A stretch of 38,624 nucleotides of DNA from Bacillota bacterium (GCA_012735135.1 JAAYHY010000025.1:1-38624); one strand, 5' to 3'; shown: positions 1 to 38,624, numbered from the stretch's first letter. A program made the numbers and translations. The notes: generated from the letters alone by a model not told the origin.

Positions 1-2
1 CC

Positions 3-605
3 TCTATTCTAACTGAGGAATTTGTTAATGGCTCCCCTATTTTTTTAGAAAACCATTTTTACACCATTATATGGACTCAACTTTTAGCACAGCGGGTTGC
101 CGATACCAAGGGCGTCTACTTTGTTCCGGCCTTTACTGGTTTAGGGTCACCCCATTGGGATCCGTACGCCCGGGGAACGTTAATCGGGATGACCGGTGGA
201 ACGAAGAAAGAACATATTGTCCGGGCTGCGCTGGAGGGCATCGCTTACCAGGTTAAAGAGGTCGTTGATTGCATGATCAAAGTTGCCGGCCACCAACCGG
301 AGTTTTTACGGGTGGACGGCGGCGCGGCGGCCAACAATTTTCTCCTCCAGTTCCAGGCGGACCTTTGCGGCCTAACAATCCAACGGAATCATTCATTAGA
401 GCTAACCGGTTTGGGCGCGGCCTTTGGCGCCGGATTGGGCTGTGGTCTGTGGAGCAGTGCCAATGAAATAAAGAATCTGATTCGAATCGAACGCCGTTTT
501 ACGCCGGAGATCACCGACAGCCGGCGAAGGCAATTATTTTCTGGCTGGTTAAAAGCGGTCGAGCGGGCTAAAGGATGGTCCCAAGTTGGAGATGGCAGTT
601 TATAA
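3..605 (+). CDS. glpK: Glycerol kinase, C-terminal part (5' end outside window)
   Basis: FGGY-family kinase that phosphorylates glycerol to glycerol-3-phosphate with ATP in the cytoplasm. The frame is open from base 3, so only about the last 200 of roughly 500 residues are present. Strongly conserved C-terminal glycerol kinase blocks are visible: VPAFTGLGSPHWDPYARGT, then HIVRAALEGIAYQ, then LRVDGGAAANNFLLQFQAD (nucleotide-binding domain II), then the LTGLGAAFGAGL helix and a terminal GWLKAVERAKGW. It stops with TAA at 603-605, 34 bases before a tRNA gene, with no good terminator in between. A xylulokinase is less likely because the sugar-pocket sequence matches glycerol kinase. Start, length and operon partners lie outside the window. 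Confidence 0.93.
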   Translation, partial: SILTEEFVNGSPIFLENHFYTIIWTQLLAQRVADTKGVYFVPAFTGLGSPHWDPYARGTLIGMTGGTKKEHIVRAALEGIAYQVKEVVDCMIKVAGHQPEFLRVDGGAAANNFLLQFQADLCGLTIQRNHSLELTGLGAAFGAGLGCGLWSSANEIKNLIRIERRFTPEITDSRRRQLFSGWLKAVERAKGWSQVGDGSL

Positions 606-615
606 ATTTGTATGG

Positions 616-621
616 TATAAT
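616..621 (+). promoter_or_regulatory. Possible -10 box of the tRNA-Arg promoter
   Basis: A perfect TATAAT lies 18 bases before the tRNA. No convincing -35 box sits at 16-18 bases upstream, so this is a weak call. The tRNA could also be co-transcribed with glpK. Confidence 0.4.
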
Positions 622-639
622 TGAAGGCGTAAAAGAACT

Positions 640-716
640 GCGCCCGTAGCTCAGCTGGATAGAGTGGCAGACTTCGAATCTGTAGGCCGGGGGTTCGAGC
701 CCCTCCGGGCGCGCCA
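640..716 (+). tRNA. tRNA-Arg (anticodon UCG), CCA encoded
   Basis: The 77-base cloverleaf folds completely. The acceptor stem is GCGCCCG with CGGGCGC, followed by discriminator G and an encoded CCA at 714-716. The D arm begins GCTC. The anticodon stem GCAGA/TCTGT holds the loop CTTCGAA, giving anticodon TCG (reads CGA, arginine). The T arm contains TTCGAGC. A strong hairpin terminator follows 13 bases later. Confidence 0.96.
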
Positions 717-729
717 TGAAAGATTGTGA

Positions 730-761
730 AAAAGCTCCTGCTAACAGGGGCTTTTATTTTT
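730..761 (+). terminator. Intrinsic terminator after tRNA-Arg
   Basis: An 11-bp stem (AAAAGCTCCTG with CAGGGGCTTTT, one G-T pair) closes a CTAA loop and runs into a T-rich tract. It ends the tRNA, and possibly glpK, transcript. Confidence 0.85.
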
Positions 762-797
762 CGGTGGTTGTCCAAATGGGTAGTTAATCTAATATAA

Positions 798-821
798 GTA
801 CTACCATTTGTACTACCATTT
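798..821. repeat. Perfect 12-bp tandem duplication
   Basis: GTACTACCATTT occurs twice head to tail (798-809 and 810-821). A near-inverted copy, CCAAATGGGTAGT, lies at 772-784, so the region can also form a hairpin. No integrase or mobile gene is nearby. The function is unknown. Confidence 0.6.
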
Positions 822-833
822 AGGGCTCAAGGC

Positions 834-868
834 CTCTTCTACCTGTTAAAAAGGTAGGGGGGTTTTTA
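834..868 (+). terminator. Probable terminator upstream of the M24/ABC operon
   Basis: CTACCT at 839-844 pairs with AGGTAG at 852-857 and the stem extends outward through G-T pairs. A G-run and then five Ts follow. It lies just before the next promoter, so it insulates the new operon. Confidence 0.55.
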
Positions 869-874
869 TATAGC

Positions 875-903
875 TTGACAATTATTATAATACTTAGTAT
901 AAT
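875..903 (+). promoter_or_regulatory. Strong sigma-A promoter of the M24/ABC operon
   Basis: Perfect TTGACA (875-880), a 17-base spacer and perfect TATAAT (898-903). The predicted start is near base 910. Two small palindromes overlap it: ATACT-T-AGTAT at 890-900, on the -10 box, and TTTTA-A-TAAAA at 906-916, on the start point. Either could be the operator of the ROK regulator encoded downstream at 6902. That link is inference. Confidence 0.85.
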
Positions 904-944
904 GGTTTTAATAAAAGATATAATAATATATGGAGGGGAGTTTA

Positions 945-2228
945 TTGAAGATAGCAAGGGAAGATTTCGCAAAGGTCATTAAAATAATTGAGCATTATGA
1001 ACCCAAGATTGACAAGGATTTTAAGATTCCGCTCAGTGAATATGAAGAACGTTACAAAAAAGTATGGAAAGAGCTCGAGGCAAGAAAGATTGATATGGGT
1101 TTCTTCTTTTGGTACAGGGAAATGCCGGGAGATGGGATTTACCTGACAGGATATAACCCCAATATTGAACGGGCCAGCGGGGTAATTGCCCCTGGAAAAC
1201 GGCCGATGATCTTGGCCGGTCCCGAATCGGGAATCCTTTCCCGGGAGGTTGGACTGAATTTAGAAACCAATTTTGTCAATGAGTTTAGTATTCCCGATGA
1301 ATACTATGAAGGTGTTGAACGGGGAGATTTAGGCGAGGTTATAGCCAATTACGTTGGGAAAGAAATCAAGAAGATTGGCTATCTGACCAGTGAAGATATT
1401 ATACCATACAAGTTTATGAATTTTTTACATACAAATTTTGGAGCAGTTGAGGTTGTTGATGCTTCCGATATTTTGGAAGAGCTGCGCTATGAAAAGTCGG
1501 AAGCGGAATTTAAATGCATGGAGCAAGCGGATATTATTGCCTGTGCGGCAGTGAGAGCGATGCTGGCAGTGGCCAAGCCCGGAATGACCGAAAGTGAGTT
1601 GGCGGCGGTTGGTGATTTTACAATTAAGGCCTTGGGTGGCTGCGGATACGGTTTTGAAACGATCGTCAATTCCGCTGACCGCTGTAAGACGGTGATCGGA
1701 CCGGCTACGAACCGGGTGATCAATGAAGGTGAACTGGTCCAAATCGGTTGCAGTCCCAGCTTTGAAGGTTATAAAGGAGTTTGCCGCCGGGCCTTTGTGA
1801 TGGGAGAACGCACCCCTCTACAGAAAGAATTCTTTGCCTGTATGAATGAGGCTTACCGCAGAGCGGAACAAGAATTATATAATGTGTGCGAAAATAACCT
1901 TCCCTCGAACCGGATTGATTTGGCCGCCCGTAATTATTTCCATTCCCAGGAAATCAACGGCAGAAATATGAAACAATATCATTTATACAGTACTTGTCAT
2001 GGGACCGGTTTAACGGAATGCCTGGAAAAGATGGTAATTACTCCTACGAAAGAAGACCCATATGGTGAAAATGTAGGCATCATGTTGGATCTCGGTTGCT
2101 ATGGTTACCCGGATCCACAGATCTGCGGTGGCTGTGTTGAAGATGCTTTTCTCAAGAAGGGCAATAAAGTTTATAAGGTTACGGACTTGCCGGTTGATGT
2201 ACAAGAATTGGTTGGTAAAGGGATGTAA
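945..2228 (+). CDS. Creatinase-like M24 family protein lacking the bridging metal aspartates
   Basis: Pita-bread-fold protein of the creatinase/Xaa-Pro peptidase family, about 427 residues, cytoplasmic. An N-terminal creatinase-type domain (about 1-165) is followed by the M24 domain. In active M24 metallopeptidases two aspartates bridge the metals. Here they are Gly268 (in LVQIGC) and Val279 (in GYKGVCRR), and the first metal glutamate site reads LDLG. His352 (CHGTGL) and the terminal VED are kept. The pattern resembles metal-free creatinase, which hydrolyses a C-N bond in creatine, rather than a peptidase. An ATG at 930 overlaps the only Shine-Dalgarno (GGAGGGGAG, 932-940), so TTG 945 is the likely start. 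It is first in an operon with a sugar-type importer, so it probably acts on the imported compound. The substrate is unknown. Confidence 0.8.
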   Translation: MKIAREDFAKVIKIIEHYEPKIDKDFKIPLSEYEERYKKVWKELEARKIDMGFFFWYREMPGDGIYLTGYNPNIERASGVIAPGKRPMILAGPESGILSREVGLNLETNFVNEFSIPDEYYEGVERGDLGEVIANYVGKEIKKIGYLTSEDIIPYKFMNFLHTNFGAVEVVDASDILEELRYEKSEAEFKCMEQADIIACAAVRAMLAVAKPGMTESELAAVGDFTIKALGGCGYGFETIVNSADRCKTVIGPATNRVINEGELVQIGCSPSFEGYKGVCRRAFVMGERTPLQKEFFACMNEAYRRAEQELYNVCENNLPSNRIDLAARNYFHSQEINGRNMKQYHLYSTCHGTGLTECLEKMVITPTKEDPYGENVGIMLDLGCYGYPDPQICGGCVEDAFLKKGNKVYKVTDLPVDVQELVGKGM

Positions 2229-2231
2229 AGG

Positions 2232-3203
2232 ATGAAAGATCAGAAGAAATTAATTACGGTTAACGGCCGGGTAATCACCCTGACTTTAATCATTATCGTG
2301 ATCTTTATTGCCATGAGTATAATCAAGGGTGAATTGTTTTATGCCAGAAGCAACATTCAAGCCATTTTTTCCAACTTGTCTTATGACCTTCTGCTAGCCT
2401 GCGGCATGACTTTTGTTTTGATTTTAGGCGGGATAGACCTTTCCGTTGGGTCGATCCTGGCCTTTGTCGGAGTAATTGTCACCTTACTGCTGCAGAAAGG
2501 GATGGCTGTCCCCCTGGCCATTTTGATCGGGTTAAGTTCTTCAATAGTTCTTGGCGCTATAAATGGGGGCTTGGTTGCCAAATTTAATATTGCCCCCTTT
2601 ATTGCCACCCTGGGTACAATGTCAATTCTAAGGGGAATTTGCTATGTATTAACCAGTGGCTATTTTATTGCCAACTTACCCGTGGCTTATACAAAGATCG
2701 CCCGGGGTTCCATGGCCGGAATTCCCAATAAAATCTTGATCTCCCTAACAATAATGGCGGTTTTAGCCGTGCTTTCCACAAGAATCCGCGGGTTTAAACA
2801 GATGTATTATGTGGGGGGTAATGCCCAAGCGGCGTTTTTATCAGGAATCCCGGTCGTAAAAACAACGCTCTTAGGTTATGTGATCAGTGGGTTAATGGCT
2901 GGGATCGCCGCCATCCTAATGACAAGTACTTTGGGAATGGGCCAAGCGGGTTTTGGTCTATCTTTTGAAACAAAAGCGATCGCCGCCGCTGTGATCGGGG
3001 GCGCCAATATGCATGGCGGGGAGGGTAGTTTCTTAGGAACCGCCCTTGGTGTGATCCTGGTTGCGTTGGTGAATAATGTTTTCATCATGTTCAATGGTTC
3101 ACCCAACTGGTCGGTGGGCATTAGCGGAATAATTCTTCTTTTGGCAGCTGCGGTAGACATAATAAGGGTTAAAAGCCAAACCAGATCGGAGGCACGGAAA
3201 TGA
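2232..3203 (+). CDS. ABC transporter permease, RbsC type (first)
   Basis: Inner-membrane channel subunit of a carbohydrate-type ABC importer (ribose/xylose/AI-2 class), 323 residues with about eight to ten hydrophobic segments. Family blocks are visible: GMTFVLILGGIDLSVGSILA near residue 57, NGGLVAKFNIAPFIATLGT near 110, and GGANMHGGEGSFLGTALG near 255. It starts three bases after the M24 stop and overlaps the ATPase gene by four bases (ATGA), so the operon is translationally coupled. A second permease follows the ATPase, so the channel is probably a heterodimer. The substrate cannot be read from sequence. Confidence 0.92.
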   Translation: MKDQKKLITVNGRVITLTLIIIVIFIAMSIIKGELFYARSNIQAIFSNLSYDLLLACGMTFVLILGGIDLSVGSILAFVGVIVTLLLQKGMAVPLAILIGLSSSIVLGAINGGLVAKFNIAPFIATLGTMSILRGICYVLTSGYFIANLPVAYTKIARGSMAGIPNKILISLTIMAVLAVLSTRIRGFKQMYYVGGNAQAAFLSGIPVVKTTLLGYVISGLMAGIAAILMTSTLGMGQAGFGLSFETKAIAAAVIGGANMHGGEGSFLGTALGVILVALVNNVFIMFNGSPNWSVGISGIILLLAAAVDIIRVKSQTRSEARK

Positions 3204-4705
3204 GTCTGTTAGAAGTAAGGAAGATTAATAAGTCATTTGGCAGCAATAAAGTGCTAACCGATGTCTCCATTTCTTTTGAAGCGGGGGAAATCCATTCGAT
3301 TGTCGGAGAGAATGGGGCAGGAAAATCCACCTTAATGAAGATCATTGGTGGTATTCATTCTTGCGATAGCGGCGAGATTCTGGTTGATGGTCATCCAGTC
3401 CAAATCCATAGCCCAATTGATGCCTTCAAACACGGAATCGGGATTGTGCATCAAGAATTGAGTATTGCCGGTAATATGACGGTCGCCCAGAATGTCTTTG
3501 TCAACCGGGAGCCCACCAATAAATGGGGTTTTATTAATTGGACGGAATTGTATGAGAAGACCAATGCCGAGTTTGAAAAGATTGGGGTAAAAATTGACCC
3601 GAAGGTGCCGGCCGGATCCTTAAGTGTGGGTATGCAACAAATTGTTGAGATCGTGAAGATTCTTTCGCAGAATGTAAAGATCTTAATTATGGATGAACCA
3701 ACAAGCGCGCTTTCGGATAAGGAAGTAGATCATCTGTTTCAATTGCTAAAGAAGTTAAAAGCAAAAGGCACCTTGATCATTTTTATCAGCCACAAACTAA
3801 AAGAAATAACTTATCTGTCCGATCGGGTTTCTGTTTTACGGGATGGCCGGTTTATCGGTACTTTAGACCGGGAAAATATGCAAATACCCAAAATTATCAA
3901 CATGATGGTGGGACGAAATATCGATCAGCTTTATCCGGAGAAGGGAAAGAAAGGAGACCAAAAAGAGGTTTTCCGCCTTGAACATGGGTCGGGAAAGGGA
4001 AAATTTACCGATGTTTCTTTCCGTTTATACGCGGGAGAAATCACCGGTATGTTTGGCCTGGTGGGTTCCGGCCGTACGGAGTTGGCTTATTCAATCTTCG
4101 GCGCGGATCGTTTGGACCAAGGGACCATGTACTTGAACGGGGAAAAGTATGAGGCGAAAAGTCCGATCAAAGCCATTGAGATGGGTATTGGTTACCTTTC
4201 GGAAGATAGGAAAAATCTTGGTCTCTTCCTGGATATGTCAGTAAAAGACAATACCGTGGTGACCATTTTACAAAAATTATGTAACAAGCTGAGTTTCCTT
4301 AATGATCAACAGGCTGCTGATCAAACCAAGGGTTATATCGGGGAATTACAGATTCATCCTGAAGATTGCCTCCTGTCGAAAGTAAAAAACCTGTCCGGTG
4401 GTAATCAACAAAAGGTTTTATTAGCCAAATGGCTGGTTTCCCAACCGAAGTTGCTTATTGTGGACGAACCTACCCGGGGCGTAGACGTTGGGGCTAAATC
4501 AATGATTCACTTTATGTTAAGAAAATTGGCCGACCAGGGAATGGCAATCTTAATGATCTCTTCCGAACTCCCGGAGATAATTGGTCTTTCGGATAAAGTC
4601 ATCGTTATGCACGAGGGAAGATGCAAAGGAGTGTTGGAAAACGTTGATTTGACTGAAGAAGAGATTATGACTTGTGCTTTCCGGGAGGAGGAAGATGTTA
4701 TATGA
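3200..4705 (+). CDS. ABC transporter ATP-binding protein, RbsA/MglA type (two NBDs)
   Basis: Duplicated ATPase of 501 residues that powers the importer formed with the flanking permeases. NBD1 has a full Walker A (GENGAGKST, about residues 37-45), Walker B ILIMDEPTSAL and switch His in FISHK, with a degenerate signature LSVGMQQ. NBD2 has a degenerate Walker A (GLVGSGRTE), a good signature LSGGNQQK and Walker B LLIVDEPTRGVD. This asymmetry is normal for the sugar ABC ATPase family. Four-base overlaps at both ends (ATGA at 3200 and 4702) tie it to both permease genes. Confidence 0.95.
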   Translation: MSLLEVRKINKSFGSNKVLTDVSISFEAGEIHSIVGENGAGKSTLMKIIGGIHSCDSGEILVDGHPVQIHSPIDAFKHGIGIVHQELSIAGNMTVAQNVFVNREPTNKWGFINWTELYEKTNAEFEKIGVKIDPKVPAGSLSVGMQQIVEIVKILSQNVKILIMDEPTSALSDKEVDHLFQLLKKLKAKGTLIIFISHKLKEITYLSDRVSVLRDGRFIGTLDRENMQIPKIINMMVGRNIDQLYPEKGKKGDQKEVFRLEHGSGKGKFTDVSFRLYAGEITGMFGLVGSGRTELAYSIFGADRLDQGTMYLNGEKYEAKSPIKAIEMGIGYLSEDRKNLGLFLDMSVKDNTVVTILQKLCNKLSFLNDQQAADQTKGYIGELQIHPEDCLLSKVKNLSGGNQQKVLLAKWLVSQPKLLIVDEPTRGVDVGAKSMIHFMLRKLADQGMAILMISSELPEIIGLSDKVIVMHEGRCKGVLENVDLTEEEIMTCAFREEEDVI

Positions 4706-5688
4706 AAAGTGGTAAATGGAAAGGGTTGCTTTTAAAGGTTAATTTACATTACTTGGTACTGGCGGTGCTAATTCTCGTCTTGGTTTTGGGGATGAGTATA
4801 AAATCCAAATACTTCCTTACTTTGGCCAATTTTGATGTTCTCGTCAACAACTACATTATGGAGGCGATCATGGCCCTGGGAATGACGATGGTGATCATTT
4901 CGGGGGGAATTGATCTGTCGATCGCCGGAATTCTTCCATTTACCGCCATCATTTTTGCCAAAATGATGACTTCTGGAATGAATATCCCCCTGGCGATGAT
5001 TATTTCATTGCTGGTGGCAATGGGTATTGGCTTCATTAATAATGAGCTAAGGAGCAAATTGAATCTTTATCCTATGGTTGTCACTTTGTCCACGTCTCTG
5101 ATTCTAAAAAGTATAAATTTGGTATTGACCGGCGGTACTGTGATCGCTAAATTTCCGGCCTCCTTTAAAAAGATCGGCATGTTTAAGCCGCTGGGAATTA
5201 CCCTTTCCTGTTGGATCTATATTATTTTGGCAGTTTTATTCCTATATTTCTCCAAAAATAATAAACGATTTATCCAGGTCTTCTTTGTAGGGGGGAATGC
5301 GGAGGCAGCAAAATTATCGGGGATGAATACGGAAGCGGTATATAGGTTTGTGTATGTTATGTCGGCATTTTTAGCTGGATTGGCAGGGATTTTGTCAACA
5401 ACAGTCTATAATAGTGCCAGCTTTAGTTTTGGACAGGGGGTGGAACTCCGGGTAATTACTGCTGTTGCGATTGGCGGGACCAGTATGACTCAAGGCGGGA
5501 TCGGGTCAATTGCCGGGACAATGTTGGGTACCTTATTTTTGGCTATTGTCTATAATGCTTTTGTGATGAGCGGAATGTCTACATATTATGAAAATGTAGT
5601 CACGGGCGGAATGCTGATTGTCGCCATTTTACTTAGTGAGGGAATCCGGAAAATTAAGCTAAAGCAAACGCAGGAAACGTTAAAATAA
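4702..5688 (+). CDS. ABC transporter permease, RbsC type (second)
   Basis: Second channel subunit, 328 residues from ATG 4702. The frame is open from 4672, but a strong Shine-Dalgarno (GGAGGAGGAAG, 4684-4694) and the four-base overlap with the ATPase stop fix the start at 4702. Conserved blocks are GMTMVIISGGIDLSIAGILP near residue 60 and AIGGTSMTQGGIGSIAGTML near 260. It is clearly diverged from the first permease, so a heterodimeric channel is likely. The binding-protein gene follows 22 bases downstream. Confidence 0.92.
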   Translation: MKSGKWKGLLLKVNLHYLVLAVLILVLVLGMSIKSKYFLTLANFDVLVNNYIMEAIMALGMTMVIISGGIDLSIAGILPFTAIIFAKMMTSGMNIPLAMIISLLVAMGIGFINNELRSKLNLYPMVVTLSTSLILKSINLVLTGGTVIAKFPASFKKIGMFKPLGITLSCWIYIILAVLFLYFSKNNKRFIQVFFVGGNAEAAKLSGMNTEAVYRFVYVMSAFLAGLAGILSTTVYNSASFSFGQGVELRVITAVAIGGTSMTQGGIGSIAGTMLGTLFLAIVYNAFVMSGMSTYYENVVTGGMLIVAILLSEGIRKIKLKQTQETLK

Positions 5689-5710
5689 AGCAAATAAGAG
5701 GAGGATTAAG

Positions 5711-6731
5711 ATGAAAAAGAGGTTTTTTGCATTACTACTCTTGGTCGTAGTGGTCGCGCTTACTTTAGCCGGCTGCAACTCTGCAGAGGAGAAAGCTGCC
5801 GAAACGAATGTGAAGAAAGAAGAATTTTACTCAATGGTGGTCTTCACAAAGGGGGCGGAATACTTCAATTGGTGTTATGCGGGAATGAAGGATGCCGCCA
5901 AAACCATCGGTGACCACATTAAAGTTGAACTGCAAGGTCCTGCCGAATGGGATGCCTCGTTGGAAGCAAGAGCTTTGGAGCAAGTAATTGCGAAGAAACC
6001 CAATGGGATTCTGGTCGCAGCTGCTGATGAAGCCACATTGATTCCGGCAATTAATAAAGCGATTGATGCCGGGATCCCGGTGATTGGCTTTGACAGTGAT
6101 TCGCCGGAGAGTAAACGTATCGCCTATGTGGGAACCAACAACTACGACTTTGTCGGTTGGCGCGAAAGCCATGGTGGAAATGATTGGGGGAGCGGGAGAA
6201 GTCGCTATTTGTCTCGTGCCGGGGACGGTCGCCCAAGAAGAAAGAGCGCAAGGCTTTAAAGATTATTTGGCGCAACATGCTCCTAAGGTGAAAGTGGTTA
6301 CCGAATTAAATGATGAAGGCGATGTGGCGAAAACAGAAACATTGTGTACAGCGTTATTACAATCCAACCCGAATATTAAAGGGATTTTCAGTACCCACGG
6401 TTATGGCGCTCCGGGGGCAGCAGCGGCGGTTCGTACTTTAAAGATGCAAAACAAAGTGGTTGTCATCGGAAGCGATTACGGTACCGCTGTGATTGAACTA
6501 ATCTTAAATGGTGAAGTACAGGGTACGGTAATTGATGATCCGTATTTAATTGGATATCAGGCGATGATGCTGGCCTATGCGGCGGCCCATCCGACGGATG
6601 TTCCCTCAACCAATCCGCCGTTTGGACATGTGCCTCCGTTGATTTATGGCGGGTGTTCCTTGCTGACCAAGGATTTACTGCAAGACCCGGCAGTTTTAAG
6701 TAAATACCAAAATCCCCCAAAAATAGATTAA
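5711..6731 (+). pseudogene. Sugar-type ABC substrate-binding lipoprotein, interrupted by a +1 frameshift
   Basis: Periplasmic-binding-protein-1 family (RbsB-like) receptor for the upstream importer. A signal sequence ends in the lipobox LAGC with Cys22, so the mature protein would be a lipoprotein. The first frame (5711-6259) carries the N-terminal lobe through YVGTNNYD. The next frame (open from before 6084 to 6731) carries the rest from VGAKAMVEMIGGAGEVAICL to the C-terminus. Removing one T from the TTT at 6149-6151 restores a continuous protein of about 339 residues. Both halves are well conserved, so this is either a very recent mutation, a sequencing error in a short homopolymer, or, less likely, programmed frameshifting. 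Confidence 0.85.
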
Positions 6732-6743
6732 AGATAGGTAAGA

Positions 6744-6772
6744 TTGACATATTTGCACAGCTGGTTTAAAAT
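6744..6772 (+). promoter_or_regulatory. Promoter of the first ROK regulator gene with overlapping palindrome
   Basis: TTGACA (6744-6749), a 17-base spacer and TAAAAT (6767-6772). An inverted repeat GTTTAAA (6764-6770), ATAAA, TTTAAAC (6776-6782) covers the -10 box and is placed as an autoregulatory operator would be. Transcription would start near 6780, leaving a leader of about 120 bases. Confidence 0.7.
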
Positions 6773-6824
6773 AAATTTAAACAATAAAACTTTATCTGGT
6801 AATAAAATAAAATGTAATTGATGA

Positions 6825-6852
6825 AGAGTACCTCCCTTACGGGAGGTACTCT
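6825..6852. repeat. Perfect 12-bp hairpin with TTAC loop, no U-tract
   Basis: Arms AGAGTACCTCCC (6825-6836) and GGGAGGTACTCT (6841-6852). No T-run follows on either strand, so it is not a classical terminator. It sits behind the binding-protein gene and inside the predicted leader of the ROK gene. It could stabilise the 3' end of the importer mRNA or attenuate the regulator. Confidence 0.7.
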
Positions 6853-6901
6853 AAGTAAGTGCGTGATAAGATAATTTTTTAAATTGTAAAGGAAGTAGTC
6901 C

Positions 6902-8059
6902 ATGCCAATTGTAGATATTATTGACATTAAAAAGCAGAATATCAGGGCGATAGTTGATGCGGTGCGTTTCGAAAACGGACTGACCAAGAAAGAAATTGCG
7001 GAACGGACTAAATTAAGTTTTGCCACCGTCTCTAATTTATGCAATGAATTAATTGAGAGAAATGTATTATACATGACTAAAAAGGACATTTTATCCCCCG
7101 GCAGAACTCCTAATTGTATTTCCCTCCAGTATGAAATGTTTAATACAATTTGTTTGAATTTGCAAATGAAAGATGTAATGGGCCTGGCCGTACTAAACAT
7201 TAAAAACGAAGTTATTTTTATGAAGAAGTATGATATTTCAGAGCTGAAGACACCTTATGACGTCATTAAATTTGCCAAAAAGATGTTTGAGACCGAATTT
7301 TTACCGAAGGCCGATCCAATGGTAACATATATTGGAATTGGAGTGGCGGTCTCGGGAATTCATGATATTGAATGCCATCGCTTAGTTAATTGTTCGATCG
7401 AAATGTACGCGGGAGTACCCCTCAAGGATATCGTCGAAGAGATTTTTCAACTGCCGGCCTATATCGATAATGAATCCAATCTTTGCGTATTAGCGGTTAA
7501 ATCCGGGAAAACCAAAAGTGATAATATAGTATATTTGCATATTTCCGAAGGCGTGGGTGTGGGCATTATCGCGCAAGGAAATTTGGTTAGAGGATTCCGT
7601 GGTTACGGAGGCGAGGTAGCTCATATTCCGGTTGGTGATCACAAAAAGAAGTGCCGGGTTTGCCATAACTTTGGCTGTATAGAAAATGAATTATGTGTTC
7701 CGGCAATTGTGGAAAACTATTTTGGGTATGGACAGCAAAATGTCTTAGAAAAATGGAACCAATATCTGAATGATATTGAGAAAGAAATTCCTGAAGCAAT
7801 TCAACTGGCGAAAAGGAATGCTGTTTATTTAGGAAACTTGGCTTCCATCCTGATTGATATCTTTGATCCTGAAATCCTATATGTTGGTGGCGATATCAGC
7901 GCTATTTATCATGTGATGGAAAGGGATTTTATGGAGACAATAAAGAAAAGATGTCTGCTGCTATCTGGAGAAAAGCTGCGGATTGTCTGCGATCTTCAGA
8001 GTGAAACAACGATTAATATCGGAATAAGCGAGTTCATATATAAGAAGTGGGATATATAA
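6902..8059 (+). CDS. ROK family transcriptional regulator (for the M24/ABC operon)
   Basis: Sugar-responsive repressor of 385 residues. An N-terminal winged helix-turn-helix (about 10-70, with LTKKEIAERTKLSFATVSNL) precedes a ROK sugar-kinase-like fold. DNES near residue 193 is the usual sugar-contact block, and the zinc motif is Cys251-x2-Cys254-x4-Cys259 before Glu261. The hinge glycines VGVGIIAQGNLVRGFRGYGGE are replaced or kept as in regulators. The ATG at 6902 has the SD AAAGGAAG. It has its own promoter and a strong terminator behind it. Location suggests it controls the importer operon, with the M24 pathway substrate as inducer. That is inferred. Confidence 0.9.
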   Translation: MPIVDIIDIKKQNIRAIVDAVRFENGLTKKEIAERTKLSFATVSNLCNELIERNVLYMTKKDILSPGRTPNCISLQYEMFNTICLNLQMKDVMGLAVLNIKNEVIFMKKYDISELKTPYDVIKFAKKMFETEFLPKADPMVTYIGIGVAVSGIHDIECHRLVNCSIEMYAGVPLKDIVEEIFQLPAYIDNESNLCVLAVKSGKTKSDNIVYLHISEGVGVGIIAQGNLVRGFRGYGGEVAHIPVGDHKKKCRVCHNFGCIENELCVPAIVENYFGYGQQNVLEKWNQYLNDIEKEIPEAIQLAKRNAVYLGNLASILIDIFDPEILYVGGDISAIYHVMERDFMETIKKRCLLLSGEKLRIVCDLQSETTINIGISEFIYKKWDI

Positions 8060-8072
8060 AGATTTTACAGCT

Positions 8073-8106
8073 AAAAAAAACCCCGTTTCGGTTGGGGTTT
8101 TTTTTG
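8073..8106. terminator. Intrinsic terminator after the first ROK gene
   Basis: A-run plus CCCC pairs with GGGG plus eight Ts around a short loop. The A-tract/T-tract symmetry means it could act in both directions, but only the plus-strand gene ends here. Confidence 0.88.
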
Positions 8107-8129
8107 TGTGGATATAGATAAAAAGATAC

Positions 8130-8158
8130 TTGCTTCAATGAAGGAAATATGTTAAAAT
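8130..8158 (+). promoter_or_regulatory. Promoter of the second ROK gene
   Basis: TTGCTT (8130-8135), a 17-base spacer and TAAAAT (8153-8158). The predicted start near 8165 lies downstream of an in-frame ATG at 8149, which rules that ATG out as the start in this transcript and supports TTG 8188. Confidence 0.6.
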
Positions 8159-8187
8159 CTTTACTGAGAAGTGAAGGTGTTGTTAAA

Positions 8188-9429
8188 TTGGAACATTTAC
8201 GTCGGGGAAACAAAGCGTTAATTAAAGATCTCAACCGCGCGTTGGTCCTCCATCACTTAAGGATCCATGGCCCGCTCAGCCGAACAGATATTGCCACGGA
8301 AACGAAGTTGGGCTTGTCAACGATTACCAAAATAACCGATGAACTGATTACCCAAGGGCTGATCCGGGAGGTTGGCGAGGGGGATTCCAGTGGCGGCCGC
8401 CGGCCGGTTTTCTTGGAATTTATTCCCCACTATGGCCACGTGGTGGGGGCTAAGATTGAGAAGGGACAGTTGGTTTTGGCTTTAACCGATCTCGAGGCGG
8501 AGATCGTCGCCAAGGACAGCATCGCTTTTCCCGTCGGTGCTCCGGCCGGGGAGGTTTTGGCGTTACTGGCTGATGCCATTGCCACGCTTGTCCAGAAGAA
8601 CAAGGCGTTAATTCACCGCTGGTTAGGGATTGGGATCGGAATCTCCGGATTGGTGGATCAGTCCGCTGGCGAATTGGTCTTTTCTTCCCTGTTGGGCTGG
8701 GGGCGTGTGCCTTTCCGGGAAATTTTGAGTCAACGGTTTTCGGTTCCGGTTTTTATTGACAATGACGTGAACACTTATGCCTTGGCCGAGTTATCTTATG
8801 GTTATGGCCGGGAGGCCGATGATTTTCTCCTGGTGACGATCGGCGCAGGGATTGGCGCCGGGTTAATCCTTGATAAAAAGATTTACCGGGGAGGATTCGG
8901 AGGCGCCGGGGAGATTGGGCATATGGTCATCGCTACCCCGGGGAATCCTTGTTATTGCGGGCGACAGGGCTGTTTGGAGGCCCATGCCGGCGAGCAATTC
9001 ATCTTATCCGAGTGCAAGCGGATCTTAAGCCAGGAGAAGGATTCACTCCTGTATAATGAGCGTTTACAGCTAACCATGGAAAAAGTGTTAAAGGCCGCCA
9101 AGGCTGGTGATTATGCGGCCAGACAGGCTTTTTATAACGCCGGGCGTAATTTGGGCATCGGGTTGGTTAATTTGATCAATATTCTTAATCCGACCACGAT
9201 TATTCTGGCGGGGGAAGGGATGGTGGCGGAAGAGTTTATTTTACCTGGAATTAAAGGGGTTTTACCGACGAATTTCTTCAACCGGTTTCACCCCGAATAT
9301 GATCTACGGGTTTCGCGCCTGGGTGAAGGGGCATGGGAGAAAGGCGCTGCGACTCTGGTGATCAACGAATTATTCAAAGCGCCGATTTACCAGGGGCAGA
9401 AAACAGTTCTTTCCGGGATTGGCAATTGA
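8188..9429 (+). CDS. ROK family transcriptional regulator (for the alpha-glucoside island)
   Basis: Repressor of about 414 residues, read from TTG 8188 (SD GTGAAGGTG at 8171-8179). This start gives the usual ROK N-terminus before the helix-turn-helix LSRTDIATETKLGLSTITK. The sugar-binding part has FIDNDVN near residue 190, TIGAGIGAGLI, and the zinc site GEIGHM followed by Cys255-x-Cys257-x4-Cys262 with LEAHAG. These are classical ROK residues, so sugar binding is probably intact. It lies directly before a GH15 gene and a MalEFG-type importer, making it the likely local regulator with a gluco-oligosaccharide or glucose as ligand. Confidence 0.92.
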   Translation: MEHLRRGNKALIKDLNRALVLHHLRIHGPLSRTDIATETKLGLSTITKITDELITQGLIREVGEGDSSGGRRPVFLEFIPHYGHVVGAKIEKGQLVLALTDLEAEIVAKDSIAFPVGAPAGEVLALLADAIATLVQKNKALIHRWLGIGIGISGLVDQSAGELVFSSLLGWGRVPFREILSQRFSVPVFIDNDVNTYALAELSYGYGREADDFLLVTIGAGIGAGLILDKKIYRGGFGGAGEIGHMVIATPGNPCYCGRQGCLEAHAGEQFILSECKRILSQEKDSLLYNERLQLTMEKVLKAAKAGDYAARQAFYNAGRNLGIGLVNLINILNPTTIILAGEGMVAEEFILPGIKGVLPTNFFNRFHPEYDLRVSRLGEGAWEKGAATLVINELFKAPIYQGQKTVLSGIGN

Positions 9430-9432
9430 AGT

Positions 9433-9502
9433 TTGGCGGATGAGTTTTTTATAGGTCTAATTACTTTCTTCAAGGAATAAAGTAAATTGGCAATGAATTG
9501 CC
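9433..9502 (+). promoter_or_regulatory. Candidate promoter and two operator-like inverted repeats before GH15
   Basis: TTGGCG (9433-9438), 17 bases and TCTAAT (9456-9461) form a moderate promoter. Downstream are TTACTTT (9461-9467) with AAAGTAA (9479-9485), and GGCAAT (9489-9494), GA, ATTGCC (9497-9502). Both lie between the predicted start and the Shine-Dalgarno, suitable for repression by the adjacent ROK protein. Confidence 0.45.
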
Positions 9503-9517
9503 TAAGGAGAAGAGGAT

Positions 9518-10594
9518 ATGAATTTAAAAGAGCGGAGCATCCAGATCATTAAAGAGAACCAGCATCCGGGGGGAGCTTTTATTGCTTCGCCCAATTTCCC
9601 CAATTACCGTTTTTGCTGGTTGCGTGATGGCACCTTTATTGCCTATGCTTTGGATTTAAACGGTGAGCATGAGGCGGCAAGAAAGTTTTACACTTGGGTT
9701 AATACTCGCCTGCAAGAACAGACCGGGAAGATCGATTTACTGGGCGATAAAATCAGGGCCCGGGAGGAATTATCTTCCCGCGACTTTCTCCCTACCCGTT
9801 ACACTTTAGAAGGCGCTGAGCACGAGGATGATTGGCCCAATTTTCAATTGGACGGTTATGGCGCTTGGCTGTGGGGACTAGCCGAACATCTGCGCTTAAC
9901 CGGCGCTCAACGGTTACCCGAAGAATTTGCGCCTAGTATCCGCGCCACGGTCAAATATTTAGCTTTATGCTGGCAGTTTCCGAACTACGATTGCTGGGAG
10001 GAATATCCGGATAAAATCCATACTTCGACTTTAATCTGTTTGTACGGGGGGATCTTAGCTGCCGCCGGGTTGCTGGCCCGTGAAGACTGGGTGGATTTGG
10101 CCGGCGAAATCAAAGGATTTATCGTCAAAAACCAGATTAACAACGGTCATCTGGTTAAATATGTAGGTTCGGAGGAGGTTGACGCCAGCCTGCTTTGGGC
10201 TGCTCTTCCTTTTAACTTACTTGCACCCGATGATCCAGTGATGCAAAAGACCGTTCAAAAGGTGGAAGCGGACCTCCTTCACCAGGGTGTTCACCGTTAT
10301 GCCGCGGATACCTATTATGGCGGAGGCGAATGGGTACACCTTACAGCCTGGTTGGGATGGTATTATGCCCGGACCGGCCGGAAGGGGGAAGCCCGTCAAC
10401 TTTTATCATGGGTTGGAGCCCAGGCCGATGCCGACGGCTCTTTGCCGGAACAGGTATGCGCTCATCTTAATGATCCGGCCTTTTATCCAATCTGGATTGA
10501 ACGGTGGGGACCAGTGGCTAAGCCGTTATTATGGGCCCATGCGATGTACCTCGTTCTTCTGCATGAGTTGGAGGCAAACGGTCAACTAAAATAG
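9518..10594 (+). CDS. GH15 family glucosidase (glucoamylase/glucodextranase-like), catalytic domain only
   Basis: Inverting exo-acting hydrolase releasing glucose from alpha-gluco-oligosaccharides. The 358 residues match the (alpha/alpha)6 barrel: YRFCWLRDGTFIAYAL near residue 30, the general-acid block CWEEYPD (Glu161/Glu162), and GSLPEQ with Glu311 as likely general base. There is no signal peptide, and the N-terminal beta-sandwich common in bacterial glucoamylases is absent, so this is a short cytoplasmic form. The SD AAGGAGAAGAGG precedes ATG 9518. It begins an operon with a MalF/G/E importer and a GH31 enzyme, implying that intact oligosaccharides are imported and cut inside. Substrate linkage (alpha-1,4 or alpha-1,6) is not readable. 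Confidence 0.82.
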   Translation: MNLKERSIQIIKENQHPGGAFIASPNFPNYRFCWLRDGTFIAYALDLNGEHEAARKFYTWVNTRLQEQTGKIDLLGDKIRAREELSSRDFLPTRYTLEGAEHEDDWPNFQLDGYGAWLWGLAEHLRLTGAQRLPEEFAPSIRATVKYLALCWQFPNYDCWEEYPDKIHTSTLICLYGGILAAAGLLAREDWVDLAGEIKGFIVKNQINNGHLVKYVGSEEVDASLLWAALPFNLLAPDDPVMQKTVQKVEADLLHQGVHRYAADTYYGGGEWVHLTAWLGWYYARTGRKGEARQLLSWVGAQADADGSLPEQVCAHLNDPAFYPIWIERWGPVAKPLLWAHAMYLVLLHELEANGQLK

Positions 10595-10618
10595 GGTGAA
10601 GGAGGGGAAGGCAAGTTC

Positions 10619-11503
10619 ATGGTTTATAAAAAAGGGCAAAAAATCACGACGATTATGCTGTTCTTGTTACCAAGCTTGTTAGGCTTGCTGTTATTTAGTT
10701 TGATTCCGATCGGTTCTTCCTTGTATTTAAGTTTAACCGAATGGGATGTGATCGGAGGGCCGCCCCAATTTATCAAAGGCGATAACTACCTGAATATTTT
10801 AAAGAGCGAAGAATTCTGGCGGGTTTTGAAAAATACTTTGTACTTTATTATCCTCTATCTTCCTTTGATCTTGATTTCTTCGATTGCGGTTGGAACGATC
10901 CTTAACCGCAAATATAAAGGGATTGCGATCTACCGGACATTGTTCTTTATCCCGGTCTTAACTTCTTGGGTGGCAGGCGCTTTAATCTGGCGGTGGGTCC
11001 TGAGCCCGGAATATGGGGTAATCAATGCCCTTTTGGGGTATATCGGAATCAAAGGACCTGGTTGGCTTTATGATAAAACATGGGCCATGCCGGGAATTGT
11101 GCTAGCGAGTATCTGGAAAGACACCGGTTTTTTCGGCCTGATTATGCTCGCCGGGTTGCAGGGAATTGATCCAACTTATTATGAGGCGGCGGAGATCGAT
11201 GGAGCGGGGCGTTGGGGAAAACTATGGAAAATAACTCTCCCGTTAATTAGCCCTACGATCTTTTTTGTGACCGTGATCTCCATTATCAACTCTTTTCAGT
11301 TGTTCCCCCAAATTATGGTAATGATTATCGACCGGAATTTCGCCGCAGGCCATGTCTTTGTCGAACGGATTTACCAATATGCCTTCAAATACTACAAAAT
11401 GGGTTACGCCACAGCCTTTTCCTGGATTTTGTTCCTGCTTATTTTCCTTGTTACGCTCCTCCAGTTTAAGCTGCAAAAGAGGTGGGTTAGTTATGATACA
11501 TAA
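10619..11503 (+). CDS. Carbohydrate ABC transporter permease, MalF/UgpA type
   Basis: Inner-membrane permease of 294 residues with six predicted hydrophobic segments. The cytoplasmic EAA loop reads EAAEIDGAGRWGKLWKITLP near residue 190 and contacts the shared ATPase. The SD GGAGGGGA lies just before ATG 10619, 24 bases after the GH15 stop. It overlaps the next permease gene by 11 bases. No ATPase gene is in this island, so a general MsmX/UgpC-type ATPase encoded elsewhere must drive it, as is common in Bacillota. Confidence 0.93.
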   Translation: MVYKKGQKITTIMLFLLPSLLGLLLFSLIPIGSSLYLSLTEWDVIGGPPQFIKGDNYLNILKSEEFWRVLKNTLYFIILYLPLILISSIAVGTILNRKYKGIAIYRTLFFIPVLTSWVAGALIWRWVLSPEYGVINALLGYIGIKGPGWLYDKTWAMPGIVLASIWKDTGFFGLIMLAGLQGIDPTYYEAAEIDGAGRWGKLWKITLPLISPTIFFVTVISIINSFQLFPQIMVMIIDRNFAAGHVFVERIYQYAFKYYKMGYATAFSWILFLLIFLVTLLQFKLQKRWVSYDT

Positions 11504-12338
11504 AGAAAAAAGAAAGAAAGGAAGCAGAAGCAAAACAATCTTCTATTTGCTGACAACCATAACTTCCTGTTTTATGCTTGTTCCTTTCTTTTGGATGGTC
11601 GTCACCTCTTTAAAAGAAAGAGGCGCTTTGATGGTTATTCCGATTCAATGGTGGCCGGAGAAGATCAGTTTCAAGGCTTATCAGGAATTATTCTCGATTG
11701 ATTTTCCCTTTGCCCGGTCGATCGCAAACAGTTTGTTTGTCGCGGGGATGGTTACTTTTATCACAGTCATGTCGGCTGCAATGGCCGCTTATGTTTTTGC
11801 CAAAATCAATTTCCGGGGAAGAGAGATCCTTTTCTCGCTTTACCTGGCGACGATGATGATCCCCAGCCAGGTTACGATGATCCCCAATTATTTGGTCTTG
11901 AAATACCTGGGACTGCTGAATAGTTTCACCGGGCTGATGCTTCCGTCGATCTTTAATGCCTTTGCCACTTTTATGTTGCGCCAAAATATGAAGTCGATCC
12001 CCGATGCTTATCTTGAAGCGGCGGAACTGGACGGGGCTTCCCACATAACCATCTTTTTCCGGATTATCTTAGCTTTGTCCAAACCGGCCTTGGCCACCTT
12101 GGCTGTGATCACTTTCATGGGAGCATGGAACGATTATCTATGGCCTTTAATTATCCTCACGGAGCGAAGGAAGATGACTTTACCGGTGGGCTTAAGCTTA
12201 TTAAATGGTCAGTACTCCAGCCGGTATAACCTATTAATGGCCGGTGCGCTAATCTCGATGATTCCTATCTTAATCGTTTATGCTTTCGCCCATAGGTATT
12301 TTGAACAAGGGCTTAGTATTGGCGGGATTAAGCGGTAG
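11493..12338 (+). CDS. Carbohydrate ABC transporter permease, MalG type
   Basis: Partner permease of about 281 residues. The longest frame opens at 11352, but the first 47 codons lie inside the MalF-type gene. ATG 11493, preceded by AGAGGTGGG, gives the normal short cytoplasmic N-terminus MIHKEKRKKG before the first membrane helix. The EAA loop is EAAELDGASHITIFFRIILA, and the C-terminus ends in the typical FEQGLSIGGIKR. The 11-base overlap with the upstream permease implies coupled translation and 1:1 assembly. Confidence 0.93.
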   Translation: MIHKEKRKKGSRSKTIFYLLTTITSCFMLVPFFWMVVTSLKERGALMVIPIQWWPEKISFKAYQELFSIDFPFARSIANSLFVAGMVTFITVMSAAMAAYVFAKINFRGREILFSLYLATMMIPSQVTMIPNYLVLKYLGLLNSFTGLMLPSIFNAFATFMLRQNMKSIPDAYLEAAELDGASHITIFFRIILALSKPALATLAVITFMGAWNDYLWPLIILTERRKMTLPVGLSLLNGQYSSRYNLLMAGALISMIPILIVYAFAHRYFEQGLSIGGIKR

Positions 12339-12345
12339 GTAGTCG

Positions 12346-12430
12346 CTCCCACCGGCTCCCGCCGGCTTGGGCGGAGGGGTGAAAATTGAAAGCCGGGTGA
12401 GCCGAAAAGCATCGAAGGCCTTTCCTAAGT
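12346..12430 (+). repeat. Structured intergenic element, copy A
   Basis: A CACCGGCT...CCGCC block is followed by GAAAATTGAAAGCCGGGTGAG. CCGGCT (12352-12357), or the second CCGGCTT (12362-12368), can pair with AAGCCGG (12390-12396). The same order of blocks occurs at 34929-34997 and, more diverged, at 16643-16722. It lies between the malG-type and malE-type genes. Confidence 0.5.
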
Positions 12431-12441
12431 GGTCAAATGTT

Positions 12442-12461
12442 TACTGGAGTTTGCTCCAGTA
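12442..12461. promoter_or_regulatory. Perfect 8-bp inverted repeat before the MalE-type gene
   Basis: TACTGGAG (12442-12449), TTTG, CTCCAGTA (12454-12461). It is 36 bases before the start codon. It could be an operator for the local ROK protein or an mRNA hairpin. No T-run follows. Confidence 0.5.
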
Positions 12462-12496
12462 TAGTAAATAAATAAACAATAGTAGGAGGGAAAAAC

Positions 12497-13750
12497 ATGA
12501 AAAAAAGGATGCTCATTGTGTTTGGCCTGGTTTTGTTGTTTGTCGTCAATTTGTGGATGGTGGCGGAAACCGCCGGCAAAACGGTAACGATCAATTTCGC
12601 GAATTTTTCGGCGGGAGGTGATAATACCAAATATCTGGAGGAAATGCGGAAAATCTTCGAAAAAAAATATCCCAATATCAAAGTGAAAGTGGAAACCATT
12701 GGTTACAATGATTATTTTACGGTGATGCAGACGCGCATTGCCGGAGGTAATGCGCCTGATGCCTTTGAATTGAACTATGAAAACTTTGCAACTTACGCAA
12801 AGAAAGGGACGCTGCTTCCCCTGGATGATTTAATCATAAAGAATAAATTTGATACTTCGGTGATTAACAAAAACGCATTAGCTGCCTTCACCGCCAACGG
12901 CCGTCAATACGGTTTGCCTTTCAGTTTCTCGAATGTGATTCTGATCTATAACAAAGATTTGTTTGACAAGGCGGGTCTCGCTTACCCGACCAATGATTGG
13001 AACTGGGATGACCTGTTGGAAGCAGCCAAAAAGATTAGAGCGCTGGGGGATAAGATCTTCGGTCTCTACCAGCCCATTCAATTCCACGAATTTTATAAAG
13101 TAGTTAAACAGAATAACGGGAGCCTCTTTAATGAAGATATGACCAAATTTACGGTTAATTCCCCGCAAAACATCGAAACGCTCCAGTATATGGTGGACCG
13201 GGTTCAAAAATATAATGTGATGCCGACGGAAGCCCAATTAGCCGGGATGGGTGACTGGGATTTATTTAAAAGCGGCCGTTTGGGCATGATTGTGACCGGT
13301 TCCTGGGCTTTTCCTGACTTTATCCGCGATTGTGATTTTCAATGGGATATTGCGGTTGAACCTGGAATCGTTAGAAAAGCCACTCATTTCTTCGCTAACG
13401 GGCTGGTTTTGAATAAAGAGACGAAGAAAGCGGAAGCAGCCTTCGAGTGGATCAAATTTCTTTCTTCCAGCCGGGAAGTGGCCAATATTAGGGTAGACGC
13501 CGGATGGGAGTTACCGGCGGTTACCTACCCGGATGTGATTGAACGTTATAAAAAGCAAGCTCTGCCGGCTAACCGGGAAGCGGTCTTTGCATCGCTGGAT
13601 TATTTGGTCACCCCGCCCGTAATCGAACAGTTTGCAGAGATGTCCGATATTATGGGGAAATATTTAGCGCTCGCCCGGGACGGTGAGATGACTCCGGAAG
13701 AAGCGTTGAACGAAGCCCAGAAAGAATTGGAGCAAAAAATCAAGTTGTAA
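12497..13750 (+). CDS. Extracellular solute-binding protein, family 1 (MalE type)
   Basis: Receptor of 417 residues for the MalF/MalG-type permeases. The N-terminus MKKRMLIVFGLVLLFVVNLW is a signal sequence, but there is no lipobox cysteine, unlike the first binding protein in this window, so it is secreted or anchored by an uncleaved signal. Family blocks are visible: ITVMQTRIAGGNAPDAFE-like GNAPDAFELNYENF near residue 85, YGLPFSFSNVILIYNKDLF near 135, and a Trp-rich GSWAFPDF near 270. The SD AGGAGGG precedes ATG 12497. Substrate is probably an alpha-gluco-oligosaccharide, inferred from the flanking GH15 and GH31 genes. Confidence 0.9.
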   Translation: MKKRMLIVFGLVLLFVVNLWMVAETAGKTVTINFANFSAGGDNTKYLEEMRKIFEKKYPNIKVKVETIGYNDYFTVMQTRIAGGNAPDAFELNYENFATYAKKGTLLPLDDLIIKNKFDTSVINKNALAAFTANGRQYGLPFSFSNVILIYNKDLFDKAGLAYPTNDWNWDDLLEAAKKIRALGDKIFGLYQPIQFHEFYKVVKQNNGSLFNEDMTKFTVNSPQNIETLQYMVDRVQKYNVMPTEAQLAGMGDWDLFKSGRLGMIVTGSWAFPDFIRDCDFQWDIAVEPGIVRKATHFFANGLVLNKETKKAEAAFEWIKFLSSSREVANIRVDAGWELPAVTYPDVIERYKKQALPANREAVFASLDYLVTPPVIEQFAEMSDIMGKYLALARDGEMTPEEALNEAQKELEQKIKL

Positions 13751-13789
13751 TGTAATTATTTAATTGACCCGTAAATGCTCATCCTTAAT

Positions 13790-13830
13790 GGGAATAAGTT
13801 GGCAGCTTTCCTAACTGCCAACTTATTCCC
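13790..13830. repeat. Perfect 16-bp hairpin after the MalE-type gene, no U-tract
   Basis: Arms 13790-13805 (GGGAATAAGTTGGCAG) and 13815-13830 (CTGCCAACTTATTCCC) close a nine-base loop. GGAAAA, not Ts, follows. Such structures behind binding-protein genes often protect the upstream mRNA and lower downstream expression. It mirrors the hairpin at 6825-6852 in the other importer operon. Confidence 0.8.
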
Positions 13831-13842
13831 GGAAAATCGCCG

Positions 13843-13869
13843 ATGGGAGGATTACCAATGCCGGAATGA
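13843..13869 (+). other. Very short upstream ORF taking the GH31 ribosome binding site
   Basis: GGGAGG (13845-13850) is correctly spaced for ATG 13858, which opens ATG-CCG-GAA-TGA, only three codons. The longer in-phase ATG 13843 gives nine codons to the same stop. The GH31 ATG follows four bases after this TGA and has no SD of its own. In-frame upstream extension of GH31 is blocked by that TGA (13867-13869). Reinitiation is the likely route to GH31 translation. Confidence 0.5.
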
Positions 13870-13872
13870 ATC

Positions 13873-16533
13873 ATGATTAAACATATTCCCAACGGGTTAA
13901 ACGATCCATTTCAGCATTTCTCCTACGAACTGGTTCCCAGAAAACCAAAGGAAGATGAGTTCATAATTGTGCGGGCGGAAATTACCCCTTATGCCCAAGC
14001 GGAGCAAGCTTTTGTCAGGTGGAAGCTGAATGGGCATGATCAAACTCTGGTCGCCGGGCGGCGGGTTACCGATTACTTGAAGAATAATGAATATGTCGAA
14101 TTCGAACTGGGGAGGTTTAAAGCGCAGGACTGGATTCAATACCGGATTGAAGTGGAGTCGCAAGGGAAAAATTACGCCTCGCCGTGGCATATGCTCGTGG
14201 TGGGCAAGACCTTCACCTTAGGGGAAGTAAAGACCGTTGCCTTTCGGGAAAACGTTGCCGTGGTCGAGTTTTTGGAAGTTGGGCAAAGCCAACCGGCGCT
14301 CTATTTTTCCTTTGCCGGTGGGACCCTTAAGATCATTAATTCCTTAACACCGTTGGAATTGCCCTGTGCTGAAAAGACCTCCTGGCAAGCGCTTAATGAC
14401 GACCACTATGTTTATCAAAACGACCTGACCGGTTACCGGGTGGAGATCTGTAAACAACCTTTCCGGTATCTAGTTAAAGATGCTACCGGTTCGGTAGTTT
14501 TAGAGTCTTACGGCGGAGCTTTGCCCTACTGGGAATGGGCCGATGATTTTGCCGGACAAAAAGAGTATACCTTACGTTTCAAATCTACAGCCCGGAATTA
14601 CTATGGCTTTGGCGAAAGGTACGACCGGCTTAACCAGAAAGGGACCGTTCGCAAAACATGCGTTTATAACCCCTATCTGAACCAAACGGAAGAGACCTAT
14701 ATCCCGGTCCCCTTTTTCCTCACGGAAAAGGGTTATGGCCTGTTTCTAAATACAGCCCAGTATACAAGCTTTGATCTCGGCGGTCAACTCGATGATTTGC
14801 TGGAAATTCAAGGGAAGACCAATAGGAAGCAGGATTATCTGGAGATCAATTTATTTTTTGGCGAGCCGAAGCAGATCTTGAAAGAGTTTCTAGAGATCAC
14901 GGGCACGCCGGCTCTTCCGCCCAAATGGTCTTTCGGGCCGTGGCTCTCCAGTAACAGCTGGAATACTCAGCGGGAAGTGATCGAACAAGTAGAGAAATTG
15001 AAAGCACTGGCGATCCCGGCCACCGTTTTAGTGGTCGAGGCCTGGAGTGACGAAGCCACCTTCTATCTTATTAATGACGCCCAGTATGATTTGAAACCGG
15101 GTGTCGAGGCCTTCTCCTATGCGGAGTTACGCTTTAGTCCGGACAGTAAATGGCCGGATTTTAAAGGGATGATTGATTATATTCATGCCAATAATTTAAA
15201 ATTTATCCTCTGGCAGATTCCCGTCTTGAAATACATGGGAAATGAAGAAAATGCCCAGCATGAACGGGACATCGAATATGCCATTAGCCAAGGGTATTGT
15301 GTGAAGAATAAGGACGGAACCCCCTACCGGATTACGGATGGATGGTTTGGCCAAAGTTTACTGCTGGATTTCACTAATCCGGAGGCACGGGCGTGGTGGT
15401 TTAACAAGCGAAAGTATCTACTTGAAGATTTAAAGGTTGATGGATTTAAGACGGACGGCGGGGAGTTTATCTTTGACGATCAACTCCAGTTTTCCGACGG
15501 CTCGGCCGGAGATGAGATGCGTAACTTATATCCGGTGAAATATATCGAGGCCTATCACGAGTTCGCCGGGAAAGACCGGATTACTTTTAGCCGGGCCGGG
15601 TTTACGGGAGGGCAGAAATATCCCCTTTATTGGGGAGGAGACCAGACCTCTTCCTTCCGGACTTTAAAAAGCCTGCTCATTGCGGGATTATCCCTGAATA
15701 TCTCCGGCAACCCCTTCTGGGGTTGGGATCTGGCCGGTTTCTCCGGGGATATTCCCACCCCCGAACTTTATATTCGCTCGGTGGAAATGGCGACCTTCTG
15801 TCCAGTGATGCAGTTTCATTCGGAAAGCAGGGGTGCGGAAAATTGGGACCGTAGTCCGTGGAATATGCAGGCGCGGACCGGAGACGAACGGATTATCGAT
15901 CTTTTCCGGTTTTACGCCAATCTCCGGATGAACCTCCTTCCTTATATCTATAATGAGGCCATTTATATCAGCGCCCACGGGGAACCGCTGATGCGTCCGT
16001 TGGTCTACGATTATCCCGACGATCCGCGGGTGTATAACATTGAAGATCAGTATCTTTTTGGCCGCAATCTGCTGATCGCCCCGGTGGTCGTGGAAGGGGC
16101 CAGGCAACGGAAGATTTATCTACCACGGGGAAAGTGGACCGACTTCTGGACGGGGACGGTTTATCCGGGAGAAAGCTATATTAATTACCGGTGCGACCTC
16201 GGGAAAATTCCCGTTTTGCTCAAAGATCAGTCGGTGCTTCCCCTCAATCTCGGCGCCGATTTTCAACTGGGCGGCCCTATTGGTAACCGGGTTGATCGCT
16301 ACGAAAATCTCTGTTTTTTGTTAACCGGAGAGAAGACCGAACGGTACCGGTTCGCCGATGATTTGGAAAATGAAATATTTATTGCCGCTGAAGGGGGAAC
16401 CGTTGAGCTAAAAGCTTCCGGTAATCTAACTTGCGTATACCTCCTTGCCAGGCAACAACTGGCTGCGCCGGCGGACCTCATCGGGAAACTTCCGGGGAGA
16501 GATGATCTTCTCCTCTATAAATGGAAGCTGTAG
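13873..16533 (+). CDS. GH31 family alpha-glucosidase/alpha-xylosidase-like hydrolase
   Basis: Retaining exo-glycosidase of 886 residues, cytoplasmic (no signal peptide). Residues 1-110 form an extra beta-rich region that may be a carbohydrate-binding or starch-type module. A galactose-mutarotase-like N-domain follows, with YYGFGERYDRLNQKG near 248. The catalytic barrel carries nucleophile Asp528 in GFKTDGGE and acid/base Asp590 in YWGGDQTSS. C-terminal beta domains follow, with YLFGRNLLIAPVV near 725. ATG 13873 is the furthest upstream in-frame start. It probably completes hydrolysis of oligosaccharides brought in by the upstream importer. Whether it removes glucose or xylose cannot be told from sequence. 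Confidence 0.88.
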   Translation: MIKHIPNGLNDPFQHFSYELVPRKPKEDEFIIVRAEITPYAQAEQAFVRWKLNGHDQTLVAGRRVTDYLKNNEYVEFELGRFKAQDWIQYRIEVESQGKNYASPWHMLVVGKTFTLGEVKTVAFRENVAVVEFLEVGQSQPALYFSFAGGTLKIINSLTPLELPCAEKTSWQALNDDHYVYQNDLTGYRVEICKQPFRYLVKDATGSVVLESYGGALPYWEWADDFAGQKEYTLRFKSTARNYYGFGERYDRLNQKGTVRKTCVYNPYLNQTEETYIPVPFFLTEKGYGLFLNTAQYTSFDLGGQLDDLLEIQGKTNRKQDYLEINLFFGEPKQILKEFLEITGTPALPPKWSFGPWLSSNSWNTQREVIEQVEKLKALAIPATVLVVEAWSDEATFYLINDAQYDLKPGVEAFSYAELRFSPDSKWPDFKGMIDYIHANNLKFILWQIPVLKYMGNEENAQHERDIEYAISQGYCVKNKDGTPYRITDGWFGQSLLLDFTNPEARAWWFNKRKYLLEDLKVDGFKTDGGEFIFDDQLQFSDGSAGDEMRNLYPVKYIEAYHEFAGKDRITFSRAGFTGGQKYPLYWGGDQTSSFRTLKSLLIAGLSLNISGNPFWGWDLAGFSGDIPTPELYIRSVEMATFCPVMQFHSESRGAENWDRSPWNMQARTGDERIIDLFRFYANLRMNLLPYIYNEAIYISAHGEPLMRPLVYDYPDDPRVYNIEDQYLFGRNLLIAPVVVEGARQRKIYLPRGKWTDFWTGTVYPGESYINYRCDLGKIPVLLKDQSVLPLNLGADFQLGGPIGNRVDRYENLCFLLTGEKTERYRFADDLENEIFIAAEGGTVELKASGNLTCVYLLARQQLAAPADLIGKLPGRDDLLLYKWKL

Positions 16534-16577
16534 ATCATCTTTAAGCCGGCACTGGATTGAAAGTTATGGCGATTTGG

Positions 16578-16611
16578 AGCAGCCCCGGTCCAACATGGGA
16601 TTGGGGCTGCT
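16578..16611 (+). terminator. Hairpin ending the alpha-glucoside operon
   Basis: A nine-bp stem, AGCAGCCCC (16578-16586) with GGGGCTGCT (16603-16611). Only a weak TAAAATTAT follows, so termination may be partial. Confidence 0.55.
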
Positions 16612-16642
16612 TAAAATTATCCGGTAAAAAAGTATTTATCTA

Positions 16643-16722
16643 CGCCACCTACCGCTAGCTTGTGCCAAGTGATGAAAAGGCAAAGCCGGATTGAGTCGAC
16701 AGGCAGTGAAGGCATTTTCTCA
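16643..16722 (+). repeat. Structured intergenic element, copy B (diverged)
   Basis: GCCACC...CCGC is followed by GTGATGAAAAGGCAAAGCCGG and TTGAGTCGA. AGCTT near 16657 can pair with AAAGC at 16682-16686, and GAAGGC near the end matches copy A. It lies upstream of the nucleotidyltransferase gene. Confidence 0.4.
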
Positions 16723-16751
16723 GTACTATCTATTGATTAAGGGGGATTATT

Positions 16752-17567
16752 ATGGAGGACATAAAGGGAAAAGAGAAGTTACTCCGGCGTTTGGAGGAAA
16801 TTAGTCAAGCCGCCCAAAAAACAGGTAAAGTCAGAGCGCTTCTTGGCTTTGGTTCGGTTGCCCAAGTCGAGCGGATGGATGCCTACTCGGACTTGGATTT
16901 TTTAGTAATTGCGAAAAAGGGGTATAAGTGGGAGCTAATTGAGGATCTTGGGTGGATGACTTCGATTGCGCCGGTGGGTTATTTTTATTTATTCACATCC
17001 GACGGTTACCGGTTATTTTTTAAGGATGGGATCTTTTGTGATTTTGGGATCGTGGAGGAAGAGGAAGCCAAAACAATCCCCCATGGTGAGGGTCGTGTAA
17101 TCTGGTGTGAAGATGATTTTGACCAATGGATATGCCGTTCTACCGCTCAAGGTAACGGTGGAGAAATTGACCTGGAGCGGGCAGTAGGGGAAACGCTCAC
17201 CAATCTTTATATAGGACTTTGCCGCTTTGCCCGGGGCGAAAAACTGGCGGCGGCTAGATGTATCCAGAATTTGGCCCTTGATCATTTGCTGGCTTGTTCC
17301 CATTTGATCAACAAAGAAACTGTTTATTACAAGGATCCTTTTCAAAATGAGCGGCGTTATGAAAAGCGTTTCCCCAGCCTGGCCCGATCCTTGCCAAAGA
17401 TGATCCAAGGGTATGAAAAATCCCCCGAATCCGCGCTGGCAATTTTAGAGTTTATGGAATCGACTTTTGAGATTAACCCTTACATGAAGGAGTTAATTAA
17501 AAATTTGGCCAATGACTTAATCCACAAGCGATCGGGTTCAATTGTCAATCACCCGTTTATGGCATGA
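16752..17567 (+). CDS. Nucleotidyltransferase-fold protein (antibiotic-NTase-like), unknown substrate
   Basis: 271-residue cytoplasmic protein. The pol-beta-type nucleotidyltransferase signature is present: GFGSVAQ near residues 33-39, then YSDLDFLV near 45-52 with the two catalytic aspartates. A further acidic strand FCDFGIV near 96 could supply the third. The rest (about 140-250) is helical, as in minimal-antibiotic-type transferases such as lincosamide or aminoglycoside adenylyltransferases. An SD (AAGGGGGA) precedes ATG 16752. It is a single-gene unit, convergent with the MBL gene. Resistance activity is possible, but the substrate cannot be assigned from these motifs. Confidence 0.7.
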   Translation: MEDIKGKEKLLRRLEEISQAAQKTGKVRALLGFGSVAQVERMDAYSDLDFLVIAKKGYKWELIEDLGWMTSIAPVGYFYLFTSDGYRLFFKDGIFCDFGIVEEEEAKTIPHGEGRVIWCEDDFDQWICRSTAQGNGGEIDLERAVGETLTNLYIGLCRFARGEKLAAARCIQNLALDHLLACSHLINKETVYYKDPFQNERRYEKRFPSLARSLPKMIQGYEKSPESALAILEFMESTFEINPYMKELIKNLANDLIHKRSGSIVNHPFMA

Positions 17568-17585
17568 ACAATCAGGCGATAACCG

Positions 17586-18434
17586 TCAATCCAATTCAAC
17601 GACCAAGCCCACCCCCGCTTCTTTACTGGGCGTGGCGTTCCATAAGGCAAGTTTGCAATGGAGATCCGTATCATGGCAGATATAGAAGTTCTTAATTTTT
17701 TGCTTTTTTATATATTCACAGGTCTGATCGACCTGGGACTGGGATACTTCATTGATGCGCAGGTGAGAACCGCCAAGATAGGTATGGATTCTTTTCGCGC
17801 CGGTAAGTAATTTGGCATTCTCCATAATGTTGCAGATGCCATAATGGGCACATCCGGCAATGATGCTCACTTCTTCGCCGTTTTTATGCCGGTAGGCGAA
17901 TTGCGTATCCTCATCCACATAGTCATCCACATATTTCCCGTTGCGCAATATTTTTGGGGCTTGGGGGACCTGGCGTTCAAAGTTGTTGAGGGGTTTAATG
18001 ATCCCCATATAACAGAGGTTGGGGGTCAGCCATAAAGGGTCGGGAGAAAATTTAACCTTAAAGTGTTCTTCCATAATCTCCCGGCTGACATCTAAGCCGG
18101 AAGGACCGTTTTTTGTAAAATTATATCTCTTCAAAAAGATATCCTCATGGGTCAGCAGCATGATTGGCTTTCTGGCCATGGCCTTTTCTTTGTAATACTT
18201 GATCAGATATTTGAGGCCGCCGAAATGGTCTTTATGGCCATGGGAGAGCACAATGTAGTCGGCTAACCGGAGATCGATGCCCAAAGCTTCCGCATTACGG
18301 ATGAACTTATCAGAAAAACCGAAATCATATAGGATCTTGATATCCTCGTCTTCAATCCAAGCGGAAAAACCATGTTCGGCATTTAAATAAGTGCAATATA
18401 GGCTATTGTTTTCCAATAAGATTGTAACTTTCAA
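17586..18434 (-). CDS. MBL-fold metallo-hydrolase, RFA-P/dihydropterin synthase-like group
   Basis: Metallo-beta-lactamase-fold protein of 282 residues. The metal motif LSHGHKDHFGGL gives His65, His67, Asp69 and His70. GCAHYGICN near 195 and GGSHL near 225 supply further ligands. The layout matches the group annotated as 7,8-dihydropterin-6-methyl-4-(ribofuranosyl)aminobenzene 5'-phosphate synthase, whose true bacterial functions are mostly unknown. It is too short and different to be the UlaG lactonase of ascorbate pathways. The start is TTG at 18434 with a strong SD (GGGAGAGAGG) on the minus strand. A TATAAT lies upstream on that strand, without a good -35. Confidence 0.82.
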   Translation of the reverse strand: MKVTILLENNSLYCTYLNAEHGFSAWIEDEDIKILYDFGFSDKFIRNAEALGIDLRLADYIVLSHGHKDHFGGLKYLIKYYKEKAMARKPIMLLTHEDIFLKRYNFTKNGPSGLDVSREIMEEHFKVKFSPDPLWLTPNLCYMGIIKPLNNFERQVPQAPKILRNGKYVDDYVDEDTQFAYRHKNGEEVSIIAGCAHYGICNIMENAKLLTGAKRIHTYLGGSHLRINEVSQSQVDQTCEYIKKQKIKNFYICHDTDLHCKLALWNATPSKEAGVGLVVELD

Positions 18435-18524
18435 GATTCCTCTCTCCCTTTTTTATATTGGATTATATTAGGGGTAAAAAACGGGTAACTCGATGTTCGC
18501 TCCAATTTGAACCTAACTGTTGTT

Positions 18525-18692
18525 GTTCACGGGCTTGCCTTAATAATCCTGGCGTGTTTTGCTTGTTTTGTGTGGTTTGCATGTTTTGGTTCAAGCCGGT
18601 GTGAACAGACAAATATAGCACCGCCGGGACCGGTCGCTTGCCTGCTTTGCTCTTCATATTCAGGGCAGATGACGACCGGCCCGGCTTTTTTT
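18525..18692 (+). ncRNA. Candidate small RNA ending in an orphan terminator
   Basis: GTTCAC plus GGCTTG (18525-18537) can pair with CAAGCC plus GTGAAC (18592-18606) around a G/T-rich interior. The terminator hairpin follows at once. No plus-strand gene lies upstream to need it, since the neighbour reads leftward. A clear promoter was not found, so this remains a candidate. Confidence 0.35.
18623..18692 (+). terminator. Very strong orphan intrinsic terminator
   Basis: A 13-bp G/C-rich stem with one bulged A: GCCGGG-A-CCGGTCG (18623-18636) with CGACCGGCCCGGC (18673-18685). It is followed by seven Ts (18686-18692). The enclosed arm can form a second stem, TGCCTG with CAGGGCA. Confidence 0.8.
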
Positions 18693-18915
18693 ATTACCTT
18701 TGTGAAAGGATGGAACCGGTATCGGCCCCTTGGTTGCTGGTGTGTGCGGTTAAAAGAAAACCAATTATTTACTGAGCCGCCGATATCTTGCTCTATATTT
18801 AAGCCTACAAGATGCCGGACTCTTTGAAAAGAGTAAACCCTTGCGTCATTCCAACGCAAAAACTTAATGCCAATAACAATTACCAACAGTAATTTTCGCG
18901 ATGGGGGACGAAAGG

Positions 18916-18952
18916 AACTGAACTTTTCAGTTAACTAAGCCTCTGTTATAAT
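18916..18952 (+). promoter_or_regulatory. Promoter of the PTS operon with overlapping inverted repeat
   Basis: TTTTCA (18924-18929), 17 bases and a perfect TATAAT (18947-18952). AACTGAA (18916-18922), CTT, TTCAGTT (18926-18932) covers the -35 box, a fitting place for an activator such as the PRD protein encoded next. The leader to 19092 is about 130 bases and holds an imperfect palindrome around 18990-19030. Confidence 0.6.
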
Positions 18953-19091
18953 AAGCGTAAATCCCGGGATTAAAAATAAGTTACAGAATGGTATAGACCA
19001 GGTGAAATCTTCCGGTTTCGGATCTATCCCTTCGAACTAAGCGGTGTCTGGTTGAGGATGGAACACTCTTACTTCAAAGGAGAATCCAACC

Positions 19092-21200
19092 ATGTTTATT
19101 AATAATCGGCAGATGAAAATCTTGGCCAGGTTAAGTGAAGAACGCCAATCCGTTCAGCTTCAACAGTTGGCGGTCGAGTTGGGGGTAAGTATCAGGACGA
19201 TCCAGAATGACTTAAACCGGATCGACTATTATCTCCGCCTTCATCAACTGGCGCCGCTTAAACGTAATCCCCGTGGCTATGTCGGGCTTGAGGATGTTGA
19301 TGGGGAAACAAAGGCCTTTTTAGAATCCCTGTATGAGCTTGAGGCGAAAGATCTGGTTCTAACCCCGGAGGAGCGGATTCAGGTTATTTATCTCCTGCTT
19401 TTCCAGAAAGGTAGCTATCAACGGATCACGACCCTGGCTGAACGGCTGGGCGTTAGTAAAGGAACATTATTGAACGATCTGAACCAGTTGCGTCAACAGC
19501 TTCAAGCTTGGCCCGTAAAGATCGCTTCGGCCCGGGATGGCGTGAAATTAACCGGTGATGAGTATGCCCTTCGGGAATATGCCCTTAACCGGTATATGGA
19601 AGAGGCTGATGAATCCAGTATTTATCATGTTTCTGATTATTACCGCGCCAGTATTTGGGTTAGTTACCGTCTCTCTGAAGTCCGCAGTTTTGAGGAGACG
19701 CAAGTCATCTATGAGCTGATGCGCCAGACGGAGAAGAACTTGGGACGAAAATTCACGGCCAATTCCTTTTTAGCGACGATAACCTGGCTTGAATTGGCGA
19801 TTGAACGGATCAGGCATGACAATATCCTCGGAATTGAACGGGAGAAACTGGAAGGAATCTTCGAATCAGTGGAGTTCAAGGCTGCCTGTAAATTGCTCTG
19901 GGGCCTCTCCGCAACCTTGAGGATGAGGTTTCCCATGGAAGAAATTGGTCATTTTGCGGTTCGCCTGATGGCCTGTAACGATGCCAGTAGGAATTACCCG
20001 GTTTATGTGGAGAATTTTGCCGAATTGCAAGTAGAAATCTGTAAATTAATCCATCAAATCGGGTGCGACCTGCAGACTGATTTTTCGGAAATTTCATCCC
20101 TCTACAATGACTTGGTCTATTTGATTCGTCCCCTTGTTTACCGCGTGAAAAATGGGATCAAGATTAAGAATTCTCTACTTCCCCAGATCCGTAGTCACTA
20201 TCCATTGCTCTTCAATGCTGTGCGGAGGAATATCAAAGGGATCGAAAACCTGATTGGGGCTCCCTTGTCCGAGGATGAAGTGGGTTATATTACGATTCAT
20301 TTTGCCTCCATTATCGAGCCCCGGCGGCAGGTTCAGAGCAAAAGGCCGAATGTGCTTCTGGTTTGTGATTCGGGGATTGGAACCAGCAATTTACTGAAGG
20401 CGCGGATTACCTCCATGTATGAGGTAAATGTGGTCGATATTGTCACTTATGATCAGTTGGAGAAGGCCCTTGCCGATCACGCGGTGGATTACATTCTCTC
20501 CACCGCGCAGATCAGTCACGACCGGGTTCCTGTCCTTAAAGTCAGCCCTTTAATTAGTGAGCAGGATAAGGCATTACTGAACCTTCATTTCCAGCCTAAA
20601 TATCCCCGGCAGTTGGATATCGGCCAGTTAATGGGTATTTTAGAGCGTAATTGTGTGATTCGGGACAAAGCCCGGCTGATTAAAGAATTAAGTGAAGTTT
20701 ATCCCCTGTTTGCTGAAGAAAAATACCAAAAGGAAGATGTGAAAATGCTCAAAGATGTGATCGACCGAAAAATGATTGAACTGGATTTTCTTGCACATGA
20801 CTGGGAAGAAGCAGTGCGGCGGGCCGGATTGTTGTTGAAGCAAGGAGATTGCGTGGAAGACCAATATATTGAAAGCATGGTCCGGGTGGTAAAGTCCATG
20901 GGCGCCTATATTGTAATTGGGAAAGGAATTGCCTTGCCCCATTCCCGGAGTACGGAAGGGGCGAAGAAGATCGGCATTAGTTTTTTGAGGTTAGCCCAAC
21001 CGGTCTGCTTTGGCCATCCGGAGAATGATCCGGTCGACCTGTTGTTTGGCCTTTCCTCGGTGGACAATAAATCGCACATGCATGCCTTGCGGGATCTGAC
21101 TAAAGTCCTTTCGGATGAGGATAAGGTGAAAAAGTTACGGGAGATGGGTTCCAGTGAAGAAGTGCTCGACTTCTTAGCGAGGGAGGGGGATGGGAAATGA
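19092..21200 (+). CDS. PRD-domain PTS regulator (MtlR/BglG type) with fused EIIB- and EIIA-like domains
   Basis: Transcription regulator of 702 residues. Two N-terminal helix-turn-helix modules (about 5-60 and 100-160) are followed by two PRDs (about 175-285 and 290-400). An EIIB-like domain has VCDSGIGTSN with Cys425, and a C-terminal fructose/mannitol-type EIIA domain has GIALPHSR with His617. Phosphorylation of PRD, Cys and His sites couples sugar flux to gene activity in this family. The SD AAAGGAG precedes ATG 19092. The operon has no separate EIIA gene, so this domain may also donate phosphate to the transport EIIB. It overlaps the next gene by four bases. Confidence 0.92.
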   Translation: MFINNRQMKILARLSEERQSVQLQQLAVELGVSIRTIQNDLNRIDYYLRLHQLAPLKRNPRGYVGLEDVDGETKAFLESLYELEAKDLVLTPEERIQVIYLLLFQKGSYQRITTLAERLGVSKGTLLNDLNQLRQQLQAWPVKIASARDGVKLTGDEYALREYALNRYMEEADESSIYHVSDYYRASIWVSYRLSEVRSFEETQVIYELMRQTEKNLGRKFTANSFLATITWLELAIERIRHDNILGIEREKLEGIFESVEFKAACKLLWGLSATLRMRFPMEEIGHFAVRLMACNDASRNYPVYVENFAELQVEICKLIHQIGCDLQTDFSEISSLYNDLVYLIRPLVYRVKNGIKIKNSLLPQIRSHYPLLFNAVRRNIKGIENLIGAPLSEDEVGYITIHFASIIEPRRQVQSKRPNVLLVCDSGIGTSNLLKARITSMYEVNVVDIVTYDQLEKALADHAVDYILSTAQISHDRVPVLKVSPLISEQDKALLNLHFQPKYPRQLDIGQLMGILERNCVIRDKARLIKELSEVYPLFAEEKYQKEDVKMLKDVIDRKMIELDFLAHDWEEAVRRAGLLLKQGDCVEDQYIESMVRVVKSMGAYIVIGKGIALPHSRSTEGAKKIGISFLRLAQPVCFGHPENDPVDLLFGLSSVDNKSHMHALRDLTKVLSDEDKVKKLREMGSSEEVLDFLAREGDGK

Positions 21201-21805
21201 GCGACCTGACACTGGAGTTAATTAAAACCGCGCAAAAGTTGAAGGATAGGGGTTTGGTTTCGGAAGGGGTTAATAAAGGAAGCATCTCTTTACGCCTGGC
21301 TGAGGATAGGTTTTTGATTAGCCCCAGTAAGTTGGATTATGCCGAATTGACCCCAGAGAACGTAAACATCATGAAGCTGGATGGTAGTTTTGTGGTCCAA
21401 CCGTCGCCGGTTTCCCGGGATAGCTACTTTCATTTGGCGATCTATCAAAACTACCCCCATGTCCAAGCCATCATCCATACCCACTCCAAGTATGCCACGG
21501 CCCTCTGTCTGGCCAACCGGCCATTACCTTTTATTACGATGGGGATGAAGTTTCATTGTGGTGGCGCCTTGGAGATTGCGCCTTATGCCCCGCCCAACAG
21601 CGAAGAGTGTACCCGTTTGATCTTGGCCCATCTGAAGGATAAAAAAGCGGTTTTATTACAAAACCATGGTTTGGTATGTGTCGGTGAAAGTATGACCGCT
21701 TGTTACGAGACCGCTGAATTTATCGAGTCGCTAAGCGAAAGTTATCTGCACGCCTTGTTATTAGGCGAAGTCAAAGAGATTGATGGGGGAAGGGGGGGAT
21801 ATTGA
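21197..21805 (+). CDS. Class II aldolase/epimerase (AraD/FucA-like)
   Basis: Zinc-dependent enzyme of 202 residues acting on phosphorylated sugars. Metal ligands are His94 and His96 (IHTHS) and His157 (QNHG). The residue that is Glu in fuculose aldolase (E. coli FucA Glu73) is Asp75 here (SRDSYFHLAIY). Asp at this place is the feature of L-ribulose-5-phosphate 4-epimerase AraD (Asp76). This favours an epimerase-like role, but the protein is shorter than AraD. It overlaps the regulator by four bases and the EIIB gene by one base (TGATG), so it is firmly in the PTS operon. Confidence 0.85.
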   Translation: MSDLTLELIKTAQKLKDRGLVSEGVNKGSISLRLAEDRFLISPSKLDYAELTPENVNIMKLDGSFVVQPSPVSRDSYFHLAIYQNYPHVQAIIHTHSKYATALCLANRPLPFITMGMKFHCGGALEIAPYAPPNSEECTRLILAHLKDKKAVLLQNHGLVCVGESMTACYETAEFIESLSESYLHALLLGEVKEIDGGRGGY

Positions 21806-22098
21806 TGAAGTATAAAATTGGCGTTTGTTGTACATTCGGGGCTGGCAGCAGCATGATGCTGAAGATGAATCTTAGCAACGTCTTCACAAAGATGGGCCTG
21901 GAGGCCGATATTGAAGTTTATGACATCTCGGGCGTGTCGGGAGTGGAACTGGATGCTATCTATACCAGCGCGGCCTTGGCTCCCCAGGTGGCCTCCTCAG
22001 TACGGCAAATCCCCGTTATACCGGTGGTAAATTACTTCAACCTGGAAGAATTGGAGCAGTTAACGAAGGAATATTTACTGAAAGAAGGCGGGGAATAA
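21805..22098 (+). CDS. PTS EIIB subunit, ascorbate (UlaB/SgaB) type
   Basis: Cytoplasmic phosphocarrier of 97 residues. The N-terminal strand and P-loop MKYKIGVCCTFGAGSS gives the CxxGxGSS signature, with Cys9 the phosphorylated residue (Cys8 is adjacent). It receives phosphate from an EIIA and passes it to the sugar bound by EIIC. ATG 21805 overlaps the aldolase stop by one base and follows AAGGGGGGGA. An in-frame TTG at 21802 is only one codon upstream. The EIIC gene follows after 129 bases. Confidence 0.92.
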   Translation: MKYKIGVCCTFGAGSSMMLKMNLSNVFTKMGLEADIEVYDISGVSGVELDAIYTSAALAPQVASSVRQIPVIPVVNYFNLEELEQLTKEYLLKEGGE

Positions 22099-22103
22099 AG
22101 CGG

Positions 22104-22156
22104 ACCCGTTCAACCCCGGCCGGCTAATAGCGGGTAAAACCATTATTCAAACGGGT
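22104..22156 (+). other. Possible hairpin between the EIIB and EIIC genes
   Basis: ACCCGTT (22104-22110) can pair with AACGGGT (22150-22156), with a CCCG/CGGG stem inside. A GACGAG-rich stretch resembling the other intergenic elements follows at 22156-22185. It may adjust the EIIB:EIIC ratio. No T-run is present. Confidence 0.35.
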
Positions 22157-22227
22157 GACGAGTGACGAATATCCAGCGACGAGAGGTATTCTCTTTGTAG
22201 ATCCGATAAAGAAAGGAGATTAAGGCA

Positions 22228-23517
22228 ATGGTAAAGACAATCTTGGACTTCTTTATTACTCAGATCTTTCAGACTCCCGCCTATTTTATGGGACTCGTTG
22301 TTCTGCTTGGTTGCCTATTCTTAAGGAAGGATGCCAAGTCCACTTTAATTTCGGTAATCAAGGCCGTCGTTGGTATGATGATCTTAAGTATTGGCGCCGG
22401 TCAATTAAAAACCGCTTCGCAAAATGTGATCGAAATCTTTACGATGCGCTTGGGCCTGACCGGGGTAAGCACTGATATGTGGACCGCCGTCTATGCTTAT
22501 ATCGAAGAACTTAACGTAATCAATATGGGCAATGTGGCCATGGTAATGATTACCGCTTGGGTGGTCAATTTGTTCTTGGCCAAATTTACTCCAATCAAAA
22601 CCATTTTTCTCACCGGACATGTGGCTTACTGCGATTCAGCGTTTATCACCTTTTTCTTATATAAAGTATGCGGATTAACCGGGACCTCCCTTTTCATTGG
22701 CTCGGTTTTGACCTGCGCAGTTTACTGGTGGCTATTCCCGGCGATCCTGCGCCGCTTTTTAACTCCCATGCTGGGTGAAACCCCGCTTACCCTCGGACAT
22801 AATCTATGTATTTCCGGTTTGCTCACGACCCAACTGGCCCGCCTCTTCGGAAAGAAAGAAGAGAGTGCCGAAAACCTGAAACTCTCGGGTTGGCTTTCGA
22901 TCTTCAAGGATTCAGTGGTGGCCTACAGTATTATCATGAGTGTCATTTATATCACCATTATCCTGATCGCCGGTCCCGAGATTGTAGCCAAAAAGGCCGG
23001 CAGCACCAATTATATAATCTACGGGTTAAACCAGGGTTTGACGATGGCGGTCGGGGTCTATGTCCTGCTTTCCGGGGTGCGGATGTTCCTCAATGAATTA
23101 ATCCCGGCCTTCAAAGGATTTTCGGATCGGTTGGTAACGGGCGCCATTGCGGCGGTGGATAGTCCGGTCTTTTGGTCTTATGCGCCGAACGCTGCCTTAC
23201 TTGGTTTCTTATGCACGGTGCTCGGCCAATTCGCCGGGGTTGGACTGCTGGCCCTCTTCGGTTCACCCGTCCTGGCGATCCCCAGTGTGATTCCTTTGTT
23301 CTTTGGCGGTTGTACCCTCGGCGTCTTTGCTAACGCCTGGGGGGGCTGGAAAGGAGTGATCGGCGCCACCTTTATCATGGGTATTGTCACCATCTGCGGT
23401 TCAGCCGGACTGGCTTACGTGGTGGGGACCAATTTCGTTCCCGGCCATTCCGACTGGAGTACGCTATGGTTGGCTGTGATGTTTATTTTCAGGTTGTTCT
23501 TCGGAGTAAGAGCTTAA
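22228..23517 (+). CDS. PTS EIIC permease, ascorbate (UlaA/SgaT) type
   Basis: Polytopic membrane transporter of 429 residues with about ten to eleven hydrophobic segments. It moves a sugar acid or lactone while the EIIB phosphorylates it. The N-terminus FFITQIFQTPAYFMGLVVLL, the LTGHVAYCDSAF block near residue 132 and GGCTLGVFANAWGGWKG near 360 are typical of the UlaA family. The SD AAAGGAGA precedes ATG 22228. It pairs with the EIIB at 21805. The family includes ascorbate transporters, but several members carry other substrates, so ascorbate itself is not assured: the downstream UlaD and UlaE enzymes are missing here. Confidence 0.92.
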   Translation: MVKTILDFFITQIFQTPAYFMGLVVLLGCLFLRKDAKSTLISVIKAVVGMMILSIGAGQLKTASQNVIEIFTMRLGLTGVSTDMWTAVYAYIEELNVINMGNVAMVMITAWVVNLFLAKFTPIKTIFLTGHVAYCDSAFITFFLYKVCGLTGTSLFIGSVLTCAVYWWLFPAILRRFLTPMLGETPLTLGHNLCISGLLTTQLARLFGKKEESAENLKLSGWLSIFKDSVVAYSIIMSVIYITIILIAGPEIVAKKAGSTNYIIYGLNQGLTMAVGVYVLLSGVRMFLNELIPAFKGFSDRLVTGAIAAVDSPVFWSYAPNAALLGFLCTVLGQFAGVGLLALFGSPVLAIPSVIPLFFGGCTLGVFANAWGGWKGVIGATFIMGIVTICGSAGLAYVVGTNFVPGHSDWSTLWLAVMFIFRLFFGVRA

Positions 23518-23552
23518 GTTGAAATTATCTAGAGAACAAAGTAGAAGGATTG

Positions 23553-24512
23553 GTGAAAACATTGAAGACAATTAAAACGGTTAAAGGTCCAATCAGTCCG
23601 GATCAATTAGGCTTTTGCGATCTCCATGAGCATCTTTGGAAATCCGGAGGAATGGAAGTCTTTAAGGATGCGGATTTTGGCATTGAGAATATCGAAAAAT
23701 CCCGCGCCGAACTGGAGCGTTACCGGCAAGCCGGGGGCAGGGGTATCGTGGATATGCAACCAATCGGTGTGGGGCGGGGCATCAATCAATTAAAAGAGAT
23801 TGCCGACGGGGTTGATGTCCATTTAATCGCCGTTACCGGGTTCCACCGGGAAGCAATGTACGACAAGGCCCATTTTGTCTATAAATACAGTTTGGATCAG
23901 ATTGTGGAGCTTGTCGTGGCCGAGGTGGAAAAAGGAATCGAAGTGAATGATTATTGTGGTCCCTTTGTTGAACATTCCGGGATCTTACCCGGAGTGGTAA
24001 AGGCCGGCACCGGCTATTATAAAATTAGCCCGCTCGAAGAGAAGCTGCTGAAGGTGGCAGGGAAGGTCAGCGCAAAGACCGGGATCCCGGTCATGACCCA
24101 TACCCAAATCGGAACCATGGGCTTGGAGCAAGTGGAGATCTTAAAAGCCCAGGGTGTGCCGGCGGAGAAGATTTGCATCGGCCATTTGGACCGGAACGCG
24201 GATCTCACTTACCACCGGATGGTGTTGAGGGAAGGAGTTTATGTCCAATATGACTGTGTTGCGCGGGTTAAGTATCATCCCGTAAGTGATACGATGGAAC
24301 TCATACGGGAGTTGAGCAAAGAAGGTTATGCCGATCGGATCATGATTGGTGGCGACTGGGGTCGCGCCTCCTATTTAAAAAGTTATGGCGGCTCACCGGG
24401 ATTGGAATTTATCCCCCGGCAATTGCCCGGCTTGATGCGGGAATATGGGATCTCCGAGGAAGTAATCCAACGCATCTTTATTGATAATCCCAAAGAATTC
24501 CTCGCTTTTTAA
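23553..24512 (+). CDS. Phosphotriesterase-family hydrolase, probable phospho-sugar lactonase
   Basis: Amidohydrolase-superfamily protein of about 319 residues. The binuclear metal site is intact: HEH (His25, His27), a candidate carbamylated lysine in VVKAGTG near 149, THTQ, GHLDRN and GGDWGR. Characterised relatives (Listeria Lmo2620, Bacillus Bh0225) open phosphorylated pentono-lactones, which suits its place behind an ascorbate-type PTS. Start uncertain: TTG 23550, GTG 23553 and TTG 23562 are all in frame near AGAAGGAT (23543-23550). The last gives the family's usual MKTIKTV beginning. Confidence 0.85.
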   Translation: MKTLKTIKTVKGPISPDQLGFCDLHEHLWKSGGMEVFKDADFGIENIEKSRAELERYRQAGGRGIVDMQPIGVGRGINQLKEIADGVDVHLIAVTGFHREAMYDKAHFVYKYSLDQIVELVVAEVEKGIEVNDYCGPFVEHSGILPGVVKAGTGYYKISPLEEKLLKVAGKVSAKTGIPVMTHTQIGTMGLEQVEILKAQGVPAEKICIGHLDRNADLTYHRMVLREGVYVQYDCVARVKYHPVSDTMELIRELSKEGYADRIMIGGDWGRASYLKSYGGSPGLEFIPRQLPGLMREYGISEEVIQRIFIDNPKEFLAF

Positions 24513-24520
24513 GAATGCGC

Positions 24521-24558
24521 CTTCGTTTCGTGGCAGATCTTTCTGCCACGAAACGAAG
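24521..24558 (+). terminator. Perfect 16-bp inverted repeat between lactonase and HAD genes
   Basis: CTTCGTTTCGTGGCAG (24521-24536) and CTGCCACGAAACGAAG (24543-24558) around ATCTTT. No U-tract follows. It could be a partial terminator, a processing site or an operator. An open frame runs through it, but the HAD start most likely lies after it. Confidence 0.6.
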
Positions 24559-24586
24559 TTCAAAGCAAATGGAGAGGAAGAAAGGT

Positions 24587-25417
24587 TTGAAGCGGAAAAT
24601 TTCCTTGCTGGCCTTTGATTTAGATGGGACCCTCCTGAACAGTTCGTTAGAGATCAGTGAATTTACTTTATCCCAGATCAGGTCAATAGTGGAAAAGAAG
24701 ATCAAGGTTACCATTTGTTCCGGGCGGGTCCCCGCGCTCCAAGAGTTGTATTTGAAGCAATTAAGTCTTGACGGCCCGTATGTGGCCTGCAACGGCGCCT
24801 TGATTCCCCATCGCGGGAATGCTGATTTATTTGCGAAACCGCTGAACACAAAAGAAGTGGAAAAACTTTACCATTTTTTTAAAGCAGAAAAATTGCATGC
24901 TTGTTTCCAGACCAGGGATGAAATCTATTTTTCCGATAATAACCCCCGGCAATGGCTGGTGAAGAGGTATAATCTTTTGGCCGGAGAAAGGGGCCTTCCC
25001 CAGGCGCCGATGGAAGAATTACCGGCTTTATTTGATCATAAAGCGGTTGTTTATAAAGCCATGGTTTATGCTCCCGAAAAGGAGCAATTCGAAAAGGTCC
25101 GAAGTTTCCTGGAGCGGGAGACAGAAATCGCCTACACTTTTAGTGAGAAAGGTCTCTTTGATCTTATCTCGCCAGGGATCGACAAGGGCTTTGGGATCAA
25201 GAAAATTGCGGATTATTATGGTATCCCCTACGAGGAAGTATGCGCTTTTGGGGATCATGATAATGATATCCCTTTTTTTCAGGCAGTGGGCACTTCGGTG
25301 GCGATGGGAAATGCGGTTCCTCACCTAAAAGCCATTGCCACTTTTGTCACGGATAGTAATGATCGGGATGGGGTCGGAAAAGCAATTCAAAGGTTGGCTG
25401 TTTATTTTGGGGAATAA
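24587..25417 (+). CDS. HAD superfamily Cof-type phosphatase
   Basis: Sugar-phosphate-type phosphatase, HAD subfamily IIB, 277 residues from TTG 24587. Motif I is FDLDGTLL (nucleophile Asp11, Asp13), motif II ICSGR, then the Lys of KGFGIKK, and motif IV GDHDNDIPFF with the family's AMGNA. The frame is open from ATG 24515, but those codons run through a perfect inverted repeat. TTG 24587 has the SD tract GAGAGGAAGAAAGG and yields the normal Cof N-terminus. ATG 24569 is the alternative. It may remove phosphate from pathway intermediates of this PTS operon. Cof proteins are promiscuous, so the substrate is open. Confidence 0.9.
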   Translation: MKRKISLLAFDLDGTLLNSSLEISEFTLSQIRSIVEKKIKVTICSGRVPALQELYLKQLSLDGPYVACNGALIPHRGNADLFAKPLNTKEVEKLYHFFKAEKLHACFQTRDEIYFSDNNPRQWLVKRYNLLAGERGLPQAPMEELPALFDHKAVVYKAMVYAPEKEQFEKVRSFLERETEIAYTFSEKGLFDLISPGIDKGFGIKKIADYYGIPYEEVCAFGDHDNDIPFFQAVGTSVAMGNAVPHLKAIATFVTDSNDRDGVGKAIQRLAVYFGE

Positions 25418-25476
25418 AAGTCAAGCGCTGGGACGAAAAGTAGCGAAGCAGGATTCAGAGAAAGAGAGGGTGGAGT

Positions 25477-27198
25477 ATGAGATGCAAAGGGAACCCGGTA
25501 TCGGAAGGGCTGGGGATTGGTGAAGTCTATTCCTATCGGACCATGGAGTTTACGGTTTCGTCAAGCCCCATCTCCCGGGAACAGGTCGGCCAGAATTTGG
25601 CGGAGTACTACAGGATAAAAGAAAAGGCCGCTGCGGAACTAAAAGCCATCATTGATCAGCTTCAACGCGAACAACCGGATAAAGCGCTGATCTTTATGGC
25701 CCACCAAGAAATATTAGATGATGAAGCCATCGATGAAAAAATTCGCCATGAAATCACGGAGAATCTCTCCAATCCTACCTGGGCAATTTATACTGTCTAT
25801 GAAGAGTTCGGGCAGTTGTTAAAAAATATGAAGAAACAGGTCTTTCGGGAGAGGGCCCAGGATATCTTGGATGTGCGTAATCGTTTATTGCGGGTGGCCA
25901 ACGGGATCATAGCCCCTAATCTGAACTCCCTGGATAAACCGGTGGTTATTGCCGCCCATGATTTATTGCCATCGGATACGGCAACCCTTGACCGGTCAAA
26001 AGTCGTGGCGATTATTACGGAGACCGGCGGGGAAACCTCCCATTCGGCGATTATCGCCCGGAGTTACGGTATACCGGCGCTCTTGGGGATCCCCGGGTTG
26101 ATGAATAAAGTGAAGGATGGGGACCGGGTCGTTGTCGATGCCCTTGACGGGGAGTTAATTATCGATCCGACCGAAGAAGAACTGGCAGAGTATGCAGCGA
26201 AAAGAGAGCGTTATTTAAAATGGGCGACCGATACCGAAGCTTATCTGGGGAAAAAAGCCGTCACCAAAGACGGGGTAAGCCTGGAGGTTGGTCTTAATAT
26301 CGGGACGGTGGAAGAAAGCCGGGTCAAGCAGGCGGCCTATGCCGATTTTATTGGCCTTTTCAGAACGGAATTTCTCTATCTGTCCTCCCCTGAGCTGCCG
26401 ACCGAAGAGGAGCAATATGAAACTTACAAGCAGGTGCTGGAGACCTTTCAACGGCCGGTTGTCTTGCGGACGTTGGATATTGGCGGTGACAAGAATGTAC
26501 CGTGTCTTGCTTTGCCGAAAGAAGATAACCCCTTTTTAGGGGTGCGCGGCCTCCGGCTCTGTTTTGACCGGCCGGAGATCTTTCAAACCCAATTAAGGGC
26601 CGCTTTGCGCGCTTCGGCCCATGGGGACCTTTCGCTAATGTTGCCGATGGTAACCAATCTGGACGATATTTATCAGGCCAAGGAACTGATTAATACTGTC
26701 AGGCAAGAGATGGAAGAAGCGGGTATCCCGATGGCGCCAAAGATCAAAGTGGGCATTATGGTGGAAGTGCCATCGGTGGCGCTCATCGCCGATCTGGTGG
26801 CCAAAGAGGTGGATTTTGTCAGTATCGGAACCAATGACTTGTGTCAGTACACCTTGGCCGTTGACCGGCAGAACCAAAGGATGGCCGATTATTACCAAAG
26901 TTATCACCCGGCCTTATTTAGATTGATCGGTTATGCGACAAAACACTTTTTGGCGGCCGGCAAGCCGGTCAGTGTCTGTGGGGAACTGGGGGGGGATCCC
27001 CTGGCGGTACCGGTCCTGATTGGTTTGGGCGTGCGGCGGTTTAGTATGAATCCTTCTTCCATCGCCAAAGTGAAAAGGGTGATTACCCACCTGACCATTG
27101 ATCATGCCCAAGAACTGGCGGATCAAGTCCAAACCTTAGCCACGGCCGGTCAGGTTAAACGGTTTCTCGAAAGGGAGCTGAAAGATTATATCTGTTAA
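25477..27198 (+). CDS. ptsI: PTS enzyme I (phosphoenolpyruvate-protein phosphotransferase)
   Basis: First PTS enzyme: takes phosphate from PEP on His189 and gives it to HPr. The 573 residues match normal enzyme I. His189 is in GGETSHSAIIARSYGIP, at the E. coli number. The PEP barrel has GLFRTEFLYL, LRTLDIGGDKN, VEVPSVALIAD and SIGTNDLCQYTLAVDR. The active-site Cys501 in VCGELGGDP corresponds to E. coli Cys502. The SD GAGAGGGTGGAG precedes ATG 25477. The gene is 59 bases after the HAD gene and 12 before HPr. Placement inside a sugar-specific operon is unusual, since ptsHI is normally its own unit with HPr first. Confidence 0.97.
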   Translation: MRCKGNPVSEGLGIGEVYSYRTMEFTVSSSPISREQVGQNLAEYYRIKEKAAAELKAIIDQLQREQPDKALIFMAHQEILDDEAIDEKIRHEITENLSNPTWAIYTVYEEFGQLLKNMKKQVFRERAQDILDVRNRLLRVANGIIAPNLNSLDKPVVIAAHDLLPSDTATLDRSKVVAIITETGGETSHSAIIARSYGIPALLGIPGLMNKVKDGDRVVVDALDGELIIDPTEEELAEYAAKRERYLKWATDTEAYLGKKAVTKDGVSLEVGLNIGTVEESRVKQAAYADFIGLFRTEFLYLSSPELPTEEEQYETYKQVLETFQRPVVLRTLDIGGDKNVPCLALPKEDNPFLGVRGLRLCFDRPEIFQTQLRAALRASAHGDLSLMLPMVTNLDDIYQAKELINTVRQEMEEAGIPMAPKIKVGIMVEVPSVALIADLVAKEVDFVSIGTNDLCQYTLAVDRQNQRMADYYQSYHPALFRLIGYATKHFLAAGKPVSVCGELGGDPLAVPVLIGLGVRRFSMNPSSIAKVKRVITHLTIDHAQELADQVQTLATAGQVKRFLERELKDYIC

Positions 27199-27210
27199 GG
27201 AGGGGCCTCA

Positions 27211-27492
27211 ATGTATGCGGATCAAGTGGTGGTGATTAACAAGACCGGATTGCATGCGCGACCGGCTTATGAATTTGTCAATATGGCAAAGAGGTTTGAA
27301 AGTAATATAATGATGCGCCGACTTGACGGTAGTGATACGGAAGCGATTAATGCCAAATCCATCGTTTTTGTCCTGTCCCTGGGGATCTGTGAGGGAGACA
27401 AGATTGAAATTGTTGCCGATGGGGATGATGAAAAAGAAGCAGTGGAAGCCCTGGTTAAGCTGGTGGCCAGCGGCTTTGGGGAAGCGGAATAA
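27211..27492 (+). CDS. ptsH: HPr phosphocarrier protein
   Basis: Small phosphocarrier of 93 residues. The catalytic His15 lies in TGLHARPA. The regulatory serine is Ser50 in NAKSIVFVLSLGI; the few extra residues before it explain the shift from the usual Ser46. A serine in this context is the HPr kinase site used for catabolite control in Bacillota, so this is more likely a true HPr than the serine-poor Crh or fructose-type paralogues. The SD AAGGAGGGG precedes ATG 27211. It ends the operon, only five bases before the convergent MATE gene. Confidence 0.95.
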   Translation: MYADQVVVINKTGLHARPAYEFVNMAKRFESNIMMRRLDGSDTEAINAKSIVFVLSLGICEGDKIEIVADGDDEKEAVEALVKLVASGFGEAE

Positions 27493-27497
27493 TCTGA

Positions 27498-28838
27498 TCA
27501 GGCACTAGCTCCCAATCTCCTCATTTCTTTTTTAAGAAGCACGAGGGTGATGAGGATGGCGAAAAGGTCGGCCAAAGGGAAGGCGAGCCAGATTCCGGTC
27601 AACCCGAAAATAGGCGGTAAAATTAGGACAAAAGGAATAAAGAGGAGAATTTCCCGGGATAGGGTGAGCAGCAGGGAGGGGAAGGCCTTGCCAATGGCTT
27701 GGAAAAGGGCCGCGCCGACGATTTGGATCCCGACCAGGGGTACCATGGCGATGACAAAACGTAAGGCGTAGGCCCCTTTTTCAATCAACTCCGGTTCTTC
27801 GCCGAACAAACCAATGACGAAGGCGGGGAAGGCTTGTCCCAAGAGACTGGTCACGGTGGCATAGATGGTGGCACTGAGGATGGAGATGCGCACGGCTTTC
27901 CTCACCCGGTTGAGCTTTACCGCGCCGAAGTTATACCCGACAATAGGCTGCATCCCCTGGACGATGCCGAAGAGGGGCATGAATAAAAACCTCGTGATCC
28001 GCTGGAGGATTCCGTAGACGGAGATCGCCAGGCTGCCTCCATAGACCACCAATAAATGATTGACGATGGCCACGATCAAACTGCCGGCGGCGTTCCGGGT
28101 AAAGGAAGCAAAACCAACGGCCAGGATCTCCCCGCAAATCTCCTTTGTGGGCTTGAAATGAGCAAGCCGGACTTGGAGCGCGCTATGCCCCCTGGTGAAA
28201 TAGGCGATCACGAAGATGAACGACAGGAGTTGGGAAAGGATGGTGGCGAGGGCTGCTCCGTAAACGCCCATGTCCAACGGAAAGATGAAGAGGTAGTCCA
28301 GGAAAATATTGGCAATAGCCCCGATTAACATGGACACCATGGCGACCTTGGCTTTTCCTTCCGCCCGGATCAGGTTATTACTGGCCACCACAAATGGAAA
28401 GTAGATGGTGCCGATGAAAATAGTGCGCAAATAAACTTTGGCGTAGGGAAGGATTTCCGCGGTGGCGCCAAAAAGACGGAGCAGAGGATCGATGAAGAGC
28501 GAGCCAAAGACGGAGATCGCCAGCCCCAGCAGGCCCGCGAGGAGAAAACTGTTACCGGTCGCTTGGGCCACCCGTTCCTGGTTTTTCGCGCCTAAACTCC
28601 GGGAGATGACTGAGGCCCCACCCACGCCGATCATAAGGGCGGCGGCCATAATCAACATCTGCACCGGAAAGGCAATGGTCAAACCAGCAATGGCTAAATA
28701 GCCGACGCCCCGGCCGACAAAAATAGTATCGACCAAGTTGTACAGGGCATTTACCAGCATGCTGATGGTGGCGGGGAGGGACAGTTTTAACAATAAACGG
28801 CTGATCTTTTCTTCTTCTAACAGGTGGTTTCCAGGCAA
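27498..28838 (-). CDS. MATE family efflux transporter
   Basis: Twelve-helix Na+ or H+ antiporter of 446 residues, MepA-like subgroup. N- and C-halves each show the MATE pattern: LPATISMLVNALYNLVDTIFVGR near residue 20 (split here by family glycines) and GASVISRSLGAKN near 75, then PIVGYNFGAVKLNRVRKAV near 300. The start is TTG 28838, with GGAAAGGAAG seven bases upstream on the minus strand. It is downstream of the SDR gene on the same strand, so the two may be co-transcribed. The exported compound is unknown. It is convergent with HPr with almost no spacer and no visible terminator. Confidence 0.9.
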   Translation of the reverse strand: MPGNHLLEEEKISRLLLKLSLPATISMLVNALYNLVDTIFVGRGVGYLAIAGLTIAFPVQMLIMAAALMIGVGGASVISRSLGAKNQERVAQATGNSFLLAGLLGLAISVFGSLFIDPLLRLFGATAEILPYAKVYLRTIFIGTIYFPFVVASNNLIRAEGKAKVAMVSMLIGAIANIFLDYLFIFPLDMGVYGAALATILSQLLSFIFVIAYFTRGHSALQVRLAHFKPTKEICGEILAVGFASFTRNAAGSLIVAIVNHLLVVYGGSLAISVYGILQRITRFLFMPLFGIVQGMQPIVGYNFGAVKLNRVRKAVRISILSATIYATVTSLLGQAFPAFVIGLFGEEPELIEKGAYALRFVIAMVPLVGIQIVGAALFQAIGKAFPSLLLTLSREILLFIPFVLILPPIFGLTGIWLAFPLADLFAILITLVLLKKEMRRLGASA

Positions 28839-28943
28839 AAAACAACTTCCTTTCCGAGTACCTATTTTTTCTTTTTTGCAAAGATGATGTCTTCTCCTCC
28901 AGTGGTATCAAAGGGCACGGGGCGGTCACGCCGTCAGGGACGT

Positions 28944-29678
28944 TTAGATGACAAAACCGCCGTTGACCCCAATGACTTGCCCGGTAATGAAATCCGCCGC
29001 GTCGGAAGCGAGGAAAAGGGCGCAAGCGGCCACTTCCTCGGCGGTACCGAACCGCTCTAAGGGCGTCTGTTCCTTTAAGGCGGTTTTTTCTTTGGCGGTA
29101 AAGGAGGCCATCATATCGGTCTCGATAATCCCCGGCGCGATACAATTGACTTGAATATTGGAGGGCCCCACCTCTTTGGCCAGGGCTTTGGTGAGACCGA
29201 TGACCCCGGCTTTGGCCGCCGAGTAATGCACTTCACAGGAGGCGCCCACTTGACCCCAGATGGAAGCGATGTTGATGATCTTCCCCTGGTGGCGGGGGAG
29301 CATCGTCCGGAGGACACTTTGGGTACAATGAAAAACACCGGTGAGATTAGTGTCGATCATTTCCTGCCACTCGTCGGCGGAAAGATCCACAAACAAACGG
29401 GTTTGGGCAATCCCGGCGTTGTTAATTAAAAGATCAATCGCGCCAAATTCCTGCAGGCAATAGGCGACCATCCGGTCAATCTGCGGGCGGGAACGGACAT
29501 CGGCCTGAAAAAGGGCGACCTGATAACCTTTAGCCTGTAAGGAATGGTGTAGCTCTTTGGCGGCCTCGACTGAACGGTAGTAATTAATCAGTACTTGGTA
29601 ACCGTGGGCGGCAAATAATTCGGCGCACGCCCGTCCGATCCCGCGGGCGGCGCCGGTGATGATCACGGTTTTCGCCAT
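28944..29678 (-). CDS. Short-chain dehydrogenase/reductase, FabG-like
   Basis: NAD(P)-dependent oxidoreductase of 244 residues. The cofactor motif TGAARGIG occupies residues 9-16, NNAG lies near 87-90, and the catalytic Ser and YSAAK (near 140 and 153) are in place. IAPGIIETDM and the C-terminal GQVIGVNGGF are classical. It resembles 3-oxoacyl-ACP reductase, but no other fatty acid genes are nearby, so the true substrate may be another ketone. ATG 29678 follows GGGAAAGAAG on the minus strand. It heads a two-gene minus-strand unit with the MATE transporter. Confidence 0.9.
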   Translation of the reverse strand: MAKTVIITGAARGIGRACAELFAAHGYQVLINYYRSVEAAKELHHSLQAKGYQVALFQADVRSRPQIDRMVAYCLQEFGAIDLLINNAGIAQTRLFVDLSADEWQEMIDTNLTGVFHCTQSVLRTMLPRHQGKIINIASIWGQVGASCEVHYSAAKAGVIGLTKALAKEVGPSNIQVNCIAPGIIETDMMASFTAKEKTALKEQTPLERFGTAEEVAACALFLASDAADFITGQVIGVNGGFVI

Positions 29679-29743
29679 GGTAACACGCTTCTTTCCCGGG
29701 TAATTCCAAGGACCAAGGACAGTGTTAAAAATTATACTTTGGC

Positions 29744-29757
29744 CAGGGAAAACCCTG
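29744..29757. other. Small palindrome in the divergent SDR/flavoprotein intergenic region
   Basis: CAGGG, AAAA, CCCTG lies between the divergent genes at 29678 and 29853, near a TATAAT readable on the minus strand at about 29733. It may be a shared regulatory site. No confident -35 boxes were found for either direction. Confidence 0.3.
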
Positions 29758-29852
29758 CCGGGGAGAGAAAAGATCTTTATATTTCTTAATAATATTATTT
29801 GCCCATTATCGATGGGGGCTAATCTTGAGGGGGCAAGAAGGAGGAAGAGGAG

Positions 29853-30707
29853 ATGGAACCCTTTGATCTTATGGTGATTGGTGGGGGACCGGCCGGTTTA
29901 TCGGCGGCGGTGACCGGGCGCCGCCGGAATAAACGGGTGTTGTTGGTGGGGAAAGAAGCCGTCAGCAATAAATTGCGCCAAGCCCACCAGGTCGATAACT
30001 ATCTGGGCTTACCGGGGATCAGTGGGGCGGACCTGGCGGCCAAATACCGGAATCATGCGGTGGCCGAGGGGGTCCAACTGGAGGAGGATGAGATCCAAAA
30101 CCTCTGGCTGGAGGAAGGCCTTTTCCAGGTGATGGGGAAGACCCGGTTATATACGGCAAAAACGGTGGTGATCGCTACGGGCGCGCCGCAGAAGGTTTCC
30201 CTTCCCGGGGAGGAAGCCTTGGTTGGCAAGGGGGTTAGTTACTGCGCCACCTGTGACGGGATGTTTTTCCGGGGGAAAAAGGTCTTTGTCCTCTCCGAGT
30301 TGGTCGAGGGGGAGAAGGAAGCCAATTTCCTGGCCGATCTCTGCGCCGAAGTGTTCTACCTCCCCCGCTATCCGGGAGAATACAAGGGTTTGGATCCCCG
30401 GATTAAGCTGGTTTCCGGACGGGTCCTCCGTTTGCTGGGCGAGGAACAACTGACGGGGGTGGAAACTACCGCTGGCCGGTACGAGGTGGAAGGGTTCTTT
30501 ATTGAACGGGCTAGTCTTCCATTGGACCGTTTGCTGCCGGAATTGGAACTGGAAAACGGCTTCATCCGGGTCGACCGGCAACAGCGGACCAATCTTCCCG
30601 GAGTCTTTGCGGCCGGGGATTGTACCGGAAAACCCTGGCAGATTGCGAAAGCCGTAGGCGAAGGCCTGGTGGCGGCTTTAAGCGCCGTTGATTTTTTAGC
30701 AACTTAG
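29853..30707 (+). CDS. Thioredoxin-reductase-like flavoprotein lacking the NADPH motif
   Basis: FAD protein of 284 residues, shorter than the usual 310 or so. FAD motifs GGGPAG (residues 10-15), the VIATGAPQ block and C-terminal GVFAAGDCTGKPWQIAKAVGEG are complete, and the redox pair Cys131-x-x-Cys134 lies in YCATCDG. The NADPH fingerprint expected next (GGGDSA, then HRRxxxR) is absent: the strand reads VFVLSELVEGEKEANF and then LPRYPGEY. Clostridial ferredoxin-dependent flavin thioredoxin reductases show this loss. No thioredoxin gene is adjacent. The SD AAGGAGGAAGAGG precedes ATG 29853. Confidence 0.85.
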   Translation: MEPFDLMVIGGGPAGLSAAVTGRRRNKRVLLVGKEAVSNKLRQAHQVDNYLGLPGISGADLAAKYRNHAVAEGVQLEEDEIQNLWLEEGLFQVMGKTRLYTAKTVVIATGAPQKVSLPGEEALVGKGVSYCATCDGMFFRGKKVFVLSELVEGEKEANFLADLCAEVFYLPRYPGEYKGLDPRIKLVSGRVLRLLGEEQLTGVETTAGRYEVEGFFIERASLPLDRLLPELELENGFIRVDRQQRTNLPGVFAAGDCTGKPWQIAKAVGEGLVAALSAVDFLAT

Positions 30708-30821
30708 ATGTAGGTTTTGGTTACTATCCATCCCCTTGTTACCGTATCTTACCGGTTGTGATGTTTAGTTAGGGCTGTTATCATCTATGATGCAACGATT
30801 ATGGTCAAGAGGGGGATGGGA

Positions 30822-32279
30822 ATGCAACCAGAGCTTACGGTGGCCGCCGGGCCTCCCGATCGGAGCGGGCTTTTACCGGACCCCGCTTGGCTGGAAGACC
30901 GGGTCTTTTATCAGATCTTCCCGGACCGCTTTTATAACGGGGATCCGGCCAATGATCCGGCTCCGATCACCCCTTGGGGCGGGCAGCCGGAGTTGTTCAA
31001 TTTTTTCGGCGGCGATTTGGCCGGGATTGAGCAGAAGATCCCGTATCTGAACGATTTAGGGATCAATGCTTTATATCTCAATCCCATTTTTGATGCGCCG
31101 TCCAATCATAAATATGATACCAGGGATTACCTAAGGATTGCTCCGGAATTCGGTGATCTCCGCACTTATTTACGACTGGTGAAGGCCTTGCGCCGTTCCG
31201 GGATCCGGTTAATTTTGGACGGAGTCTTTAACCATACCGGTGACCAGTTCTGGGCCTTTCGCGATCTGGTGCGGAGAGGGAGCGCCTCTCCGTACCAAAA
31301 ATGGTACCATTGCCAATTGCCGATCATCCAGTCGCCTCAGCCTAACTATGAGTGCTGGTGGGGGATTGGGACCTTGCCGAAATTGAATTATAACACCCCC
31401 GAAGTGGTCAGTTATATTCTCCGGGTGGTGACCTTTTGGACGCTCACCGGGATTGATGGTTGGCGTCTGGATGTGCCTAATGAGGTCCGGGCCGATTTTT
31501 GGCCGGTCTTCCGGCGTCTGGTGAAGACCTTAAATCCGGAGGCCTATATTGTCGGCGAGATCTGGGAGGATGCCTCTGCTTGGCTACAGGGGGATAAGTT
31601 TGATGCGGTAATGAACTATCCCTTGCGGGAGCTAATTATCTCTTTTTTTGCCCGGCAGGAGATGGAGGCGGCTGTTTTCGACCGTGAGCTGGCCAATTTA
31701 CGGGCGCGTTATTCCGGGACTGTTACCCGGAGCATGTTCAACCTGCTCAGTAGCCATGACACCCCCCGTTTCCTCACGGTTTGCCGGGGAGACTGCCGGC
31801 GGATGCTTCAGGCATTGTTATTTTTATTTACCTATCCGGGGGTTCCGGTCCTCTACTATGGCGATGAGATTGGGATGGTCGGGGAGAAGGATCCGGATTG
31901 CCGCCGGACGATGATCTGGGATGAAACCCGCTGGCACCAGGAGATTTACCAGGCGACGAAAGCGTTGATCCGGCTCCGGAAGACCAGAATGGCCTTGCGG
32001 CGGGGCGAATTTAAAACCGCCTGCACCGCCGGGTACGGGGTCTATGGATACTGGCGGCACTACGGCCGGGACCGGCTGCTGATCCTTTTTAACAGTACGG
32101 AGAGAATGGCCGAAGTGGCCATTCCCCTGCCTCCTGAAGCCAGGGGAGACTGGCGGCCAATCTATCCGGTGGCCGGGGAAGGGATCAGTTTTCATGACCA
32201 GTTCCGCTTGGCCTTACCCCCGGGGACCGGGATGATCTGGGAACAGGCCGGTCAGGGAGAGGCCGGGAGCAAAGGTTAG
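30822..32279 (+). CDS. GH13 alpha-amylase family enzyme (neopullulanase/cyclomaltodextrinase-like)
   Basis: Retaining alpha-glucan hydrolase of 486 residues without signal peptide. It begins directly with VFYQIFPDRFYNGDPAND, a start seen in the neopullulanase/cyclomaltodextrinase group, but lacks the N-terminal domain of that group. Motifs: DGVFNHTG (region I), GWRLDVPNE with nucleophile Asp217, VGEIWE with acid/base Glu246, and SSHD with Asp313. ATG 30801 opens the frame, but the GAGGGGG at 30809-30815 fits ATG 30822 (or 30816). It is a probable cytoplasmic maltodextrin-degrading enzyme that would complement the GH15/GH31 island. Confidence 0.88.
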   Translation: MQPELTVAAGPPDRSGLLPDPAWLEDRVFYQIFPDRFYNGDPANDPAPITPWGGQPELFNFFGGDLAGIEQKIPYLNDLGINALYLNPIFDAPSNHKYDTRDYLRIAPEFGDLRTYLRLVKALRRSGIRLILDGVFNHTGDQFWAFRDLVRRGSASPYQKWYHCQLPIIQSPQPNYECWWGIGTLPKLNYNTPEVVSYILRVVTFWTLTGIDGWRLDVPNEVRADFWPVFRRLVKTLNPEAYIVGEIWEDASAWLQGDKFDAVMNYPLRELIISFFARQEMEAAVFDRELANLRARYSGTVTRSMFNLLSSHDTPRFLTVCRGDCRRMLQALLFLFTYPGVPVLYYGDEIGMVGEKDPDCRRTMIWDETRWHQEIYQATKALIRLRKTRMALRRGEFKTACTAGYGVYGYWRHYGRDRLLILFNSTERMAEVAIPLPPEARGDWRPIYPVAGEGISFHDQFRLALPPGTGMIWEQAGQGEAGSKG

Positions 32280-32321
32280 TAAAAAAAAAAGGGCTTTTCA
32301 CCATAAAGCACACGCAAAACC

Positions 32322-32342
32322 AAAGCCCTACGGGGCTTTTTT
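32322..32342 (+). terminator. Intrinsic terminator after the amylase gene
   Basis: AAAGCCC (32322-32328), TACG, GGGCTTT (32333-32339) and further Ts. An earlier GGGCTTT (32291-32297) could pair with the same AAAGCCC, giving a competing fold. Confidence 0.75.
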
Positions 32343-32405
32343 AATTGGTTGATCGGAATCTCCGCTTCGCGAAGATCTTTGCGAAAAATTCAGATCCTCG
32401 TTCAT

Positions 32406-32480
32406 GCCGGCTACCACCAAGACAACGCGGGGTTGAAAATTCAAAGGGGTGAGTTGAGAAGAAGGAGAAAATAGTTGTTG
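32406..32480 (+). repeat. Possible intergenic element, copy D (weak)
   Basis: GCCGGCTACCACC is followed by GGGGTTGAAAATTCAAAG and GGGTGAGTTGAG. This parallels GGGGTGAAAATTGAAAG and GGGTGAGCCG in copy A, with the GCC of the 3' arm lost. It lies before tlyA. Confidence 0.3.
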
Positions 32481-32563
32481 GGAGCAGGAAAACGAGGTGA
32501 CGCGCGAAAAGTAGTCTTAAGTTTGATTGCTCAGTTTATGATTGAAAGGATGAAACCGGAAAG

Positions 32564-33364
32564 ATGGGGAGCGAGCGGATCGATCTGCTGCTGGTGGCGA
32601 AGGGACTGGCGGAAAGCCGGAGTAAGGCGCAGGCGCTGATTATGGCGGGGCAGGTTTCGGTGGATGGAAAAGTTGTAGATAAGCCGGGGACACGGGTGGC
32701 GACCACGGCTACCCTGACGGTAGCGGCCGGTTTACCCTACGTGAGCCGGGGAGGTTTAAAGCTCCGGCGGGCATTGGATGTATTCCCGGTGACGGTGGCC
32801 GGGAGGATCTGTCTGGACGCGGGGGCGTCCACCGGAGGCTTTACTGATTGCCTGTTACAAGCAGGAGCTAAACTGGTTATCGCCGTAGATGTGGGTTATG
32901 GGCAACTGGCCTGGAAGCTCCGGCAAGATCCCCGGGTGGTGGTCATGGAAAAGACCAACGTCCGGTATTTAACCCTTGAACAACTGCCGGCACAGCCCAG
33001 TCTCCTCACGGCTGATTTGTCCTTTATCTCCATCGGTAAAGTCCTACCGGTCTTCACGGGGCTTCTTCCGGCGGACGGGGAGTTGATCGCCTTGGTCAAA
33101 CCCCAATTTGAAGCCGGCCGTAGTCTAGTGGGGAGAAAAGGGGTTGTCCGCTCTCCTTCCGTGCACCGGGAAGTCCTGGAGAACGTGATCGCCATGGGGC
33201 GGGAGGCCGGCTTATCCTGTGCCGGTTTGACCTACTCGCCGGTTTTGGGTCCGGAAGGAAATATCGAGTTCCTCATTTACTGGCGAAAGGGAGCGTCCGA
33301 TCTGGTCAGCCCCGACCCGGAAGCGGTGGCCGCCGCGGCCTGGGAAAACTTGAAGGGAAAATAA
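32564..33364 (+). CDS. tlyA: TlyA family 2'-O-methyltransferase / hemolysin A homologue
   Basis: SAM-dependent RNA methyltransferase of 266 residues. An N-terminal S4 RNA-binding domain (about 1-60, RIDLLLVAKGLAESRSKAQ) is followed by an FtsJ/RrmJ-type domain: YVSRGGLKL, the SAM loop LDAGASTGGFTD near 86, then VDVGYGQL and a KPQFEAG block near 178 with the catalytic Lys. Mycobacterial TlyA methylates 16S and 23S rRNA riboses; here it is likely an rRNA-modifying enzyme. The start at ATG 32564 has only a weak GGAAAG nearby. An out-of-frame ATG at 32550 has the better GAAAGG spacing, so initiation may be inefficient. Confidence 0.92.
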   Translation: MGSERIDLLLVAKGLAESRSKAQALIMAGQVSVDGKVVDKPGTRVATTATLTVAAGLPYVSRGGLKLRRALDVFPVTVAGRICLDAGASTGGFTDCLLQAGAKLVIAVDVGYGQLAWKLRQDPRVVVMEKTNVRYLTLEQLPAQPSLLTADLSFISIGKVLPVFTGLLPADGELIALVKPQFEAGRSLVGRKGVVRSPSVHREVLENVIAMGREAGLSCAGLTYSPVLGPEGNIEFLIYWRKGASDLVSPDPEAVAAAAWENLKGK

Positions 33365-33390
33365 AAAGCCTCTACCACCGGTAGAGGCAA
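33365..33390 (-). terminator. Terminator for the minus-strand GNAT gene, shared with the tlyA end
   Basis: GCCTCTACC (33368-33376) with GGTAGAGGC (33380-33388). On the minus strand it runs into TTTTTATTTT, a good U-tract. On the plus strand only AATTTA follows, so it is weaker for tlyA. Confidence 0.75.
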
Positions 33391-33504
33391 TTTACATAAG
33401 GAGGAAAAAGGAGGGGTGATCACATCTAAGATATCATTATTATTATACCGGATGATGATTAACAACAGGTTACCAACGGCTGAACGATTAGGAACAAGTA
33501 ATAT

Positions 33505-34668
33505 TTATAAGTCCTTCCGGTAGATCCGGTAAATTTTATAAAGGTCACCGCCGGCGCGGATGGCGTCGTTCACCATCTTGGTGTTAAATTCGTGGATGGT
33601 TGAGCCTTCTCCGTACTTATACCCTTTGCGCAGAGCGCTTTGGAACATATGGAGATACATGGCGGCCGAAACGCCTTTTTTGTGGTAGGCGGGATCAACC
33701 ATCAGAATGAGACTGCGTCCGCCGTTAATCTTCTTTTTGTACCATAAAAACTTAATGAAGCCGATGGGGAAGAGCCGTCCGTTCAATTTTTTAAAGACCT
33801 GGTTATAGTCGGGAAGGGCAATGGCCAGGCCGACAATCTCTCCTTGCGCGTCTTCGGCGACCACCAGTAAATCCTTGTCGGCGACGGGAAGTAATTTGTT
33901 TACTTCGTCCTGGATCTCGGGCAAGCTGGGGGGGACCATATCCGGCCAGTCTTCCGGCCAGGAGCGGACCAAGAGCTTTTGGATGCCGACCAATTCCTGA
34001 TCCAGTTTTTTCAGGTTAAGGTTACGGGTGGTAAATTGATAACGCTTTTTCAGAAGGTCAACCGATTCTTCAAACCGTTTGGTGACCGGTTTTGACAGGT
34101 CGTAATAGAAAGCGTAACGGTCGAAGAATTTAGTAAAGCCGTACCGATCGAAAAAGTCCACATAGTATGGGGGGTTGTAGGAATTCAATAAGACCGGTTC
34201 CGAATCAAAGCCTTTAATTAAAAGTCCCCGGTAGTCGTCGCCGTTGGAGGGAGACTGGGGGCCGGTGACAGTGGTAATCCCCCGTTCTTTCAGCCACGCC
34301 AGGGCGGTATCAAACAATTCCTTGGCGACATTGTAATCGTTCACCGATTCAAAGAGGGTGATATAACCTTCTTTTTTATTTTTTTCCCGGTTTAATTTTT
34401 CATCGATCCCGGTGCCAATCCGGCCGACGGGTTGACCATTCAGCCAGGCGATGAAGTATTGGTAAGGGCCCAGCTTCATAAGGGGATTCTTTTTCGGGAT
34501 GACCGTATCCCACATCTCTGATTTAAGGGGCGGCACCCAATGGGGATCGTTTTTGTAAAGAAGCCAAGGAAGGTTGATAAACACCCGCCAATCCCGCTTC
34601 GTTTCCACTGGGGTAACGATAGGTTGGGCGGCGGTGGCGGGGCTCTTTCTAAGATTTAAAATACCCAT
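33505..34668 (-). CDS. GNAT-like N-acetyltransferase domain protein, function unknown
   Basis: 387-residue cytoplasmic protein of a conserved but uncharacterised group. The N-terminal part (about 30-180) has RDWRVFINLPWLLYKNDPHW and VGRIGTG, suggesting one degenerate acyltransferase fold. The C-terminal part has LLVVAEDAQGEIVGLAIALP and a cofactor-loop-like YHKKGVSAAMYLHM near 328, as in GNAT acetyltransferases. The longest frame opens at 34761, but AAAGGAGG sits eight bases before ATG 34668, fixing that start (MGILNLRKSP). It is divergent from the decarboxylase operon. The acyl acceptor is unknown. Confidence 0.75.
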   Translation of the reverse strand: MGILNLRKSPATAAQPIVTPVETKRDWRVFINLPWLLYKNDPHWVPPLKSEMWDTVIPKKNPLMKLGPYQYFIAWLNGQPVGRIGTGIDEKLNREKNKKEGYITLFESVNDYNVAKELFDTALAWLKERGITTVTGPQSPSNGDDYRGLLIKGFDSEPVLLNSYNPPYYVDFFDRYGFTKFFDRYAFYYDLSKPVTKRFEESVDLLKKRYQFTTRNLNLKKLDQELVGIQKLLVRSWPEDWPDMVPPSLPEIQDEVNKLLPVADKDLLVVAEDAQGEIVGLAIALPDYNQVFKKLNGRLFPIGFIKFLWYKKKINGGRSLILMVDPAYHKKGVSAAMYLHMFQSALRKGYKYGEGSTIHEFNTKMVNDAIRAGGDLYKIYRIYRKDL

Positions 34669-34779
34669 CTGGAAAACCTCCTTTGGAAGATTAAAATTTA
34701 TTTCGCGAAGGATCGTTAAAAACCTGCAAATGTGGAACGTTAAAATTGAATTTAAAACCAAAATGTAACAGAGAAAAAG

Positions 34780-34818
34780 TTGATTTTGCCCTTGCTTTTT
34801 AGTATGATCAAGGGCAAA
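34780..34818 (+). promoter_or_regulatory. Decarboxylase operon promoter with 10-bp inverted repeat
   Basis: TTGATT (34780-34785), 17 bases and TATGAT (34803-34808). TTTGCCCTTG (34785-34794) and CAAGGGCAAA (34809-34818) flank the -10 box, 14 bases apart, a layout expected of a repressor operator. No regulator gene is adjacent in the window. Confidence 0.7.
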
Positions 34819-34928
34819 TGGGGGAATTTGGTCTTTTTTGTCCCGATTACCAAATGACCCAGATGAAAAAGAGGCATCTTACTTTCAACCGGTTTTTACC
34901 GGTTTCTTCCTTGTCTGATCGAGTAGTT

Positions 34929-34997
34929 GCCCACCGGCTTCCGCCCGTATCTTCGGTGTGACGAAAGCAAAGCCGGGTGAGCGACCAACCCCAGCGG
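34929..34997 (+). repeat. Structured intergenic element, copy C, in the decarboxylase leader
   Basis: GCCCACCGGCTTCCGCC is followed by TGTGACGAAAGCAAAGCC and GGGTGAGCGACC. CCGGCTT (34934-34940) pairs with AAGCCGG (34970-34976). It shares block order and the closing stem with copy A. Confidence 0.5.
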
Positions 34998-35100
34998 TTT
35001 TGAATTGGTTGTCCATATCAGCTTCGGCCAGAATACACCAGTGATAAAGTCGGGTGACCAATGAGAGCCAATTTCTAAAGCAGTGAAGGAGGACATCGCA

Positions 35101-35436
35101 GTGAATAAGATCGCGGTCGGGGTGGAGCTTCTCTTTACCGGAATGGTAATTGTCTTTTTGATTTTACTCTTTTTAATGGGCGTGATGAAGGCCATTTCCA
35201 GGTTGGTCGGGGAGCGGCCGGCGGTGGAGGGTGGTCGTCCCATGGCGCAGCCACTAACCACTGAATTACCCCCGGAGGAACTGGCCGCCGTGATGGCCGT
35301 TTTGGGGAAGGTTCTTCCCCCCAACCAACAGGCGGTGGTTAGGATTAGCCCCCAAACCGCCGGGGGTGGTGAGGAGGAGGCCATGGCGGTGGCGGCGATC
35401 GCCGGCGCTTTGGCCGTAATGAGACCAGGCCATTAA
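35101..35436 (+). CDS. Sodium pump decarboxylase gamma subunit (OadG family)
   Basis: Small membrane subunit of 112 residues from GTG 35101, with AAGGAGG (35086-35092) at ideal spacing. An upstream in-frame GTG at 35083 overlaps that site and is rejected. One hydrophobic helix (about residues 7-30, VGVELLFTGMVIVFLILLFL) anchors the complex. The hydrophilic tail has the PPEELAAVMAVLGKVL and EEEAMAVAAIAGALAV helices seen in OadG-like subunits. It assembles the biotin protein and carboxyltransferase on OadB. First gene of the operon. Confidence 0.85.
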   Translation: MNKIAVGVELLFTGMVIVFLILLFLMGVMKAISRLVGERPAVEGGRPMAQPLTTELPPEELAAVMAVLGKVLPPNQQAVVRISPQTAGGGEEEAMAVAAIAGALAVMRPGH

Positions 35437-35488
35437 ACCGGTTTTTACAGGCCAGTTCAAATATAATAAAACGGGGAGGATTTAAAAG

Positions 35489-35893
35489 ATGCAGTATTTT
35501 AAAGTGACGGTTAACGGAAAGGTCTATGATGTTAGTGTGGAAGAGGTTGCGCAAGGGAATACGGGTGTCAGCGCTACGCCGTCGGCAACCCCGGCTGCGC
35601 CGACAGTCTCCGCTCCTAACCCCGCGCCGGCTTCGACAGCGGCTTTCGCTCCGGTGAATCTGGAGATTCCCGCCGGTGAGCAGGTGGTACCGGCTCCACT
35701 AGGCGGCACGATTTTACAGATTAACGTTAAACCGGGGGACAAGGTTACCAAAGGGCAGGTTTTATTGACCCTGGAAGCTTTAAAAATGGAAAATGAGATT
35801 GTCGCCCCCCAAGACGGAACGGTCGGCCAGATCTTTGTCCAGCCGAAAGCGGCGGTTAATACGGGTGATCCGTTATTGTCCCTCAGGTCATAG
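35489..35893 (+). CDS. Biotin carrier (biotinyl-binding) protein of the decarboxylase
   Basis: Carboxybiotin carrier of 134 residues. A short N-terminal strand region (MQYFKVTVNGKVYDVSVEE) leads into an Ala/Pro/Thr-rich flexible linker (about 25-55) and a C-terminal lipoyl/biotinyl domain. The biotinylated lysine is Lys99 in EALKMENEI. It shuttles CO2 from the carboxyltransferase to the membrane subunit OadB. The SD GGGGAGG precedes ATG 35489. In classical OadA this domain is fused to the carboxyltransferase; here it is a separate gene. Confidence 0.93.
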   Translation: MQYFKVTVNGKVYDVSVEEVAQGNTGVSATPSATPAAPTVSAPNPAPASTAAFAPVNLEIPAGEQVVPAPLGGTILQINVKPGDKVTKGQVLLTLEALKMENEIVAPQDGTVGQIFVQPKAAVNTGDPLLSLRS

Positions 35894-35908
35894 AGGGGGT
35901 TGGGGTCA

Positions 35909-37051
35909 ATGCTGGAAAATTTAAAAGCGATCCTTTTGTCCAGCGGTCTGGCGGGGATGACCCTTGGGCAAGGGGTGATGATTCTTGTTTCTTTTTATTT
36001 AATGTACTTGGCCATTTACAAAAAGTATGAGCCTCTATTGTTATTACCAATCGCCTTTGGGGCTTTATTGACCAACTTGCCCTTAGCCGGATTGATGAAC
36101 GGGCCGTCGCTGCTCAACGGCAAACCCGAGCCCGGAGGGTTACTTTATTACTTGTACCAGGGTGTGGAGTTGGGGATCTACCCACCCCTCATCTTTCTCG
36201 GCATTGGGGCGATGACCGATTTTGGACCTTTGCTGGCCAACCCCAAGAGTATTCTGTTGGGAGCGGCCGCCCAATTAGGAATCTTCGCCGCCTTGCTAGG
36301 CGCTTTGGCTTTAGGTTTTGATTTACCGGCCGCGGCTTCCATCGGGATCATTGGGGGAGCCGACGGGCCGACGGCGATCTTTTTAACCAGCCGGTTGAAA
36401 CCGGAACTGTTAGGGCCGATCGCCATCGCCGCCTATTCTTATATGGCCTTGATTCCCTTTATTCAACCGCCTTTGATGCGCCTGATTGTGCCGGTGGAAG
36501 AACGGCGGATTGTGATGGAACAACTCCGTCCCGTTTCGCAGAAGGAGAAGATCCTTTTCCCGATCATCGTGACGGTGGTGGGCTCTTTATTGCTGCCGTC
36601 GGCCGCCCCGCTCTTGGGCTCCCTGATGTTCGGCAACTTGCTGCGGGTATCCGGAGTCGCCGATCGGTTGGCCAAAACGGCGGAGAATGAGTTGATCAAT
36701 ATTATCACTATTTTCCTGGGGTTGTCGGTGGGGGCGAAGACCAACGCCGAACAGTTCTTAACCGCCCAAACCCTCGGCATTATCCTTTTGGGGTTGGTGG
36801 CCTTTGCCTTTAGTACGATCGGCGGCTTATTATTTGGCCGGTTAATGTGTAAACTGAGCGGGGGTAAAGTTAACCCCTTGATCGGCGCGGCCGGGGTCTC
36901 GGCGGTGCCGATGGCGGCCCGGGTGGTGCAGAAGGTCGGAGCGGAGGAAAACCCCGGTAATTATCTGTTGATGCACGCGATGGGCCCCAATGTGGCCGGC
37001 GTCATTGGTTCGGCGGTGGCCGCCGGGATTTTACTAGCCCGCTTGGGTTGA
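35909..37051 (+). CDS. oadB: Na+-translocating decarboxylase beta subunit (OadB family)
   Basis: Integral membrane subunit of 380 residues that decarboxylates carboxybiotin and exports Na+. The hallmark motif [10 protein letters not shown] has Asp152, corresponding to the conserved Na+-coupling aspartate of OadB. Nine or so hydrophobic segments are visible, plus [16 protein letters not shown] and [16 protein letters not shown] near 320, where the second Na+/H+ site lies in the family. AGAGGGGG precedes ATG 35909; a TTG at 35900 overlaps it and is rejected. The same subunit family serves oxaloacetate, methylmalonyl-CoA and glutaconyl-CoA decarboxylases, so the carboxyltransferase sets the substrate. 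Confidence 0.94.
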
Positions 37052-37099
37052 TTTAAGTTCGGATCTGTTCCGGTTGGATTTTAAAATAAGAGGTGAAAA

Positions 37100-38449
37100 A
37101 TGATGGCACATAAAGTGGGAATCACCGATACGATCTTCCGCGACGCCCACCAGTCACTCTGGGCGACGAGGATGAACACCGATGACATGATGGAGGTTGC
37201 CGAAGCCATCGACCAAATCGGCTTTCACTCTTTGGAGGCCTGGGGTGGCGCAACCTTTGATACTTGTCTTCGTTTCCTGAATGAAGATCCGTGGGTGCGG
37301 CTGCGCCGTTTGAAAGCGGTGATCAAAAAGACGCCGCTGCAGATGTTGTTGCGGGGCCAGAACCTCCTTGGTTACCGGCATTACCCCGATGATGTGCTTC
37401 GCGCCTTCTGTTACAAAGCCAGGGAGAACGGGATCGATATTTTCCGGATTTTTGACGCCCTGAATGATCCGCGTAATATGGAGATGGCGATTAAGGCTTG
37501 TAAAGAGGCCGGGGCCCATGTCCAAGGAGCGATTTCCTACACGATCAGTCCGGTGCATAATATCGACTCCTATGTGAAGTTGGCCAAGGAATTGAAAGAG
37601 ATGGGCGCCGATTCGATCTGTATTAAGGATATGGCCGGGTTGTTGAAACCCTTTGTCGCGGAGGAGCTGGTCAAACGGTTGAAGGCGGAGGTCGGCTTAC
37701 CGGTTCAGCTCCATTGCCACTATACCAGTGGGCTGGCGTCGATGACCTATTTGAAGGCGATTGAAGCGGGAGCCGATGTGGTGGACACCGCCCTTTCCGC
37801 GCTGGCGATGGGGACCTCCCAGCCGCCGACGGAATCGGTGGTGGCGGCCTTGCAAGGTACGGCCTATGACACCGGGATTGATTTGACCGCCCTTGCCCCC
37901 ATAAATCAGCACTTTAAGGAGGTTAGCGCGCGCTATAAAGATCTTGAATCGCCACGGAGGGTTGATACGGCGGTGCTTTCCTACCAGATCCCGGGCGGAA
38001 TGATCTCCAACCTCTGGAACCAGCTAAAAGCCCAGAACGCCCTGGACCGTTACGAAGAAGTGCTGGCCGAGGTACCACGGACCCGTGCTGAACTAGGCTA
38101 TCCGCCGCTGGTGACGCCGACCAGTCAGATGGTGGGCACCCAGGCGGTCCTGAATGTGCTGACCGGAAAACGCTATAGCGTGGTGCCGAAGGAGATCAAA
38201 GATTATGTCCGAGGTTACTACGGTCGCCCGCCGGCGCCCATTGATCCGGAAGTCAAGAAGTTGATTATTGGTGATGAAGAACCCATCACCTGCCGGCCGG
38301 CGGATAAGCTGGAACCGCAGTTAGAGGCGGCCCGGAAAGAGTTGCTCGCCATCGATCACCATTATTACCAGCAGGAAGAGGATGTCCTCTCCTATATTCT
38401 CTTCCCTGAAGTGGCGTTGGAATTCTTTAAACGGCGGGCCGGGAAATAA
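37100..38449 (+). CDS. oadA: Oxaloacetate decarboxylase carboxyltransferase subunit (OadA/5S type, no biotin domain)
   Basis: Pyruvate-carboxylase-type carboxyltransferase of about 449 residues. Transfers the carboxyl group from oxaloacetate to biotin. Barrel motifs: ITDTIFRDAHQSLWATRM (metal Asp), LEAWGGATFD, LLRGQNLLGYRHYPDD, KDMAGLL with the candidate carbamylated Lys near 179, and LHCHYTSGLA with metal histidines. This is the oxaloacetate/pyruvate type, not the acetyl-CoA-carboxylase-like subunit of methylmalonyl-CoA decarboxylase. It ends after the helical domain, with no EALKMEN block, consistent with the separate biotin protein. ATG 37103 is one codon downstream and better spaced from GAGGTG. 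Confidence 0.93.
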   Translation: MMAHKVGITDTIFRDAHQSLWATRMNTDDMMEVAEAIDQIGFHSLEAWGGATFDTCLRFLNEDPWVRLRRLKAVIKKTPLQMLLRGQNLLGYRHYPDDVLRAFCYKARENGIDIFRIFDALNDPRNMEMAIKACKEAGAHVQGAISYTISPVHNIDSYVKLAKELKEMGADSICIKDMAGLLKPFVAEELVKRLKAEVGLPVQLHCHYTSGLASMTYLKAIEAGADVVDTALSALAMGTSQPPTESVVAALQGTAYDTGIDLTALAPINQHFKEVSARYKDLESPRRVDTAVLSYQIPGGMISNLWNQLKAQNALDRYEEVLAEVPRTRAELGYPPLVTPTSQMVGTQAVLNVLTGKRYSVVPKEIKDYVRGYYGRPPAPIDPEVKKLIIGDEEPITCRPADKLEPQLEAARKELLAIDHHYYQQEEDVLSYILFPEVALEFFKRRAGK

Positions 38450-38472
38450 GCCCGGACGGATAATAAACTCCG

Positions 38473-38507
38473 AGGGCCTACCCCTTGCAGGGGAGGCCCT
38501 TTTTTTG
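38473..38507 (+). terminator. Intrinsic terminator of the decarboxylase operon
   Basis: AGGGCC and CCCCT pair with AGGGG and GGCCCT around TGC, with a small internal mismatch. Seven Ts (38500-38506) follow. Confidence 0.9.
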
Positions 38508-38555
38508 TAGAATAAATCATAAATGATTGGTCAGTAAAGAATAACGTTGAGAAAG

Positions 38556-38613
38556 TACCGCCAAAGCTTTTCGTGTCCGGAAAGAGGGACAACCCCGGGC
38601 CGGTCCGGCGGTA
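38556..38613 (+). other. Nested hairpin at the window's right edge
   Basis: TACCGCC (38556-38562) can pair with GGCGGTA (38607-38613). TGTCC (38574-38578) pairs with GGACA (38587-38591) inside. It follows the operon terminator, so it belongs to the next transcription unit, perhaps as a leader RNA. The window ends too soon to judge. Confidence 0.4.
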
Positions 38614-38624
38614 GAGCAGATAAG

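Follow-up and report, generated by a model that had tools for sequence, protein, structure and literature searches.

An ascorbate/GAT-type PTS operon of Bacillota bacterium in which the only EIIA_2 domain found belongs to the transcription regulator

An ascorbate/GAT-type transporter encoded in one run of genes with enzyme I and HPr, and with no free EIIA, raises the question of which protein phosphorylates the transport EIIB. The run lies in a contig of Bacillota bacterium (GCA_012735135.1, JAAYHY010000025.1:1-38624), and the whole stretch of 38,624 nucleotides is referred to here as the window. A preliminary description of the window had proposed that the EIIA domain of the regulator serves the transporter or, alternatively, that the EIIA is encoded elsewhere.

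The operon (positions 19092-27492) was found to contain eight genes on the plus strand. The gene of an MtlR-type PRD regulator of 702 aa (19092..21200) was followed by the presence of genes for a class II aldolase/epimerase-family enzyme (21197..21805; PF00596), a transport EIIB of asc/GAT type (21802..22098; PF02302), an EIIC of UlaA/EIIC-GAT type (22228..23517; PF03611, 303 bits), a phosphotriesterase (PTE)-fold lactonase (23550..24512; PF02126), a Cof-type HAD-IIB phosphatase (24515..25417; PF08282 and TIGR00099), PTS enzyme I (EI; 25477..27198; TIGR01417, 596 bits) and HPr (27211..27492; PF00381). The regulator and aldolase genes as well as the aldolase and EIIB genes overlap by 4 nt, and the widest intergenic space of the operon is the gap of 129 nt between the EIIB and EIIC genes. 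A promoter-like site (TTTTCA-17-TATAAT with TG before the second hexamer; 18924..18952, plus strand) was found upstream of the regulator gene by consensus match, and it is a weak one, since the region contained 17 such sites against 12.3 expected from shuffles. The active-site motifs were found to be kept in EI (His189), in HPr (His15), where a KSI motif also keeps the Ser46-equivalent, and in the transport EIIB (Cys9 and Cys10), which together with the EIIC-GAT domain identifies the transporter as one of ascorbate/GAT type. No EIIA of its own, either free or fused to the transporter, was found for this PTS by the PF00359 search of the whole genome. The gene make-up given in the preliminary description, including the want of a free EIIA in the run, was borne out by the ORFs and Pfam domains, and Cys425 and His617 of the regulator, His189 of EI and His15 of HPr were all present at the positions it had named.

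The source genome is a draft of 161 contigs with 99.3% completeness. PF00359 (PTS_EIIA_2), which represents the mannitol/fructose/ascorbate type, matched only once in the whole genome, namely in the regulator (residues 553-698; 20748..21185, plus strand), and this family gave no support to an EIIA encoded elsewhere. The EIIC of the operon was likewise the single match of PF03611, and PF02302 was found to match the EIIB of the operon, as the sole free one, and the EIIB-like domain of the regulator. Two EI and two HPr genes were found in the genome. The second pair lies together on contig C67, EI followed by HPr, and adjoins a CAT-RBD/PRD antiterminator, with a nagA-like gene and the one EIIA_1 (glucose-type) gene of the genome nearby. 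The ptsI and ptsH genes of the operon are not unique in the genome, and because EI also precedes HPr on C67, the order that had been regarded as reversed and unusual is no special trait of this operon. The preliminary description had named a second ptsHI and a free ascorbate-type EIIA as findings that would speak against it; the former was found on C67 and the latter was absent, PF00359 matching in the regulator only.

A free EIIA_2 gene may have been missed in an assembly gap or may be too divergent for detection, and both G000 (the source genome) and the related genome G009 (97% complete) are drafts. In other genomes, however, the same PF00359 search was found to recover EIIA_2 readily, with as many as 20 matches. 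The arrangement is also present in the one-contig genome G048, where a single EIIA_2 was found in the regulator adjoining EIIB and EIIC (L023) along with one EIIA-man, and in G010, where the EIIA_2 lies in the regulator in the same manner, as well as in dozens of other loci, so that a gap would need to recur in all of them. A missed gene is considered very improbable.

G009, which belongs to a different genus of the same family, was found to contain the eight genes in identical order (L022), and its only EIIA_2 was that of the regulator. Between the two operons, third codon positions were only 50-59% identical in every gene and the proteins were 60-94% identical, EIIC being the highest (94%). 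The diverged third positions together with the kept proteins argue that the eight-gene set without a free EIIA has been under purifying selection for long. A recent transfer as the source of the high EIIC identity was rejected, since the third positions were equally divergent in all eight genes. The EIIA of the regulator was the sole EIIA found in the G009 genome among the EIIA_2, EIIA_1, EIIA-lac and EIIA-man types that were searched.

Another EIIA, such as the glucose-type EIIA encoded on C67, might feed the transport EIIB, in which case the EIIA of the regulator would act only as a sensor. Such a supply is documented in B. subtilis, where EIICBs without an EIIA are served by glucose-family EIIAs (PMC6148471), and the source genome does contain one EIIA_1 gene; the documented cross-talk, however, concerns the EIIBs of glucose and sucrose/beta-glucoside type and not those of asc/GAT type. 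The draft genome of G009 gave no match for the three further EIIA families searched there (EIIA_1, EIIA-lac and EIIA-man), and this main rival is disfavoured because the identical operon is present there with no EIIA_1 match. The same three types were not found in G005 and G025 (both 88% complete). A glucose-type donor would also leave unexplained the transport-type motifs present in the regulator's EIIA wherever a free EIIA is missing, and it is regarded as unlikely.

The regulator was found to contain HTH_11, a Mga-type HTH, PRD1, PRD2, an EIIB-like domain with Cys425 and an EIIA_2 domain with His617 and His662. All domains of the MtlR/LicR-type activator family are present in one chain along with the cysteine and the phospho-histidine that mark it. 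The assignment was made from Pfam, alignments and an AlphaFold model, for which Foldseek found matches to AtxA/Mga-type regulators and to free EIIA structures. The EIIA domain (about residues 553-700) was modelled with pLDDT mostly 87-98 and was found to superpose on the free PTS EIIA structure 3oxp with a TM-score of 0.91 and 1.6 A, and His662 aligned with the conserved histidine of solved free EIIAs. The linker directly before the domain (residues 541-549) had pLDDT below 50 and the overall pTM was 0.56, which suggests that the EIIA may be carried on a mobile tether. The motif around His617 was found to read PHSRSTEG and differs from PHARPE.G at three positions close beside this histidine, which speaks against a transport-type EIIA. 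The phospho-histidines of the PRDs, which are typical of such regulators and lie outside the domain definition, were lost at three of the four columns: the alignment positions of MtlR H230, H289, H342 and H399 are occupied by W232, R291, L344 and H403, respectively, and the same residues were found in the regulator of G009. As the equivalent of H342, the site tied to stimulation by HPr, is lost, the input through the PRDs is probably reduced and the EIIB/EIIA module would be the main input.

The arrangement is widespread and not a unique oddity, and the present operon is a good instance of it with dedicated EI and HPr. The survey covered 398 genomes of the phylum, 82 of which contained EIIC-GAT, and the 114 EIIC loci obtained (100 from the survey and 14 from close relatives) were classed by HMMs grown from the proteins of the window. 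Class S, in which an MtlR-type regulator with an EIIA stands beside EIIC and no free EIIA is present, comprised 36 of the 114 loci including that of the window, and class F, in which a free EIIA is present near an MtlR-type regulator, comprised 20. The remaining loci contained a free EIIA with another or no visible regulator, a larger regulator, or no recognisable EIIA. L075, the same locus as L253, was counted in class S without an EIIB and is a weak member, and the apparently free EIIA of L157, whose start coincides with the edge of its contig and which falls among the regulator EIIAs, was treated as a truncated regulator. Many further S operons were found in named genomes of Thermoanaerobacterium, Caldanaerobacter, Tepidanaerobacter, Clostridium, Pelosinus and Bacillaceae; this enlarged set was chosen on EIIA motifs, so the main S/F comparisons were taken from the phylum survey only. 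Four sampled genomes contained EIIC-GAT and no EIIA_2. They were rejected as a contradiction, since each was found to contain a lone EIIC gene with no recognisable EIIB nearby.

The EIIA of the S regulators was found to be conserved like a catalytic part of a transporter, a reading supported by the comparison of the two classes, which are partly clades and so share ancestry. The phospho-histidine column was kept in all regulators, those of class F included, and a purely regulatory EIIA would be expected to keep it. The second active-site histidine (His662) was kept in 36/36 S regulators and 8/20 F regulators (Fisher p = 8e-7 on 54 long rows), and it was also kept in 30/41 F regulators of the enlarged, motif-selected set, in which Arg619 was present in 77/80 S and 10/41 F regulators. 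With the rest of the protein matched (HTH and PRD 20-25% identity), the EIIA identity was 40-41% in S pairs and 20-21% in F pairs. Of the regulator's domains, the EIIA is the most strongly conserved in class S but ranks with the least conserved in class F, and in the presence of a neighbouring free EIIA it is often degenerate. When scored with an HMM built from free EIIAs that have both histidines, the S domains had a median of 194 bits and the F domains one of 93 bits, the window scoring 163. In a tree of the EIIA domains, one clade was found to contain 34 S domains interleaved with 14 free EIIAs of asc type, and 10 of the 20 F domains formed a separate long-branch clade. In independent pairs on the regulator tree, the loss of His662 was not significant, with few informative pairs, and the loss of Arg619 followed the expected direction in 4.4/8 pairs against 0.1 in the opposite one (median p 0.125), which is a directional result only.

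The regulator of G025 (L030) was found to contain Thr in place of the EIIB-like cysteine, and its intact EIIA is the only EIIA_2 of that genome. Self-phosphorylation cannot explain an intact EIIA in a regulator that lacks this cysteine. The lone EIIA_2, the lack of matches to the three other EIIA families searched in the sister genus and the conservation of the domain support the proposal that the transporter is served by the EIIA of the regulator, and from them we infer the phosphotransfer. The locus has the make-up of a regulator-energised PTS as proposed for SP2129-SP2131 of S. pneumoniae: the EIIB-EIIC operon lacks a free EIIA, and the regulator encoded at its head contains an intact one.

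It is quite likely that the transport EIIB receives its phosphate from HPr by way of the regulator's EIIA and that the phosphorylation state of this EIIA reports transport. The phosphate would pass from PEP to His189 of EI, to His15 of HPr, to His617 of the regulator, to Cys9 or Cys10 of EIIB and to the sugar at EIIC. The regulator's EIIA may also phosphorylate its own EIIB-like Cys425, and in the MtlR of B. subtilis the phosphorylated EIIB-like cysteine is an inactivating mark. When the substrate is imported, the phosphate would drain through the transport EIIB, Cys425 would be left unphosphorylated and the regulator would activate the operon; when the substrate is absent, the EIIA and Cys425 would remain phosphorylated and the operon would be off. 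We infer both the activator sense of the regulator and its DNA target. An intact transport-type EIIA on a flexible tether led us to propose that the regulator doubles as an indispensable part of the transporter. We lean slightly towards the wider reading that a DNA-binding regulator has become an obligatory, turning-over PTS enzyme which, in this lineage, has mostly dropped PRD signalling and has gained its own EI and HPr, forming a closed circuit in which the molecule controlling transcription directly reads the transport flux.

In the usual description, a PRD regulator receives phosphate from a transporter. If there is no donor other than the EIIA of the regulator, a single catalytic site would serve both transport and transcription, the copy number of a transcription factor would limit import, and induction would follow the flux with no separate sensor. 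The same architecture is present in many Firmicutes, among them Thermoanaerobacterium, Caldanaerobacter, Clostridium, Bacillaceae and streptococci, and it would account for many PTS annotations with a missing EIIA.

The best NCBIfam match of the lactonase was the phospho-furanose lactonase NF045706, with 249 bits against a cut-off of 630 bits, and its best PDB matches were 3msr/3ovg and 3pnz. The best-matching enzymes act on phosphorylated lactones. The lactonase, treated here only as a relative, probably acts on a phosphorylated furanose lactone, and from these nearest relatives the substrate of the transporter is perhaps a lactone-type sugar acid, the score lying below the family cut-off. 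The gene content suggests that all components of a PTS for such a sugar acid or for a related ascorbate-type substrate are encoded in the operon. A phosphorylated lactone would be at odds with the idea that EIIB and EIIC have decayed or facilitate transport without phosphorylation, leaving the regulator's EIIA to act on the regulator alone. Lone EIIC-GAT genes without EIIB do exist (L248-L252), as does an eroding system with a split EI and no EIIB (L253); in the present operon, however, the EIIB cysteine and the EI and HPr active sites are kept, EIIC is 94% identical to its G009 counterpart even though the synonymous sites are saturated, and a transporter that is not a PTS would have no use for an EI and HPr of its own. 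Such decay or facilitation is hardly to be expected here.

The donor idea itself was already published in 2012, when energising by the EIIA of the regulator was proposed for SP2129-SP2131 of S. pneumoniae (Bidossi et al., PMC3302838), and no experimental or biochemical test of it was found in the literature searched, which lay outside subscription reviews. The new elements are the genome-scale support, the dedicated EI and HPr and the loss of 3/4 PRD histidines. The ula2 operon of S. pneumoniae (SP2131-SP2127; UlaR2, UlaB2, UlaA2 and transketolase) resembles that of the window in containing an asc-type EIIB and EIIC co-transcribed behind an HTH-PRD-EIIB-EIIA regulator, with no dedicated EIIA, and UlaR2 was later shown to activate transcription when ascorbate is present (PMC4324149). 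Transketolase genes, however, replace those of the lactonase, aldolase and HAD phosphatase, EI and HPr are absent from the operon, and the regulator's EIIA is not alone in the pneumococcus, where other EIIA genes are present.

The MtlR of B. subtilis was found to share with the regulator of the window the domain order, the EIIB-like cysteine and the EIIA-like histidine, the residues being EIIB-Gat-like C419, EIIA-like H599 and PRD H230/H289/H342/H399 (PMC8560693). It differs in working beside a separate transport EIIA (MtlF), its gene lying 14.4 kb from the operon (PMC3217849), and in having four PRD histidines, among them H342, the PRD2 site tied to HPr stimulation and catabolite repression (PMC3217849), whereas the regulator of the window has one (H403). 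In Listeria (L. cossartiae and L. farberi; L231 and L232), the regulator, EIIB, EIIC and a PTE-family lactonase are present as in the window, whereas a free EIIA gene is also present and the EIIA of the regulator reads PHASVDDG, without Arg619. The loci of Thermoanaerobacterium, Caldanaerobacter, Tepidanaerobacter and Clostridium (L165-L176 and L184) were found to contain an EIIA-bearing regulator with EIIB and EIIC immediately after it, in either order, and no free EIIA, and in L173 and L184 a PTE lactonase is present in the operon as well. They differ from the window in that EI and HPr are absent and in that the PRD histidines are mostly kept in the class, the H344 column being histidine in 31/34.

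The EIIC permease of the window (22228-23517) and that of L022 (4176-5468), the operon of the same gene order in a sister genus, were found to share 94% protein identity despite a third-codon-position divergence equal to that of the adjacent genes, and the permease is therefore under unusually strong constraint. Three of the four PRD histidines were found to be substituted in the window regulator, at residues 232 (W), 291 (R) and 344 (L); the L022 regulator carries the same three substitutions, whereas these histidines were retained by the majority of related regulators.

The regulator of L030 (9689-11857, genome G025) was found to contain Thr instead of the Cys of the EIIB-like domain, whereas its EIIA, the sole EIIA_2 of that genome, was intact. 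The gene order of this locus was HPr-EI-regulator-EIIB-EIIC-PTE. The operon L148 of G238 (159-2282 onward) contained regulator, aldolase, EIIB, EIIC and HAD genes in the order of the window, whereas the lactonase, EI and HPr, all present in the window operon, were absent.

L253 (217-6215, G344) contained a regulator, EIIC and an EI broken into two frames, without EIIB or free EIIA, and is an eroding system. Solitary EIIC-GAT genes without EIIB or EIIA_2 were found at L248-L252 across four genomes; their products are possibly non-PTS transporters.

In the window, the gene of an ABC transporter sugar-binding protein (5711-6731) was found to be divided between two frames that overlap, one at 5711-6259 and the other at 6084-6731. 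The split resembles the effect of a frameshift or of an assembly error.
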